Shown piece by piece: positions 1 to 64,000 of a stretch of DNA of 64,000 nt. Position numbers and translations under genes: made by a program. Source of the stretch: Candidatus Coprousia avicola (GTDB lineage: Bacteria; Actinomycetota; Coriobacteriia; Coriobacteriales; Coriobacteriaceae). Numbering within the stretch: position 1 is the first letter of the stretch; each line of letters starts with the position of its first letter. The notes under the pieces are model-generated. The model was not told where the DNA came from, did not search any database, and saw only the letters and a program-made list of their open reading frames with translations. The stretch is from assembly GCA_018715125.1 (NCBI GenBank), contig DVMF01000084.1, positions 1-64,000 on the forward strand. Reading direction: 5' to 3'.

Positions 1-33
1 GCATCCGAGATACGACAAGGGAGGGAGCGCACC

Positions 34-624
34 GTGACGCAAGATGAGGCGCTCAGCGTGCTCGGGCTCAAGCCGGGCGCCACGCGCGATGAGATTCAGA
101 TCGCCTACCGTGAGCTTGCGCAGATGCTGCATCCCGACCGTTTTCCCGACAACGCCAAGCTCCGCGCCCGCGCTGAGGCGCAGATGCGCGCCGTCAACGA
201 GGCGCGGGACGTCCTTCTCAAGGGCGCGGGCCGCGGTCGGCCCGCATCGCGAGCGCGGGGCGGGGCCGGAGCAGGTGCCTCGCGCCCCCGTACGACGGCG
301 GACATCGCCTTTGAGGCCGAGGCGCGCGCGCATGCGGCGGAGACGGCCCGGCTCACCGTGGTCGGTCAGGCGCGCACCCTGCGCGAGCGGCGCCGGGGCA
401 TGGGCTCGCTCGCGGCGGTGGCGGGCGGCGTGATGCTCGTCACGTCGCGCATGCGCGGGACCGTCGGCACCCTCGTCTTTTCGGTCGCGTCCATGCTCGT
501 GGTGTGGGGGATCGTCGACGTCGTCATGCTCACCAACCAGATCAACGTGCTGGAGCGTCGCGCCCGCAACCTCCTGCGTCAGCGTGATGCCGCGGCCGAT
601 ATCGCCCGCCGCGCCCGCGCGTAG
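34..624 (+). CDS. J-domain (DnaJ-like) protein with C-terminal membrane segments
   Basis: A 196-residue protein with an N-terminal J domain at about residues 3-65, including the HPD motif (LHPDRFPDN) that in DnaJ-family proteins stimulates the ATPase of Hsp70/DnaK. A Gly/Arg/Ala-rich linker follows (about 66-95). Two hydrophobic stretches at roughly 125-140 and 146-168 should anchor it in the membrane, and the end is basic. The start is a GTG with an AAGGGAGGG site just upstream. The G/F-rich region, zinc-finger domain and substrate-binding domains of canonical DnaJ are absent, so it is not the housekeeping chaperone. It probably recruits DnaK to the inner membrane face, but the client is unknown. 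The J domain is certain; the role is inferred. Confidence 0.8.
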   Translation: MTQDEALSVLGLKPGATRDEIQIAYRELAQMLHPDRFPDNAKLRARAEAQMRAVNEARDVLLKGAGRGRPASRARGGAGAGASRPRTTADIAFEAEARAHAAETARLTVVGQARTLRERRRGMGSLAAVAGGVMLVTSRMRGTVGTLVFSVASMLVVWGIVDVVMLTNQINVLERRARNLLRQRDAAADIARRARA

Positions 625-767
625 GGAGTATCGCAGCCTGCCCCCCCGCGGCGGAGGGCGCCCGTCTTTTCCGCGGTGCCGGTGTCAGCCGTGCTAGAAT
701 GGCCCTGCTACTAGGCGGCGCCGCGCACCGGCGTCCCGCTCGCTGACGCCCGAGGAGGATGCGCAAC

Positions 768-1217
768 ATGGCTCATCAGCAGCACAATTCTGGCGCCGTG
801 TCGCCCGCGCTGGACGAGATGGTCTGCGACCTTATCGGCTATATGCTCGACGAGCTGGCCGAGGGGCGCGCCCCGGGTACGGCCGCCTGTGCCGAAGACG
901 CGGGCTCGGGGCGCATCGAGGCCGTGTTCACCGATGACGGCGAGGAGGCCTGCCTGGAGGCGGCGCAGGCGTTCATCGTGCAGAACGCGCGCGGCAACGC
1001 GGGGGAGCACCTGGCGGCCATCGATCGCTACGCCATCGCCTGCACCGGCGCGGTCGAGCTCGACGGCGCCTACCACGATGCGGTGCTCGTGAGCTTCTAC
1101 GAGCGGGCGCTGCCGGTGGGATATTCGGCGTATGTGCTCTACGAGAACCCCGGCGCAGGCGATGCCTTTGGATGGGCCGACCCCGAACCGGCGGGCGAGG
1201 AGCCCCCGCTCATCTAG
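768..1217 (+). CDS. hypothetical protein, 149 aa
   Basis: I do not recognise this family. A GAGGAGG site at 752-758 sits 9 bases before the ATG at 768, so that start is preferred over an in-frame ATG at 759 that abuts the site. The protein is acidic and soluble-looking, with no signal peptide or membrane segment. It is rich in Ala, Glu and Asp, and ends in a Pro/Glu-rich tail. A TAGAAT hexamer near 695-700 could be its -10 box. GC-rich third positions like those of its neighbours support real coding. It lies between the J-domain gene and typA, and is separated from typA by a 456-base gap, so it is probably its own transcription unit. Confidence 0.6.
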   Translation: MAHQQHNSGAVSPALDEMVCDLIGYMLDELAEGRAPGTAACAEDAGSGRIEAVFTDDGEEACLEAAQAFIVQNARGNAGEHLAAIDRYAIACTGAVELDGAYHDAVLVSFYERALPVGYSAYVLYENPGAGDAFGWADPEPAGEEPPLI

Positions 1218-1673
1218 GAGAACAAGCACGCGCCCGGCATCCGTGCCGTCGGCTTCCCAGAGCTTTCTAACAACATTCCATCTAACTTTCCATGATGGAA
1301 AGCTGCTGGAAAGATGATGGAAAGCTAGGCGAAGCGTCGGGCACGGCGTTGCGTCGAGGATGGTGCGCCGGATTCGGGGGACTGGGCTCGCGCGCGTGTG
1401 GAGTGCATTTGCGCTTACAGAACGAAAACAACCGCTGACCGGCACATCGTTTACTATTAGAACCGTTTGCGCTAAAGGGTTCGATACGGTCGACCTGCCA
1501 TTCTTTTCAGGCGCTGAAGGGTCCGGCGCGCAAATGATAGGGTACCGTTTGCGACCCGGATGGCCCGGCCCGCGCCCCTCCGCTGCGCCCGATTTCTGAG
1601 GCACGAAGCTGAGGGCGTAGCGGAGGGACGGAGCCCGGGCCGCTTGAGGATAGAACGAGGCAAGGAGCACTAC
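1218..1673. other. 456-base intergenic region before typA
   Basis: No gene of its own is supported. It holds a nested dyad at 1261-1326, listed separately, and then the leader of typA. Candidate promoter hexamers such as TACTAT at 1452-1457 lack a well-spaced -35 partner. The open frame that extends typA upstream to 1560 has no good ribosome binding site, and the conserved TypA N-terminus begins at 1674, so this stretch is taken as untranslated. Confidence 0.5.
1261..1326. repeat. nested inverted repeat with TGGAAAG motifs
   Basis: CTTTCCAT-G-ATGGAAAG at 1286-1302 is a perfect 8-bp dyad. It is followed by two more same-strand copies, CTGGAAAG at 1306-1313 and ATGGAAAG at 1317-1324. Outer pairs also match: TTCCATC (1276-1282) with GATGGAA (1316-1322), and AGCTTTC (1261-1267) with GAAAGCT (1320-1326). 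It could fold as a structured leader or terminator, or carry several sites for a DNA-binding protein. No U-tract follows, so a simple terminator is less likely. Confidence 0.6.
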
Positions 1674-3512
<1,839 letters not shown>

Positions 3513-3536
3513 CCAACCCGGACGGGAGGGCAGGGC

Positions 3537-4373
3537 ATGAGGATCACGGTGCTCGTGGAGAATGCCACGCCCTCCAGCCGCCTCGCGGCGCGCCATGGCC
3601 TCGCACTCTGGATCGAGGCCGCGGGGCGCCGCGTGCTGTTTGACGTGGGGCCTGACGGGAGCGCGCTCGCCAACGCGGCGGCGCTGGGGATCGACGTCGG
3701 GACGGCGGATGCGGCCGTGCTCTCCCACGGACATGCCGACCATGGCGGCGGCCTCGGCGCGTATCTGGCGGCGACGCACGCGGCATCGACTCCCCTGTAC
3801 GTGCGCCCGCATGCCTTTGACGAGCATCTCTCGGGTACGGTCGCGGCGCATCATGCCATCAGCCTCGACGCGGGCCTCGCTGCGAGCCCGCGCATCGTGA
3901 CAACGGGCGACCGCCACCAGATTGCCCCCGGCCTGACGCTGTTTGCGACCTCGTCGCGCGCCTATCCGGCCCCCGCCTCAAACAACCGGCTCTTTATGCG
4001 GGACGCCGCAACCGGCTCCCTCATTCTCGATGACTTTGCGCACGAGCAGAGCCTGCTGGTTGAGGAGGACGGGCGCCGGGTGCTCATCTCGGCGTGCTCG
4101 CATGCCGGCATCTTGAACATCATGACGGAGGCGGAGCGCATCGCCGCCGCGCCGCTCGACGCCGTGGTGGCGGGCTTCCATCTGACGGCGCCCTCGGCGG
4201 GGACCTCGGCAGACGCTCAAACGGTGACGGCGCTCGCCCGCGAGCTCGCACGGCGCCCCGCGCGCTACTACACGTTTCACTGCACGGGGCTCGACGCCTT
4301 TGCGCACCTGCGCGACGAGCTCGGGGAGCGGGTGCGCTACCTGGCGTGCGGCAGCTCGCTCACGTTGCCGTAG
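3537..4373 (+). CDS. MBL-fold metallohydrolase (MJ0301-like)
   Basis: A 278-residue metallo-beta-lactamase-fold protein. The metal-binding signature HGHADHGG is seen with H64, H66, D68 and H69, and further ligands are likely in the SACSHAGI and FHCTG segments. Length and the N-terminal VLVENATPSS-type opening fit the subfamily often labelled 7,8-dihydropterin-6-methyl-(ribofuranosyl)aminobenzene-phosphate synthase. That name comes from archaeal homologues and says little about the substrate here. It has no signal peptide, so it is cytoplasmic. A GGGAGG site precedes the ATG. It follows typA closely and converges on corA. Confidence 0.85.
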   Translation: MRITVLVENATPSSRLAARHGLALWIEAAGRRVLFDVGPDGSALANAAALGIDVGTADAAVLSHGHADHGGGLGAYLAATHAASTPLYVRPHAFDEHLSGTVAAHHAISLDAGLAASPRIVTTGDRHQIAPGLTLFATSSRAYPAPASNNRLFMRDAATGSLILDDFAHEQSLLVEEDGRRVLISACSHAGILNIMTEAERIAAAPLDAVVAGFHLTAPSAGTSADAQTVTALARELARRPARYYTFHCTGLDAFAHLRDELGERVRYLACGSSLTLP

Positions 4374-4402
4374 GGTTTTGCGGCGCGCGCCCTCGTTGGT
4401 GC

Positions 4403-5374
4403 CTAGTGCCAGAGCCCCTTGCGCTTAAAGACGTAGGCGCACACAAGACAGAGGACAACGGCGAGCACCAACGGGAACACCCAGGTGTTGAACAGGGGCG
4501 ACGCGGCAAAGGGCAAATCGACGTTCATGCCCCAGAAGCCAAAGATCATGTTAGGGATGGCCATCACGATGGTGAGGACCGTCAGCACCTTCATCACGAT
4601 GTTGAGGTTATTGGAGATGACACTCGCGTAGGCGTCCATGGTGCCGGAGAGAATGTTGGAATAGATGTTGCACATCTCCTGCGCCTGATGGACCTCGATC
4701 ATAACGTCGTCCATCAGATCCTGGTCGTCCTCGTACAGGGTGATGAGGTGGCCGTGCATGATCTTGTTGAGCGTGACCTCGGCGGATTTGAGCGACGTCG
4801 AGAAGTACACGAGCGACTTCTCGAGCGAGAGCATCTGCAGGAGCTCCTCGTTGCGCATGGAGCCGTACAGGCGCTGCTCGGTTTTGGTGGAGAGCGCGTC
4901 GATGCGGCGGAGCGCGATGAGGTAGCTCTGCGATACGCGCAGGAGCATCTGCAGCAAAAAGCGGGTGCGCAGGCGGGTGTTGAGGCCGCGGACGCGGCCT
5001 GCGGCCATGTCGGTCACGATGGGGTTGTCCTGCAGGCTGAGCGTGACGACGAGGTTTTTCGCCGGTAGGGAGAAAAACGAGATGGGCATCGTGGTGTACT
5101 GCAGCATCGCCGGGTCCTGCATATCCTCGGCGTCTTCGGCGCAGGGGTAGTCGACGATGATGAGGGCCTGGTTGACGTCGTCGTCGTAGTCGATGTGCGA
5201 GGTCTCCTCCTCGTCGAGGGCGGAGCGGACGAACTCCGGCAGCACGCCGATTTCTTGCTCGAGCCATGCGCTCTCCTCGGGTGTGGGGGAGACCACGTTG
5301 ATCCAAGCGCCGGCCTCTGGCGTGTCGACGGTGACGAGTGCGCCGTTTATGTCGGTCATGTAGCAGGTGATCAT
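4403..5374 (-). CDS. corA: CorA-family divalent cation (magnesium) channel
   Basis: A 323-residue CorA family member that forms a pentameric Mg2+ (or Co2+/Ni2+) channel. It has a long acidic cytoplasmic N-terminal domain and two C-terminal membrane helices. The signature GMN is at residues 282-284, in FGFWGMNVDLPF, at the end of the first helix. The ATG at 5374 has a GAGGAGG site 7 bases upstream on the minus strand. The gene converges on the MBL hydrolase gene and diverges from the HTH gene at 5543. CorA homologues can also export, so transport direction and ion are inferred. Confidence 0.93.
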   Translation of the reverse strand: MITCYMTDINGALVTVDTPEAGAWINVVSPTPEESAWLEQEIGVLPEFVRSALDEEETSHIDYDDDVNQALIIVDYPCAEDAEDMQDPAMLQYTTMPISFFSLPAKNLVVTLSLQDNPIVTDMAAGRVRGLNTRLRTRFLLQMLLRVSQSYLIALRRIDALSTKTEQRLYGSMRNEELLQMLSLEKSLVYFSTSLKSAEVTLNKIMHGHLITLYEDDQDLMDDVMIEVHQAQEMCNIYSNILSGTMDAYASVISNNLNIVMKVLTVLTIVMAIPNMIFGFWGMNVDLPFAASPLFNTWVFPLVLAVVLCLVCAYVFKRKGLWH

Positions 5375-5542
5375 ACGTACCTCCTCGCGGACGAGCGCCC
5401 GGACGGGCGGCGGGTGTTGGCGTGTGCGCGCCGGGACCCCCGGCGGCAGCGCCGTTGACGATACCGCATGCGTGCACGGCGCACGTCATCTTCTCGTAAA
5501 CTGCAAACACCCCTTACTGAATCTTTACTACAAGGGGGTACG

Positions 5543-5992
5543 ATGCCAGAAGCATGCAATAAACGCGGGCGACCCGGAATGACTCTCGCGTTTCGATACG
5601 GGAGTGATGGCATGGCAGAGGGCAAGCGAACAACCTACAACCAGGCGACGCGCCTGCGCGCCGTCGAGGCGCTCGAAGAGGGGATTAGCCAGCGGGCGCT
5701 CGCAGCACAGCTGGGCATACCGGCGGCGACGGCGCGCCAGTGGGCGCGCGCCTTTGCGGCCGGCGGGCGCGATGCCGTGCTCAACGGCGGCTCGACGCAC
5801 CGGTCCTACGACCTCGATACCAAGATCGCCTGTGCGCGCGACCGCGTGGAAAAGGGCAGGTCCGTGCGCGAGGTGATGATCGCCTACGGCGTGACGAGCG
5901 AGTCCTCCGTCAAGATGTGGTGCCGCAAGTACCGCGCCGACGGCGTAAAGGGGCTCGTCAGCAAGCCGCGCGGCCGCAAGCCGCAGGCGTGA
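5543..5992 (+). CDS. two-HTH transposase-OrfA-like DNA-binding protein, orphan
   Basis: A 149-residue protein with two helix-turn-helix units of the IS3 OrfA/InsE type. One is at about residues 48-70 (ISQRALAAQLGIPAATARQW) and one at about 105-130 (SVREVMIAYGVTSESSVKMW), and the tail is basic (KPRGRKP). The ATG at 5543 has an AAGGGGG site; an internal ATG at 5612 is possible, while the longer frame from 5468 would overlap the divergent corA promoter region. No OrfB/DDE transposase gene follows and no IS ends are visible. It is therefore either a relic of an insertion sequence or a domesticated regulator. Its codon usage matches the neighbours. Confidence 0.7.
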   Translation: MPEACNKRGRPGMTLAFRYGSDGMAEGKRTTYNQATRLRAVEALEEGISQRALAAQLGIPAATARQWARAFAAGGRDAVLNGGSTHRSYDLDTKIACARDRVEKGRSVREVMIAYGVTSESSVKMWCRKYRADGVKGLVSKPRGRKPQA

Positions 5993-6025
5993 GCAAAAAG
6001 CGGCGAGAGGCATCCGGGGCGCTTG

Positions 6026-6112
6026 GTAAATGACTCTATGACGATAGCAATTTACGCATAATCTCTGTTGCCCGCGCCATGGCAAACGCCCCCTCTGAGC
6101 GCGTGCTATGAT
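6026..6112 (+). promoter_or_regulatory. AT-rich dyad and extended -10 promoter before fprA
   Basis: GTAAAT (6026-6031) pairs with ATTTAC (6050-6055), with CTAT/ATAG pairing inside, which makes an AT-rich dyad in a GC-rich setting. Downstream, TGC-TATGAT at 6104-6112 is a good extended -10 element (TGn plus TATGAT); the -35 is poor. It would start transcription about 65 bases before the fprA ATG. The dyad may be an operator, or the stem of a weak terminator for the HTH gene. Confidence 0.5.
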
Positions 6113-6181
6113 GGAGCGCGAACCGCAAAGCATGGCTCCCATAGGCGGCGCCGCCGCCTGCGGCGGCAGAAAGGACGCGTT

Positions 6182-7366
6182 ATGCTCAACGCAATCGAGA
6201 TTTCCCCCAAGATCTGGTGGGTCGGCGGCATCGACTGGAACGAGCGCTCGTTCCACGGTTACACCACCGAGCAGGGCATCACCTATAACGCCTACCTCAT
6301 CATGGACGAGACCGTCACGCTCATCGACACGGCGAAGGCGACGTTTACCGACGAGTTTGTCCAGCGCATCAGCCAGGTTGTCGATCCGGCCAAGATCGAG
6401 CTCGTGGTGACGAACCACGTCGAGATGGATCACTCCGGCAGCCTGCCCAAGATCCACGAGCTCGCGCCCAACGCGCGCATCGTCGCCTCGGCCCCGGCCG
6501 GCGTGAACGAGATTCGTGCCCACTACGGCATCGAGGTCGAGGGCGTCAAGACCGGCGACTCCATCTCTATCGGCGCGCGCACGCTCCACTTCGTGCAGAC
6601 GCCGATGGTCCACTGGCCGGACAACATGGTCACCTGGTGCCCGGAGGACGGCATCCTCTTCTCCAACGACGCGTTTGGGCAGCACTACGCCACCACCAAG
6701 CGCTTCGATGACGAGTGCGACCTCTGCGAGGTTATGAAGCAGGCCAAGAAGTACTACGCCAACATCGTGTGGCCCTACGGCGCCCAGGCGCAGAAGGCCA
6801 TGGCGGCGCTCGGCGGGCTCGACATCAAGATGATCGCCCCGTCGCACGGTGTGATCTGGCGCAGCCACATCGCCCAGATCCTCGAGAAGTACCAGGCGTG
6901 GAGCACCTATCAGACCGAGGAGAAGGCCGTGGTGGTCTTCGACTCCATGTGGCATTCCACCGAGGCCATGGCGCGCGAGATCACCGACGCCTTCATCCGC
7001 GAGGGCGTGCCCGCCAAGCTCATCGACGTCAAGCACACGCACATCTCCGATATCATGCTCGAGCTGTGCGACGCGCGCTACGTGGCCTGCGGCTCTCCGA
7101 CCCTGAACTCCAACATGATGCCCACCATGGCGAGCTTCCTCACCTATATGCGCGGCCTCTCGCCTAACAACAGCCAGCGCACGGGCATCGCCTTTGGCAG
7201 CTACGGCTGGGCGCCGCTCGGCCCCAAGCAGGTCTTTACCGAGATGGAGAACATGAAGTTCCAGATGGCGAGCCCTGTGATCGCCCAGCAGTGGATCCCC
7301 TCCGAGGAGAACCTCGCGGCGCTGCAGGAAACGGTGGTCAAGGCCATCGAGGACGCGCGCGCCTAA
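6182..7366 (+). CDS. fprA: flavodiiron protein (A-type flavoprotein), O2/NO reductase
   Basis: A 394-residue flavodiiron protein, the usual length for class A. The N-terminal MBL-like domain carries the diiron ligands H79, E81, D83 and H84 in NHVEMDHSG, with later histidines in QTPMVHWPD and APSHGVIW. From about residue 250 a flavodoxin domain (VVVFDSMWHSTEAMA) binds FMN. These enzymes reduce O2 to water or NO to N2O in the cytoplasm, protecting anaerobes; electrons usually come from rubredoxin or a ferredoxin. No rubredoxin gene is adjacent. The ATG at 6182 follows AAAGGA. The longer frame from 6068 would include the promoter and is rejected. A strong terminator follows. Confidence 0.95.
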   Translation: MLNAIEISPKIWWVGGIDWNERSFHGYTTEQGITYNAYLIMDETVTLIDTAKATFTDEFVQRISQVVDPAKIELVVTNHVEMDHSGSLPKIHELAPNARIVASAPAGVNEIRAHYGIEVEGVKTGDSISIGARTLHFVQTPMVHWPDNMVTWCPEDGILFSNDAFGQHYATTKRFDDECDLCEVMKQAKKYYANIVWPYGAQAQKAMAALGGLDIKMIAPSHGVIWRSHIAQILEKYQAWSTYQTEEKAVVVFDSMWHSTEAMAREITDAFIREGVPAKLIDVKHTHISDIMLELCDARYVACGSPTLNSNMMPTMASFLTYMRGLSPNNSQRTGIAFGSYGWAPLGPKQVFTEMENMKFQMASPVIAQQWIPSEENLAALQETVVKAIEDARA

Positions 7367-7390
7367 CGCGCCCGCGCGCATCACGTTACG

Positions 7391-7422
7391 AAACGGGGTG
7401 GCCCAGGCTGCCCCGTTTTGCG
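7391..7422 (+). terminator. rho-independent terminator after fprA
   Basis: AAACGGGG at 7391-7398 pairs with CCCCGTTT at 7411-7418. Inner G/C and wobble pairs extend the stem around a very short CA loop. TTTTG follows, with further T's nearby. It lies 24 bases past the fprA stop. Confidence 0.8.
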
Positions 7423-7492
7423 TTTTCTACAATGAAGGGCGAGCTTTGAGGACCGGTGCGCCCCGCGCCGCCATGCGAAAGGAAGGCCAGCC

Positions 7493-8692
7493 ATGATCAA
7501 CGAGCAGATGTATGCCTTTGGGGCGGAGAGTTCCAAGATCCGCGAGATCTTTTCGTACGCGTGCGCGCGCAAGGAGGAGATCGGCGCCGAGAACGTCTTC
7601 GACTTCAGCTTGGGCAACCCGAGCATCCCCGCACCGGCGGCCGTGCAGGAGAGCATAGCCCGCTCGCTCGCCGAGGTACCCGCCGCCGAGCTCCACGGTT
7701 ACACGCCCGCGCCCGGTATGCCGGCGGCTCGCGCCGCCGTGGCCTCGTCGCTCAACCGCCGCTTTGGGACGACCTATACCGCCTCGGACGTCTTTATGAC
7801 CGTAGGCGCGGCGGCCTCGGTCTCCATCGCGCTGCACGCGGCGGTGTGCCCGGGCGAGGAGGTCATCGTCATCGCCCCGTACTTCCCCGAATACCGGGTG
7901 TGGATAGAGACGGCGGGTGCTGTCTGCGTCGAGGTTCCGGCGGATCCGGAGAGCTTTCAAGTGGTGCCCGGTGCGGTTGCGGCGGCCATCACGCCCCGCA
8001 CGGCCGCCGTCATCATCAACGCGCCCAACAATCCCACCGGGGCCATCTACCCGCGCGAGACGCTCTCCGAGCTCGCCGAGGTGCTGGAGGAGGTCAACGC
8101 GGCGCGCGAGCAGGAGCTCGGCCATCCGCAGCCCGTCGTGCTCATCTCCGACGAGCCGTATCGCGAGATCACCTACGGCGCCGAGGTGCCCTGGGTGCCG
8201 GCGCTCTACGAGCACACGGTGGTGTGCTACTCCTACAGCAAGTCGCTGTCGCTTCCGGGCGAGCGCGTGGGCTGGGTGCTCGTGCCGCAGGTGAGCGAGG
8301 GCGCGCACCGCATGATGGCCGCCGTGGCGGGTGCGGCGCGGGCGCTCGGGTTTGTGTGCGCGCCGGCGCTCTTCCAGCGCGTCGTGATCGACTGCGTGGA
8401 CACGCCCACCGATGTGGCGGCCTATGCGCGCAACCGCGAGCTGCTCACCGATGCGCTGCGCGCGTACGGCTACACCTTTGTGGAGCCCGATGGCGCCTTC
8501 TACCTGTGGGTGCGTGCGCTCGAGCCCGACGCGGAGGCCTTCTGCGAGCGCGCCCGCGGCTTTGAACTGCTGCCGGTGCCGAGCGACAGCTTCGGCGTGC
8601 CCGGCTGGGTGCGCGTGGGCTACTGCGTTGCGCCCGAGACCATCGAGCGGTCGCTTCCGGCTTGGCAGGCCCTGGCAAAGAGCTACCGCTAG
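7493..8692 (+). CDS. PLP-dependent class I/II aminotransferase
   Basis: A 399-residue fold-type I aminotransferase. Family marks include NAPNNPTGAIYPRE, the DEPYREITY segment and the Schiff-base lysine K250 in SYSKSLSLPGERVGW. It transfers an amino group between an amino acid and a 2-oxo acid using pyridoxal phosphate. The sequence resembles the aspartate/aromatic aminotransferase (AspB/AAT) group, but substrate cannot be read from motifs alone. The ATG is preceded by GAAAGGAAGG. It stands alone between two hairpins, so is probably monocistronic. Confidence 0.88.
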   Translation: MINEQMYAFGAESSKIREIFSYACARKEEIGAENVFDFSLGNPSIPAPAAVQESIARSLAEVPAAELHGYTPAPGMPAARAAVASSLNRRFGTTYTASDVFMTVGAAASVSIALHAAVCPGEEVIVIAPYFPEYRVWIETAGAVCVEVPADPESFQVVPGAVAAAITPRTAAVIINAPNNPTGAIYPRETLSELAEVLEEVNAAREQELGHPQPVVLISDEPYREITYGAEVPWVPALYEHTVVCYSYSKSLSLPGERVGWVLVPQVSEGAHRMMAAVAGAARALGFVCAPALFQRVVIDCVDTPTDVAAYARNRELLTDALRAYGYTFVEPDGAFYLWVRALEPDAEAFCERARGFELLPVPSDSFGVPGWVRVGYCVAPETIERSLPAWQALAKSYR

Positions 8693-8699
8693 GGCGCGG

Positions 8700-8724
8700 C
8701 CGCGCGCCCACCCCGGGCGCGCGG
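8700..8724 (+). terminator. GC-rich hairpin after aminotransferase gene
   Basis: A perfect 10-bp stem, CCGCGCGCCC (8700-8709) with GGGCGCGCGG (8715-8724), and a 5-base loop, 8 bases past the stop codon. There is no U-tract, so it is at best a weak intrinsic terminator or an mRNA 3'-end stabiliser. Confidence 0.5.
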
Positions 8725-8833
8725 CGGCAGCGCAGGCATGCGCCTTCGCGCGAGCGGCCTTCGCGCGGCGCGTTCGTGAGACAATAGGCCCATGCCGTCC
8801 GGCTGTTCTCATCCGTTGGGGAGGTGGGCACCC

Positions 8834-9628
8834 GTGCCCTATACCATTGCCGCCGATATCCACACCCATACGCTGGCGTCGCGCCACGCGTACTCGACCA
8901 TTGCCGAGAACGTCGCCGCCGCCCGCGCCGCCGGGCTCGAGCTTCTGGGCTCGGCCGATCACTTCAGCGTGATGCTCTACCCCGAGCAGCACATCCGCAA
9001 CTTCCAGTTCTTCTTAAACCAGGGCATCTGGCCGCGCGTGTGGGATGGCGTCATGCTGCTGCGCGGCGCCGAGGTCGATATCGTCTCGCTCGAGGGCGGC
9101 CTCTTTGCCGAGGATATCGCCTGCCCCGAGAGCATCGTCGGCCACGCGTACCGGGCGGACAAGAGCCTGTTCGAGCGGGTTGTGGGCGACCTCGATTACC
9201 TCATCGCGAGCGTGCACAACGGCTCCTTCGCCGACGGCGCGACCGTCGCCCAGACCACGTGCATGTATACCGCCGTGCTCGAGCGCCCCGACGTGCTGGT
9301 GCTCGGCCACGCGGGGCGCTCCGGCGTGCCGTTTGACGTCGACGAGGTTCTCAGCTGCGCCCGCGCGCACCATAAGCTCATCGAGATCAACAACCACAGC
9401 CTCGAGAGCCGCCGGCATCACGGGGCGTGCCGCGCCATCGCCGAGCGCGCCGCCGAGCTGGGCGTGGGCATCGTAGTGTCGAGCGATGCGCACATCGCGC
9501 CCGCCATCGGGCAGTTCTCTCACGCCGAGCGCCTGCTCGAGGAGATCCACTTCCCCGAGGAGCTCATCATGAACCGCAGCCGCGAGGCGCTCGTGGGCGC
9601 GCTCGCCGCAGCCGGCTTCGAGCTCTAG
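8834..9628 (+). CDS. PHP-domain metal-dependent phosphatase (YcdX-like)
   Basis: A 264-residue PHP superfamily hydrolase. The first metal motif is DIHTHT (H10 and H12 from the chosen start), then GSADH, a conserved Glu in GAEVD, VGHAYR, SVHNG, GHAGR and the final SSDAH. These fit a tri-metal site that cleaves phosphoesters; the YcdX-like branch is the best match and the natural substrate is unknown. I chose GTG at 8834 because GGGGAGG lies at 8818-8824 with ideal spacing. The in-frame ATG at 8792 would sit almost on the transcription start predicted from a GACAAT box near 8780. Confidence 0.85.
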   Translation: MPYTIAADIHTHTLASRHAYSTIAENVAAARAAGLELLGSADHFSVMLYPEQHIRNFQFFLNQGIWPRVWDGVMLLRGAEVDIVSLEGGLFAEDIACPESIVGHAYRADKSLFERVVGDLDYLIASVHNGSFADGATVAQTTCMYTAVLERPDVLVLGHAGRSGVPFDVDEVLSCARAHHKLIEINNHSLESRRHHGACRAIAERAAELGVGIVVSSDAHIAPAIGQFSHAERLLEEIHFPEELIMNRSREALVGALAAAGFEL

Positions 9629-9710
9629 CACGGTTTGCACACGCCCCATCCCGTCATCCGTCTGCGCAGCCCTGGCCCCGGCGCCCGGCTGCCTTAAAGA
9701 AAGGACCCCC

Positions 9711-10313
9711 ATGCTCAAGCGCACGTTTGAAGAGGACCTAGAGCGCGCCGTCGCCTTCCACGGGCACCTGTGTGGTGGCCAGGTCATCGGCACGCGCATG
9801 GCGCGCCTCGCGCTCACCTATTTTGGTATCGACGATGCGGACACCTACCGCGACCTCGTGGCCTTTGTGGAGTGCGACCGGTGCCTTGCCGACGCCGTCA
9901 CCGTGGTGGCCAACTGCCACATTGGCCGCCGCCGCCTCAAATGGTACGACTACGGCATCATGTCCGCGAGCTTCTACGATATGGCCTCGGGGCGCGCTAT
10001 CCGCATCTCGCAGCGCACGGACGCCCCGCATTGCGGTCACGGGACGGACCCGGTGGCGTTTTTTGCCGTGATCCCCGACGCGACGCTCTTTCACGTGCAC
10101 GAGGTGGAGCTGCCCGACCTCGCCCCGGAGGACTTGCCGAGCGGCTCGCGCAAGACGCTCGTGTGCGACGGATGCGGCGAGCGCGTGCACGACGGGCGTG
10201 CCATCGAGCGCGATGGCCACGTGTACTGCCGGCGGTGTGCGGGAGAGCACGTGTACTACGTCGAGGGACGCGAGCTCGCGCCGGAGGAGTACGCGGCGGG
10301 CGCCTCGGCATAA
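9711..10313 (+). CDS. FmdE-family protein with C-terminal zinc-ribbon
   Basis: A 200-residue protein. Residues 1 to about 150 match the FmdE domain (opening AVAFHGHLCGGQVIGTRMA, with H17, H19 and C21 as likely metal or cofactor ligands, then ECDRCLADAV). The last 50 residues form a treble-clef-like zinc site (CDGCGERVHDG ... YCRRC). FmdE was named from a formylmethanofuran dehydrogenase operon of methanogens, but it is widespread in anaerobes without that enzyme, and its biochemical role is unsettled. None of the fmd/fwd structural genes are in the window. An AAAGGA site precedes the ATG. Confidence 0.85.
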   Translation: MLKRTFEEDLERAVAFHGHLCGGQVIGTRMARLALTYFGIDDADTYRDLVAFVECDRCLADAVTVVANCHIGRRRLKWYDYGIMSASFYDMASGRAIRISQRTDAPHCGHGTDPVAFFAVIPDATLFHVHEVELPDLAPEDLPSGSRKTLVCDGCGERVHDGRAIERDGHVYCRRCAGEHVYYVEGRELAPEEYAAGASA

Positions 10314-10381
10314 GGCGCCGCACACCGCGGGGCGGCACGGGTGGTGAGCCGTTTGCCGCGCAAAAGCGACCGCTCGCCCGT

Positions 10382-10397
10382 CTTACCAGACGGTAAG
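10382..10397. repeat. short perfect inverted repeat
   Basis: CTTACC-AGAC-GGTAAG, a 6-bp dyad with a 4-base spacer, in the 235-base gap between the FmdE-like gene and the lipase gene. It may be a small hairpin or an operator. Nothing else recognisable is in this gap. Confidence 0.4.
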
Positions 10398-10548
10398 CCG
10401 CGCGCTCACAGGGGCTTCATGCGGACTTGGTAAGCTCTCGAGGCGAAGCGTCCCGCATCCGCGCGGCCCGGCGTGTCTCTCGCGCCGTCTGTCTGCCCGC
10501 GCCGCCGGCGCATCCCCGTGTACGCATCCGAGCCCCCAGGGAGGTCCC

Positions 10549-11880
10549 GTGCGCTATCGCCCCCAGCATGCCGCCCCCGCGGCGCACCCCGTGCGCCGGA
10601 CCCTCGCGCGTATCGCGGCGGCCGTGGGGTTTGTGCTGGTGGTGTTTGCGCTCATCGGCGCGCTGACGCTCTACGCCCGCCACTGCCTGCGCCAGCGCGG
10701 GCTCGGTGCAGTGGATGCCCCCGTGCTTGCGGCGACGCCCGCATGGGGCGACGAGTTCGCGCGCACCGGCCGCTTTGAGGCGCATATCGCGTTCACCGAC
10801 TTCGCCGTGCCGGACGATGGCGAGACCACCATGGCTGTTACGTGGGATGATGCTTGGTTCGACGCCGACCGCACCGTCTACAACCCCGAGCTTGCGGCCG
10901 CGGGCGCCGTTATCGCCACGCTCGCCTACGCGGAGTCGGGCTACTACCAGGCGGGAAACACGTGCCTGCCCTATATGGAGCTCGGCCTCTCCGCCCTCGG
11001 TTTCACCGACGTGTCGACGGCGTCGTACCGCTATCGCAGCGAGGTTATCGACGAGGCGCTGAGCCTGGTCACGCAGGAAGCCGACGGCGCGGCCTACGGC
11101 ATCGCCGAGAAGCGCCTGGTGGGTGCGGATGGCACGCTGCGCGACCTTATGGTGGTGAGCGTGCGCGGCAGCTACGGGTCGGAGTGGCTGAGCAACTTGG
11201 CCGTCGATAGCGACGACGACCACCCCGGATACCGCGAGGCGGCGGCCGAGGTGGCCCGGGCGCTCGCGCCCCGCGTGGAGCGCGCGCACCAGGAGGGCCG
11301 TTCGGTCGAGCTGCTGCTGGTCGGGCACAGCCGGGGCGGCGCCATCGCCAATCTGGTGGCAGCCGGCGCGCTCGACGAGCTGGCCGGCCTCGAGGGCACA
11401 CGAGCGCTCATCGGACTCGCCGCCGGCGACGGCGTCCGCGCGTACACCTACGCCTCGCCGGCGACGACGGTCTCCGCCGACGCCGCGGACGCACGGTATG
11501 CGAGCATCTTCAACATCGCCAACCCCGCGGACATCATGACGCACCTGCCGCTTGAGGCCTGGGGGTACGTGCGCTACGGCATCGATGTGGCGCTCCCGAG
11601 CGTGACCTCGGCCGATTTTGCAACGCGCCACGCCGCCATGGAGGAGACCTTTGCCGAGGTCATGGGCGCGCCCTCGCCCTATAACCCAGAAGACGAGCTC
11701 CTGATTGCCGACCTTACCGCCGATATCTCCGGGGCGGTGCGGTCGCTCGACGACCTTATGACGCCGGCGGGCGTTGCCACCGTGGTCTCGACCGTCGCCA
11801 TGCGCGTGAATCCGTGGGAGATCCTCTACGCGCACTACCCGAGCGTCTACATCGCGTGGCTCGAGAGCCTGGCGGCCTGA
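10549..11880 (+). CDS. membrane-anchored lipase-like alpha/beta hydrolase
   Basis: A 443-residue protein with a short basic N-terminus and one membrane segment at about residues 20-40, so it is anchored with the catalytic domain outside. The nucleophile elbow is GHSRGG with S261, typical of lipase class 3 / Mbeg1-like hydrolases. Before it lies VVSVRGSYGSEW, matching the oxyanion strand. The acid and histidine of the triad are likely in the NPADIMTHLP region, but I cannot assign them surely. Substrate is unknown; a lipid or ester is inferred. The start is a GTG with AGGGAGG. It converges on the methyltransferase gene with a 2-base gap. Confidence 0.78.
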   Translation: MRYRPQHAAPAAHPVRRTLARIAAAVGFVLVVFALIGALTLYARHCLRQRGLGAVDAPVLAATPAWGDEFARTGRFEAHIAFTDFAVPDDGETTMAVTWDDAWFDADRTVYNPELAAAGAVIATLAYAESGYYQAGNTCLPYMELGLSALGFTDVSTASYRYRSEVIDEALSLVTQEADGAAYGIAEKRLVGADGTLRDLMVVSVRGSYGSEWLSNLAVDSDDDHPGYREAAAEVARALAPRVERAHQEGRSVELLLVGHSRGGAIANLVAAGALDELAGLEGTRALIGLAAGDGVRAYTYASPATTVSADAADARYASIFNIANPADIMTHLPLEAWGYVRYGIDVALPSVTSADFATRHAAMEETFAEVMGAPSPYNPEDELLIADLTADISGAVRSLDDLMTPAGVATVVSTVAMRVNPWEILYAHYPSVYIAWLESLAA

Positions 11881-11882
11881 GC

Positions 11883-13328
11883 CTAGGCGCGCTCCAGGAC
11901 GGCGACCGTCTCGATGTGGTCGGTATGCGGGAACATGTCGACGGGCGTGAGGCGGATGAGCCGGTAGCCCGCACGTCCCAGCTCGGCAAGATCGCGCACC
12001 TGCGTTGCGGGGTTGCAGCTTACGTACACGATGCGGCGCGGGCCGATGGCGGCCGCCGCCGCGAGAAACTCCGGCGTCGAGCCGGCGCGCGGCGGGTCGA
12101 GCACGATGACGTCTGCCGCGAGGCCCTCGCCTGCGGCGCGCCTGAGGTAGCTCGTCGCATCTTCTGCCACAAACGAACAGCGGTCGGAAAGCCCGTTCAG
12201 CTCCGCGTTGCGCGCGGCGTCGGCGATGCCGGAGGGATTGCGCTCGACACCGATGAGCGAGATGTTCCTGCCCGCTTGTCGCGCGGCGTGGGCGGCGGTG
12301 ATGCCGATGGTGCCGCTGCCGCAGTACGCGTCGACGAGCGTGTCGCCGGCGCGCAGGTCCATGCCGTCGAGGGCGAGGCGGTAGAGCACCTCGGTCTGCT
12401 GGGGGTTTGTCTGGTAAAACGCCGTGGGCGAGATCTCGAACGTGCAGCCCAAAAGCTCGTCGCGCATGTACGGCGCGCCCCAGGCGATATGCGTCTCGCT
12501 GCCCAAGATGGCGTTGCCCATGCGGCCGTTGATGTTCTGCGCGATCGAGACGAGGCGCGGCTCTACCTGCGTGAGCGCGCGGGCGAGCTCGCTTAAGGCG
12601 GGCACGTCGCGCTGCGCGGTCACCAGCGTGAGCATGGCCTCGCTGCGTCTCCAGCCGCAGCGGAGGACGGCGTAGCGGAGGGTGCCCTGGCGACGGTCCT
12701 CGTCATAGGCGGGAATACCGAGCTCCGCGGCGAGGCGGGCGACTTCGTTCAGGAGGTGCCGCGCGCCGGGCGCCTCGACAGCGCATGCCGGCACGGCGAC
12801 GATGTCGTGCGTGCCGCGCGCGTAGAAGCCCGCGCGCACCGCGCCGTCGGGACCCGGAGCGAAGGGCGTCGCCGCCTTGTAGCGAAACGCGCGGGGCGCG
12901 GGGAGCTTGCCGTCTGCCGCGGTTACGGTGCCGTCGCGGAGCGGGTCGTAGCCGGGCGCGCGCATCGCGGTGTCGATGCCCATGCGCATGCCGAGGATAG
13001 GCAGGGGCGCGGCGTCCCATCCCTGTGCGACCAGGAGCGGCGCCATCAGCTCATCGATGGCATCCTGCTTGCGGGCGAGCTGCTTTTTGTACGGCATGCC
13101 GAGCCACAGGCAACCACCGCACTCGTGCATAAGGGGGCAGGGACCTGCGGCGTCTTTGCGGGCGCGGTGCGAGGAGGGCGCCGCCTGCGGCTTGGGCTTA
13201 TCTGCTGTGCCGGTACCGTTGCGCGCGGTACGCGCGCGCTTGCGGCCCGAGGGCGTATGGGTGCTGTTGGCGCGCGGGTCGGTCTGGCGGTTGGTGGCGG
13301 CGAGCCGTTTACGGCGTGACGATGGCAT
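11883..13328 (-). CDS. 23S rRNA (uracil-5-)-methyltransferase, RlmD/TrmA family
   Basis: A 481-residue SAM-dependent RNA m5U methyltransferase. The N-terminal 60 residues are basic and low-complexity, replacing the TRAM domain found in many relatives. C64-x5-C70-x2-C73 (CPLMHECGGC) gives three ligands of the [4Fe-4S] cluster typical of RlmD/RumA. The SAM site is VDAYCGSGTIG, then DPPRAG, and the catalytic cysteine is in VSCNPATQ. It probably methylates a 23S rRNA uridine; tRNA U54 (TrmA/TrmFO role) cannot be excluded, nor which of several paralogues it is. The start is ATG at 13328 after AAGGGA. Confidence 0.9.
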   Translation of the reverse strand: MPSSRRKRLAATNRQTDPRANSTHTPSGRKRARTARNGTGTADKPKPQAAPSSHRARKDAAGPCPLMHECGGCLWLGMPYKKQLARKQDAIDELMAPLLVAQGWDAAPLPILGMRMGIDTAMRAPGYDPLRDGTVTAADGKLPAPRAFRYKAATPFAPGPDGAVRAGFYARGTHDIVAVPACAVEAPGARHLLNEVARLAAELGIPAYDEDRRQGTLRYAVLRCGWRRSEAMLTLVTAQRDVPALSELARALTQVEPRLVSIAQNINGRMGNAILGSETHIAWGAPYMRDELLGCTFEISPTAFYQTNPQQTEVLYRLALDGMDLRAGDTLVDAYCGSGTIGITAAHAARQAGRNISLIGVERNPSGIADAARNAELNGLSDRCSFVAEDATSYLRRAAGEGLAADVIVLDPPRAGSTPEFLAAAAAIGPRRIVYVSCNPATQVRDLAELGRAGYRLIRLTPVDMFPHTDHIETVAVLERA

Positions 13329-13486
13329 GGCATCCCTTATCTCGTGTGGTTCGCCTCGATTGTCTCACGTTCTCGTGCGACGGGTGCGCTGCCCTGCAAA
13401 TCAGCGCAAAGCGCGCCCCGCCGCGCGCCGTTCAGGCCGCTCTCTCGGGGGCGTTTTCACTCGGAGCCCCTCTTTTGGCGGGTGAG

Positions 13487-13638
13487 GGGGGGTTATTCAT
13501 TCTAGTGCACGGTTTAGAGCACCCCCTCATAGTAGAGAAGCGCACCGTGTTGGGAAAAAGCGCTGGTCAGAAGGCCGCGCGATTCTGCGGCTACTCGAAG
13601 GACCCATCGTGAACTAGTCACTAGAATAAATAGCCCCC
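13487..13638. repeat. possible miniature element with ~20-bp inverted ends
   Basis: The left end 13487-13507 reads GGGGGGTTATTCATTCTAGTG. The right end 13619-13638, in reverse complement, reads GGGGGCTATTTATTCTAGTG; the two match except for two or three changes and one indel. The 111 bases between encode nothing evident. CTAGT-C-ACTAG next to the right end is itself palindromic. The size and inverted ends suggest a MITE or insertion-sequence remnant; no clear target duplication was found. Confidence 0.5.
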
Positions 13639-13677
13639 TGATTGAGGGCGCCGTCAGCCAGGCGGTGTCGTCGTTGC

Positions 13678-13716
13678 GCGAAAATGTCACCCCTCGTTGG
13701 GCGAAAATGTCACCCT
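13678..13716. repeat. two tandem copies of GCGAAAATGTCACCC
   Basis: The 15-mer occurs twice with a 24-base period, separated by CTCGTTGG. Repeated TGTCACC-type units of this kind are often seen at ends of IS21-family insertion sequences, so this may be a leftover terminus. No istA/istB genes are near. The IS21 link is from memory and is tentative. Confidence 0.5.
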
Positions 13717-13775
13717 TCCGCCCGGCGGCGCCGTTCCGGTCGTGTTTGTGCGGCCGCGTCCCTCGGGGGCGCAAA

Positions 13776-13977
13776 GGGGACAAACCCGCCAGATTGCATG
13801 CCCAGGGGAATAAGGGGAGAGAAGTGGCGGATTGTATGTATTTCAGGGGATAGAGCGGGCGGATTGTATCTTTCTGTACAAACCGCCGGTTCTTTGCATG
13901 CCGCAGAGCTGGGGTTATGCCAGCTAAAATGCGCGACATGCAATCCGCCTATACAATCTGCAGGTTTTCTCCCCGCG
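13776..13977 (+). repeat. palindrome-rich dispersed element, copy A
   Basis: About 200 bases that align along their length with the reverse complement of 33316-33563. Landmarks in order: GGGGACAAACCCGCCAGATT at 13776, GGCGGATTGTAT at 13826-13837, GGGCGGATTGTAT at 13857-13869, the inverse GTACAAACCGCC at 13876-13887, ATGCAATCCGCC at 13938-13949, ATACAATCTGC at 13951-13961, and TTTTCTCCCCGCG at the end. The middle pair forms a hairpin with a 6-base loop, and the outer motifs can pair across the element. It lies about 165 bases before the ABC exporter gene. It could be a structured RNA, a clustered protein-binding site or a MITE. Confidence 0.75.
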
Positions 13978-14141
13978 TCCTGCGCGCCATGCGGCTTCGG
14001 TGTCTCGCATCGCGCGTTACGGGTACCATGACCACCATGTATCGCAATCCGGTGCCGCGCCCGCGCGGCACGCGGCGGCCGCCCCGCCGCCCCGTCCACG
14101 CCAGTCCGGCAACCCGTGCGCAACGATAGAAAGGCACTTCC

Positions 14142-16799
14142 GTGCTTGAGCTCAAAGGCATCACCAAAGACTATCCTTCGGGCGACACCGTCGTCCACGC
14201 CCTCAAGGGCATCTCGGTCACGTTTCGCGACCAGGAGTTTGTCAGCATCCTCGGTCAGTCCGGCTGCGGCAAGACAACGCTCCTGAACATCATCGGCGGC
14301 CTTGACCAGTACACGCGCGGCGACCTCGTCATCAACGGCCGCTCGACCAAGAGCTATCACGACCGGGACTGGGATACGTACCGCAACCACTCGGTGGGCT
14401 TCGTCTTTCAGAGCTACAACCTCATCCCGCATCAGACGGTCATCGCCAACGTCGAGATGGCGCTCGTGCTCTCGGGTACGCCGGCGGCGGAGCGGCGGCG
14501 CCGTGCGGAGGAGGCGCTCAAGCGCGTGGGCCTCGGCGACCACCTTAAAAAGAAACCCAACCAACTGTCGGGCGGACAGATGCAGCGCGTGGCCATCGCT
14601 CGCGCGCTGGTGAACGATCCCGAGATCATCTTGGCCGACGAGCCCACGGGTGCGCTGGACACCGAGACCTCCGTCGAGGTGATGGAGATCCTAAAGGAGC
14701 TCAGCCGCGACCGCCTGGTCATCATGGTCACGCACAACCCCGAGCTCGCCGAGCGCTATTCCGACCGCATCGTGCGCATCTCCGACGGCCTCATCACGAG
14801 CGACTCCGCGCCGGTCGATGCAGAGCGCGAGCGCCTCACGCCCGAGCAGGTGCAGGCGCACGCCGTGGCGGACGCAAAGAAGGGCAAGCGCTCGATGAGC
14901 TTCCGCTCGGCGCTCAGCCTCTCTTTTACCAACCTCATGACCAAGAAGGGGCGCACGTTTCTGACGGCGTTCGCCGGGTCCATCGGCATCATCGGCATCG
15001 CGCTCATCCTGTCGCTCTCGGACGGCGCGCAGAACTATATCGCCGAGACCGAGGAGTCGACCATGGGGGGCTATCCGCTCACCATCCAGTCGACGAGCGT
15101 GGATATGGCGAGCATGATGGGCTCGATGATGGGGTCGGCCGCTGAGACGGCGGCTCAGACGGTCGAGGAAGGGACTGTCTCGTCGAGGGACCTCGTAACC
15201 AACATGGTCACCAGCGTGGCCGACGGCGCCAACGAGAACGACATGCCCGCGATCAAGGAGTGGCTCGAGAGCAATCCCGGTGACATCGAGGACATCACCA
15301 CCGCGATCGAGTACACCTACGATGTGCCGATCAACATCTACTCGTCCGACACCGCCGACGGCCCCGTTCAGGTAAATCCGGCGACGGTGATGGACGCGCT
15401 CGGTATCTCGATGGGCCAGACCCAGACCGAGATGCTCTCGAGCATGGGCTCGTCCTACGACGTCTTTACCGAGCTTCTGCCCAACCGCGACACGTGGGAG
15501 CGCGACTACACCGTGGTCGCGGGCCGCATGCCCGAGAGTTGGGATGAGGTGGTGCTCTACATCGACGAGAACGGGCGCATCTCCGACTACACCCTCTACG
15601 CGCTCGGGCTTCTCGACCAGAGTGACCTGCGCGGCATGATGGCGGATGTGATCGCGGGGCGCGAGGTCGAGCAGGTCGAGGGAACCTCCTACACCTACGA
15701 CGAGCTTATGGGGCTTACCTTCAAGCTCGTGCCCGAGGCGTACACCTATGCCGAGCAGGCGGACGGCACCTGGAGCGACATGTCGGAGGACGACGCGTTT
15801 ATGACCGACGTCATCAACGCGGCGGAGACCCTGCACGTGGTGGGCATCGTGCAGCCTGCCGAGGGCAACGACGAGACCAACTGGGGAAGCGTCCTGTACA
15901 CGCCCGAGCTGGTGGAGCACGTGATTGAGGCGGGCGACGCGAGCCCGGCGGTGACCGCGCAGGAGGCGGATCCGACGACGGACATCTTCACGGGACTGCC
16001 GTTTGAGGAGAGCTCGACGGGCCTCACGATGGACGGCATCGAGATGCTGATCGGCCAGCTGCCCGCCGAGCAGGCCTCGCAGCTCCAGAGCTATGTCGAC
16101 GAGCTGCGCGCCGAGGGCCTGTCGGACGACGAGATAGCCGAGGCGTTCTCAGAGCAGATGGCGAGCCAGACGGACAATGCGACCTACGAGGGAAATCTCG
16201 AGCTGTTGGGCAAAGGCGACCTCGACAATCCGTCGACCATCAGCATCTATCCCGTAGACTTTGAGGCGAAGGAGCAGGTCGACCAGCTCATCGGCGAGTA
16301 CAACGATCAGATTCGGGCCGACGGCGAGGGGACCGAGATCCAATACACCGATATCGTGGGCATGCTCATGTCGAGCGTGACCGATATCGTGAACGCCATC
16401 ACCTACATCCTGATCGCCTTTGTGGCCATCTCGCTCGTGGTGAGCTCCATCATGATCGGCATCATCACCTATATCTCGGTGCTCGAGCGCACGAAGGAGA
16501 TCGGCATCCTGCGCGCCATCGGTGCGAGCAAGCGCGACGTTTCGCGCATCTTTACCGCCGAGACGTTCATCATCGGGTTGGTCTCGGGCCTGCTCGGCGT
16601 GGGCGTCACGGTGCTCTTGGACATTCCCGTCAACGCCATCATCTACGCGGTCGCCGGGGTGGAGAACCTCGCGGCGGTGCCTGTGGGGGCGGGTGTGGCG
16701 CTCGTGGTCATCTCGGTGGTACTGTCGCTCGCGGCGGGCCTGGCGCCGAGCCGCATGGCGGCGAAGAAGGATCCGGTCACCGCGTTGCGTACGGAGTAG
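14142..16799 (+). CDS. MacB-type ABC exporter, fused ATPase-permease with large ectodomain
   Basis: An 885-residue fusion. Residues 1 to about 225 are a LolD/MacB-class ATPase with Walker A GQSGCGKTT, signature LSGGQMQRVAIARAL and Walker B ILADEPTGALD. After a linker, TM1 is at about 272-292. A large extracytoplasmic domain spans about 300-740, and three C-terminal helices carry an FtsX domain (VLERTKEIGILRAIGASK). MacB proteins act as mechanotransmitters, moving peptides, lipoproteins or antibiotics. E. coli MacB is near 650 residues, so this ectodomain is unusually long. The start is GTG with AGAAAGG 8 bases upstream. No membrane-fusion partner is adjacent, as expected for a monoderm. Confidence 0.88.
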   Translation: MLELKGITKDYPSGDTVVHALKGISVTFRDQEFVSILGQSGCGKTTLLNIIGGLDQYTRGDLVINGRSTKSYHDRDWDTYRNHSVGFVFQSYNLIPHQTVIANVEMALVLSGTPAAERRRRAEEALKRVGLGDHLKKKPNQLSGGQMQRVAIARALVNDPEIILADEPTGALDTETSVEVMEILKELSRDRLVIMVTHNPELAERYSDRIVRISDGLITSDSAPVDAERERLTPEQVQAHAVADAKKGKRSMSFRSALSLSFTNLMTKKGRTFLTAFAGSIGIIGIALILSLSDGAQNYIAETEESTMGGYPLTIQSTSVDMASMMGSMMGSAAETAAQTVEEGTVSSRDLVTNMVTSVADGANENDMPAIKEWLESNPGDIEDITTAIEYTYDVPINIYSSDTADGPVQVNPATVMDALGISMGQTQTEMLSSMGSSYDVFTELLPNRDTWERDYTVVAGRMPESWDEVVLYIDENGRISDYTLYALGLLDQSDLRGMMADVIAGREVEQVEGTSYTYDELMGLTFKLVPEAYTYAEQADGTWSDMSEDDAFMTDVINAAETLHVVGIVQPAEGNDETNWGSVLYTPELVEHVIEAGDASPAVTAQEADPTTDIFTGLPFEESSTGLTMDGIEMLIGQLPAEQASQLQSYVDELRAEGLSDDEIAEAFSEQMASQTDNATYEGNLELLGKGDLDNPSTISIYPVDFEAKEQVDQLIGEYNDQIRADGEGTEIQYTDIVGMLMSSVTDIVNAITYILIAFVAISLVVSSIMIGIITYISVLERTKEIGILRAIGASKRDVSRIFTAETFIIGLVSGLLGVGVTVLLDIPVNAIIYAVAGVENLAAVPVGAGVALVVISVVLSLAAGLAPSRMAAKKDPVTALRTE

Positions 16800-16807
16800 G
16801 CTGCGGG

Positions 16808-16840
16808 GCGCCGGGAGCGGCTTCGGGCGCCTCCCGGCGC
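16808..16840. terminator. GC-rich hairpin between convergent genes
   Basis: GCGCCGGGAG (16808-16817) pairs perfectly with CTCCCGGCGC (16831-16840) around a 13-base loop. It is 8 bases past the ABC exporter stop. No U-tract is present on either side, so intrinsic termination is uncertain. Confidence 0.5.
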
Positions 16841-16920
16841 TCAGCGGTCTGCGGCCTCGCTATGCGGCTCGGACTGCGGGGCACCCAAGGACGGTCCAGG
16901 TACCCGCGAGAAGCCTCGTC

Positions 16921-18279
16921 TCACCCGGCAGCCGTATCGCCCATCAAGAGCCACTTCCATGCGGGAATCTGGATGACGCGCTTACCGTCCCGTTCAAACG
17001 TCGCGCCGGCTCCCGCGCCCACGATGAGCGTTGCCGTATCCTGCTTGCTCTGGTCTAGCGCCTCCCAAAGTGCACGCAGCTCGCGTTCATGAGTTACCGT
17101 GTCAGAGGCGTTCGCGCACACTTGATAGAGCTCAGAGACGTCTCCGGTGAGGGCATCTCCCATCACGAAATCCACCTCATATCCGTGTTTTTTTGTGCGC
17201 AGCGAGGCCAGCGCGTCGCGCCGCATGCCAACGGTCCGGCGCCGCAGCTCAAGGTAGACGGCGTCTTCGAGACGCTGCCCTGCGTCGAGCGTATGAGCAG
17301 TTCCGCATGCGAGCGCAAGACCTGGATCGACGGCATAGATCTTCGGTTGGCTTGTGGTTGATTCGGCGAGCGAGAATGAGAGCTCTCGCACAGCAAAGAC
17401 GAGGAATGCCTCTTGGAAGTACGAGAGCAGATCGCCAAGCGTCTCCTTTGTGGTGGAGACGCCAACCGCTTTGAGATTGTTGGTTGCCTGTCGAAGCGAA
17501 AGCTGGCGGGCGTTGAGGGCGAGCAGGCGTTGAGAGAACAATGAGGCCACGCGGGGCTGGCGAAAGTCGTGCCGTTCCACCACATCCCGCGCGACGACGC
17601 GCTGCGTATATGATTGCAGCAGCGCAATCGCTTGGGGACGCGGCAAGTCGAAGGTTGCAGGAAACCCGCCATCCTGAAGGTACGTTTGGCATGCGCGTTC
17701 AAGGACCAATCGTTCTTCGGTCGATGGTGCGTCAACGTTTGCGGGAATGATGCTGCGTGCGGCGGCGTATTCGGTAAAGGAGAACGGGAGCAGCTCGAAA
17801 TCAAGGGCTCGTCCACGAAAAGCGGTCGAGATCTCGGTCGAGAGCATAGTCGAAGAGGAACCGCTCACATAAATCGTTGCCTTGCGCGTGGACACGATGC
17901 GCCTGAGCCATGACCCCCAGTCGCTCATCTCTTGGAGCTCGTCGAAGAACAGATATGCGCCTTCGGAGAGGGCGGATGGGTTGATGGCATAGAACGCTTC
18001 GAGCACCTCGTCGCCAGTTTGGGGCGTGCATGGCTTGAGCCGATCATCGTCGAAGTCGAAGTAGCAGATGTTGCGTTGCGACACGCCAGATTTGAGGAGT
18101 CGATCGATTTCTTGGAGAAGGCGATAGGATTTGCCGCATCGGCGAATACCGGTAACAACTTTAACGAGGTTTCCGATGCGGGGGGTTAACGGTTCGCCAA
18201 GGTCGAGGGAGCGTGGGTATAGGGGCCTGTAGGCGTCGATTGAGAAGTCGCGTAGCGTTGCGGCGATAACGTCGTTCAT
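16921..18279 (-). CDS. AAA ATPase with DUF4143 domain
   Basis: A 452-residue protein of the common AAA_14/DUF4143 family. Walker A GIRRCGKS is at 44-51 and Walker B YLFFDELQ at 109-116. A sensor region containing SGSSSTML follows, and the C-terminal DUF4143 (nuclease-like fold) has DFVMGD at about 375-380, where related domains have a catalytic Asp/Glu. The function of this family is unproven; members are numerous and mobile in gut anaerobes, and a defence or selfish role has been proposed. Third-position GC looks lower than in flanking genes, suggesting transfer. It has its own promoter with twin dyads just upstream. Confidence 0.85.
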   Translation of the reverse strand: MNDVIAATLRDFSIDAYRPLYPRSLDLGEPLTPRIGNLVKVVTGIRRCGKSYRLLQEIDRLLKSGVSQRNICYFDFDDDRLKPCTPQTGDEVLEAFYAINPSALSEGAYLFFDELQEMSDWGSWLRRIVSTRKATIYVSGSSSTMLSTEISTAFRGRALDFELLPFSFTEYAAARSIIPANVDAPSTEERLVLERACQTYLQDGGFPATFDLPRPQAIALLQSYTQRVVARDVVERHDFRQPRVASLFSQRLLALNARQLSLRQATNNLKAVGVSTTKETLGDLLSYFQEAFLVFAVRELSFSLAESTTSQPKIYAVDPGLALACGTAHTLDAGQRLEDAVYLELRRRTVGMRRDALASLRTKKHGYEVDFVMGDALTGDVSELYQVCANASDTVTHERELRALWEALDQSKQDTATLIVGAGAGATFERDGKRVIQIPAWKWLLMGDTAAG

Positions 18280-18303
18280 GGACAGCCTCCACCCTATCTA
18301 AAC

Positions 18304-18355
18304 TGGCAGAATAACTCTGCCAATTATAACAAAACTGGCAGGGTTATTCTGCCAG
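18304..18355 (-). promoter_or_regulatory. twin TGGCAG-CTGCCA dyads around a TATAAT box
   Basis: Dyad 1 (18304-18322) has TGGCAG and CTGCCA arms around a 7-base AATAACT centre. Dyad 2 (18335-18355) is CTGGCAG/CTGCCAG around GGTTATT. The two dyads are also inverted repeats of each other. On the minus strand a perfect TATAAT lies between them at 18323-18328, about 44 bases before the DUF4143 ATPase ATG. The arrangement is that of a promoter repressed by a dimer binding two operators. The regulator is not known. Confidence 0.7.
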
Positions 18356-18484
18356 TATGTCTTTGTGAGCGCCGTTGCACACGGGATACAGTCTCCGGGG
18401 TCGCCCACAACGCGACCAGCTGCCCGCGAGAGGCTGATTGCGGGTGGCGCACACCAGCCGGTTTTGTTCTTTGTCGTACGATAA

Positions 18485-18517
18485 CTTGACAACTTGACGA
18501 ACTCGACAACCCGACAA
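18485..18517. repeat. four tandem CTTGACAA-like octamers
   Basis: CTTGACAA (18485), CTTGACGA (18493), CTCGACAA (18502) and CCCGACAA (18510) follow each other with 8-9 base spacing. CTCGACA also recurs in the adjacent terminator stem, so the tract may have grown by slippage or hold several binding sites. Confidence 0.5.
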
Positions 18518-18563
18518 ACAAAAACGTCGAGAACTCGACAAAACTCCTGTCGAGTTCTCGACG
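18518..18563 (-). terminator. rho-independent terminator of the chbG-like gene
   Basis: A perfect 16-bp stem, CGTCGAGAACTCGACA (18525-18540) with TGTCGAGTTCTCGACG (18548-18563), and a 7-base loop. Read on the minus strand it is followed by TTTTTGTTTG, a good U-tract, 79 bases past the deacetylase stop. Confidence 0.85.
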
Positions 18564-18641
18564 CTATGCTACGTCATGGTCGTGCGGTGCCTTGTGCTCC
18601 ACCCGCCATCACGTGCCGTCGCGGCTGTGTCTTGCCGGCGC

Positions 18642-19406
18642 TTACAGGTCGCGGTAGTCGATAAGCGCAAGATCGGGCTGCGCCTCGAGCCAAGCGTGCA
18701 GCTCGGGCGAGATGAGCGCGTCGACCTCCTTGGTGCGGTCGGTGGTGAGCGACGAGTTGTTGAGGATGAAGTGGTCCAGATAGCCGGGGTGCGCCACAAA
18801 CACGGTGGTGTCGCCGTCGGCCATCTGTGCGACCGTCTCGCGGATGCACGCGGCGGGGTCGTAGCCGGGCGTCATCGAGCGCAGGACCATGCGCACCGGT
18901 GTGGAACCGCAGGCAACCACGACGGTGGGGTCAAACGATGGCGGCTGGTTCTTGTAGCCGTGGCGCTCGGCAACGTAGGCGATGGCGCGGTTGAGGTTGT
19001 TGCTCATGACGGCGTGCGCCTCGAAGTAGTCGGGGTCGCGCCCCACGACCTCGAGGAAGCGCGCGAGCTGCGCCTCGATCTCGATGACCGCCTCGTCAAA
19101 ATCGACAAAGTCGACGCCCTCTTTAAACTTGGCGCGGTACTCGCGACTGCTCTTGAAGCAGCCGTCCGGCCCCAAGAGACTCGGGATGCGCGCGGGATCG
19201 GCGCAGGGGCGCCCCAGGCAGACATTGGTGTGCTGGCCGATGGCGATGTCGGCATCCTTGACCCAGGCGACGCCGCGCTCCGTCTCGGGCATGTTGGGCA
19301 TGACGCCGACGGAGCGCACGAGGCCCTCGTGTACGGTGCGGGCGATGCCAACGTTGACGGCGTAGGAGTAGCCGATGTCGTCGGCGCGGATGAGCAATTG
19401 CTTCAT
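18642..19406 (-). CDS. ChbG/YdjC-like carbohydrate deacetylase
   Basis: A 254-residue YdjC/ChbG (hopanoid-associated HpnK-like) family protein. The opening MKQLLIRADDIGYS gives the metal-binding Asp pair and QHTNVCLG the following His. ChbG removes an acetyl group from chitin-derived or other N-acetylated oligosaccharides in the cytoplasm, using a divalent metal. The ATG at 19406 is preferred because TTAGGAGG lies just before it; the longer frame to 19433 has no site. It is followed by a strong terminator. The decayed PTS gene upstream on the same strand hints at a former sugar-use locus. Confidence 0.85.
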   Translation of the reverse strand: MKQLLIRADDIGYSYAVNVGIARTVHEGLVRSVGVMPNMPETERGVAWVKDADIAIGQHTNVCLGRPCADPARIPSLLGPDGCFKSSREYRAKFKEGVDFVDFDEAVIEIEAQLARFLEVVGRDPDYFEAHAVMSNNLNRAIAYVAERHGYKNQPPSFDPTVVVACGSTPVRMVLRSMTPGYDPAACIRETVAQMADGDTTVFVAHPGYLDHFILNNSSLTTDRTKEVDALISPELHAWLEAQPDLALIDYRDL

Positions 19407-19509
19407 GTGAAACCTCCTAAGGGACGAGCGCAACGTAAGGGGTGAGCGCAGCGGTGCATACCTATTGTGACACGGCAGGCTGACACGAGCGGTTCAAGGT
19501 CTGTTGGAT

Positions 19510-20443
19510 TTACGCCTTGGCAGCAAGGCGCGCATCCTCCTCAAGCTGCTCTTTCGTGAAGCCAAAGAGGAAGGTGATGGCTGCGGCGACAACAAAGGCG
19601 ACGACCGAAGATATGGCGCCCCACATAAGATTTGCCGTTCCGCCGCCGGCGTACCCAATGAGCCCGAGGATATTCGTTGCTCCAAGCACATAGGTGGTCA
19701 CATGGAACACGCCGGCAATGAGTCCTCCGATGGCTCCGCCGATCACCATTCCGCCGAGCGACCGCATGTACTTAAAGCCGCAACCGTAGAGGGGCGGGCT
19801 CGGTCACGCCGCCAAGAATGCCGGAAAGCGCATAGCCGAGGTTGGCACCCTTCTCATCGCGCTCCTTGAGGCGCAAAAACGCGCCGAACGCCATGCCCCA
19901 GGTCGCGAACTGGGCGATTCCTCCGGCAACCATGATGCAGGAGTCGGAACCCGTTGAGATGAGCTGCACGATGCCAAGGCTCAGAACTACCGCGTGCATG
20001 CCCGTCATCACCATGAACTCCCACAGCGCCGATACCAGCACGAGCGTGAGAATCGTTACGATGCCGCCGGTGTTGCCAAGCGAGAACATCCCCGTACCGA
20101 TTAGGTCGCCCAGCACCGATCCGATAGGTGCGAGCACGCACAGGCCGACCGGGACCATGATGAAGAGCGTGCAGAACGGTACGAACACCGTCGAGAGCAT
20201 GTCGGGAATGATGCGCTTCATGAGCTTCTCAACCTGCCAAAGGACAGGCATGCACAGAAGAATCGGCAGCACGGTCGTCGAATAGTTGTTGAGTGCTGCG
20301 GGGAAGACCCCGTCGATGCAATGCAAGGTTGCGGTGGCCGCAGCGTGCAGCGTTGAGTATCGAGATGGTATTGACGCAGTAACAGTAAACGTCAATTTGT
20401 GCAGAGCCTGAGGAGAACGGGGAAATCCCTGATTCTCGGCCAT
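19510..20443 (-). pseudogene. decayed PTS sugar permease (EIIC of sucrose/beta-glucoside type)
   Basis: Two frames together make the C-terminal two-thirds of an EIIC membrane domain. The first (19772-20443) matches from about 20299 onward (LNNYSTTVLPILLCMPVLW) and ends GGVTEPAPLRLRL. The second (19510-19767) continues KYMRSLGGMVIGGAIGG. Removing one C from the GCCCC run near 19788-19792 restores the expected GGVTEPALYG junction, so a one-base frameshift broke the gene. The EIIB domain and the first part of EIIC, including the start, are missing, and the first 48 residues of the upstream frame are not homologous. It once moved and phosphorylated a sugar; it is now surely inactive. Confidence 0.82.
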
Positions 20444-20452
20444 GGCTCAAAA

Positions 20453-20487
20453 CTCAAAACTAAAATACTTTAACTAAGTTTTTTGAG
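20453..20487 (+). promoter_or_regulatory. AT-rich dyads upstream of the fatty-acid operon
   Basis: CTCAAAACT (20453-20461) pairs with AGTTTTTTGAG (20477-20487), and ACTTTAACTAAGTT (20467-20480) is an inner partial dyad. The latter resembles CTTTAG-CAAA-CTAAAG before the amino-acid importer at 33148. It lies 100 bases before acpP in a locally AT-rich stretch and is a plausible operator for the MarR protein encoded at the end of this operon. TAAAAT (20461-20466) may serve as -10. Confidence 0.45.
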
Positions 20488-20586
20488 AGAGTTTGCCGGA
20501 TGCGAGCCTCGCAAAAGACGGGCGCCGTAAACGTGCGGCGTCGCCCACCACGACCAGAAGGGCCCCCAGCCCGGAAAGGACAGACC

Positions 20587-20817
20587 ATGGATTTCCAGAA
20601 GATGTGCGAGGTCATCTCCGAGACCGTCGGGTGCGACCTGGAGAAGGTCACCCGTGAGGCCAAGCTCGAGGAGGACTTGGGCGCCGATTCGCTCGCGGCG
20701 ATGGAGCTCGTCATGGCGCTCGAGGAGGCCTTTGAGGTCGAGATCGACGACGCCGAGCTCGATCAGTTCAAGACCGTGGGCGATCTGGCCGACTACATCG
20801 AGCAGAAGCTCGCGTAA
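20587..20817 (+). CDS. acpP: acyl carrier protein
   Basis: A 76-residue acidic four-helix carrier. The phosphopantetheine serine is S35 in GADSLAAMEL (canonical DSL). It carries growing acyl chains through type II fatty-acid synthesis. The ATG at 20587 has GGAAAGGA before it and gives the normal family length; the longer frame from 20500 is rejected. It is the first gene of a twelve-gene operon. Confidence 0.96.
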   Translation: MDFQKMCEVISETVGCDLEKVTREAKLEEDLGADSLAAMELVMALEEAFEVEIDDAELDQFKTVGDLADYIEQKLA

Positions 20818-20903
20818 CGCGGGATGACAGGCGGGGCCTTGCGCCCCGACGTGCCAGGGCGGTGCCGGCGGGGCAGGGGTCCTGCCTGGCCGAAGGAGGA
20901 AGC

Positions 20904-21416
20904 ATGGGTGTGAAAGCGCAAGATATCTACGATGTGATGGACCGGTTTGAGGCGGGTAGCGCCACGCGGCTCAAGCTCGCGTGGGAGGGCGTCGAGCTCG
21001 AGCTCGAGAAGGCGCAGGCCCCCGCGGCCCCGGCGCCCGTGATCCTTCCCGTCGCCGTGCCCGCCTCCCCGGCCGCGCCGGCAGCCCCCTTGGCGCCGTC
21101 GGCGTCCGCCCCGGCGGCGGCCCCGGTGCCGGCGGCACCTGCACAGGCGCCGGCGGAGAGCTCTCCGGCGGATACCGGCACGTGCATCACCGCACCGCTC
21201 GTGGGCGTGTTCTACGCGGCGCCCGCGCCCGATAAGGACCCGTACGTCCAGCCGGGCGATCACGTAAAGAAGGGCGATACGGTGTGCCTTCTCGAGGCCA
21301 TGAAGATGATGAGCGAGGTCGAGGCGCCGTGCGACGCCGTCATCGAGGAGATCCTCGCCACCGACGGCGCGCTCGTCGAGTTCGGCGCACCGCTCATCTG
21401 TTATCGCGCGGAGTAG
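20904..21416 (+). CDS. accB: biotin carboxyl carrier protein of acetyl-CoA carboxylase
   Basis: A 170-residue BCCP. A short N-terminal domain is followed by an Ala/Pro-rich hinge (about 35-90) and a C-terminal biotinyl domain, with the biotinylated lysine K134 in LEAMKMMSEV. It shuttles carboxyl groups between AccC and AccAD. The start ATG follows GAAGGAGGAAGC. The gene is 86 bases after acpP and 10 bases before accC. Confidence 0.96.
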   Translation: MGVKAQDIYDVMDRFEAGSATRLKLAWEGVELELEKAQAPAAPAPVILPVAVPASPAAPAAPLAPSASAPAAAPVPAAPAQAPAESSPADTGTCITAPLVGVFYAAPAPDKDPYVQPGDHVKKGDTVCLLEAMKMMSEVEAPCDAVIEEILATDGALVEFGAPLICYRAE

Positions 21417-21426
21417 CGAGGCCGCC

Positions 21427-22835
<1,409 letters not shown>

Positions 22836-22839
<4 letters not shown>

Positions 22840-23702
22840 GCGGAATCCTCGCCGAGCGCCGGCGTCGCCTGCTTGCGCTCAAGAAGCTGCGCGGCGGCGC
22901 GACGGCGCCGGACACCACGCAGCGCACCTGCCCGGGTTGCGGCCGCGCCCTCGTCGAAGAGGAGCTCGTCGCCAACCAGCGCGTCTGCCCGTACTGCGGC
23001 TTTCACTTTGCCATGCCGGCGCGCGAGCGCCTGGAGCTCATGCTCGATCAGGGCACGTTCAAGGAGCTCGACGCCAACCTTGTCTCGCGCGACCCGCTGG
23101 CCTTTCCGGACTATCCCGCAAAGCTGCGCGAATTGCAGGCTAAGACCGGCCTTGGCGACGCCCTTGTCACGGCAACGGGCAAGATCGGCGGCGTGCCGGT
23201 GGCGGTGGCCGCGCTCGACACGCGGTTTCTCATGGGCAGCATGGGCGCGGTGGTGGGCGAGAAGCTCACCCGCCTCATCGAACGCGCCGAACGCCGCCAT
23301 CTGCCGCTCATCGTGTTCTCGGCGAGCGGCGGCGCGCGCATGCAGGAGGGTATCGTCTCGCTTATGCAGATGGCCAAGACCGCGGCGGCGTGCGAGCGCT
23401 TCGGCGCCCGCGGCGGGCTCTTCATCTCGGTGTTCACGCACCCCACCACGGGTGGCGTGACGGCGAGCTTTGCGAGCTTGGGCGACATCATGCTTGCCGA
23501 GCCCGGGGCGCTGGTGGGCTTTGCCGGCCCGCGCGTCATCGAGCAGACCATCGGCGAGAAGCTCCCCGACGGGTTCCAGCGCGCCGAGTTTCAGATGGAG
23601 CACGGCTTTGTAGACGCCGTGGTGCCGCGTGCGCGCTTGAGGCGCACCCTCATCTCGCTGCTTGCGCTCCACGGTAAGGGAGGTGTTGCCCATGTCCGCT
23701 GA
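22836..23702 (+). CDS. accD: acetyl-CoA carboxylase carboxyltransferase beta subunit
   Basis: A 288-residue carboxyltransferase beta subunit. The N-terminal zinc ribbon uses C32, C35, C51 and C54 (CPGCG ... CPYCG). The crotonase-like core contains FSASGGARMQEG and HPTTGGVTASFA. It joins AccA to transfer CO2 from biotin to acetyl-CoA. The ATG overlaps the accC stop by four bases, and its own 3' end overlaps accA by 11 bases, so production of both carboxyltransferase subunits is probably coupled. Confidence 0.96.
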
Positions 23703-24567
23703 TACGCTTGATAGCGCCCCCGTCGAGGCGCCGGGCACGGAGCTCGCCGTGAGCGCGTCCGGTGCTGCGGAGCGCGTCGCCTTGGCGCGCCATCCGGGTC
23801 GACCCGGTACGGCCGAGATCGTCGGTGCGCTCTTTACCGATTTCTTTGAGCAGAAGGGCGACCGCGCCTCCTGCGACGACCCGAGCATCTTGGGCGGTAT
23901 CGCGCTCTTTCACGGCACGCCCGTGACCGTGCTCGGCCATCGCAAGGGGTCGAGCATCGAAGAGCGCATGCGCACGAACTTCGGCATGCCCTCGCCCGAG
24001 GGCTACCGCAAGGCGCAGCGCATCATGCGCGCCGCCGAGAAGTTCGGCCGCCCCATCATCACGTTTGTGGACACACCGGGCGCCTACCCCGGGCTTGAGG
24101 CCGAGGAGCACGGGCAGGGCGAGGCCATCGCCCGCACCATCGAGCTCATGAGCGCCCTCACCGTGCCGACGATCTGCGTCATCACTGGCGAGGGCGGCTC
24201 GGGCGGCGCGCTCGCGCTCGCGGTGGGGAACCGCGTGCTCATGCTCGAGAACGCCGTGTACTCCGTGCTCTCGCCCGAGGGGTTCGCCTCCATTTTGTGG
24301 AAGGACGCGAGCCGCTCGTCCGAGGCGTGCGAGGTCATGAAGCTCACCGCCCAGGACTTGAAAGAGCTCGGCGTGATCGATGCGGTGGTACCCGAGCCGG
24401 CCGGCGGCGCGCACGAGAACCCGGAGGCGCTCTACCAGGTGCTCGACACCTGCCTCACCCGTGAGCTCGCGCGCTTTGCCAAGATGAGCCGCACGGCCAT
24501 CGCCCAAGACCGGTACACCAAGTTTCGCGCCATGGGCGCTTCCGCTGTCAAGAGGGGGCGCGCATGA
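23692..24567 (+). CDS. accA: acetyl-CoA carboxylase carboxyltransferase alpha subunit
   Basis: A 291-residue alpha subunit. The core has GHRKGSSIEERMRTNFGMP, FVDTPGAYPG and EGGSGGALALAVGN, the standard carboxyltransferase signatures. The N-terminus is shorter than in E. coli AccA, and the coiled-coil opening is replaced by an Ala-rich stretch. The ATG at 23692 lies inside the 3' end of accD with AAGGGAGG at a suitable distance. It ends in an ATGA overlap with fabH. Confidence 0.96.
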   Translation: MSADTLDSAPVEAPGTELAVSASGAAERVALARHPGRPGTAEIVGALFTDFFEQKGDRASCDDPSILGGIALFHGTPVTVLGHRKGSSIEERMRTNFGMPSPEGYRKAQRIMRAAEKFGRPIITFVDTPGAYPGLEAEEHGQGEAIARTIELMSALTVPTICVITGEGGSGGALALAVGNRVLMLENAVYSVLSPEGFASILWKDASRSSEACEVMKLTAQDLKELGVIDAVVPEPAGGAHENPEALYQVLDTCLTRELARFAKMSRTAIAQDRYTKFRAMGASAVKRGRA

Positions 24568-25595
24568 GGGGCGTGAAGATCATCGGCACCGGCTCCGCGC
24601 TGCCGAGCCGTACGGTCACCAACGACGATATGGCGCAGATGGTCGATACGTCGGACGAGTGGATCTCGACGCGAACGGGCATCCGCTCGCGCCGGTGGTG
24701 CGCCGAGGGCGAGAGCCAGCACACGCTCGCCCGCGATGCGGCGCGCCGTGCGCTTGCGGCGGCGGGCATCGCGCCCGACGAGGTGGGCGTGTGCCTGGTG
24801 GCGACGTTTACGGCGAGCGCGGCCACCCCTTCTACGGCGTGTTTGCTGCAGCGCGATCTGGGGCTGCCCGAGGACACGCTCTGCTTCGACCTCAACGCGG
24901 CCTGCGCGGGGTTTGTCTTTGCGCTCCATACGGCGGCGAGCCTCTTGGCGGCGGAGGGACCGGCGGCACTTCGGCCCTACGCGCTGGTGGTTGGCGCCGA
25001 GGAGCTCAGCCGCGTGATGGATATGACCGACCGCACGACCTGCGTGCTCTTTGGCGACGGCGCCGGTGCGGCGGTGCTCCGTGCGGATGCGGCCTGGCCC
25101 GCGCTTACGGCGACATGGGGCTCGCGCGGTAACGACGAGGCGCTGTTCGCGCCCGGCGTGGGCGCGCGCGACGACGCCGGCGCACTGCGGCCGAGCTATC
25201 TCACGATGGACGGGCGCGCGGTCTTTCGCTTTGCGACCGACGTGCTGCCCCGCGCCACCGCGGAGGTGCTCGAGCGCGCGGGCGTGGCGGCCGCGGACGT
25301 GGACCGCTTTATCTTCCATCAGGCCAACAAGCGCATCGTAGACGTCGCCGTGCGCAAGCTCGGCGTTCCGGCGGAGCGGTGCCAGGGCAACATCGACCAC
25401 ACGGGCAACACCAGTGCGGCGAGCGTGCCGCTTCTGCTCGATGAGCTCGTGCGCACCGGCGCGCTCGGGCCGGGCGCGCGCGTGGTGCTGGCGGGGTTTG
25501 GCGCGGGCCTCACGTGGGCTGCCTGCGTGACGGAGCTCGCCGCCCCGCTGGGCGGAGCGGCCGAGGCCCAGGACTCCTATGGCGAGAGCGACTAG
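24564..25595 (+). CDS. fabH: 3-oxoacyl-ACP synthase III
   Basis: A 343-residue KAS III that condenses a short acyl-CoA with malonyl-ACP to start each chain. The Cys-His-Asn triad is C114 (LNAACAGF), H252 (FIFHQANKR) and N282 (GNTSAAS). Primer choice (acetyl versus branched acyl-CoA) cannot be told from motifs. Its start overlaps the accA stop by ATGA. Confidence 0.96.
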   Translation: MRGVKIIGTGSALPSRTVTNDDMAQMVDTSDEWISTRTGIRSRRWCAEGESQHTLARDAARRALAAAGIAPDEVGVCLVATFTASAATPSTACLLQRDLGLPEDTLCFDLNAACAGFVFALHTAASLLAAEGPAALRPYALVVGAEELSRVMDMTDRTTCVLFGDGAGAAVLRADAAWPALTATWGSRGNDEALFAPGVGARDDAGALRPSYLTMDGRAVFRFATDVLPRATAEVLERAGVAAADVDRFIFHQANKRIVDVAVRKLGVPAERCQGNIDHTGNTSAASVPLLLDELVRTGALGPGARVVLAGFGAGLTWAACVTELAAPLGGAAEAQDSYGESD

Positions 25596-25613
25596 AAAGG
25601 GTTGCATCTACCT

Positions 25614-26546
25614 ATGAAGAAGCTGAACGAGATTCTGGGGACGGAGTTCCCCATCATCCAGGGCGGTATGGCCAACATCGCCACCGGCGCGTTTGCGGCG
25701 GCCTGCTCGAATGCGGGCGCGCTCGGCCTCGTGGCTGGCGGCGGCCTCACCGGTGAGGCGCTCCGCGCAGAGATTCGCGCCGCTGCCGCCGCGACCGACA
25801 AGCCCTTTGGCGTGAACCTCATGCTCATGAACCCGCACATCGACGAGTGCGCGCGCGTGGTGGTTGAGGAGGGCGTCTCGGTCGTCACCACCGGCGCCGG
25901 CAACCCCGCCAAGTACATCGATGCGTGGAAGGAGGCCGGCATCAAGGTCTTTCCCGTAGTCGCCGCACCCATTCTCGCCAAGCGCCTCGCCCGCCTGCCC
26001 ATCGACGGCATCATCGCCGAGGGCACCGAGTCCGGCGGACACGTGGGCGAGGCCACCACGATGGCGCTCGTGCCCGCTGTGGTGGATGCGGTGCCCGACC
26101 TCCCCGTCATCGCGGCGGGCGGCATTGCCGACGGGCGCGGCTTGGCGGCGGCCCTCGCCCTCGGCGCCTGCGGCGTGCAGGTGGGCACGTGCCTGCTGGC
26201 GAGCGAGGAGTGCCCCATCCACCAGAACTATAAGGACAAGGTCGTTGCGGCCGGCGTGAACGACACCGTGGTGACGGGCCGTCCCGCCGGTGCCCCCGTG
26301 CGCTGCCTTAAGAACAAGATGACCAAGAGGTATCTGGAGCTGGAGCGCACCGACACCAAGCGCGACGAGCTCGAGGCGCTCACGCTCGGCAGCCTTCGCC
26401 GTGCGGTGTTCGACGGCGACGTCGATACCGGAAGCTTCATGTGCGGCCAGGTGGCGGGCATGGTGCACGAGGTGCGCCCGGTGCGCGCCATACTGGAGGA
26501 CCTCGTGGCCGGCGCACGCGCGGTCATAGCTTGGTTGGAGGTGTAG
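25614..26546 (+). CDS. fabK: enoyl-ACP reductase II (FMN-dependent)
   Basis: A 310-residue FMN-binding TIM-barrel of the FabK / nitronate-monooxygenase superfamily. It opens [19 protein letters not shown] and contains [21 protein letters not shown] and [14 protein letters not shown]. In this fatty-acid operon, and with no FabI or FabL in sight, it should perform the last reduction of each cycle with NAD(P)H. The ATG at 25614 is chosen; an upstream in-frame TTG at 25602 abuts the ribosome binding site. FabK enzymes are naturally insensitive to triclosan. Confidence 0.95.
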
Positions 26547-26550
26547 CCCC

Positions 26551-27519
26551 ATGGCGCTCGCATTTCTTTTTGCCGGCCAGGGCTCGCAGCATGCGGGCAT
26601 GGGCGCCGACCTGTACGAGACCTACCCGGCGTTTGCCCGCGTGATCGACGAGGCGGATGCCGCGGTCGACTTCGACCTCAAGACGCTCATGTTCGAGGAT
26701 CCCGAGGGCAAGATCTCGGATACCGCCTACACGCAACCGGCGATGGTCGCCTTTGCATGCGGCCTTACGGCGGTGCTTGCCGAGCGGGGCATCCAGGCGG
26801 ACTATGCCGCCGGCCTCTCGCTCGGCGAGTACTCCGCCCTCGCCTATGCCGGCGTGTTCGAGCCCGCGCAGGCCGTGGCGCTCGCCGCCTTCCGCGGTCG
26901 TGCGATGGCCGAGGCGGCGTCCGGGCGCAAGACGGCCATGATCTCGGTGCTGGGCATCGATCGCGAGCAGGTGGAGCGCTCCGTCGCCGCCGCGCAGGCG
27001 GCCGCCGCGGACGGCGAGGTCGTCGAGGTCTCCAACTACAACTGCCCCGGGCAGACGGTCATCGCCGGCGACGCGGAACCGGTTGCGGCGGCGGCAGCCC
27101 TCGCCAAGGAGGCCGGTGCGCGCCGCTGCATCCCGCTCAAGGTCTCCGGCCCCTTCCACACCTCGCTGCTGGCCCCTGCGGGCGAGGCGCTCAGCGAGCG
27201 CTTCGCAACCGAGCGCTTCGGCGCCATGCGCGTGCCGGTGCTCTTCAACACGCTCGGCCGCGAGGTGAGCGAGGCCGAGCTCGACGCCGCGTCGACCTCC
27301 GGCAGCGTCGACGAGCTCGTGCCCGCGCTGCTCGTTCGCCAGGTGCAGAGCGCGGTGCGCATGGAGGACACCATCCACCGGCTCTCCGAGCTCGGTGTCG
27401 ACCGCGTGATCGAGATCGGCCCGGGGCGCGTGCTCTCGGGGCTCGTGCGCAAGACGGAGCCCGGCATCGCGTGCACGCCTGTCGAGACCGCCTCGGACGT
27501 TGAGGCACTGCTCTCGTAG
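26551..27519 (+). CDS. fabD: malonyl-CoA:ACP transacylase
   Basis: A 322-residue alpha/beta hydrolase-type acyltransferase that loads malonate on [15 protein letters not shown] is the oxyanion loop, S90 in [10 protein letters not shown] the nucleophile, and GPFHTS holds the catalytic His. The gene starts 4 bases after fabK. Confidence 0.96.
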
Positions 27520-27564
27520 CCGGGGCAAGACGCCGTACCGACCCCTCCCTTAGAAAGGATAGCC

Positions 27565-28320
27565 ATGCAGGAGACACCTCAGAACCTCGCCGGCAAGTGC
27601 GCCATCGTCACGGGTGGCAGCCGGGGCATCGGGCGGGCCGTCGTGCTCGAGCTCGCGCGCCGCGGGGCAAACATCGTGTTCAGCTACGCGGGCAATGCCG
27701 CTGCCGCCGAGGAGACGCGCGCGTCCGCCGCGGCGCTCGGTGTCGAGGTCCGTGCGGTTAAGGCGGACGCGACCGATCCTGCGGCCGCGCCCGCGCTCGT
27801 CGACGCGGCCAAGGAACTCGGTGGCGTCGACATCCTCGTCAACAACGCCGGCATCACGCGCGACAAGCTGGCTGCGCGCATGAGCGCCGAGGATTTCGAG
27901 GCCGTCATCGCCACCAACCTCACCGGCGCCTTCCTTATGACCAAGGCCGTCTTGCGTCCCATGATGCGCGCCCGCGCCGGCGCCATCGTCAACCTGAGCT
28001 CCGTCGTGGGGCTGCGCGGCAACGCCGGTCAGGCAAATTACGCCGCGAGCAAGGCGGGCCTCATCGGCCTTACCAAGTCGATCGCCCGCGAGGTCGCCGG
28101 CGCCGGCATCCGCGTGAACGCCGTCGCCCCCGGTTTTATTGCGACCGACATGACCGACGCGATGCCCGAGGCCGCCCGCGAGACCACCCTCGCCCAGATC
28201 CCCGCCGGCCACCTGGGTGCGCCCGAGGATGTGGCGCATGCGATCGCGTTTCTCGTGTCCGACGACGCCGCCTACATCACGGGCCAGGTGCTCGCCATCG
28301 ACGGCGGCATGAGCATGTAA
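27565..28320 (+). CDS. fabG: 3-oxoacyl-ACP reductase
   Basis: A 251-residue short-chain dehydrogenase. TGGSRGIGRA is the NADPH-binding glycine motif, NNAG follows, and the catalytic Tyr159/Lys163 lie in YAASKAG with the preceding Ser in NLSSVVG. It reduces 3-oxoacyl-ACP to 3-hydroxyacyl-ACP. GAAAGGA precedes the ATG. Confidence 0.96.
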   Translation: MQETPQNLAGKCAIVTGGSRGIGRAVVLELARRGANIVFSYAGNAAAAEETRASAAALGVEVRAVKADATDPAAAPALVDAAKELGGVDILVNNAGITRDKLAARMSAEDFEAVIATNLTGAFLMTKAVLRPMMRARAGAIVNLSSVVGLRGNAGQANYAASKAGLIGLTKSIAREVAGAGIRVNAVAPGFIATDMTDAMPEAARETTLAQIPAGHLGAPEDVAHAIAFLVSDDAAYITGQVLAIDGGMSM

Positions 28321-28365
28321 TCCGCCTCTCACGTATGTGTGCCCCTGTGTTCTAAGGAGTTTCGA

Positions 28366-29619
28366 ATGAGCAATCTGCAAAGGCGCCGCGTGGTCATCAC
28401 CGGTATGGGCGCCGTCACGCCGCTCGGTCATACCGTGGCCGAGAGCTGGGACGCGGTGCGCGCCGGCACGTGCGGCATCGCCCCCATCACGCGCTACGAC
28501 GCGAGCGAGCGCAAGGTCACGCTCGCCGCTGAGGTAAAGGACTGGGACGGCGCGGCGTTGCTGGGCCGGCAGCGCGCCAAGCACCTCGCGCGCTTCACGC
28601 AGTTCGCCCTCATCGCGGCGCGCGAGGCCGTTGAGACCGCTGCGCTCGACACCGCCTCCATCGACGCCACCCGCGCCGGCGTGATCGTCTCCTCCGGCAT
28701 CGGCGGCGTGGAAGAGACCGAGAACCAGCAGACGAGCTGCTTGAAGCGCGGGTTCGATCGCTGCTCGCCCTTCTACATCCCCTCCGGCATCTCCAACATG
28801 GCGGCGGGCGAGGTCGCTATCGAGATGGGCTTCAAGGGCATGTGCACCTGCCCCGTCACGGCGTGCGCCGGCGGCTCCAATGCGGTGGGCGACGCCTTCC
28901 GCCACATCCGCGACGGCTATGCCGAGGTCATGCTCGCCGGTGGCACCGAGGCGGCCATCACCCCGCTCTCCATCGGCGGTTTCACTACGATGCGCGCGCT
29001 CCACACGGGTGCGGACCCCAAGGCCGCGTCGATTCCGTTCGACGCGCGCCGCTCCGGCTTTGTGATGGGCGAGGGCGCCGCCATGCTGCTCCTGGAGGAG
29101 CGCGAGCATGCGCTCGCCCGCGGCGCCGAGATCATCGCCGAGGTGGTGGGCTACGGCGTCACCTGCGACGCGCACCACATCACGGCGCCGGCGCCCGATG
29201 GCGAGGGCGGCGCGCGCGCCATGGCGCAGGCGCTCGAAGACGCCGGCGGCGTCGCGCCCGAGGCCGTGGGCTACATCAACGCGCACGGTACCTCGACCCC
29301 GCTCAACGACCGCTGCGAGACCGCGGCTATCAAGACGGTGTTTGGCGATCACGCCTATGAGCTCGCCGTCTCCTCCACCAAGTCCATGACAGGACACATG
29401 CTCGGCGCTGCCGGCGCGGTGGAGGCCGTCTTTACGGCGCTGGCGCTGCATGACGACTACCTGCCGGCGACCATCGGCTACGTCGAGGCAGATCCCGACT
29501 GCGACCTCGACTACATCCCCAACGAGGGCCGCGCGAAGCGCGTCGAGTACGCGCTCTCCAACTCGCTCGGCTTCGGCGGGCACAACGCCTGTCTGCTGTT
29601 CAAGAAATGGGAGGGCTAA
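28366..29619 (+). CDS. fabF: 3-oxoacyl-ACP synthase II
   Basis: A 417-residue elongating ketosynthase. Its Cys-His-His triad is C167 (VTACAGGS), H307 (NAHGTSTPLND) and H344 (MTGHMLGAAG). It extends acyl-ACP with malonyl-ACP. The ATG at 28366 follows TAAGGAG; the frame upstream to 28339 has no site. As no FabB or FabA/FabM is in the operon, unsaturated fatty-acid synthesis, if any, must depend on other loci. Confidence 0.96.
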   Translation: MSNLQRRRVVITGMGAVTPLGHTVAESWDAVRAGTCGIAPITRYDASERKVTLAAEVKDWDGAALLGRQRAKHLARFTQFALIAAREAVETAALDTASIDATRAGVIVSSGIGGVEETENQQTSCLKRGFDRCSPFYIPSGISNMAAGEVAIEMGFKGMCTCPVTACAGGSNAVGDAFRHIRDGYAEVMLAGGTEAAITPLSIGGFTTMRALHTGADPKAASIPFDARRSGFVMGEGAAMLLLEEREHALARGAEIIAEVVGYGVTCDAHHITAPAPDGEGGARAMAQALEDAGGVAPEAVGYINAHGTSTPLNDRCETAAIKTVFGDHAYELAVSSTKSMTGHMLGAAGAVEAVFTALALHDDYLPATIGYVEADPDCDLDYIPNEGRAKRVEYALSNSLGFGGHNACLLFKKWEG

Positions 29620-29622
29620 CCT

Positions 29623-30099
29623 ATGGCCGACACCACCGCTGCCGCCGCATCGCACCTTCAGCTGGACGCCAACCAGATCGCCCAGGTGCTGCCGCACCGC
29701 TATCCCTTCGCCCTCGTCGACCGCATCGATGACGGCGAGGCGGGCTCTTGGGCGCGCGGACGGCTGTGCGTGAGCGTGACGAGCCCCGTGTTCTGCGGGC
29801 ACTTCCCCTCCTACCACGTGCTTCCCGGCGTCCTCATCATCGAGGCCCTCGCCCAGACGGCGGCCGTGGCCATGCTCTCGCTGCCGGAGCACACCGGTAA
29901 GCTCGGCTTTTTCGCCGCCATCAAAGACGCCCGCTTCAAGCGGCAGGTGCGTCCCGGCGACGCGCTCACGCTCGAGGCGCGCATCACCAAGACGCGCGGC
30001 GCCTTCGCCTTTGTGGAGGCGACGGCGAGCGTGGACGGTGCTGTGGCGGCATCGGCCGAGCTAACCCTCGCCCTCGGCGCCGGCGAGGGTGTACACTAG
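29623..30099 (+). CDS. fabZ: 3-hydroxyacyl-ACP dehydratase
   Basis: A 158-residue hot-dog-fold dehydratase. The catalytic His60 is in GHFPSYHVLPGV and the Glu in IIEALAQTAAVA. It converts 3-hydroxyacyl-ACP to trans-2-enoyl-ACP. It starts 3 bases after fabF and is the last biosynthetic gene of the operon. Confidence 0.95.
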   Translation: MADTTAAAASHLQLDANQIAQVLPHRYPFALVDRIDDGEAGSWARGRLCVSVTSPVFCGHFPSYHVLPGVLIIEALAQTAAVAMLSLPEHTGKLGFFAAIKDARFKRQVRPGDALTLEARITKTRGAFAFVEATASVDGAVAASAELTLALGAGEGVH

Positions 30100-30127
30100 G
30101 CGCCGATGCACGTGCGAAAGGGGACCC

Positions 30128-30607
30128 ATGCTCGAGGAACGGTTTAACGAGGTGTATAGCAAGTTCAAGCTGCACTTTTATATGGAGACGTTTGCGCGCT
30201 TCCAGAACCGCGAGGCGAGTCTCACCACGGTGGAATCCTTCGCGATGGAGGCCATCTACGCGCTGGGGAGCCCGACGGTGCACGAGTTCGCGCAGTTCAT
30301 GCGCATCTCGTCGTCCAACGCCGCCTACAAGGTGGCGAGCCTCATCCGCAAGGGCTACGTCGAGAAGGTGCGCTCCGAGCACGATGGTCGCGAGTACCAT
30401 CTGCGCCCCACGCAGAAGTACCTTGACTACTACAACATCAGCGCCTCCTACGTGCACGAGGTGATCGAGCGCATCAAGGAGCGCTTCTCGGCCGAGGACC
30501 TCGCCAAGATGGAGGAGATCTTGAAGGTCATGTCCGAGGAGCTCATGCCCGAGGTGGCGCTCGGTGGTGAATGGCGGCGCGCGGCGCTCGACACCGCCCA
30601 ACCCTAG
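30128..30607 (+). CDS. MarR-family transcriptional regulator
   Basis: A 159-residue winged-helix protein. The DNA-binding helices are in TVHEFAQFMRISSSNAAYKVASLIRK (about residues 52-78, given here only as a landmark region) and the wing in SEHDGREYHL. The ends form a helical dimer domain. MarR-like FabT controls fatty-acid synthesis in streptococci, and its place as last gene of this operon suggests an analogous role, but it could equally control the divergent-side importer. The ATG at 30128 follows AAAGGGG. A bidirectional terminator follows. Confidence 0.85.
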   Translation: MLEERFNEVYSKFKLHFYMETFARFQNREASLTTVESFAMEAIYALGSPTVHEFAQFMRISSSNAAYKVASLIRKGYVEKVRSEHDGREYHLRPTQKYLDYYNISASYVHEVIERIKERFSAEDLAKMEEILKVMSEELMPEVALGGEWRRAALDTAQP

Positions 30608-30650
30608 GCGGGGTCAGGTCCCGCTCGGCGACCGGTCACCCAAAGAAGGC

Positions 30651-30699
30651 AGAAAACCACTCGCAGGCGCGCGCCGCGGACGCCTGCGAGTGGTTTTCT
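30651..30699. terminator. bidirectional terminator, 19-bp perfect stem
   Basis: The arm 30651-30669 (AGAAAACCACTCGCAGGCG) is the exact reverse complement of 30681-30699, with an 11-base loop. The A-tract on one side and T-tract on the other make it work in both directions, ending the fatty-acid operon from the left and backing up termination of the importer operon from the right. Confidence 0.92.
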
Positions 30700-30780
30700 G
30701 CTCTTTCAGGGGCTTTGAGATCGCCAAAACGGAAGAAAAGCACTCTTCGGGGAGGGCGCTCATGAGGGCGCCCGCAGCGC

Positions 30781-31542
30781 TTATTCGGCGAGTTTGGAGA
30801 GGAACGCCTGCGTGCGCGCCTCGCGGGGATGGTCGATAACCTGTGCGGCCGGACCCTCCTCGACGATGACGCCGCCGTCCAGAAAGACAACGCGGTCGGC
30901 CACCTCGCGCGCGAAGCTCATCTCATGCGTGACGATCACCATGGTCATGTGCTCGGCGGCGAGCGCCTTGATGACGCGCAGCACCTCGGCGGTGAGCTCG
31001 GGGTCGAGGGCGCTCGTGGGTTCGTCAAAAAAGAGGATCTCGGGGTTCATGGCAAGCGCGCGGGCGATGCTCACGCGCTGCTGCTGCCCGCCCGAGAGCT
31101 GGCAGGGCACTTTGTCCTCGCAGCCGGTGAGCCCCATCTTGGCAATCAGCTCGCGCGCGGTGCGGTCGGCCTCGGTGCGGTCGCGCCTCTGCACGCGCAC
31201 GGGGGCGTCGGCGATGTTCTGCAAGACGGTGCGGTGCGGAAACAGGTTGTAGTTCTGAAAGACGAGCCCAAAGCGGCCGCGCGCCTGCTTGAGGACGTCG
31301 CGTCCGGCGTAGGCGGCGCGTCCGCCCGCATCTGTCGCCACGGCGAGGTCGCCAAAGGCGAGCGATCCTCCGTCGAGCGTCTCGAGCAGCGTGGCGCAGC
31401 GCAGAAGCGTCGACTTGCCGCCGCCGGACGGTCCGATGATGGCGACGACCTCGCCCGGCGCGATGGCGAGCGACACCCCGCGCAGCACCTCATGGGCCCC
31501 AAACGCCTTGCGGGTGCCGGTAAGCGTCATAACTGGTTTCAT
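30781..31542 (-). CDS. polar amino-acid ABC importer, ATP-binding protein
   Basis: A 253-residue GlnQ/HisP-class ATPase with Walker [10 protein letters not shown], signature [15 protein letters not shown], Walker [13 protein letters not shown] and the H-loop VTHE. It powers uptake by the permease encoded next to it. The start is ATG at 31542, 8 bases after the permease stop; the much longer frame to 31947 runs back through the permease gene and is not used. A hairpin with T-rich tail (30724-30775) lies just past its stop. Confidence 0.94.
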
Positions 31543-31550
31543 AGCGCCCC

Positions 31551-32204
31551 CTAGTCGTGGTAATACGCGAGGCGCTTCTCGGCCGCCCCGAGAACGAGCT
31601 CCACGATAAAGTTGAACACCCAGTAGAACGCCGCGGCGACGGCGAACGGCACCATGCTCACCTGCGAGGCGACGAGCGCCTTGGCGGTGGAGAACATCTC
31701 GGCCACGCCGATGGAGAACGCGAGCGACGTGTCCTTGACGAGCGTGATGATCTCGTTGCCCATGGCGGGGAGGATGCGTTTGACCACCTGCGGCAGCACG
31801 ATGTAGGCAAACGTCTGGATGCGCGTGTAGCCGAGCACCTCGGCCGCCTCGTATTGGCCGCGGGGGATCGACTGCAGGCCCGAGCGGTAGATCTCGGCAA
31901 AATACGCCGCGTAGTTGACGATAAACGCCGCGATGGTTGCCTGCCACTTGGAATCCGGCGTGAGCTGGAGGCCAAACACGTAGTACGGCGCAAAGTAGAT
32001 GGCAAACATCTGCAGCATGAGCGGTGTGCCGCGCATGATAGATATATAGATGCGCACGATCCAGCGCACCGGCGCGATACGGCTCATGCGCCCCAGCGCC
32101 ACGACGATGCCGAGCGGCACCGCGCCGATCAGCGTAAACGCAAAGATCTGCAGGCTCACGAGGAAGCCCTCGGTGAGCATGGTGAGCATGGTCGCAAACG
32201 ACAC
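31551..32204 (-). CDS. polar amino-acid ABC importer, permease
   Basis: A 217-residue HisM/GlnP-type permease with about five membrane helices and the EAA loop ([18 protein letters not shown]) that docks the ATPase. The start is GTG at 32204 with AAAGGA upstream. It lies in the middle of a substrate-binding protein, permease, ATPase operon. The family takes polar amino acids or cystine; the exact substrate is unknown. Confidence 0.93.
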
Positions 32205-32237
32205 GCTATTCGTCCTTTCGAGGGGTCGCGGGCCGCA

Positions 32238-33125
32238 CTAGGCGAGGACCCAGTTGTCGAACGAGATGCCGTAGTCCGCGTACTTCTCGCAGAGCTCTTC
32301 CACCGTGCCGTCTTGAACGAGCTCACGCAGCGCCTCGGTGACCGCGTCGGCGGTGGCGGTGTCGCCCTTCTTGAAGCCGACGGCGTAGTGCTCCTCCGAG
32401 AGCATCTCGGGCAGCTGCACATAGGTGTCGGGGTTAGCGGCCATCTGGTACTCGGCGATGGAGAGGTCGCAGGCGACGGCGGTGACGGCGCCGCTCTCGA
32501 GTTGCATGAAGGCGGTGTTGTACTCGCCGATGGTGTCGAGGGTGGCAAAGGTGGCGGCGAGGTCGGCCTGGTCGCCCTCGAGCACGTCGAGCGCTGCGGA
32601 ATCGATCTGGGTGATGACGGTCGCGCCGGCGAGGTCGTCAAAGCTGGCGATGCCGCTGTCGGCGCGCACGACCACGACCTGCCCGTTCAGCATATACGGC
32701 TCCGAGAACGTGTAGTCGTCCTCGCGGCCCTCCATGGTGAAGCCGTTCCAGATGCAGTTGATGGCGCCGGAGCTCAAAAGGGCGTCCTTGGCGTCCCACT
32801 CGATGGCCTCGAGCTGCACCTCCCAGCCCTCCTTGTCGGCAACGGCTTGGGCGAGGTCGAGGTCGAAGCCGGTGAACTCGCCGTCATCGCCCACAAACCC
32901 GTAGGGCGGGTAGGACTGGTCGAAGCCGACGATGAGCGTGCCCGTGGCGACGGCGCTCGTGTCGTCGCCGGCGGTGTCGGCAGGCGCCGATCCCGCGGCG
33001 GCGCCGGAGCCGGCGGAGGCTGTCTGGCCGCCCGAGCAGCCGGCGAGCAGCGCCGCCGAGCCGAGGGCGCAGGCGCCGAGGCGGACAAACGAGCGACGGT
33101 CGAGAGGAGAGGTGAAGTATGCCAT
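32238..33125 (-). CDS. polar amino-acid ABC importer, substrate-binding lipoprotein
   Basis: A 295-residue family 3 solute-binding protein. The signal peptide ends in the lipobox LLAGC with lipidated C30, and a twin-arginine motif (DRRSFVRLG, residues 9-17) suggests Tat export. A Ser/Ala/Gly linker follows, and then the two-lobed fold with FDQSYPPYGF and GFDLDLAQAVA. It captures the ligand outside and delivers it to the permease. The promoter carries repeated CTTTAG dyads. Confidence 0.93.
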   Translation of the reverse strand: MAYFTSPLDRRSFVRLGACALGSAALLAGCSGGQTASAGSGAAAGSAPADTAGDDTSAVATGTLIVGFDQSYPPYGFVGDDGEFTGFDLDLAQAVADKEGWEVQLEAIEWDAKDALLSSGAINCIWNGFTMEGREDDYTFSEPYMLNGQVVVVRADSGIASFDDLAGATVITQIDSAALDVLEGDQADLAATFATLDTIGEYNTAFMQLESGAVTAVACDLSIAEYQMAANPDTYVQLPEMLSEEHYAVGFKKGDTATADAVTEALRELVQDGTVEELCEKYADYGISFDNWVLA

Positions 33126-33147
33126 GGTGAGGTCCTTCCCGTAAGCA

Positions 33148-33211
33148 CTTTAGCAAACTAAAGTAGTAAAGCGAACGATGGCAGCATACTCTTTATCTAA
33201 CTAAAGCGCAA
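33148..33211 (-). promoter_or_regulatory. importer promoter with CTTTAG operators
   Basis: On the minus strand TTGCGC (33206-33211) and TATGCT (33183-33188) are spaced by 17 bases. CTTTAG-CAAA-CTAAAG at 33148-33163 is a perfect 6-bp dyad just downstream of the expected transcription start. CTTTATCTAACTAAAG (33191-33206) is a related dyad in the spacer. Their placement is typical of repressor sites. They resemble the site before the fatty-acid operon. Confidence 0.6.
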
Positions 33212-33315
33212 GCTGTTGTAACCATATCGTTGCACGCGTGCCCTGCGGGCCGCCGCGGCCGGGGCGGGCGTGCCGCGGGGAGCGTGCGGGGGCAGCGGGC
33301 TAGCACATCATTGTT

Positions 33316-33606
33316 TCCCCAGGGGCGGGGAGAAACGCCGCAGATTGCATGTCGACACTCCCGCGGGGAGAAAAGCGGCAGATTGTATAGGCGGATTGTA
33401 TGTCGGGATTCCGCTGTGACGAAAGTCCAGCTCAGAGCAGTGCAAAGAACGGGCGGATTGTATAGAAAGATGCAATCCGCCCGTTTCTCACCCCGATTCT
33501 CATACAATCTGCCGCTTCTCTCCCTTTTCCCTGGGAACATACACTCCGCTGGTTTTGTCCCCCTTACGCGCAGGCGTACAATCCGCCGCTTCTCTCCCTT
33601 TTCCAC
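33316..33606 (-). repeat. palindrome-rich dispersed element, copy B
   Basis: The reverse complement aligns with element A through most of its length and carries one extra unit at its upstream end. Motif sites on the plus strand: GCAGATTGCAT 33340, GCAGATTGTAT 33378, GGCGGATTGTAT 33390, GGGCGGATTGTAT 33451, ATGCAATCCGCC 33470, ATACAATCTGCC 33502, CATACACTCCGC 33539 and GTACAATCCGCC 33576. The centre, 33448-33463 with 33470-33485, is a 16-bp hairpin with a 6-base loop and one G-T pair. A unit containing GGGAGAGAAGCGGC plus the motif occurs twice, 74 bases apart. It ends about 230 bases before echAB. Confidence 0.75.
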
Positions 33607-33768
33607 GCGGGCGTACGGGACTGCGGACGCCCATGAAATCCTCCGGGCTGGAGGGACATGCGATCCGTCCGACTCGTCCCGCCCTCGCTCGCGGCTGGTT
33701 CCGACGCGCGTCCGATACCGAAGTGCAGTATCACCGCCATTGTGAAAGAAGGGTGAAGGCATATCGGC

Positions 33769-33774
33769 TACAAT
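33769..33774 (+). promoter_or_regulatory. possible -10 box of the Ech operon
   Basis: TACAAT lies 60 bases before the echAB ATG. No convincing -35 is found at 16-18 bases, so this is tentative; it stands in a short AT-rich patch that includes CAATATTG. Confidence 0.35.
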
Positions 33775-33833
33775 ATTGCGGATATCGGCTCGGGCGCAGG
33801 GGCGCCCGAATCTCAGGTCAAGAGGGGAAAGCT

Positions 33834-36698
33834 ATGGGTCTCATCGCATTTCTCGTCGCCGCTCCTCTGGTGGCCGCCGTCGCGCTCATGCTCTTTAGGA
33901 GCGAGAGCCAGCGGGCGGTCATCACCGTCGCGGCAGCGGGCATCACGGGCGTCGCGTCTGTGCTGTTCGCGTTCCAGCACCTGCTCAGCGGTTACACCGT
34001 CTATGAGCTCCCGCAGGAGACGAGCTTCATCATCACTATCGTGATGACCGCGGTCGACATCGTGCTCTGCGCGGTGATCCTCTGGTTCTCGATCCGCTAC
34101 AAGAACAAGCTCGCGCTCGTCATCGGCCTTGTGCAGACGGTCGGCGTCATCTACTTCGCCAACCTTACCCTGCCGCACGGTGCCGAGCACATGCTCACCG
34201 CGCCGGTCTACTTTGACCAGCTTTCCGTCATCATGGTCCTCATCGTGGGCCTCGTGGGCAGCGCCATCTGCGTGTACGCCCTGGGCTACATGAAGGACTT
34301 CCAGCATCATGAGCCCGCCGGCGCCCCCGATCGCCGTCACTTCTTCGCGGCGCTCATGTTCCTGTTCCTGTCGGCGATGTTTGTCATCGTGCTCTCCGAC
34401 AACCTCGAGTGGATGTTCACCGGGTGGGAGATCACCACGGTGTGCTCGTTCCTCATGATCGGCTACACCCGCACGCCCGAGGCCATCCGGAACTCCTTCC
34501 GCCAGATCATCCTCAACATGATCGGCGGCGTCGCCTTCCTCGTGGCGCTCATCATCATCCATCTCTGGGGCCTGCCGATGTCGCTCGCATCGCTTCCCGT
34601 CGTCGCCAACTCCTATGTGGCTCCCGCGCTCATCGTGCCGGTGATGCTGCTCTCCGTGGCCGGCCTCACCAAGGCGGCGCAGATGCCGTTCCACAGCTGG
34701 CTGCTCGGCGCCATGGTCGCGCCCACGCCCACCTCGGCGCTGCTCCACTCTTCCACGATGGTCAAGGCCGGCGTGTTCCTGCTCGTCAAGCTCGCGCCCA
34801 TCTACCTCGTGTACCCGGCGGCGTCCGCCATGGTGGTCGCCATCGGCGGCATCACGTTCGCCCTCTGCTCGTTCATGGCCATCACGCAGAGCAACGCCAA
34901 GCGCGTGCTCGCCTACTCCACGATCGCCAACCTCGGCCTCATCTCCGCCTGCGCGGGCGTGGGCACCGCCGAGGCGGTCTGGGCGGCCATCTTCCTCATC
35001 ATCTTCCACACGGTCTCCAAGTCGGTGCTGTTCCTGTGCGTCGGTACCGTCGAGCACCGCATCGGCTCCCGCAACATCGAGGACATGGACGGCCTCTTCA
35101 GCCGTCTTCCGCGCCTCACCCGCTTCATGATGCTCGGCATCATGGGCATGTTCGTGGCGCCCTTCGGCATGCTCATCTCCAAGTGGGCCACGCTCGTCTC
35201 CTTCGCCGAGACCGGCAACATCTTCTTCCTGATCCTGCTTGCCTTCGGCTCCGCCGCGACGTTCTTCTTCTGGGCCAAGTGGCTCGGCAAGCTCGCCGGC
35301 GTGGCGCAGAAGGCCGAGAACGTCGAGGGCGGCGTTCACAAGAGCGAGTGGGCCGCCATCGGCTTCATCTCCGTGCTCCTTCTCGGCTGCTGCGTGCTTC
35401 TGCCGGTCATCTCGCAGGCGGTCGTGGGGCCGTACCTCGCGGGCGTCTACCAGACCATGCCGCAGCTCATCGGTGTGGATAACCTGCTTATCATGGCCGC
35501 CATCGTCGTCTTCATCGCCATCGTGCTCCTGACGCCGTGGGGCCGCGCGACCGACAAGCGCCGCGTCGCCGTCTACTTGGGCGGCCAGTGCACCGATCCG
35601 GACAGCCGCAAGTACCATGCGTCCATGGGCCGCACCATGACGTCCACCAAGCGCAACTGGTACATGACCGACGTCTTCCCCGAGGACAAGCTCACCCTCG
35701 CGGGCGTCATCATCTGCACCTCGATCATCATCATGGGCTTCGCCGCGTGCTTCATCCTCGCGGTGCCGTTCCTCGTGGGCGGTTCGTTCTTCGTTGAGCG
35801 CGAGGTGCTGCTCGTCGGCCCGGGGCTCGTCGGCATCCTCGCCGGCGTGGTGGTCTTCGCTATCGCCGCGCCCATCCTGGGTTGCCTGCTCGACGGCTGC
35901 GACCGCAAGATCTCTGCGCACATGCAGGGCCGCGTGGGTCCGCGCATCCTCCAGCCGTACTATGACGTCCGCAAGCTCATGGGCAAGGAGGAGGCGAGCG
36001 TCAACGCGGTCGACGAGGCCTACGTCACGTGCGCGCTCATCTTCGCCATCCTCGCCGGCGGTATGTTCATCTCCGGCTCCAACCTGCTGCTCTGCGTCTT
36101 CCTCGTGACGCTGGCGACGCTCTTCATGGTCATTGCGGCCTACTCGGCGCGCTCTCCCTACGCCGACACCGGCGCCGACCGCGAGTGCCTGCAGGTCATG
36201 TCCTACGAGCCCATGCTCATGATCATGACGGTCGGCTTCTTCACCGCGACGCAGTCCTTCGATGTGGCGCGCCTCTTCCAGATCGACGCGCCCATCATCT
36301 TCCCGCTGCTGCCCATCTTCCTGGGCCTGCTCTTCATCCTCACCATCAAGCTGCGCAAGTCGCCGTTCGACCTCTCCTACAGCCACCATGCGCACCAGGA
36401 GATCGTGAAGGGCATCACGACCGAGATGACGGGCCGCACGCTCGCCAAGGTCGAGATCATGCACTGGTGCGAGAGCGTGCTCTTCCTCATGTGGGTCGGC
36501 ATGTTCTTCGTGTGGGACAACCCGCTGTCGATTTTGCTCGGCGTCGTCATGGCGCTGGCGGCGTGGTTCTTCGAGGTCTTCATCGACAACAACTTCGCGC
36601 GCATGAAGTGGCAGAACTGCCTGTCCGGCGCGTGGCTCGTGGCGCTCGTGGTGGGCGTCGTGAACCTGTTCTACGTCCTCATCACCCCGTTCATCTAA
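33834..36698 (+). CDS. echA/echB: Ech hydrogenase membrane subunits A and B fused
   Basis: A 954-residue membrane protein. Residues 1 to about 650 are a NuoL/MrpA-like antiporter subunit (EchA): many helices, GWEITTVCSFLMIGYTR, the broken-helix region MPFHSWLLGAM and HTVSKSVLFLCVG. From about 655 to the end is a NuoH-like subunit (EchB) with DRKISAHMQGRVGPR and QPYYDVRKLMGKE, the loop that meets the quinone-like/hydrogenase module. The total equals the sum of separate EchA (~635) and EchB (~290). It should move protons or sodium while the peripheral subunits oxidise ferredoxin and make H2. The ATG at 33834 follows GAGGGGAAAG. Confidence 0.9.
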   Translation: MGLIAFLVAAPLVAAVALMLFRSESQRAVITVAAAGITGVASVLFAFQHLLSGYTVYELPQETSFIITIVMTAVDIVLCAVILWFSIRYKNKLALVIGLVQTVGVIYFANLTLPHGAEHMLTAPVYFDQLSVIMVLIVGLVGSAICVYALGYMKDFQHHEPAGAPDRRHFFAALMFLFLSAMFVIVLSDNLEWMFTGWEITTVCSFLMIGYTRTPEAIRNSFRQIILNMIGGVAFLVALIIIHLWGLPMSLASLPVVANSYVAPALIVPVMLLSVAGLTKAAQMPFHSWLLGAMVAPTPTSALLHSSTMVKAGVFLLVKLAPIYLVYPAASAMVVAIGGITFALCSFMAITQSNAKRVLAYSTIANLGLISACAGVGTAEAVWAAIFLIIFHTVSKSVLFLCVGTVEHRIGSRNIEDMDGLFSRLPRLTRFMMLGIMGMFVAPFGMLISKWATLVSFAETGNIFFLILLAFGSAATFFFWAKWLGKLAGVAQKAENVEGGVHKSEWAAIGFISVLLLGCCVLLPVISQAVVGPYLAGVYQTMPQLIGVDNLLIMAAIVVFIAIVLLTPWGRATDKRRVAVYLGGQCTDPDSRKYHASMGRTMTSTKRNWYMTDVFPEDKLTLAGVIICTSIIIMGFAACFILAVPFLVGGSFFVEREVLLVGPGLVGILAGVVVFAIAAPILGCLLDGCDRKISAHMQGRVGPRILQPYYDVRKLMGKEEASVNAVDEAYVTCALIFAILAGGMFISGSNLLLCVFLVTLATLFMVIAAYSARSPYADTGADRECLQVMSYEPMLMIMTVGFFTATQSFDVARLFQIDAPIIFPLLPIFLGLLFILTIKLRKSPFDLSYSHHAHQEIVKGITTEMTGRTLAKVEIMHWCESVLFLMWVGMFFVWDNPLSILLGVVMALAAWFFEVFIDNNFARMKWQNCLSGAWLVALVVGVVNLFYVLITPFI

Positions 36699-36710
36699 GG
36701 GAGCGCAGCT

Positions 36711-37154
36711 ATGAGCTTTTCATCTAAATCTCCGTGGCTCATCCATTACGACGGGTCGAGCTGCAACGGGTGCGACATCGAGGTCCTCGACTCGATGATG
36801 CCGCTCTACGATGTGGAGCGCTTCGGCATCATCAACACGGGTAACCCCAAGCATGCCGACATCTTCCTCATCACCGGTGCCATCAACCACCAGAACGTCA
36901 ACGTGGTGAAGCACATCTACGAGCAGATGCTCGAGCCCAAGGTGGTCGTAGCCTGCGGCATCTGCGCCTGCACGGGCGGTGTCTTCAAGGACGCCTACAA
37001 CGTTATCGGCGGTGCCGACAAGGCCATTCCCGTCGACGTGTACGCGCCGGGTTGCGCTGTGCGCCCCGAGACCATCATCGACGCCGTGCTCAAGGCTGTG
37101 AAGATCCTGGACGAGAAGGCCGCCAAGATGGGCGCGGCCGAGAAGAATCGATAA
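36711..37154 (+). CDS. echC: Ech hydrogenase small subunit (NuoB-like)
   Basis: A 147-residue [NiFe]-hydrogenase small subunit of group 4. The proximal [4Fe-4S] cluster ligands are C18 and C21 (SSCNGCDIE), C85 or C82 (ACGICACTGG) and C115 (APGCAVRPE). It relays electrons between the EchF clusters and the Ni-Fe site in EchE. The last 15 residues are Lys/Ala/Glu-rich (DEKAAKMGAAEKNR), recalling the tails of EchD and EchF. It starts 12 bases after echAB. Confidence 0.93.
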   Translation: MSFSSKSPWLIHYDGSSCNGCDIEVLDSMMPLYDVERFGIINTGNPKHADIFLITGAINHQNVNVVKHIYEQMLEPKVVVACGICACTGGVFKDAYNVIGGADKAIPVDVYAPGCAVRPETIIDAVLKAVKILDEKAAKMGAAEKNR

Positions 37155-37164
37155 GGAGGGGCGG

Positions 37165-37845
37165 ATGTATACCACCGAGTTTGTCGACATTCCGCTGGTC
37201 GAGCTGCTCGCCCGCGTGCAGACGCTCAAGCACGAGGGCTTCCGCTTCGTGCAGATGTGCGGCGAGACCACCGAGGCCGGCACCGATTTGCTCTATACGT
37301 TCTACGACGAGGTTCGCGACAACGCGCTCAACCTCTGCGTGTACGGCATCGGCGAGGACACCGAGGTGCCCTCGATCCAGGAGCTGTACTTTGCCGCGTT
37401 CAGCTACGAGAACGAGACCCACGACCTGTTTGGCGTGCACTTCATCAACATGAAGCTCGACTTTGGCGGTCACTTCTTCAACGTGGCCGAGGAAGCGCCC
37501 ATGACGGTCATCACCCCTGAGATGAAGGCCGAGCGCGAGAAGCTCGCCAAGCAGCGCGCCGCCGCGGCCGCCAAGGCGCGCAAGGCCGCCGAGGAGAAGC
37601 AGGCCGCTGAGGCGGAGGCTGCTGCCGATGCCAAGGAGGCTGCCGTCGCCGCCGGCAAGAGCGCCGGCTCTGTGGGCGATAAGCCCGACCCGGCAGCCGA
37701 GGCGCGCTCTGACGCCGATAAGGAGGCCGAGCGCGCCGCCAAGATGGAGGCCAAGCTCGCCGCCATGGACCCCGAGAAGGCCGCTAAGGTTCGCGCCGCG
37801 CTTGCCGCCAAGGCTGCCAAGGCCGCGCAGAAAGATGGTGAGTAA
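37165..37845 (+). CDS. echD: Ech hydrogenase subunit D (NuoC-like) with long Ala/Lys tail
   Basis: A 226-residue protein. Residues 1 to about 115 form the NuoC-like domain (ending FAAFSYENETHDLFGVHF and a following segment). From about 125 on it is a charged helical tail of Ala, Lys and Glu, roughly doubling the length of a typical EchD. Residues 193-215 contain KMEAKLAAMDPEKAAKVRAA plus LAA, identical to a block in EchF. AAGGAGG precedes the ATG. EchD helps assemble the peripheral arm; the tail's job is unknown. Confidence 0.9.
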   Translation: MYTTEFVDIPLVELLARVQTLKHEGFRFVQMCGETTEAGTDLLYTFYDEVRDNALNLCVYGIGEDTEVPSIQELYFAAFSYENETHDLFGVHFINMKLDFGGHFFNVAEEAPMTVITPEMKAEREKLAKQRAAAAAKARKAAEEKQAAEAEAAADAKEAAVAAGKSAGSVGDKPDPAAEARSDADKEAERAAKMEAKLAAMDPEKAAKVRAALAAKAAKAAQKDGE

Positions 37846-37847
37846 GC

Positions 37848-38936
37848 ATGGCAACCCGTTCCGTCATCCCGTTTGGCCCGCAGCACCCGGTGCTGCCGGA
37901 GCCCATCCACCTCGACCTCGTCGTTGAGGACGAGAAGGTCGTCGAGGCCATCCCGCAGATCGGCTTCATCCACCGCGGTCTGGAGAAACTCACCCAGAAG
38001 CGCGACTACAACCAGTTTGTCTACATCGCCGAGCGCACCTGCGGCATCTGCAGCCACGGCCATGGCTACGGCTACGTGAGCGCCACCGAGAAGCTCCTCG
38101 GCATCGAGGTCCCGCGTCGCGTCGATTACATCCGCGACATCCTCGAGGAGCTCACGCGCATCCACTCGCACCTGCTGTGGCTGGGCCTTCTTGCCGACGC
38201 CTTCGGCTTCGAGGCGCTCTTCAACCACTGCTGGCGCCTGCGCGAGAACATCCTCGACATCTTCCAGCGCACGTGCGGCGGCCGCATTATCCTCTCCATT
38301 CTCGTGGTGGGCGGTCTTGCGCACGACATCGACGACGCCGACCTCAAGGGCATCTGCGACAAGCTCGACAGCATCAAGCGCGACTACCTCGAGATCATGG
38401 ACACCATGATGAACGACATGTCGGTCAAGAGCCGTCTGTGCGGCGTGGGCGTCATCTCCTACGAGGAGGCGACCGAGCTCTCGATGGTCGGCCCCTTCGC
38501 CAAGGGCTCCGGCCTCGTGCACGACATGCGCACGACCGGCTACGGCGCCTACGGCGACCTCGACCACTTCGAGCCCATCATCTCCACCGAGTGCGACTGC
38601 TATGCGCGCTGCAAGGTTCGTGCCCAGGAGGTCATCCAGTCCATCGACATCATCAAGGAGTTCGTCTCCAAGATCCCGCACGACGGCATCGGCCAGAAGT
38701 CCAAGGCGAAGGTTGTGCCCGAGGGCCAGAGCCACGTGCTCCTCGAGCAGCCCCGCGGCGAGGCGTTCTACTACGTGCGCGGCAACGGCACCAAGTACCT
38801 CGATCGCTTCCGCCTGCGCACGCCCACCTCGCAGAACCTGGGCGGCTTGGTGAAGGCGCTGCAGGGCGTCGACTTGGCGGACGTCCCGATGATCATCCTC
38901 ACGATCGACCCGTGCATCAGCTGCACGGAAAGGTAG
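37848..38936 (+). CDS. echE: Ech hydrogenase large catalytic subunit
   Basis: A 362-residue [NiFe] large subunit related to NuoD. Both Ni-binding pairs are intact: C65 and C68 in ERTCGICSHGH, and C356 and C359 in DPCISCTER. This distinguishes a true hydrogenase from complex I, where these cysteines are lost. The protein ends directly after the arginine of the last motif, so the C-terminal peptide that maturation proteases remove in most [NiFe] enzymes is absent. It catalyses reversible proton reduction to H2. It starts 2 bases after echD. Confidence 0.95.
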   Translation: MATRSVIPFGPQHPVLPEPIHLDLVVEDEKVVEAIPQIGFIHRGLEKLTQKRDYNQFVYIAERTCGICSHGHGYGYVSATEKLLGIEVPRRVDYIRDILEELTRIHSHLLWLGLLADAFGFEALFNHCWRLRENILDIFQRTCGGRIILSILVVGGLAHDIDDADLKGICDKLDSIKRDYLEIMDTMMNDMSVKSRLCGVGVISYEEATELSMVGPFAKGSGLVHDMRTTGYGAYGDLDHFEPIISTECDCYARCKVRAQEVIQSIDIIKEFVSKIPHDGIGQKSKAKVVPEGQSHVLLEQPRGEAFYYVRGNGTKYLDRFRLRTPTSQNLGGLVKALQGVDLADVPMIILTIDPCISCTER

Positions 38937-38943
38937 GCCGGTA

Positions 38944-39636
38944 ATGGGAACTTTCAAACTGGGCAAGATGACGCTCCGCTCGCTGTTCCACAAGCCGGTG
39001 ACGGTGCGCTACCCCTACGAGAAGCGCGATATCGAGAACCTCTTCCCGCATATGCGCGGGCATCTTGAGTGCGATATCGACACCTGCATCCTGTGCGGCA
39101 TGTGCCAGCGCGCCTGCCCGGTGGGCGCCATCACCGTCGACCGCAAGGCCGGCGACTGGAAGCTCGAGCCGTACATGTGCATCAGCTGCGCGAGCTGCAC
39201 CTACGAGTGCCCCAAGAACTGCCTCTCCATGGGGCTTTGGCCGACGGAGCCCACCGAGGAGCTCTCGACCATCACGCTCCACAAGGACATGCCGGCAAAG
39301 CCCGCTGCGAAGGCCGGTGCCGCCAAGGCGGGTGCCGCCGGCGCCGCCGCGAAGCCCAAGCGCGAGCTGACGCCGGAGCAGCAGGCCCGCGTGGAGGCGG
39401 CCAAGAAGGCTGCTGCGGCTAAGAAGGCCGCTAAGGCCGCGGGCGATGCCGAGGCCAAGCCCACGACGGACGCCGCCCAGGCAGAGAAGCCCGCTGAGGC
39501 TCCCGCTGCCGCAGATCCGGCCGAGGCCGAGCGCCAGGCGAAGATGGAGGCCAAGCTCGCCGCCATGGACCCCGAGAAGGCCGCCAAGGTGCGTGCCGCC
39601 CTTGCGGCTCGTGAGGGCAAGAAGGCCGCCGAGTAG
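38944..39636 (+). CDS. echF: Ech hydrogenase ferredoxin subunit (NuoI-like) with Ala/Lys tail
   Basis: A 230-residue protein. Two [4Fe-4S] clusters are bound by C48, C51, C54, C58 and by C79, C82, C85, C89, with CP spacing typical of 2[4Fe-4S] ferredoxins. It accepts electrons from soluble ferredoxin. After about residue 115 comes an Ala/Lys/Glu tail of the same kind as in EchD, with the identical block at 200-222. EchF is usually near 120-140 residues, so the tail is an addition. It is the last gene of the operon; a terminator follows. Confidence 0.92.
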   Translation: MGTFKLGKMTLRSLFHKPVTVRYPYEKRDIENLFPHMRGHLECDIDTCILCGMCQRACPVGAITVDRKAGDWKLEPYMCISCASCTYECPKNCLSMGLWPTEPTEELSTITLHKDMPAKPAAKAGAAKAGAAGAAAKPKRELTPEQQARVEAAKKAAAAKKAAKAAGDAEAKPTTDAAQAEKPAEAPAAADPAEAERQAKMEAKLAAMDPEKAAKVRAALAAREGKKAAE

Positions 39637-39978
39637 CCTGTCCGATACCCGCCCCGTCGCGCGCTCGCCGCGCGCGGCCGTGCGGGCAGCGGCATAGCGC
39701 CGCACCGATAGCGTTGTTTGCGCGGGCGCCGCCGATTCGTGTGAGTCGGCGGCGCCTTTCTGCTGCCGGCGCCCACGGCTCTTTGCGGTGCCGTTTCGGG
39801 CGTGTAAGCGAGCGGTTGCCCCAGCGCGGAGATTGCATGCACCTTTCGGCAGCTCCTGATGGTCGTGGTACCCTGATTTGGTTCGATATGCGCGCCGGCT
39901 TCCCGCCATAAGCGGGGCAAGCCGACGCGAACCAGGTAATCTCATGCGCCCGCGAGGGTGCTTCACTGGGGGTTTGCC
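39637..39978. other. 342-base intergenic region after the Ech operon
   Basis: It holds the Ech terminator (39725-39760), one isolated GCGGAGATTGCATG (39826-39839) that resembles a motif of elements A and B, and a hairpin (GGCTT/AAGCC arms, 39898-39924) in the asnB leader. No gene is supported. Confidence 0.5.
39725..39760 (+). terminator. terminator of the Ech operon
   Basis: GGCGCCGCCGATTC (39725-39738) pairs with GAGTCGGCGGCGCC (39743-39756), 13 of 14 positions, around a GTGT loop, followed by TTTC. It is 88 bases past the echF stop. Confidence 0.8.
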
Positions 39979-41844
39979 ATGTGCGGATTTGTCGGCTTCA
40001 CCGGCCAGATCGATAACCGTCAAGAGGTGCTCGACGCCATGATGGCGCGTATCGTGCACCGTGGGCCCGACATGGGCGGCAGTCATTTGACCGACGAGGT
40101 CGCGCTCGGGTTCCGCCGCCTCTCGATCCTCGACCTTACCGAGGCGGGCGCCCAGCCCATGGGCAACGCCGACGGAAGCGTCTTTGTGACGTTCAACGGC
40201 GAGATCTACAACTTCCAAGAGCTCCGCGCCGAGCTCGAGGGTATGGGCTACACCTTCCACTGCAACGCCGATACCGAGGTGCTCGTCCACGGGTATGAGG
40301 CATGGGGCGAGAGCCTCGTCGACCGTCTGCGCGGCATGTACGGTTTTGTGGTCTACGACGCCCGCGCCCACAAGCTCTTCGGCGCGCGCGACATCTTTGG
40401 CATCAAGCCGTTCTACTACTATCTTGCCGACGGGCGCGACGGCCGGCCCGACACCGGGGACTTCCTCTTCGGTAGCGAGATCAAGAGCTTCCTCGACCAC
40501 CCGCATTTCGTCAAGGCGGTCAATCACCGGGCGCTGCGCCCCTACCTCACGTTCCAGTTCCCCGTGACGGACGAGACGTTCTTTGCGGGCGTGTATAAGC
40601 TGCCGGCGGCGCACTGCTTCACCTATGATCTCGCCACGCGCAGCCTCTCCGTCCGCCGGTACTGGGACGCCGACTTCTCGGACGACAACTCCAAGACGTT
40701 CGACGAGTACGTGGATGAGTGCGACAAGGTGGTGCACGAGAGCGTCGCCGCGCACCGCATCGCCGACGTCAAGGTGGGCTCGTTCCTCTCGGGCGGCGTG
40801 GACTCGAGCTACATCGCCGCCTGCCTCATGCCGGACACGACGTTCTCCGTCGGCTTCGACTACAAGGACTTCAACGAGACGAACTACGCGGCCGAGCTTT
40901 CCGACAAGCTCGGCATCAAGAACGTCCGCAAGATGATTACGGCCGACGACTTCTTTGGCGCCCTGCCCCAGATCCAATACCACATGGATGAGCCGCAGTC
41001 GAACCTCTCGAGCGTGCCTCTGTGGTTCTTGGCCGAGCTGGCGGCGCGAGACGTCACGGTGGTGCTTTCGGGCGAGGGTGCCGACGAGCTCTTCGCCGGT
41101 TACGCCTATTACGAGGACGTCCCCTCCATCGCCCGGTACAAGCGCCTGGTGCCGCGCTGTATCCGCCGGGCGCTCGGCAACTTTGTGGCGGATAAGCCCT
41201 ACTTCCACGGGCGGAACTTCCTCCTCAAGGGCGCCGAGATGCCCGAGAAATGGTTTGTGGGCCAGGCGTACGTCTACCGCAAGGACGAGGCGGACGAGGT
41301 GCTTGCGCCCGCCTATGCGGATGGCCCCGACGCCTTTGAGCTCTGTCAGCCCGTATACGACCGCGTCAAGAACTTCTGCCCGCTCTCGCGCCAGCAGTAC
41401 CTCGATATGAACATGTGGCTGCCGGGCGATATCCTGCTCAAGGCGGACAAGATGTGCATGGCGCATTCCCTCGAGCTTCGCGTGCCGTTCCTCGATAAGA
41501 AGGTGATGGAGTTCGCCGAGCACGTGCCCGCGCGCTTTAGGGTGAACGAGCACGGCAACAAGCAGGTGCTGCGCCACGCGGCCAATCGCTGCCTGCCGGA
41601 CGAGTGGGCGACGCGCCCCAAGAAGGGCTTCCCCGTCCCGCTCAAGTTCTGGCTGCGCGAGCAGAAGTACTACGACTACGTGAAGGAGTACTTCACAGCG
41701 CCGTGGGCCGCGGAGTTCTTCAACACCGACGCGCTGATGAAGATGCTGGACGAGCATTTTGCCGGCACGGTCCTAAACCAGCGCAAGATCTACACCGCGC
41801 TCACGTTCCTCATCTGGTACAAGCGCTACTTTATCGACGAATAG
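39979..41844 (+). CDS. asnB: glutamine-hydrolysing asparagine synthetase
   Basis: A 621-residue enzyme that makes asparagine from aspartate, glutamine and ATP. The N-terminal class II glutamine amidotransferase uses Cys2 (MCGFVGF, after Met removal), with RGPDMGG and FNGEIYN. The synthetase domain has the pyrophosphatase loop SGGVDSSYIA and GEGADELFAGY. The ATG at 39979 exposes the catalytic Cys; the longer frame from 39958 would block it. Members of this family can also amidate other carboxylates, but no special context is present. Confidence 0.94.
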   Translation: MCGFVGFTGQIDNRQEVLDAMMARIVHRGPDMGGSHLTDEVALGFRRLSILDLTEAGAQPMGNADGSVFVTFNGEIYNFQELRAELEGMGYTFHCNADTEVLVHGYEAWGESLVDRLRGMYGFVVYDARAHKLFGARDIFGIKPFYYYLADGRDGRPDTGDFLFGSEIKSFLDHPHFVKAVNHRALRPYLTFQFPVTDETFFAGVYKLPAAHCFTYDLATRSLSVRRYWDADFSDDNSKTFDEYVDECDKVVHESVAAHRIADVKVGSFLSGGVDSSYIAACLMPDTTFSVGFDYKDFNETNYAAELSDKLGIKNVRKMITADDFFGALPQIQYHMDEPQSNLSSVPLWFLAELAARDVTVVLSGEGADELFAGYAYYEDVPSIARYKRLVPRCIRRALGNFVADKPYFHGRNFLLKGAEMPEKWFVGQAYVYRKDEADEVLAPAYADGPDAFELCQPVYDRVKNFCPLSRQQYLDMNMWLPGDILLKADKMCMAHSLELRVPFLDKKVMEFAEHVPARFRVNEHGNKQVLRHAANRCLPDEWATRPKKGFPVPLKFWLREQKYYDYVKEYFTAPWAAEFFNTDALMKMLDEHFAGTVLNQRKIYTALTFLIWYKRYFIDE

Positions 41845-41850
41845 CACCTG

Positions 41851-41875
41851 CGGCCCGCTTCGGCGGGCCGTTTGC
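41851..41875 (+). terminator. terminator of asnB
   Basis: CGGCCCGC (41851-41858) and GCGGGCCG (41863-41870) with a stable TTCG tetraloop, then TTTGCTTT. It starts 6 bases past the stop codon. Confidence 0.88.
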
Positions 41876-42118
41876 TTTCGGGATCAGATCTAGCCAAGGT
41901 CGCGGGTGAAGAGACGCGCGTGAGCCTGCCCGGTGGTCGCGGCGCTTCTCGCCGCTTGGTAGCGGACGTGCCGCGGCCAGGGGCAAAAACGCGCCGCCGA
42001 AAGAAAAACTCTTGATACGAAGCGCCGTTCGAGCCCGCTCTTGGGTATGGTGAGAACGACTGCTGCAACAACACGACTACGCTGAGGGCGTTGGGGGCGT
42101 CCCGGCAAGGAGGATGCC

Positions 42119-43738
42119 ATGCCTAAGACCGGTGCTGCCGCCTCGCTCGCCCCTGTGACCCTCTTCGACCTTGCGCAGGCGCTGGCTGCCGAGGATATCG
42201 CTGTGCGCGCCGTTGCCGAGCCGCTCGTAGCCGTGCGCGGGATGTCGGTCGATTCGCGCGCCGTGGAGCCCGGGAACCTGTTTGTGTGCAAGGGGCGTGC
42301 GTTTAAGCCCTCCTACCTCGCCGACGCGGTCGCGCGTGGTGCCTGCGCCTATCTGGCCGAGGATGACGAGGGCCTGCGCGACCTTGTTGCGGTCGCGCCC
42401 GGGGTGCCGCACCTCTCGGTGCAAAACGTACGCCGCGCCATGGCGGCGGTGGCGCCCGTCATCTACCACCATCCCGACCGCCCGCTCACCGTCGTGGGCA
42501 TCACGGGCACCAAGGGCAAGTCGACCGTCGCCTACATGCTGCACGCCATCCTTGCCGCGGCGGGCGTCGAGGCCTCGGTACTCGGGTCCATCGAGGCAGA
42601 CGACGGCGTCGAGCATTTTGAAAGCCATAACACCACGCCCGAGGCGCCCGAGCTCTGGCGTCATCTGCGCAACACCGTCGACGCGGGCCGCCGGACCATG
42701 GTGATGGAGGTGTCGAGCCAGGGCCTCAAGTACGACCGCGTGCGCGGCCTGTCGTTCGATATCGCCTGCTTCCTCAACATCGGGCGCGATCACATATCGG
42801 CACTCGAGCATCCTTCATTTGAGGACTACTTTGCGAGCAAGCTCCGCATATTCGAGCAATGCGAGACCGCCGTGGTCAACCTCGACAGCGATCGGGCGGA
42901 CGAGATTCTCGCCGCGGCCGAGGACGGTGCGGCGCGCGTGCTCACGCTGCACACCGTCCACGACGCAGCGGCGCCGGCCGAGGGTTCTGGCGGTGCGGCG
43001 GGCCGGTCGGCCGAGGCATCCATCGAGGGCGCGCGGCAGGCCGACTTCGTGGCGGAGGGCCTTCGCGCCTCGGAGGAGGGTATCGCCTTTACCGTGGGCG
43101 AGCGCGCCTCAGATGGCACGCTCGCCCGTCATGCCCTCACCGTCGGCGTACCCGGCTTCTTTAACGTGGACAACGCGCTTGCCGCCTGCGCTATCGCCCG
43201 CCTCATGGGCGTCGGCTACGATGCCATCGCCCGCGGCCTCTCCCAGGTGCGCATCCCCGGGCGCATGGAGCTTTTGGGCTCGGCGGACGGGCACGTGCTC
43301 GCGCTCGTCGATTACGCGCACAACGAGCTCTCGTTCAAGACGCTGTTCTCGTCAGTCAAGCGGCAGTACCCCGGCCGCCGCGTGGTCGCGGTGTTTGGCG
43401 CCCCGGGCGATAAGGCGCAGGAGCGCCGCCGCGTGCTGCCGCAGGTGGCGGGGGCCTATGCCGACCTGATCATCTACACCGAGGAGGACCCCGCGCACGA
43501 GCGCGTCGAGGATATCTGCGCCGAGCTCGCCGCCCATACGCCGGAAGGCGTCGCCTATAGGGTCATGCCCGACCGTGAGGAGGCGGTGACGTACGCGCTC
43601 ACCCAGGCGCTCGCCGAGACGCAGCCGTCCATCGTGCTCCTGCTTGCCAAGGGCGACGAGACCAGGCAGCACCGCGGTGATGCGTATCCCGAGGTCAAAA
43701 GCGATTTGAGTCTTGCCCGGGAGCTGCTGCAAGGGTAA
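42119..43738 (+). CDS. MurE-like UDP-MurNAc-peptide ligase, paralogue 1
   Basis: A 539-residue Mur ligase. The N-terminal domain has SVDSRAVEPGNLFVCKG, the ATP loop is GTKGKSTVAY at about 129-138, and NIGRDHISALEHPS and the C-terminal DYAHNELS follow. MurE adds the third residue (lysine, ornithine or diaminopimelate) to UDP-MurNAc-Ala-Glu. At the specificity site where DAP-adding enzymes have DNPR it reads EEDPAHE, closer to the DNPA of lysine-adding S. aureus MurE, so Lys or Orn is more likely. AAGGAGG precedes the ATG. A second MurE-like gene follows 125 bases later. Confidence 0.88.
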   Translation: MPKTGAAASLAPVTLFDLAQALAAEDIAVRAVAEPLVAVRGMSVDSRAVEPGNLFVCKGRAFKPSYLADAVARGACAYLAEDDEGLRDLVAVAPGVPHLSVQNVRRAMAAVAPVIYHHPDRPLTVVGITGTKGKSTVAYMLHAILAAAGVEASVLGSIEADDGVEHFESHNTTPEAPELWRHLRNTVDAGRRTMVMEVSSQGLKYDRVRGLSFDIACFLNIGRDHISALEHPSFEDYFASKLRIFEQCETAVVNLDSDRADEILAAAEDGAARVLTLHTVHDAAAPAEGSGGAAGRSAEASIEGARQADFVAEGLRASEEGIAFTVGERASDGTLARHALTVGVPGFFNVDNALAACAIARLMGVGYDAIARGLSQVRIPGRMELLGSADGHVLALVDYAHNELSFKTLFSSVKRQYPGRRVVAVFGAPGDKAQERRRVLPQVAGAYADLIIYTEEDPAHERVEDICAELAAHTPEGVAYRVMPDREEAVTYALTQALAETQPSIVLLLAKGDETRQHRGDAYPEVKSDLSLARELLQG

Positions 43739-43863
43739 GGTAGCTCGCAGAGTGAGGGCGCCCGCCCCGGCTGCACGGGCGGGCGCTGCGCGCTGCCGGT
43801 CGACTCGCGCCAGGCGGGCCGCCGGCGGCATCAGATTGCCGGGGGCAAGAGGGGAGAGGTGCG

Positions 43864-45381
43864 GTGGCTGCATCGCAGAGGATTCGATCGCTGGGCGAGT
43901 ATCTCAAGATTCTGCGCGCGCACGATGCGCTCGTCGCAGAGCCAGAGGGGGGCGCCGCGTTGGCGGACCTGCCCATCCGCTGGGTGTCGTGCGACTCTAA
44001 GGCGGTGCGTCCCAGCACGCTCTTTATCTGCAAGGGCGCATCGTTTAAGCGCGCGTATCTGGTCGAGGCCATCTCCCAGGGTGCCGTCGCCTACATCGCA
44101 GAGCGGGACCTCGACGTGAACGTGCCGTTTATCCATGCACGCGACATCCGCCGCGCTCTCGGTATCCTCTCCGACGCCGCCTGGGACCACCCCTCGGGCA
44201 GCATCAAGGTATGTGCCTTCACCGGCACCAAGGGCAAGACCACGAGCGTGTTCTACCTGCGGAGCATCCTCACGGCGCGGGCCCGGCGCACGGGTGGACA
44301 CGATCCGGCGTACCTCACGGGCGTTACCTACGACGATGGGGTGGAGGCCGGCGAGAGCGTTCTCACCACGCCGGAGGCGCCGGAGCTCGAGCGGCGCATC
44401 GCCAACGCCGTTGCCGCCGATCGCGACGTGCTGGTGATGGAGGCGTCGAGCCAGGCGCTCAAGCTGCACCGCACGCTGGGCGTCGAGTTTGCCGTCGGCG
44501 CGTTTACCAACTTTGCCGAGGACCACATCTCGCCCATCGAGCACCCCACAGTGGAGGACTATCTCGCCAGCAAGCTCATGCTCTTCCGCAACTGCCGCAC
44601 CGCGGTCGTCAACCTCGACATGGGCGTGGCGATGCGCGTGTGCGAGGCGGCTGCCTCCTGCGAGCGCGTGCTCACGTACTCGCTTGTCGACGAGGGGGCC
44701 GATATCTACCTCGAGCGGTGGGAGCGCACCGCGGAGGGGCTTGCCGCAACCGTGCGAACACCTTGCTTTGCCTGCGACCTCACGCTGCCCACGCCGGCGT
44801 ATTTCAATCTTGCCAACGCGTTGGGCGCCATCGCGTGCGCCGTGGCGCTGGGCGCCGAGGCGGAGGATATCGTCGCAGGCCTGGCACATGTGCGCGTGTC
44901 CGGGCGTATGGAGGTGTACCCCAGCGCATCGGGCCAGGTGGTGGGCGTCGTTGACTACGCGCATAACGGCATGAGCCTCACGGCGCTGCTTAGCGAGATG
45001 CGGGAGAGCTATCCCGACCGCGAGCTCACGGTGGTGTTTGGAGCGACGGGCGGCAAGGGGCTCGACCGCCGCGACACCATGGGAGCCGCGGCGGGCAAGC
45101 TCGCCGACCGCATCATCATCACGGAGGACGATCCCGGCCCCGAGGACCCGGCCGACATCTGCGAGGCCATCGCGCGGGCGGTTGCGGCCGAGGGCAACCA
45201 TGCGTGGGAGATCGTGCTCGACCGGCCGCAGGCCATCGCGCAGGCGGTGGCGGGGGCCAAGCGCCCTGCCGTCGTGGTGGTGACGGGTAAGGGCAACGAC
45301 GCCTTTATGCTGCGCCGCGGCGTGCGCGAGCCCTATGAGCCGGATGGCGAGCAGCTCGCGCGCCTGCTGGCCGACGCCTAA
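43864..45381 (+). CDS. MurE-like UDP-MurNAc-peptide ligase, paralogue 2
   Basis: A 505-residue Mur ligase with the same order of motifs: WVSCDSKAVRPSTLFICKG, GTKGKTTSVFYL, NFAEDHISPIEHPT and DYAHNGMSLTAL. The specificity site reads EDDPGPEDP, which is neither DNPR nor DNPA. The start is GTG at 43864 with GGGGAGAGG upstream. Two intact MurE-like genes in a row suggest that one adds the canonical residue and the other handles a different substrate or amino acid; which is which cannot be told from sequence. Confidence 0.87.
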   Translation: MAASQRIRSLGEYLKILRAHDALVAEPEGGAALADLPIRWVSCDSKAVRPSTLFICKGASFKRAYLVEAISQGAVAYIAERDLDVNVPFIHARDIRRALGILSDAAWDHPSGSIKVCAFTGTKGKTTSVFYLRSILTARARRTGGHDPAYLTGVTYDDGVEAGESVLTTPEAPELERRIANAVAADRDVLVMEASSQALKLHRTLGVEFAVGAFTNFAEDHISPIEHPTVEDYLASKLMLFRNCRTAVVNLDMGVAMRVCEAAASCERVLTYSLVDEGADIYLERWERTAEGLAATVRTPCFACDLTLPTPAYFNLANALGAIACAVALGAEAEDIVAGLAHVRVSGRMEVYPSASGQVVGVVDYAHNGMSLTALLSEMRESYPDRELTVVFGATGGKGLDRRDTMGAAAGKLADRIIITEDDPGPEDPADICEAIARAVAAEGNHAWEIVLDRPQAIAQAVAGAKRPAVVVVTGKGNDAFMLRRGVREPYEPDGEQLARLLADA

Positions 45382-45481
45382 CGCCGGTATGCATAGCGAC
45401 TGCGCGAACTAAGCGGCACAATACAACCAGCCTGTTGCAGCCTGTTGCATTGCGTGCGTTTGGGAAAGTTCTGCGCGCGGC

Positions 45482-45511
45482 TTGTATTGCGCCCGGTAAG
45501 TACGGTATTAT
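45482..45511 (+). promoter_or_regulatory. promoter of tRNA-Ser
   Basis: TTGTAT (45482-45487) and TATTAT (45506-45511) with an 18-base spacer, ending 14 bases before the tRNA. This is one of the best sigma-70-type promoters in the window. Confidence 0.75.
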
Positions 45512-45525
45512 GTTTTGCTGCTAAC

Positions 45526-45616
45526 GGAGAGCTGACCGAGAGGCCGAAGGTGCTCGCCTGCTAAGCGAGTATTCCCCTAAAGGGAATCTGGGGTTCGAAT
45601 CCCCAGCTCTCCGCCA
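45526..45616 (+). tRNA. tRNA-Ser(GCT)
   Basis: The acceptor GGAGAGC (45526-45532) pairs with GCTCTCC (45606-45612), then G and an encoded CCA. The anticodon arm is CTCGC-CTGCTAA-GCGAG, giving anticodon GCT, which reads AGC and AGU. The long variable arm (ATTCCC...GGGAAT) is typical of class II serine tRNAs. The T arm has GGTTCGAATCC. A promoter precedes and a terminator follows. Confidence 0.97.
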
Positions 45617-45628
45617 GCCGAATGCCAT

Positions 45629-45664
45629 GCGCCCGCTTCCCCCCGAGGGAGGCGGGCGTTTTTT
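45629..45664 (+). terminator. terminator of tRNA-Ser
   Basis: CGCCCGCTTCC (45630-45640) pairs with GGGAGGCGGGCG (45647-45658), allowing one bulge, and is followed by TTTTTT. It lies 14 bases after the tRNA. Confidence 0.88.
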
Positions 45665-46123
45665 CTGCTTCGCTCACGCTTCTGGAAGGATGAGTCCCCG
45701 TCGCAGAGGATATGTTGGGCGCCTGGTGGCGTTCTCGGTGGGCACTGCGCTCCCGCGTACATTGCCGCGTACATTGCCGCGCGTTTTGCCCGGGCCCCGG
45801 GACATTTCTCGCGGCAAAGAACCCGGCAATGTACGCGCGAATGTACGGTGCGCAAAATGGCAGGTAGAGGGCTGTACATTATCCCTCGCAATGTGCATGG
45901 GGCCCCGTCACGGTCCCGGGGGTTCGCCATTTAGTACATTGCGCCCGATATTGCACCGAGGGGCCGGCAAAATGGCTTGCAATGTACGCAGTGGCGTATG
46001 CGGCTGTGAGCGGGGCGCCAAACGGAAGAAAACCACTCCCCGGGCACGGGTCGCCTCCACCTCGCGGCCGCCCTTGCTCCCGCCATGCGAGAGGCGCCCC
46101 TCACGGGGTGGTTCCGGATCTTA
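45665..46123. other. 459-base intergenic region with second palindromic element
   Basis: Mostly filled by element D (45755-45989). The right part holds the likely minus-strand terminator of gluQ: arms 46029-46040 and 46105-46116, with a GTGGTTTTCTTCCGTTTG tail reading leftward. Six-frame reading shows only frames without conserved content. Confidence 0.55.
45755..45989. repeat. palindromic element D (GTACATTGC family)
   Basis: Its ends are inverted repeats: 45767-45800 and the reverse complement of 45956-45989 share GCGTACATTGC, TTTTGCC and a G/C-rich run over about 34 bases. Inside are GTACATTGCCGC twice in tandem (45757-45780), GGCAATGTACGCG (45825), GAATGTAC (45839), CGCAAAATGGC (45851), GTACATTA (45874), GCAATGTGC (45888), GTACATTGCGC (45934), GCAAAATGGC (45967) and GCAATGTAC (45979). 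The design copies that of elements A and B, but the motif differs. Confidence 0.7.
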
Positions 46124-47092
46124 TTATGCGATGGGCGCTCCGGCCGCCTCCTCATGCACCACGATGTCATTCCGATGCGCGCGGACAAGATCCCAGCTGA
46201 AGCACTCGGCAAGCTCCGAGGCGGTGCGTGGCGCGCTGTCCGGGGCGAGCCCCGAGGTACCGGCAAGCCATCCCAGCAGGTTCTCTGCGGTGCCGAAGCG
46301 CTCGCGCAGCCCCTCCATATCAAGGTCGCGGTCGCGCTTGGAGAGGCGTCGTCCATCCGGCGCAACCAAGAGGGGCACGTGCGCGTAGGAGGGCTCTGGG
46401 TAACCCAGAAGGCGCTGGAGGTAAATCTGCCGGGCCGATGAGCTCAACAGGTCGTGGCCGCGCGCCACTTCCGTTATCCCCATGGCGGCATCGTCCACCA
46501 CCACGGCGAGCTGGTAGGCGTACACGCCGTCGCTGCGGCGCACCAGAAAGTCGCCGCAATCGCGGGCGAGCACCTCGCGCTGCGGTCCAAAGACGCGATC
46601 GGTAAAGGCGATGGTCCCCGCCGGGTCTTCTGCCGGGGGCACGGCGAGGCGCAGCGCGGCGGGTCGCTTGGCAGCGCGCGCGGCAACTTCGGCCTCGGAC
46701 AGATGCCGACAGGTGCCGGCATAGATGGGCGTGCCGTCGCTCGCATGCGGCGCGCTCGCCGCGTGCAGCTCGGCCCTCGTGCAAAAACAGGGGTAGGTGA
46801 GGCCTTGGCGGCACAGATTCTCGGTTGCGGTGCGGTAGAGCTCGATCCGATCGCGCTGGTAGTAGGGGCCCTCGTCCCAGTCGAGCCCAAGCCAGCTCAG
46901 GTCGTCGAGCATCAGCGCCGTCCACGGACCGGACTGCGTGCGCGGGTCGAGATCCTCGATGCGCAGCACCATGCGCCCACCGCGGCTTCGCACAGAGAGC
47001 CAGGCCACCAGGGCGGCGTAGATGTTGCCCAGGTGCATGCGGCCGGAGGGGGTGGGGGCAAAGCGCCCGACTATGGGTGATGCGCTCTTCAT
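46124..47092 (-). CDS. gluQ: glutamyl-Q tRNA(Asp) synthetase
   Basis: A 322-residue truncated glutamyl-tRNA synthetase lacking the anticodon-binding domain. The class I HIGH-like motif is HLGN at residues 20-23, and the KMSKS-like motif is RLSKRD. A zinc site is formed in CFCTRAELHAASAPH and the TCRH that follows. GluQ-RS attaches glutamate to queuosine at position 34 of tRNA-Asp, not to tRNA-Glu. The substrate implies that the organism makes or salvages queuosine. It is not next to dksA as in proteobacteria. The start is ATG at 47092. Confidence 0.93.
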   Translation of the reverse strand: MKSASPIVGRFAPTPSGRMHLGNIYAALVAWLSVRSRGGRMVLRIEDLDPRTQSGPWTALMLDDLSWLGLDWDEGPYYQRDRIELYRTATENLCRQGLTYPCFCTRAELHAASAPHASDGTPIYAGTCRHLSEAEVAARAAKRPAALRLAVPPAEDPAGTIAFTDRVFGPQREVLARDCGDFLVRRSDGVYAYQLAVVVDDAAMGITEVARGHDLLSSSARQIYLQRLLGYPEPSYAHVPLLVAPDGRRLSKRDRDLDMEGLRERFGTAENLLGWLAGTSGLAPDSAPRTASELAECFSWDLVRAHRNDIVVHEEAAGAPIA

Positions 47093-47120
47093 GATTAGAG
47101 AGTATAGGCGAAAACGGCTG

Positions 47121-47204
47121 GAGCCCCCGGGCCTGCATACCCGGGGGCTCCTGGAAAAGGGGGGACAAACCGTGCGGGGGCGGTTAGGGGGGAACCGCCC
47201 CCGC
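47121..47204 (-). terminator. two GC-rich hairpins between ferritin and gluQ genes
   Basis: Hairpin 1 pairs GCGGGGGCGGTT (47174-47185) with AACCGCCCCCGC (47193-47204); hairpin 2 pairs GAGCCCCCGGG (47121-47131) with CCCGGGGGCTC (47140-47150). Both stems are perfect. On the minus strand they follow the ferritin gene, and hairpin 2 is trailed by GTTTTC, so together they probably end the ferritin transcript before gluQ. Confidence 0.65.
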
Positions 47205-47217
47205 TGAGGAAGGGAGG

Positions 47218-47736
47218 CTACAGCGGAAGCGCAGTCATCTGCGTGTAGACGCGCGTCTGATACTCGCGATCGAGGTCGTAGAGACCCTTGGGATCGCAGC
47301 CGAAGAGCTTCATGTTGGTAATCATGTCGCGGGCGTTGGTCTCCTCTTCGCCCTGCTCGCTCACAAACCAGTCGAGGAACTTCATGGTGCGGACGTCGTG
47401 CACCTCATGGGCCACTTCGTAGCAGTGGTGGATGAGGCTCGTGACGTACTCCTCGTGCTCAAGGCCCGCCTCGAGCGGAGCCAGATCGTTCTCAAACGTC
47501 TTGTCCGGCTTGGCGATGGCCTCCATGGTGGGCGTGAAGTCGTTGTCGAGGAGGTAGCGGCGGATGGCCATGGCGTGGTCCATCTCCTCCTTCGCCTGGA
47601 TCTCGTACCAGTTGGCAAAGCCCTTGAGGCCGCGGTCCTCGTAGTAGTCGGCAAAGGTGAGGTACAGATAGGAGGAGTAGAGCTCCTTGTTGATCTGCTC
47701 GTTGAGAACGGACGTAACCTGATCGGTGAGCGCCAT
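47218..47736 (-). CDS. ftnA: ferritin
   Basis: A 172-residue non-haem ferritin of normal length. Ferroxidase ligands are seen in NKELYSSYLY (Glu), AKEEMDHAM (Glu and His) and the later EEYVTS and EQGEEE helices. It stores iron as a mineral in a 24-mer shell and limits Fenton chemistry, fitting an anaerobe that meets oxygen. The start chosen is ATG at 47736 with GGAAGG upstream, where MALTDQVTSVLNEQINKELY matches the family; the frame continues unconserved to 47823. Confidence 0.94.
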   Translation of the reverse strand: MALTDQVTSVLNEQINKELYSSYLYLTFADYYEDRGLKGFANWYEIQAKEEMDHAMAIRRYLLDNDFTPTMEAIAKPDKTFENDLAPLEAGLEHEEYVTSLIHHCYEVAHEVHDVRTMKFLDWFVSEQGEEETNARDMITNMKLFGCDPKGLYDLDREYQTRVYTQMTALPL

Positions 47737-47899
47737 GGTGTTCCTTCCCGCGTCGTAGGTATCGAATGCGTTTCCGAGTCGCACTGTTCGTATACCCGTC
47801 CGCGGGCGTTCAAACGCATCCACAATTCCCTCACGCGAGACTCACCGTTTCGTCGCAATTGTGGGCGAGGTGTGACGCTCCTGTGTCCGCGCGGCCCGA

Positions 47900-47905
47900 T
47901 AGAAT
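47900..47905 (+). promoter_or_regulatory. possible -10 box before the DUF2207 gene
   Basis: TAGAAT lies 34 bases before the ATG at 47939. A -35 at the normal distance is weak, so confidence is low. Confidence 0.35.
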
Positions 47906-47938
47906 GAGGGGGACGACGTCGAGAGAAGGGATGCCGCT

Positions 47939-49915
47939 ATGACGACGAGGCGTGCGACGGGCCGGCGGCCGGGATGGCTCCGGGGCGAGCGGGGCCAGCG
48001 CCGGGTCTTGCTCACGCTTGCGGTTCTTATCGCCGCGCTGGCGTGTGCCCGTCCTGTTTCTGCCCGTGCCTACGAGATGCCGCGCGTCGCTATCGACGCG
48101 GTGGTGGGGGCGGACGGTGCGCTCAATATAACCGAGGAGCGTACCTTTGCCTTTGACGACGAGGTCAACGGCGTGTTCTGGACCGTTCCCATCATGCAGA
48201 ACGAGCAGGGGCGCCCTTCATGGGTGGACGTCGCATCCATCGAGGCCTCGCTCGTGGAGGACGGCTCTGCGCGCGAGCTTGCGCGCACGGGCGAGGCGGA
48301 GCCGGGCGACGACGGCGTCTTTACCGTGGCCGAGGAGGATGACAACCTGCGCATCCAGCTCTTTGCGCCCCATGAGGCCGATACCCAGGCCACCTTCCGC
48401 CTGACGTACGCGCTCACGGGCGCCGTTATGGCTTGGGCGGACACCGCCGAGCTCTACTGGCAGTTTGTGGGGCCCGATTGGGATGAGCCCGCGCAGAACG
48501 TCTCGCTCACAGTGCGATTTGCCGCGGCGTCCGGTGCGCCGGCGGAGGTCGGTGAGACCTTCCGCGCCTGGGGCCATAGCGATGAGGCGGGCGAGATTGC
48601 GCTCGATGCATCCGAGCCCTCGGTGACGGCAACGGTGCCGCAGGTGCGCGACGGTTCGTTTGCCGAGGTACGCGTTGCGTTTCCCCGGGCATGGGTCGCC
48701 GGCCTTGCGGCGGTGGGGGATGCGGGATCGACCGATCGCATGCAGGCCATCGTAGACGAGGAGACGGCGTGGGCCGCCGACGCCCAAGCTCATCGCGAGC
48801 GGCAGCGCGCGCTCACCGAGGCGGGCGGCATCGCCCAAGCGGGCTTGCCGGCGGCACTGCTCGTCGCGGTGCTCGTCTATCGCGCCACGCGCGGCCGGTC
48901 ACCTAAGCCCTCGTTTACCGACCAGTTTCTGGCCGAGCTCCCCTCGAACGATCATCCCGCCGTGCTCGCGGCCTTTATGGACGACGGCAACGTGGGCGCC
49001 CGCGCCTTTACCGTCACGCTGATGAAACTCACCGACGAGGGCGCGGTGCGGGTGGAGGCGCGCGGCCCGGAGGATGGCGCGGTGGGCGAAGCCAAGCGGC
49101 CGCACTACGTGCTCGCGCTCGAAAACGCGGCGCACCTCGCCGGGTCGGGCATCGACGCGGCGGCGCTGAGGCTCTGCTTCCGCGACGGGCGCACCAAGGT
49201 GGACATGGCGAAGCTGAGCGAGACGGACGATGCCCTCGGCATGCAGGCGTATATCAGCGGGTTTACGGACGCCGTCACCCGGGAGCTTGCGGCGCACGAG
49301 CTCACCGCCTCGACGGCGGGGTTCAAGACGGCGACCACCATTGGCGCGGGCGTGCTCTTTGCGGCGTCGCTCATCCTGCTCATCATGACGGACGCGGCGA
49401 CGTTTGCGCCGTTTTGCATCGGGTTTGCCCTCTTGGTTGGGGCGCTCATCGTCGCCTATACCTGCCGTACCGCAACGCAGGCGGGCGCTGAGCTCAAGGC
49501 GCGCTGCGAGGCGTTTCGCGCCTGGATCGAGACGACCGCTGAGCGCGGCGAGCTGTTGGGCTACGCGCGTGCGGAGGAGCGGCGCCTCCTCATCGCCGCG
49601 GTGGCGGTGGGCGTGGACGAGGGCGTACTGCGCCGGATCACGGCGGGACCCGAGCCGGTGGGGGCCGCCGCGGCGAGCGGGTATGCCGCGGCAACGGCTA
49701 CGACTGGCGGCTTTGACTATCCCTATCCGCTCATGTGGTGGTTCTGGCCGTGGCACGGGTACCGCACATCGCTGTGGCAGGCGACGGACTCCTCGTTTGA
49801 GGGCGCGACGTCGCTCGCGGCGAGCGCTCAAGACGCTTCGGCGGAGGGTCTCGGCGGCGGTTTTTCCGTTGGCGGCGGCGGAGGCGTCGGCGGCGGAGGC
49901 GGCGGCACGTTCTGA
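47939..49915 (+). CDS. DUF2207 membrane protein
   Basis: A 658-residue DUF2207 family protein. It has a signal peptide (about 1-43, hydrophobic LLTLAVLIAALACA), and the external beta-rich DUF2207 domain with the ITEERTFAFDDEVNGVFWT opening. A membrane helix near 300-315, a cytoplasmic part and two more helices at about 465-505 follow. It ends in a Gly-rich tail finishing GGGGGTF, which is characteristic of this family. The function is unknown. A GAGAAGGG site precedes the ATG. Confidence 0.85.
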   Translation: MTTRRATGRRPGWLRGERGQRRVLLTLAVLIAALACARPVSARAYEMPRVAIDAVVGADGALNITEERTFAFDDEVNGVFWTVPIMQNEQGRPSWVDVASIEASLVEDGSARELARTGEAEPGDDGVFTVAEEDDNLRIQLFAPHEADTQATFRLTYALTGAVMAWADTAELYWQFVGPDWDEPAQNVSLTVRFAAASGAPAEVGETFRAWGHSDEAGEIALDASEPSVTATVPQVRDGSFAEVRVAFPRAWVAGLAAVGDAGSTDRMQAIVDEETAWAADAQAHRERQRALTEAGGIAQAGLPAALLVAVLVYRATRGRSPKPSFTDQFLAELPSNDHPAVLAAFMDDGNVGARAFTVTLMKLTDEGAVRVEARGPEDGAVGEAKRPHYVLALENAAHLAGSGIDAAALRLCFRDGRTKVDMAKLSETDDALGMQAYISGFTDAVTRELAAHELTASTAGFKTATTIGAGVLFAASLILLIMTDAATFAPFCIGFALLVGALIVAYTCRTATQAGAELKARCEAFRAWIETTAERGELLGYARAEERRLLIAAVAVGVDEGVLRRITAGPEPVGAAAASGYAAATATTGGFDYPYPLMWWFWPWHGYRTSLWQATDSSFEGATSLAASAQDASAEGLGGGFSVGGGGGVGGGGGGTF

Positions 49916-50002
49916 GGTGCGGCTGGGGCGCGGTTGCGCTACATTTAAGAGACTGCTTTCGCGACATCGCACAGGGCGGGTCGGTAAGGGCAAGGAGGAT
50001 AT

Positions 50003-51646
50003 ATGGGAACGGAGCGGAAGATCGCGCGTGCGCTGATCTCGGTGACCGACAAGACGGGCGTGGTTGACTTTGCCCGCGCGTTGGTGGATGAGTTTGGGGT
50101 CGAGGTCATCTCCACGGGGGGTACGGCCAAGGCGATTGAGGACGCGGGCGTTCCCGTCACCCCCATCGAGGACTTCACCGGCTTCCCCGAGATGATGGAC
50201 GGTCGCGTGAAGACCCTGCACCCCAAGGTGCACGGCGCCCTGCTGGCGCGCCGCGACTCCGCAGAGCACATGGCGCAGGCGGCCGAGCACGGTATCGAGC
50301 TCATCGACCTCGTGGTTGTGAACCTCTACGAGTTTGAGAAGACCGTCGCCGCGCCCGACGTCACGTTTGCCGACGCCATCGAGCACATCGATATCGGCGG
50401 CCCGTCGATGCTGCGCTCCGCCGCCAAGAACAACGACGCGGTGACCGTGGTGTGCGACCCGGCCGACTACGACGCCATCCTCGAGGAGATGCGCCTGCAC
50501 GAGGGCGCCACGCTGCGCTCCACGCGCCGCCGCCTCGCCGCCAAGGTCTACACGCGCACCGCTGCCTACGACTCCGCCATCTCCACGTGGCTGAACGACT
50601 ACCTCGCCGCCGAGGAGCCCGCCGTTGCCGCCGCCGCGGGCGAGGAGGGCTTCCAGACGCCCGAGGTACTCGTCGTGAACCTTGCCAAGACGCAGGACCT
50701 GCGTTACGGCGAGAACCCGCATCAGGCGGCGGCGGTCTACCGCTTTGCCGACGAGTTCTCGGTCCACGGCTCCTCCGCCAACCCGCTCGTGGGTGCCGAG
50801 CAGATTCAGGGCAAGCCGCTCTCGTACAACAACTTCCTCGATGCTGACGCCGCGTGGAACGCGGTACGCGAGTTTGACGATCCGGCCGTTGTCATCCTGA
50901 AGCACCAGAACCCGTGCGGCTCCGCGGTGGCCGAGGATGTCACGACCGCCTACGACCGCGCGTTCGCCTGCGACCCCAAGAGCGCCTTCGGCGGCATCAT
51001 CGCCGTCAACCGCGAGGTACCGCTTTCGCTCGTCGAGCACTTCGCCGACCAGAACAAGCAGTTCGTCGAGGTCCTTATCGCGCCGAGCTACACGCCCGAG
51101 GCGCTTGAGCGCCTTGCCAAGCGCGCCAACCTGCGCGTGCTCGCCACGGGTGGCGCCGAGGGTCACGCGCGCCTCGAGGTCCGCTCGGTAGACGGCGGCA
51201 TGCTGCTGCAGCAGGTCGACACCGTCGAGGAGGACCCCGCGACCTTTACCTATCCCACCGAGCGCAAGCCCACCGATGCCGAGATGCGCGATCTGCTCTT
51301 TGCATGGCGCGTCGTGAAGACGGTCAAGTCCAACGCCATCCTCATCGCCAAGAACGAGGCGGGTATCGGCATGGGGCCCGGGCAGCCCAACCGCGTCGAC
51401 TCGGCGCTGCTCGCATGCGAGCGCGCGGAGGACGCCTGCGACCGCATGGGCGTCGAGAAGGGCGGCTTCGCCTGCGCGAGCGACGCGTTCTTCCCGTTCC
51501 GCGACAACGTCGACGTGCTCGCGGCGCACGGCGTGACCGCCATCATCCAGCCGGGCGGCTCGGTGCGCGATGACGAATCCATCGAGGCGTGCAACGAGCA
51601 CAACATCGCGATGGTGTTTACGGGCACGCGCCATTTCCGTCACTAA
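50003..51646 (+). CDS. purH: bifunctional AICAR transformylase / IMP cyclohydrolase
   Basis: A 547-residue PurH for the last two steps of IMP synthesis. The N-terminal MGS-like cyclohydrolase domain has [13 protein letters not shown] and [18 protein letters not shown]. The C-terminal AICAR transformylase domain has [16 protein letters not shown] and, near the end, [14 protein letters not shown] and [18 protein letters not shown] precedes the ATG. A terminator follows, so it seems monocistronic, away from other pur genes. Confidence 0.97.
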
Positions 51647-51686
51647 CGTTTGCGGCGCCAAGCGCCTCCAACCGATGCCAGGCAAG

Positions 51687-51720
51687 GCGCCCCGGGTCCG
51701 TTGGCCTGGGGCGCTTGTTG
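51687..51720 (+). terminator. terminator of purH
   Basis: GCGCCCCGGG (51687-51696) pairs with CCTGGGGCGC (51705-51714) at 9 of 10 positions, followed by TTGTTG. It lies 40 bases past the stop. Confidence 0.75.
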
Positions 51721-51762
51721 CATCGGAGAGGCCGCGGGGTGCCTGAGCAGAAGGAGCAGCAT

Positions 51763-52485
51763 ATGGAGCCGGACAAGACCCCAGACGCCGGCGAGGGGCG
51801 GTGCGCAGTGCCCCCGCAGGCGGCGTGCGATACGGCCCGTGCGCCGGAGAGCGGCTTTGAGCTGGGCGAGCCCGCGCTCGTCTGCCGGTGGCGCCTCACG
51901 AAGCGGCGCGTACCGCTTCTCAACCGTCATATCCGCGCGCTGGCGGCGCGCCGCATTGAGGGCGCACCGGTTGGCCGCGGGCTTCTCTCGTGGGCAAAGC
52001 AGCACGTCGAGTGGTCGCTTGCCGATGACACGACGGTCGCCGTGCCGGACGACGGCGTGCTCATGCTCGCCATCGATATGGCGGGCCAGGCGGCGATGAC
52101 GACCGGCCCGTACGAGCGGCTCGCCTCGACCGCGCGCGAGGCGCTCATCTACCGCGCGCTCGATGCGCATCGCGAGGCGGACCGCACCGGTGTTGCCCCC
52201 GAGGTACTTGCCGCCCACCGTGCCGGCGCGCTCGTGTTAGGGGTGGGCGCCGAGGACCCGCTTGCGGGCGTCGCCTCGCTGGCGGCGCAGCTGGCAGAGG
52301 CGCGCGGGGTGCGCGTCGAGCGCGACCCGGCGCTGCCGTATCGGGCGCTCGCCGGCGCCTGCGCGGGCGCGCTTCTGCTCCTCTCTGACGAGCACGGGGT
52401 GGTGGCGGCTGGGGATGCGCCCGACGTCCCGGCAGACGACCTCGTGGACCTGCTGGTAGCGGGGTACGAGAAGCTTCGCGGGTGA
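51763..52485 (+). CDS. hypothetical protein, 240 aa
   Basis: I do not recognise a family. The ATG at 51763 follows AAGGAG, and GC-rich third positions support coding. Residues 1-35 are low-complexity. The rest is Ala/Arg/Leu-rich with alternating helices and a central GVLMLAIDMAGQAAMTTG stretch. No membrane segment is evident, so it is probably cytoplasmic. It sits 52 bases before a two-component system on the same strand and may be co-transcribed with it. An accessory role to signalling is only a guess. Confidence 0.55.
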   Translation: MEPDKTPDAGEGRCAVPPQAACDTARAPESGFELGEPALVCRWRLTKRRVPLLNRHIRALAARRIEGAPVGRGLLSWAKQHVEWSLADDTTVAVPDDGVLMLAIDMAGQAAMTTGPYERLASTAREALIYRALDAHREADRTGVAPEVLAAHRAGALVLGVGAEDPLAGVASLAAQLAEARGVRVERDPALPYRALAGACAGALLLLSDEHGVVAAGDAPDVPADDLVDLLVAGYEKLRG

Positions 52486-52537
52486 CGCGGCCGCGTTTTG
52501 GCAAGACCCGCGGAGCCCCGGCAAGAAAGGCGGACAC

Positions 52538-53203
52538 ATGGCGCTCATCTATGTGGTAGAAGACGATGCCGCGATCCGCGGCGAACTCGTGGAGGTGCTC
52601 GAGCGCAACGGCTTTGAGGTCGCTGCCGCTACCGCATTCGACCACGTGGTCGAGGACATCCTCGCCGCCCAGCCGGCACTTGTGCTGCTCGACCTCACCC
52701 TGCCCGGCACCGACGGCCAGTTTATCTGCCGCGAACTCCGGGCCTCCTCCGATGTCCCCCTTATCGTGCTCACGAGCCGGGTGACCGAGATCGACGAGGT
52801 CATGAGCATGACCATGGGCGCGGACGATTTCATCGCCAAGCCGTATCGCGCCCGGGTGCTCGTGGCGCGCATCAAGGCGCTTCTGCGCCGCACCTCGGAC
52901 GCGGAGGGCAAAAGCACGCTCGAGCACAACGGCCTCACCCTCGATCTTTCGCGCTCGGTCGCGCGTGCGGCGGGCGGCGAGGTCGAGCTCACCAAAAACG
53001 AGATGCGCATCCTGGCGCTTCTCATGCGGCGTGCCGGCACCATCGTCTCGCGCGAGGCGCTCATGCGCGACCTGTGGGATTCCGACGCGTTTGTGGACGA
53101 CAACACCCTCACCGTCAACATCAACCGCCTGCGCGCCACGCTCGAGAAGATCGGCGTCTCGGGATACCTCACGACGCACCGCGGCCGCGGGTATGCGGTG
53201 TAG
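52538..53203 (+). CDS. OmpR/BceR-type response regulator
   Basis: A 221-residue regulator. The receiver domain has the acidic pair D9/D10, the phosphoacceptor D52 (VLLDLTLPG) and the Lys in IAKPYR. The C-terminal winged helix matches OmpR (LTKNEMRILALLMRR ... VNINRLRATLEKIG). It should be phosphorylated by the kinase encoded 9 bases downstream. GAAAGG precedes the ATG. Confidence 0.94.
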   Translation: MALIYVVEDDAAIRGELVEVLERNGFEVAAATAFDHVVEDILAAQPALVLLDLTLPGTDGQFICRELRASSDVPLIVLTSRVTEIDEVMSMTMGADDFIAKPYRARVLVARIKALLRRTSDAEGKSTLEHNGLTLDLSRSVARAAGGEVELTKNEMRILALLMRRAGTIVSREALMRDLWDSDAFVDDNTLTVNINRLRATLEKIGVSGYLTTHRGRGYAV

Positions 53204-53212
53204 GGGGCGCGT

Positions 53213-54265
53213 ATGAGCGTGGGGTCCTATCTGCGCGACACGCTGCTCGTGTGGGGTGCGCTGGCGGTGGGCGACGCACTCGTCCTCTTTGTCCTGGTGG
53301 CGGCGGGGACAAACCCGTATATCGTGGTGCTCGTCGCCGCGGCGCTCGTGGCTGCGGCAATTGCGGCGGGCTCCGTCTCCTACCTGCGCAAGCGCGCGTT
53401 CTATCAAGACCTCGCCACGGCGGCCGAGGGCGGCGTCGAGCCGCGCCTGGTGGCCGAGATCGTCGCACGTCCGGACTTCTTGGAGGGAGCGCTCGTCTAC
53501 GATGCCCTGCGGGCGATCGCGAAGGCGGCCAACGATGACGAGGCGGCCCAGCGCCGGCAGCTCGTGGAGTACCGCGAGTATATCGAGACCTGGGTGCACG
53601 AGGCCAAGTCGCCTCTCGCCGCCGCGCACCTGATGCTCGAGAATCTCGAAGACGACACCCGGGGCGCCATCGACTATGATCGGCTGACGGCGGTGGGCGA
53701 TGAGCTGCGGCGCGTCGAGGGCTATATCGAGCAGGCGCTCTTTTACGCGCGCTCCGAGGCGGTCGACCGCGATTACCTCATCCGCAAGTACAACCTCAGA
53801 GAGCTGGTCAACGCCGCGCTCAAGGCAAATGCGCCGGCGCTCATCGCCGCGCACGTGACGCCGGTGGAGCGAGGGCTCGATTTCGCCGTCTTTACGGATG
53901 AGAAGTGGATCGAGTTCATCCTCGGCCAGATCGTGCAGAACAGCGTCAAGTATGCAGCGGCGGAACGGCCGACCATCACCTTCTCCGGCCGCCTCGTGGA
54001 CGCGGGGCGCGCAACCGAGGCCGTGGAGCTCGAGATCGCCGATAACGGCTGCGGCGTGTCAGAAGCCGACCTGCCGCGCGTGTTTGAGAAGGGGTTCACG
54101 GGCGAGAACGGGCGCACGGGCAAGCGCTCGACGGGCATCGGCCTCTACCTCGTCAAACGCCTCTGCGACAAGATGGGCGTATCCATCGCGGCGGCGAGCG
54201 CGCCGGGCGCGGGCTTTACCGTGACGCTGCGGTTCTCTACCAACAAGTTCCAGTATTTCGAATAG
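53213..54265 (+). CDS. BceS/GraS-type intramembrane-sensing histidine kinase
   Basis: A 350-residue kinase with two N-terminal membrane helices (about 11-31 and 36-56) and almost no external loop, as in BceS/GraS kinases. The phosphoacceptor H129 is in ETWVHEAKSPLAAA. The ATPase domain has N-box QNSVKYA, GCGVSEADLPRVFEKGF and GIGLYLVKRLC. Such kinases usually read the flux of a peptide-antibiotic ABC transporter (BceAB) next door; none is adjacent here. It forms an operon with the response regulator. Confidence 0.92.
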   Translation: MSVGSYLRDTLLVWGALAVGDALVLFVLVAAGTNPYIVVLVAAALVAAAIAAGSVSYLRKRAFYQDLATAAEGGVEPRLVAEIVARPDFLEGALVYDALRAIAKAANDDEAAQRRQLVEYREYIETWVHEAKSPLAAAHLMLENLEDDTRGAIDYDRLTAVGDELRRVEGYIEQALFYARSEAVDRDYLIRKYNLRELVNAALKANAPALIAAHVTPVERGLDFAVFTDEKWIEFILGQIVQNSVKYAAAERPTITFSGRLVDAGRATEAVELEIADNGCGVSEADLPRVFEKGFTGENGRTGKRSTGIGLYLVKRLCDKMGVSIAAASAPGAGFTVTLRFSTNKFQYFE

Positions 54266-54321
54266 GGGCGGCACGGTGCCAGCTGGCGGCATGGCGGCCG
54301 CCTGGCGCCCCGGTAAAAGAA

Positions 54322-54347
54322 GAGAGGGACGCGTGCGCGCCCCTCTC
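54322..54347 (-). terminator. terminator of the uspA-like gene
   Basis: GAGAGGGACGCG (54322-54333) pairs with CGCGCCCCTCTC (54336-54347) with one mismatch. On the minus strand TTCTTTTACC follows. It also separates the two-component operon from the convergent uspA gene. Confidence 0.7.
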
Positions 54348-54416
54348 GGCGAGAAACCAGAGCATCCATCCTCTTTGTGCATGCGCTGGCACGCGCGTTG
54401 CCCGGTGGCAGCTTCG

Positions 54417-54854
54417 CTACTTGACGACGAGGATGTCGCACTCGGTGGAGCGGAGCAGGAACGTCGAGATCGAACCCAGAAGGGCGTACTTGATCGACGA
54501 CAGGCCGCGGGCGCCGCACATCACGAGGTCGGGCTCCACCACATCGAGCATCTCGTCCTTGAGCGTCTCGCGGATGCGCCCGGCGCGAATCATAATCTCG
54601 ACCTCGGCGATATCCGGATTCTGCTTGGCCTCCTCGACCTGCGCCGCGATGGAGTTGCGGAACGCCTCCTCGAGCCCCTTGACTAGGTCTGCCGGGTAGG
54701 CGCCGGCGGATTCGAGCGCCGTCGAGTCGATAACGTGGCCGATGATGAGCTTGGCGCCGTTGTTCGCCGCAACCTTGATGGCGCGCGCGAGGACGAAATC
54801 CTGCTGCTCGGTGCCGTCGAGCGCCACGAACACCTTCGAATAGCCTTCCTTCAT
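54417..54854 (-). CDS. universal stress protein UspA family
   Basis: A 145-residue Usp-fold protein. It opens YSKVFVALDGTEQQDFVLARA, and the C-terminal part MCGARGLSSIKYALLGSIS resembles the G-2x-G-9x-G(S/T) nucleotide-binding motif of the ATP-binding subgroup. It is cytoplasmic. The family is induced by starvation and energy stress; partners vary. The start is ATG at 54854 with GAGGGAGG upstream on the minus strand. Confidence 0.9.
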   Translation of the reverse strand: MKEGYSKVFVALDGTEQQDFVLARAIKVAANNGAKLIIGHVIDSTALESAGAYPADLVKGLEEAFRNSIAAQVEEAKQNPDIAEVEIMIRAGRIRETLKDEMLDVVEPDLVMCGARGLSSIKYALLGSISTFLLRSTECDILVVK

Positions 54855-55074
54855 ACGAGCCTCCCTCTATCGTGCGGCGGCCCTGCGCCGCCAGCGGTTA
54901 CCTGCCGACGTTATACCCCTAATGCGCGCGACCGTTCTTATGTTTCCGTGAACGTGGAACTCTGAGCGCCGGACGTCGCGCGGCCGGGTCGATAATGGCT
55001 TGCAGCCGCGTTGCCGGTGCCGCGATGGCGCGCCCGGGCGAGCGGCACGGTTGTTGCTGCGATAGGGGAGGCGT

Positions 55075-56025
55075 ATGGATCCCATCGAATTGCTTAAGTC
55101 GGCGTTCCTCGGGTTGGTAGAGGGCATCACCGAGTGGCTGCCCATCTCGAGCACGGGCCACATGATCTTGGTGGACGAGTTCATGAAGCTGAACGTCTCC
55201 ACCGAGTTTATGAACATGTTCCTCGTGGTGATCCAGCTCGGCGCCATCCTTGCCGTCTGCGTGCTGTTCTTCCACGACCTCAACCCCTTTAGCCCGCGCA
55301 AGGGCAAGGAGGGCCGCCGCGCCACGTGGGCTCTCTGGGGCAAGATCGTGCTCGCCTGCCTGCCGGCGGCGATCATCGGCATCCCCCTCGACGACTTCAT
55401 GGAGGAGCACCTCTATAACGGTACGGTGGTGGCGCTCGCGCTCATCGTCTACGGCGTGGCCTTTATCGTCATCGAGCTGTGGCGCAAGCGCGCACTTCCT
55501 GCGCGCCTCGCGGCGGCCTCGACGGTGCCGGGCGGGCGTCCGGCGGGTGCGCACTTTGCGACGCCGGCGGCCGTCGACGCCTCTGACTCCGCAGATGACA
55601 CGGACTTCGGTGCCATCACCCGTGTGGAGGACCTGCCCGTAAAGACCGCGTTTGGCATCGGCTGCTTCCAGGTGCTCTCGCTCATCCCCGGCACGTCGCG
55701 CTCCGGGTCGACCATCATCGGCGGCCTGTTGCTCGGCTGCACGCGCTCGGTGGCCTCCAAATTCACGTTCTTCTTGGCCATCCCCGTGATGTTCGGCGCG
55801 AGCGCGCTCAAGCTCGTCAAGTACGTAGTGCTGGACGGCGGCACGTTTGGCGCCAACGAGCTCGCCATCATGGGTGTCGGCTGCCTTGTGGCCTTCGTGG
55901 TGTCGCTTGTAGCCATCAAATGGCTCATGGGCTTCGTGCGCAAGCACACCTTCATCGCCTTCGGCGTCTACCGCATCGTGCTCGGCATCGTGGTTTTGGC
56001 GTACTTCCTGCTTCTGACAGCATAG
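55075..56025 (+). CDS. uppP: undecaprenyl-diphosphate phosphatase
   Basis: A 316-residue BacA/UppP integral membrane enzyme that recycles the lipid carrier of cell-wall synthesis. GLVEGITEWLPISSTGH holds the conserved Glu residues and Ser/His, and PGTSRSGSTIIGG the conserved Arg. About 45 extra, variable residues (roughly 140-185, Ala/Asp-rich) lie in the central loop, making it longer than the usual 265-280. Overproduction in other bacteria gives bacitracin resistance, a family fact worth noting beside the BceRS-like system. Confidence 0.94.
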   Translation: MDPIELLKSAFLGLVEGITEWLPISSTGHMILVDEFMKLNVSTEFMNMFLVVIQLGAILAVCVLFFHDLNPFSPRKGKEGRRATWALWGKIVLACLPAAIIGIPLDDFMEEHLYNGTVVALALIVYGVAFIVIELWRKRALPARLAAASTVPGGRPAGAHFATPAAVDASDSADDTDFGAITRVEDLPVKTAFGIGCFQVLSLIPGTSRSGSTIIGGLLLGCTRSVASKFTFFLAIPVMFGASALKLVKYVVLDGGTFGANELAIMGVGCLVAFVVSLVAIKWLMGFVRKHTFIAFGVYRIVLGIVVLAYFLLLTA

Positions 56026-56197
56026 GGCCGTCATCTGGAGCCAGGCTTTGCCGCGGGCCGTTTTCTCCACCATCTGAACGGGGCGACTGCCGCCACGCCC
56101 TCACACGATACCCATGGTTCGTGTCCGGACGGGTCGGTATACTGGGTAGGCTCAAGCGCGCCGTCACCGGCGCCCAACCCGTGAGGAGATCCGCGTC

Positions 56198-58834
56198 ATG
56201 CCCACGTACGCCGTCGATATCGATTCGCTCAACCCCGCCCAGCGCGAGGCGGTGCTCACCTGCGAGGGGCCCCTGCTCGTGCTCGCGGGCGCCGGTTCGG
56301 GTAAGACCCGCGTGCTCACGTTCCGCATCGCCCATATGATCGCCGACCTCGGCGTCCGCCCGTGGCAGGTCCTGGCCATCACCTTCACCAACAAGGCCGC
56401 GGCGGAGATGCGCGAGCGCCTGCAGGCGCTTCTGCCCGACGGCACGCGCGGCATGTGGGTCTGCACGTTCCACGCCATGTGCGTGCGCATGCTCCGCGAG
56501 GACGCCGATCTTCTGGGTTACACGGGGCAGTTCACCATCTACGATGACGACGACTCGCGTCGCATGGTGCGCGACATCATGCAGGCCCTCGGCATCGAGC
56601 AGAAGAGCTATCCCATCAACATGATCCGGTCCAAGATCAGCGCCGCCAAAAACGCCATGATCGGACCGGACGAGTTCCAAGCGGCGGCGAGCTCCCCGCA
56701 GGAGCAGAAGGCCGCGCAGGTCTACCAAGAGCTGGAGCGGCGTCTCCGCGCCGCCAACGCCATGGATTTCGATGACCTGCTCGTGCGGGCACTCGAGCTC
56801 CTTCGCACGCGCCCCGAGGTGCTCGAGCGCTATCAGGAGCGCTTCCGCTACATCTCGGTGGACGAGTACCAGGACACCAACCACGTGCAGTACGAGATCG
56901 CCAACCTCTTGGCCGCCAAGTACCAGAACCTCATGGTCGTGGGTGACGACGACCAGTCCATTTACAGCTGGCGCGGCGCGGATATCTCCAACATCCTCGA
57001 CTTCGAGAAGGATTTCCCTGAGGCAAAGGTCGTAAAGCTCGAGCAGAACTACCGCTCGACGGGCCATATTCTCTCGGCTGCCAACGCCGTGGTGCGCCAC
57101 AACTCGCGCCGCAAGGACAAGCGCCTCTTCACCGCGGCGGGCGACGGCGAGAAGATCCACGCCTATCAGGCGAGCGACGAGCGCGACGAGGGCCGTTGGA
57201 TCGCCGGCGAGATCGAGAAGCTGCACGCCGGCGGCACGAGCTACGACGACATCGCCGTCTTCTACCGCACCAACGCGCAGTCGCGCATCCTCGAAGATAT
57301 GTTTCTGCGCGCGGGAGTGCCCTACAAGATCGTCGGCGGCACGCGCTTCTTCGACCGCGCCGAGATCCGCGACGTCATGGCCTACCTCAAGATGATCGTC
57401 AACCCGGCCGACGAGATGAGCGTCAAGCGCGTCATCAACACGCCGCGCCGCGGCATCGGCTCAACCTCCATCGCCAAGATCGAAGAGCTCGCCCGCGAGA
57501 ACCGCTGCAGCTTCTTCCAGGCGTGCGAGATCGCCACGGCCGAGACCGGGCGTTTCTCCGCTAAGGTGCGGGCGGCGCTGGGCGACTTTGTGGCCATCGT
57601 GCGCGAGGGGCGCCGCATGGACGGCGAGCTCCAGCGCGTGGTCGAGGCCATAGTCGACAAGACGGGCCTTATGCAGGCATTGCGGGCCGAGGGCACGGTT
57701 GAGGCCGAGGGCCGGCTCGAGAACATTCAGGAATTCTTGGGCGTGGCGGCAGAGTTTGAGGAGAGCCACGACGATATCGAGGGCACGCTCGAGAGCCTGG
57801 AGGAGCTCCGCGCCGCAGGTCTTGCCGACGTGCCGGCTGCCGAGGCGCCCGTATCTTCCGGCGCCCCTGCCAGCGTCGCGCCGGCCGCTCCCGTCGATGC
57901 GGGGGAGGCGGCGCTTACGGGCGCTCAGGCGGCTCTCGCTCAGCTCATCGCAGGTAACACCATGGCGGCGGTGCCCGTCGCACGCGAGCAGGCGGCGCAG
58001 ACCGCTGCCGAGATCGAGCGCACCTACGGCCAGCTCGCCTGCCGCGCCCTGCCCGCGCTCCTCGAGTGGCTGGCTCTGCGCTCCGACCTCGATGCGCTTG
58101 CGGGCGAGAGCCACGCCATCACCATGATGACGGTGCACTCCGCTAAGGGCCTCGAGTTCCCCGCGGTGTTCGTTGCCGGTCTGGAAGAGGGCATCTTCCC
58201 GCATGTCGCCGGTTTTGCGGCGGCAGACGACCCCGGCAAGCTCGAGGAGGAGCGCCGCCTCGCCTACGTCGCCATCACGCGCGCCCGCAAGCGTCTCTTC
58301 CTCACGTATGCCGCCACGCGTCGCACGTACGGATCCACGCAGGCGAACCCCCGCAGCCGCTTCCTCAACGAGATCCCCGATGCGGACATCGAGTTCACGG
58401 GCGTGGGCTCGGCCGGATTTGAGGGCACGGGCTGGGAGAAGCGCGGCGACCGCCGCGGTACCTACGGCTCCGGCGTGGGCGAGGACATGTACGGCGGCCG
58501 CGTCTTTGGGTCCTACACCCGCTCGACGGGCGGCAGCGTCTCGCGCCATACGGGCATCAGCCCCGATGCGGGCCGTGCGCCGGCGACGTTTGGCAGCGGT
58601 GTGCCGCGCCGCCGCACGCAGGCGACCGCTGCGGGCCATGCGGTCGAGCAGCGCCGGCCGGATGCCGCCAAGCGCGCGGAGACGTTTGCCGTGGGCGATC
58701 AGGTGCGGCACAAGACGTTCGGCACCGGCACGGTTATCGGTGTGGCGGGCGACATGCTCGAGGTCACCTTCGAGAAGAGCGGACAGACCAAGAAGCTCAT
58801 GAAGGGGTTTGCGCCCATCGTGAAACTCGGATAG
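56198..58834 (+). CDS. pcrA: UvrD/PcrA-type DNA helicase
   Basis: An 878-residue superfamily 1A 3'-5' helicase. Walker A is AGAGSGKT at 30-37. Further motifs are FTNKAAAEMRERL, VDEYQDTNHVQYE (II), GDDDQSIYSWRGAD (III), QNYRST (IV) and TVHSAKGLEFPAVF (V), then VAITRARKRLFL (VI). The C-terminal Tudor-like segment VGDQVRHKTFGTGTVIGV is typical of PcrA and binds RNA polymerase in other species. An Ala/Pro-rich insertion at about 540-605 and a Gly-rich stretch near 745-790 explain the extra length over the usual ~740. It acts in repair and conflict resolution. Confidence 0.95.
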   Translation: MPTYAVDIDSLNPAQREAVLTCEGPLLVLAGAGSGKTRVLTFRIAHMIADLGVRPWQVLAITFTNKAAAEMRERLQALLPDGTRGMWVCTFHAMCVRMLREDADLLGYTGQFTIYDDDDSRRMVRDIMQALGIEQKSYPINMIRSKISAAKNAMIGPDEFQAAASSPQEQKAAQVYQELERRLRAANAMDFDDLLVRALELLRTRPEVLERYQERFRYISVDEYQDTNHVQYEIANLLAAKYQNLMVVGDDDQSIYSWRGADISNILDFEKDFPEAKVVKLEQNYRSTGHILSAANAVVRHNSRRKDKRLFTAAGDGEKIHAYQASDERDEGRWIAGEIEKLHAGGTSYDDIAVFYRTNAQSRILEDMFLRAGVPYKIVGGTRFFDRAEIRDVMAYLKMIVNPADEMSVKRVINTPRRGIGSTSIAKIEELARENRCSFFQACEIATAETGRFSAKVRAALGDFVAIVREGRRMDGELQRVVEAIVDKTGLMQALRAEGTVEAEGRLENIQEFLGVAAEFEESHDDIEGTLESLEELRAAGLADVPAAEAPVSSGAPASVAPAAPVDAGEAALTGAQAALAQLIAGNTMAAVPVAREQAAQTAAEIERTYGQLACRALPALLEWLALRSDLDALAGESHAITMMTVHSAKGLEFPAVFVAGLEEGIFPHVAGFAAADDPGKLEEERRLAYVAITRARKRLFLTYAATRRTYGSTQANPRSRFLNEIPDADIEFTGVGSAGFEGTGWEKRGDRRGTYGSGVGEDMYGGRVFGSYTRSTGGSVSRHTGISPDAGRAPATFGSGVPRRRTQATAAGHAVEQRRPDAAKRAETFAVGDQVRHKTFGTGTVIGVAGDMLEVTFEKSGQTKKLMKGFAPIVKLG

Positions 58835-58947
58835 CGCGCTTGGATGAGCGGACGGCGGAAGCGGCGGGTCCCATCGACGCGCTATGATACGGAGGGTGTC
58901 GATCTGAGTGGCGCGCTCGCGCGCGGCCAAGGCAGTTAGGGGAGTGC

Positions 58948-60267
58948 ATGGCGGAGGGACGGCTGACGGCGCGGCAGCGTTTGGTGGTGGGCGCCACCCT
59001 GTTCTCGATGTTCTTTGGAGCGGGCAACCTCATCTTGCCTCCGCTTCTGGGAGTGCAGGCGGGGGCGGCAACCCTGCCGGCGACCATCGGCTTCTTTATC
59101 ACCGGCGTCGGCCTGCCCGTGCTCGGTATCGTGGCGGTGGCGCTCGCCGGGACGGTGCGCGAGCTCGCCGACCGCGTGCACCCCTTGTTCTCGCGCGTGT
59201 TCGTGGCGGCCGTCTACCTCGCCATCGGCCCGTGCCTCGCCATTCCCCGCACATCGTCCACGGCTTTCGAGATGCTCGCGCCGCTTATGCCCGAGGGCGT
59301 CTCGATCGAGGTCGTGCGCCTTGTGTTTTCCGTCGCGTTCTTCGCGCTCTCCTTTGCGCTCGCCATGCATCCGGGGCGCCTGACGCGCCTTTTGGGCCGC
59401 ATCACGGGCCCGGCGCTCATCCTGCTCATCGTCGCGGTGGTGGTGCCCTCGCTCGTTTCGTTCGCGACGGGGCAGATGCAAGGGGCGCCCGCGCCCGTGG
59501 CGCCGTATGACGGCAACGCGGCGGTGCAGGGGTTCCTTACGGGCTACCAAACGATGGACCTGCTAGCCTCGCTCACGTTCGGTCTCGTTATCGCCCAGAA
59601 CATCAAGAACCTCGGCGTGCGCGAGCCCGCGGGCATCATGCGCGAGGTCTGCCTGGCCGGCCTTGTCGCGGGCGTGCTCATGATGTCCATCTACGGCGGG
59701 TTGGCAGTCGTGGGCTTTGACCTCGCCGCCGCGCTCGCCGGCGCCACCAACGGCGCCGCGGTCATCACGGCCTCGGCAACGCTCCATTACGGTACGCTCG
59801 GCACCGTGGTGGTGGCGGCGATCTTCCTGCTGGCCTGCCTTAACGTCTGCACGGGGCTCATCAGCTGCTGCGGCACGTATTTTGCCGAGGAGGCGCCCCG
59901 CGTCCCGTATCGCGTGTGGGCGGCCGGCTTTGCGGTGTTCTCGTGCGCCGTCTCCAATGTGGGGCTCGATGCGATCCTCGCGTTCTCCGTTCCGCTCTTG
60001 AACGCACTCTATCCGGTTGCCATCGTGCTCGTGGCGGGCGGCATGGCGCATCGCGCGTGCGACGCCGTGCCCCGCGTGTGGCCGTGCGCGGTGGGGCTGG
60101 CCGGCGTTGTGAGCGTCGTTACGAGCGTGCGCGACGCCTTTGCGCCCGGCGTGGCGCTGCCGATTGATCGGCTGCCGCTGGCGGACCTCGGGCTCGGCTG
60201 GGTCGTGCCGGCTGCGGTGGGCGTGCTTGCGGGCGTGGTGCTCTCGCGAGCACGCCGCGACGCTTAA
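58948..60267 (+). CDS. brnQ: branched-chain amino acid:cation symporter BrnQ
   Basis: A 439-residue LIVCS-family carrier with about twelve membrane helices. It begins LVVGATLFSMFFGAGNLILPP, the family signature. It imports leucine, isoleucine and valine with Na+ or H+. AGGGGAG precedes the ATG. It stands between pcrA and a sugar kinase gene without clear operon ties. Confidence 0.93.
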   Translation: MAEGRLTARQRLVVGATLFSMFFGAGNLILPPLLGVQAGAATLPATIGFFITGVGLPVLGIVAVALAGTVRELADRVHPLFSRVFVAAVYLAIGPCLAIPRTSSTAFEMLAPLMPEGVSIEVVRLVFSVAFFALSFALAMHPGRLTRLLGRITGPALILLIVAVVVPSLVSFATGQMQGAPAPVAPYDGNAAVQGFLTGYQTMDLLASLTFGLVIAQNIKNLGVREPAGIMREVCLAGLVAGVLMMSIYGGLAVVGFDLAAALAGATNGAAVITASATLHYGTLGTVVVAAIFLLACLNVCTGLISCCGTYFAEEAPRVPYRVWAAGFAVFSCAVSNVGLDAILAFSVPLLNALYPVAIVLVAGGMAHRACDAVPRVWPCAVGLAGVVSVVTSVRDAFAPGVALPIDRLPLADLGLGWVVPAAVGVLAGVVLSRARRDA

Positions 60268-60432
60268 GGATGCCGCCTTGCGGGGCGAGCGCGGCCTTGG
60301 GTCCGTTTATCGGAAACTCCCGCGCACGGGCCTGCCGCTGTGCCACAATCTGAGGCAGCATGTAACGCAGGGCCGCCAACGCGCGCGGCGGCTGCGCATA
60401 ACGTGGCGACAACCCTTGAGGAGGGGATTCCC

Positions 60433-61386
60433 GTGGCGGAAGACAGCAAGTTCTACATTGGCATCGACGTGGGCGGCACCTCGGTAAAGGAGGGCCTCTT
60501 TAACGACAACGGAGATCTGTTGGGCAAGATCAGCGTGCCCACGCCGCCGCTTACCGACGAGGCGGGCTTTGCCGCCGTCATCTCGGGCATCGACCAGCTT
60601 GTGGCCGGTGCGGACGCCACCGCCGCCAACGTACGCGGCGTCGGCCTTGCCGTGCCCTGCCCCGTTCCCGCCTCGGGCGAGATCACGCTTGCGGCCAACA
60701 TCACCATCGCTCCGGCGGAGCTCAAGGCGGCTCTCGAGGCGCATTGCCCCGCCGCCGCGGTCTGCTATGTCAACGACGCCAACGCAGCCGCCATGGGCGA
60801 GCTGTGGCGCGGTAGCGCGCAGGGGCGCGACAGCATGGTCATGGTCACCATCGGCACGGGCCTCGGCGGCGGCGTGGTGGTGGCGGGCGACGTCATCGGC
60901 GGCGCGTTTGGCGCGGGCGGTGAGATCGGCCACATCACGGTCAACCCCGACGAGACCGAGGCCTGCGGGTGCGGCCGCCGCGGTTGCCTCGAGCAGTACG
61001 CCTCCGCTTCCGGGGTCGTCACCAACTACCTGCGCGCCTGCAAGGCTCACGGCGTCGAGCCGCACGAACTTTCCGGCACGTCCGACTCCCGCACGGTCTT
61101 CCAGCTCTGCCGCGAGGGGGACGAGGTCGCGCTCGAGGCCATGGAGACCATGACCGATTACCTCGCGCTGGGCCTCACTATCATCTCGGCCGTCGTCGAC
61201 CCCGAGATCTACGTGCTCGGTGGCGGCGCCTCCGCCTCGTCCGACGTCTACCTCGAGACGCTTCGCCGCAAGTTTGCCGAGCGCGCCCTGCGCGTGAGCA
61301 CCGCCACGCCCATCGAGGTCGCGACGCTCGGCAACGACGCCGGCATCATCGGCGCCGCCTACGTGGCGCTGCGCGCGAGCCGCTAG
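60433..61386 (+). CDS. ROK-family glucokinase
   Basis: A 317-residue ROK kinase. The ATP phosphate-binding motif is IGIDVGGTSVKEGLF near the N-terminus, the catalytic Asp lies in YVNDANAAAMGE, and GEIGHI plus CGCGRRGCLEQYAS form the zinc-binding ROK signature. No HTH domain is present, so it is a sugar kinase, most likely glucokinase, though N-acetyl sugars are possible. The start is GTG at 60433 with GAGGAGGGG; the longer frame to 60340 is unconserved. Confidence 0.9.
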   Translation: MAEDSKFYIGIDVGGTSVKEGLFNDNGDLLGKISVPTPPLTDEAGFAAVISGIDQLVAGADATAANVRGVGLAVPCPVPASGEITLAANITIAPAELKAALEAHCPAAAVCYVNDANAAAMGELWRGSAQGRDSMVMVTIGTGLGGGVVVAGDVIGGAFGAGGEIGHITVNPDETEACGCGRRGCLEQYASASGVVTNYLRACKAHGVEPHELSGTSDSRTVFQLCREGDEVALEAMETMTDYLALGLTIISAVVDPEIYVLGGGASASSDVYLETLRRKFAERALRVSTATPIEVATLGNDAGIIGAAYVALRASR

Positions 61387-61436
61387 GCCGGCGGCTGGGC
61401 GGGGCCGTCCCGTTCCCATCGCCCGCATGCCGCCCA

Positions 61437-61469
61437 GCGCCGCCTGCGGATACCGCGGGCGGCGCTTTT
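61437..61469 (+). terminator. terminator of the ROK kinase gene
   Basis: GCGCCGCC (61437-61444) pairs with GGCGGCGC (61458-61465); CGG/CCG pairs inside extend the stem. TTTT follows. Confidence 0.8.
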
Positions 61470-61483
61470 CGCTAAGATAGAGA

Positions 61484-61499
61484 GGTATCTGACGATACC
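61484..61499 (+). promoter_or_regulatory. small hairpin in the ppaC leader
   Basis: GGTATC-TGAC-GATACC, a perfect 6-bp dyad, 19 bases before the ppaC ATG. TAAGAT just upstream may be the -10 box. It could be an operator or a translation-control hairpin. Confidence 0.4.
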
Positions 61500-61518
61500 C
61501 ACAGAAAGGGGCTCGTAC

Positions 61519-62451
61519 ATGAGCAACGTACTCGTCTTTGGACACCTCAACCCCGATAACGACGCCATCATGTCCGCCGTCATGCTGGCGCAGCTCCTGA
61601 ACCAGGTGAACTACAACGGCGACACCTACGAGGCGCGCCGCTTAGGTCCCCTGCCGGCGGAGACCGCAAAGCTCCTCGCCGACCTCGGCATCGATGAGCC
61701 GGCGCTTCTGGAGGAGATCCCCGCCGCCGACGAGCCGCAGCCCGTGGTCCTCACCGACCATAACGAGATCGGCCAGACCGTTGCCGGCATCGAGAACGCT
61801 CAGGTTGTGGGCGTGGTCGATCATCACCGCTTTGGCGATTTCACCACCGCCGCGCCGCTCACCATCGTGGCCATGCCCTGGGGCTCGAGCTGCACCATCG
61901 TCACCAAGCTCTTCGACGTACTGGGCCAAAAGCCCACGGATGCCCAGGCGAAGTGCCTGCTCGCGGCCATGATGACCGACACCCTCATGCTGAAGTCGCC
62001 CACCACGACCGATGTCGACCGTGCGGTTGCCGCCGCGCTCGGCGAGCAGCTCGGCGTCGACCCCGTCAAGTTTGGCATGGAGGTCTTCCTCTCCCGTCCG
62101 TCCGGCTCCTTCACGGCCGAGCAGATGGTCGGCAACGACATCAAGCTCTTCGAGGTCGCCGGCAAGAAGCTCCTCATCGGGCAGTACGAAACGGTCGACA
62201 AGTCCCGCGCGCTCGGCATGGTCGACGAGATTCGCGCCGCCATGCGCGCCTATCAGGCCGAGAAGGGCGCCGACGGCATCGTGCTCTGCGTGACCGACAT
62301 CATGGAGGAGGGCTCGCAGGTGCTGCTCGAGGGCGACACCGTCGCCGCACAGAAGGGTCTCGGCATCGAGGACGTGCCCGAGGGCATCTGGTGCCCGGGT
62401 GTGCTCTCGCGCAAGAAGCAGGTCGCGGCCCCCATTCTCGCGGCCAACTAG
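61519..62451 (+). CDS. ppaC: manganese-dependent inorganic pyrophosphatase
   Basis: A 310-residue family II (DHH) pyrophosphatase of standard length without CBS domains. Metal ligands occur in GHLNPDNDAI (His, Asp, Asp) and VVDHHRF (the DHH motif); the C-terminal DHHA2 domain ends with SRKKQV, holding the substrate-binding Arg-Lys-Lys. It hydrolyses pyrophosphate to drive biosynthesis. AGAAAGG precedes the ATG. Confidence 0.96.
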   Translation: MSNVLVFGHLNPDNDAIMSAVMLAQLLNQVNYNGDTYEARRLGPLPAETAKLLADLGIDEPALLEEIPAADEPQPVVLTDHNEIGQTVAGIENAQVVGVVDHHRFGDFTTAAPLTIVAMPWGSSCTIVTKLFDVLGQKPTDAQAKCLLAAMMTDTLMLKSPTTTDVDRAVAAALGEQLGVDPVKFGMEVFLSRPSGSFTAEQMVGNDIKLFEVAGKKLLIGQYETVDKSRALGMVDEIRAAMRAYQAEKGADGIVLCVTDIMEEGSQVLLEGDTVAAQKGLGIEDVPEGIWCPGVLSRKKQVAAPILAAN

Positions 62452-62580
62452 CCGGCGCGCTCTCAAGCGCAACGGGCCCTGCCTCGAGAGGGTGGGGACC
62501 TGTGGATTCCGTCTGGATGCGCCGTGCGTCCGAGGGGGCACAGGGTGCCGGTTGCGCAACAATAGATACGACGCAGAAAG

Positions 62581-62610
62581 GCGAGGCGCCCCGGGTGCCT
62601 CGTCTTTTTT
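62581..62610 (+). terminator. terminator after ppaC
   Basis: GCGAGGCGCC (62581-62590) pairs with GGTGCCTCGTC (62594-62604) with wobble pairs; TTTTTT follows. It lies 130 bases past the ppaC stop, in a 236-base gap whose only other visible feature is the palindrome GTTGCGCAAC (62551-62560). Confidence 0.8.
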
Positions 62611-62687
62611 GAAGCGCGGGCCCGTGCCCGCGCGGAGTATCGACCGGCGCAGCAACGCGCGTCCCAGCAGAAAGGCGGCAGCCCGAC

Positions 62688-64000
62688 ATGACCAAGCGCC
62701 CCGTACGCAAGCATTCCCGCAAGACCGCAAAGGCGGTTGAGCGCAAGGCGATTGCGACGGAGCTCCCGGTCGGCGGGGTGACCGCCCCGGCTTCACTCAT
62801 CGCGCCCGCCCAGCGCCGCCGTCTGGAGCGCCGCAACATGCTCGAGCGTATCACGAGCAACGGCACCATCTCCGCCCTCGTGATGATCGCGGCGGCGGTC
62901 GTCGCCGTCATCTGCGCCAACACGCCCGCCTACGAGGCGATTCACGCGTTTTTGCAGGAGAGCGTCTCGCTCGTCTTCGGTCCGTGGAGCTTCTCGCTCT
63001 CCATCGAGCTGTTTGTGAACGACTTTTTGATGGCCATCTTCTTTTTGCTGGTGGGCATCGAGCTCAAGTACGAGATGACGGTGGGGGAGCTCCGCCAGCC
63101 GCGTCAGGCCATGCTGCCCATGCTCGCCGCGGTGGGGGGCGTGGTGGTGCCCGCGTGCATCTACGGCTTTGTGAACCGAGGCGGTGCGGTGTACGGCTGG
63201 GCTATCCCCATGGCGACCGATATCGCCTTCGCCCTCGGCGTGCTGTCGCTGCTCGGCAACCGGGTGCCGCCGGCGCTCAAGGTGTTCTTCTCCACCCTCG
63301 CCATCGCCGACGACCTGCTCGCCATCGCGGCCATCGCGCTTTTCTACGGGCACGCGCCCAACCTGTTCTGGTTGGGGTGCGCCGCGGCGGTGACGGCGGC
63401 GCTCGTGGTGCTCAATCGCTGGCGCCGCTTCCGTCTGGCGCCGTATCTGGCACTGGGCCTTGTGCTGTGGTTCTGCCTCTTCCAGTCGGGCGTACACGCC
63501 ACGCTTGCGGGCGTGATCTTGGCATTTACGATTCCGGCGCGCTCGGACATCGTCGCCTCCGAGCTCGTCGGCTGGCTGGGCTCCAAGCTCCCCGAGTTCG
63601 ACGACCGTTTTGACGACGAGGTCCACATCCTCGGTCAGCACGATTTCACCCGCGCCGCTCGCGGCGTCGAGCGCGTCATGCACCGTGTCACGCCGCCGCT
63701 GCAGCGCCTCGAGCATTACATTTCCACGCCGGTCAACTTTCTCATCCTGCCCATCTTCGCCTTTGTGAACGCGCAGGTGCGCCTCGTGGGCGTCGACCCG
63801 CTGTCCCTTGTGTTCGACCCGGTGGCCATCGGGGTGTATCTGGGCATGCTCCTCGGCAAGCCCGTCGGCATCGCGGGTATGACGGCGCTTCTGGTCAAGA
63901 CGCGCATCGCGCACCTGCCGACCGGCGTGAGCATGCGGCATATCGTGGGCGTGGGCATCCTCGGTGGCATCGGCTTCACGATGTCGATCCTTATCGCGGG
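62688..64000 (+). CDS. nhaA: Na+/H+ antiporter NhaA, 3' end beyond the window
   Basis: At least 437 residues, open to the window end. After a basic cytoplasmic N-terminus of about 60 residues come the NhaA membrane helices: VNDFLMAIFFLLVGIELKYE, ATDIAFALGVLSLLG and LAIADDLLAIAAIALFY with the essential paired Asp residues. The last visible residues, GGIGFTMSILIAG, match the penultimate helix, so only a short C-terminus is missing. It exchanges Na+ out for H+ in, and could balance ion gradients with the Ech complex. AGAAAGG precedes the ATG. Confidence 0.93.
   Translation, partial: MTKRPVRKHSRKTAKAVERKAIATELPVGGVTAPASLIAPAQRRRLERRNMLERITSNGTISALVMIAAAVVAVICANTPAYEAIHAFLQESVSLVFGPWSFSLSIELFVNDFLMAIFFLLVGIELKYEMTVGELRQPRQAMLPMLAAVGGVVVPACIYGFVNRGGAVYGWAIPMATDIAFALGVLSLLGNRVPPALKVFFSTLAIADDLLAIAAIALFYGHAPNLFWLGCAAAVTAALVVLNRWRRFRLAPYLALGLVLWFCLFQSGVHATLAGVILAFTIPARSDIVASELVGWLGSKLPEFDDRFDDEVHILGQHDFTRAARGVERVMHRVTPPLQRLEHYISTPVNFLILPIFAFVNAQVRLVGVDPLSLVFDPVAIGVYLGMLLGKPVGIAGMTALLVKTRIAHLPTGVSMRHIVGVGILGGIGFTMSILIA

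Follow-up and report, generated by a model that had tools for sequence, protein, structure and literature searches.

The window analysed here, a 64,000-nucleotide stretch of the Candidatus Coprousia avicola genome, carries two related elements, copies A and B, each of which lies in a gap between divergent genes: copy A separates an RNA-methyltransferase-like gene from an ABC/FtsX permease gene, and copy B separates a solute-binding protein gene from the genes of an NADH-dehydrogenase/hydrogenase-like complex. The element is non-coding, about 200 bases long, and built on 25-nt boxes tagged GGG(G)A. The two copies can be aligned along 201 bases, 76% of them identical (E 5.6e-33 in a search of one genome), in agreement with the original prediction of an alignment of about 200 bases, and the sequence landmarks named in that prediction are present in both. 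The features are as follows, with the basis of each given in brackets.

13776-13977, plus strand: copy A, whole element (blastn family; ortholog in Collinsella sp. An268 93% identical)
13776-13800, plus strand: copy A box F1, GGGGACAAACCCGCCAGATTGCATG (sequence, pattern match)
13814-13838, plus strand: copy A box F2, GGGGAGAGAAGTGGCGGATTGTATG (sequence, pattern match)
13846-13898, plus strand: copy A central hairpin, made of F3 at 13846-13869, the loop CTTTCT and inverted R3 at 13876-13898 (covariation across copies)
13906-13912, plus strand: copy A GAGCTGG heptamer (ortholog changes 0/35; 3% between paralogs)
13937-13974, minus strand: copy A inverted half-box CATGCAATCCGCC at 13937-13949 and inverted full box R1 at 13950-13974 (sequence, pattern match)
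33327-33599, minus strand: copy B, whole element with extra outer boxes (blastn, pattern match)
33362-33562, minus strand: part of copy B aligned to copy A (one further box on each side)
33575-33599, minus strand: copy B extra direct box F0, 37 bases upstream of F1 (sequence, pattern match)
33538-33562, minus strand: copy B box F1 (sequence, pattern match)
33501-33525, minus strand: copy B box F2 (sequence, pattern match)
33441-33494, minus strand: copy B central hairpin (F3 33470-33494, loop, R3 33441-33463)
33427-33433, minus strand: copy B GAGCTGG heptamer (sequence)
33365-33402, plus strand: copy B inverted half-box and inverted full box R1 (sequence, pattern match)
33327-33351, plus strand: copy B extra inverted box R0 (sequence, pattern match)

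The general plan of the element was derived from an oriented alignment of 17 copies. In its first half, the direct boxes F1 and F2, set at a period of ~37 bases, are followed by F3, which runs into its own inverse R3 over a 6-base loop to make the central hairpin; the GAGCTGG heptamer stands about seven bases beyond R3, and the second half consists of an inverted half-box fused to the inverted full box R1. Several copies carry extra outer boxes at the same ~37 period, and the ends of the element are not sharp, being graded box arrays that vary in number. The boxes are of the GGGAGAGAAGCGGCGGATTGTATG type, with an F1/F2 consensus that reads in outline GGG(G)A-N-A-R-A-A-n-n-GGC-R-GATTG-Y-ATG, and the spacers between them have diverged nearly completely from copy to copy.

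Copies A and B belong to a larger family. A blastn search of the window's own genome (G000; 2.42 Mb, 93 contigs) with the 202 bases of copy A returned eight strong matches including copy B, so that the genome holds at least nine copies with A and B counted; the seven others have E values of 3e-37 to 3e-12, and the other matches are 71-77% identical to copy A, mostly over near-full length. Against sixty relatives, copy A matched one genome only, that of Collinsella sp. An268 (G006), with 12 hits, and in view of the seven further copies and these 12 hits the similarity of copies A and B is far beyond chance. The box pattern, with one mismatch allowed, gave 27 and 28 matches in G000 and Collinsella sp. 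An268, respectively, and zero in a draw of 396 further Coriobacteriia genomes (398 in total), with zero reversed-pattern matches in both G000 and Collinsella sp. An268 as controls; the central palindrome pattern was found in 2 of the 67 genomes of the taxonomic family, again these two. The family thus occupies about a dozen intergenic gaps in two closely related gut bacteria, and its range within the genomes examined is limited to these sister species. The proposal of a dispersed palindrome-rich element is borne out, with a family larger than had been stated; the nucleotide search for further copies in related Coriobacteriia that was suggested with it found them in one relative, and the view of the similarity as old, not a fresh duplication, also holds.

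The earlier impression that no named family fits agrees with the searches for known matches. Rfam gave nothing over the element, whether applied to the window, to copy A at E values up to 1 or to the 17 loci, and neither phage nor plasmid collections held a match to it; IMG/VR contained no palindrome match, and its one box match, inside a phage contig, is by its appearance likely to be due to chance. Among the matches listed, Bradyrhizobium loci (L060-L139) fit the palindrome pattern, and were set aside as a different, abundant repeat, GGGGAGAGGTCGGATTGCATC-NNNN-GATGCAATCCGGGTGAGGGG, whose centre fits the pattern and which also begins GGGGAGAG; we take this as convergence. A full-text literature search yielded no paper on intergenic palindromic repeats in Coriobacteriia.

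Neighbouring genes were called around the 17 copies and checked against Pfam for some, gene names without such a check being a reading of the translations. Besides the divergent gaps of copies A and B, copies occur in both orientations in tandem gaps (HAD/DtxR-like, dinG-like/dnaB, peptidase/pyc) and also in convergent ones (coaX/birA, pyc/dnaE), the other copies adjoining pyc, dnaE, coaX/birA, dnaB, the DtxR-like gene and prfA. The 17 copies show no orientation preference, no neighbour function in common and no constant position or orientation upstream of membrane-complex operons. This mixture of gap types, without a common neighbour function, excludes an operon leader or promoter element and leaves the predicted link to membrane-complex operons without support. 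Beside some copies there are further hairpins: just upstream of three of them (L043 at ~5857-6040, L047 and G000:C89:12808-12990) is a hairpin AAAAGTCACGCnTGCGGTC...GACCGCnGGCGTGACTTTT, 70-84% identical among the three, which looks like a duplicated bidirectional terminator adjoining the element, and a second one, CGCGTTTAGGCCC...GGGCCTAAACGCG, stands beside other copies.

Both strands fold better than shuffled sequences (z -4.7 and -6.3), although good folding is to be expected of inverted copies of one box, functional or not. The T/C and A/G swaps between copies A and B, which had been said to preserve pairing in the central hairpin, are not compensatory in the alignment: GCAT in copy B sets C opposite A, GTAC in copy A gives a U.G wobble, and the hairpin of copy A also has an A.A mismatch. 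Across the 17 copies, the search for covariation succeeded modestly in the central hairpin, where 7 of 22 pairs changed on both sides (14 cells against 5.4 in shuffles, with 0 of 500 shuffles reaching 14), and failed almost entirely in the long-range F2:R1 stem, where helix 2 has 1 covarying pair of 13 and helix 1 has none. The excess folding and the covarying hairpin would be explained by a structured non-coding RNA or by an element acting in cis on an mRNA, yet we consider this reading highly improbable: the copies have no preferred orientation and occur in convergent gaps, their flanks differ and so offer no common promoter or terminator, the long-range stem is nearly devoid of covariation, and Rfam has no match.

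Constraint at present sites was assessed on five orthologous element pairs from G000 and Collinsella sp. An268, two genomes that differ at 7.5% of four-fold degenerate sites (532/7058). Divergence between orthologs is 9.0% in the boxes (61/675) and 11.5% in the spacers (37/323; P 0.26 for the difference), so that the boxes do not fall below synonymous divergence, whereas between paralogs boxes differ by 19% and spacers by 45%; the paralog ratio, if it applied at fixed sites, would predict about 26 box changes against the 61 observed (P ~2e-9). Since the conservation seen among paralogs is not detectable at fixed sites, box conservation would seem to reflect constraint on the lineage while it propagated, or conversion between copies, more than function where the copies now stand. 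Columns conserved among the other copies show an ortholog divergence of 5.3%, the remainder of the element one of 15% (P 6e-7); the 5.3% is not significantly lower than the synonymous 7.5% (P 0.08), and weak residual constraint on these columns is possible. Overall, the selection on structure or binding sites that had been predicted is undetectable at present sites.

A rival reading is that of a multi-site protein-binding element, in which a host nucleoid, replication or regulatory protein would occupy the ~37-base-phased boxes and the palindrome. The invariant box core CRGATTGYAT with its regular spacing, the symmetric central site with its modest covariation, the lack of ortholog changes in GAGCTGG and the slower change at conserved columns than at others all speak for such a role; against it, boxes at fixed sites change on average at the synonymous rate, several sites have been lost in one of the two species, the element is absent from other genomes of the genus, and its neighbours have no function or arrangement in common, which together make it rather improbable. 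It is distinctly improbable that the element is a functional chromosomal hub, with a phased binding-site array and an extruding hairpin serving a putative host protein of this species pair in chromosome organisation or global control and with fast gain and loss between species.

The history of individual sites was followed in the same two species, in which the element or its remnants are common to the matched sites. The copy in the coaX-birA gap is reduced to a single box in G000, and at the copy B site Collinsella sp. An268 is left with a fused box pair. At the prfA site (L218, G000:C82:9868-9964, compared with L056), G000 keeps three direct boxes only, after which the sequence enters a neighbouring reading frame that has lost its 5' end to a deletion at the element, the frame being longer and open in Collinsella sp. 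An268. A 480-base stretch at the pyc-dnaE site is missing in G000 with no nameable remnant, and loss in G000 is here the likelier reading, though not a proven one. All comparable sites seem to be older than the separation of the two species. Because every compared site is either shared or deleted, with neither a clean empty site nor a target duplication, no insertion event is directly demonstrated. At the coaX-birA site, the intergenic sequence of other genus members is unrelated; in two of them (G003 and G002; L221 120-335 and L222) the gap is occupied by another palindromic insertion, with CCCCCGCAGAATAATAAA / TTTATTATTCTGCGGGGG at its bounds, and other members of the genus may therefore carry intergenic repeat families of their own.

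Other repeats lie in the window itself. Just upstream of copy A, positions 13480-13655 are a member of a second dispersed family, unrelated to the element, of ~160 bases and near-constant length, with about ten copies each in G000 and Collinsella sp. An268; seven further genomes from the genus contain no copy. It is sharply bounded (GGGGGTTATTMATTCTAGTG ... CACTAGAATKAATAACCCCC), with flanks that diverge immediately beyond its ends and 20-base terminal inverted repeats GGGGGTTATTMATTCTAGTG, and its internal AGTAG...CTACT blocks could also pair. This second palindromic family, confined to the same two species, appears to behave like the element and would count in favour of mobile repeats. At positions 45751-45847 there is a long, imperfect inverted repeat in which CGTACATTGCC units recur, possibly another repeat family. 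The element could itself be a MITE, now dead, that derives from a classical DDE insertion sequence and has no relation to Y1 transposases, as it is non-coding, about 200 bases long and has inverted ends, and as the MITE-like second family, with its sharp 20-base ends, resides in the same genomes; we find this origin doubtful, given the graded box arrays of variable number in place of sharp ends and the lack of target duplication at the compared sites.

We regard mobile repeats of a BIME/TIR-like kind as the probable explanation, and, with slightly less assurance, the family would be one of non-autonomous, non-coding mosaic intergenic repeats that spread in a common ancestor, stopped and are now decaying. 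Its composition and distribution, the shared sites, the deletions and the lack of average constraint detectable at fixed sites are directly supported. The search for an autonomous partner covered PF01797 and found Y1 transposases in both genomes, the TIRYT of Collinsella sp. An268 lying at L239:1549-2403. One of the transposases adjoins a phosphoglycerate-mutase-like gene, is extended at its C-terminus by a stretch that gives weak helix-turn-helix matches, resembles the model of REP-associated tyrosine transposases below its cut-off, and is preceded by direct boxes TTTGGGGACGGG..GCATGC at one 41-base step; its relatives are present in 54 of the 67 genomes of the taxonomic family, and some, such as that of G003, have inverted GGGGAC-tagged boxes downstream of the gene. 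The boxes that flank TIRYTs in these genomes are GGGGAC-tagged and arrayed, and those of the resident TIRYT (TTTGGGGACGGGGTCGAAGCATGC) have only GGGGA and a loose ...ATG end in common with the boxes of the element. No Y1 gene in either genome is flanked by the element's exact boxes (pattern search, up to 2 mismatches), and none of 30 TIRYT loci of the taxonomic family has GATTGTATG among the boxes listed. A helper of this type is accordingly something we infer, because TIRYT box sequences differ from those of the element, and we hold it only as a tentative possibility.

TIRYT TIRs are tagged GGGGWSAS and may occur as families scattered through the genome as dimers and clusters (PMC3733652), and most TIRYTs belong to subclass 2.1 (PMC6006769). 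The element resembles TIRYT/TIRtron TIR families (TnpA_REP subclass 2.1, RAYT group 1; PMC3733652, PMC6006769) in its G-run-A inverted repeats, in its direct arrays and inverted pairs, in its dispersal, likewise in dimers or clusters, and in sharing a genome with a Y1 transposase of that kind; it differs in that its boxes were found with no transposase gene, that the sequence beyond GGGGA is not that of the resident TIRYT, and that its tag GGG(G)ANA fits GGGGWSAS in part (among boxes tagged GGG(G)A-N-A-R, GGGGAGAG and GGGGACAG fit GGGGWSAS exactly; GGGGATAA and AGGGAGAG do not). The plan matches, yet none of the TIRYTs examined has the element's own box, and membership of a TIRYT's TIR family is therefore not claimed. 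GC skew revealed no orientation bias of the single-strand transposition kind, the test being a weak one. With REP/BIME/REPIN sequences and their RAYTs the element has in common an intergenic, palindromic and mosaic character and alternating orientations, but it lacks the GTAG/GTGG tag, its single boxes are not palindromes, and it numbers about ten composite copies against hundreds of units. Compared by plan, not by sequence, it is short, non-coding and dispersed like MITEs such as Correia and RUP, but without sharp terminal repeats or target duplication. The BOX elements of pneumococcus are modular and made of repeated sub-units, and in that respect the element resembles them.

The spreading unit would have been the ~200-base composite, with direct boxes in array, the hairpin of box against box, the GAGCTGG heptamer and then the inverted array. 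A transposase acting in trans, of which Y1 (HUH) tyrosine transposases of TIRYT type are the best candidates, may have recognised the boxes as its ends while the central hairpin formed on single-stranded DNA. Spread would have taken place in an ancestor shared by the window's species and Collinsella sp. An268 and halted before they split, with decay since then through point mutations and box-to-box deletions. The copies are thus most likely the decaying remnants of a small mobile family, of a kind common in bacteria and set apart by its composite plan and its narrow range, and they add a well-delimited composite intergenic repeat family to the Coriobacteriia. They also carry a caution, in that conservation of boxes between copies need not mean regulation, such conservation being undetectable at fixed sites. 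As the range comprises two species with shared sites, the life cycle of the family, from burst through arrest to deletion between boxes, becomes measurable, and, if a helper Y1 transposase for the element's boxes were found, what TIRYTs mobilise would become testable.
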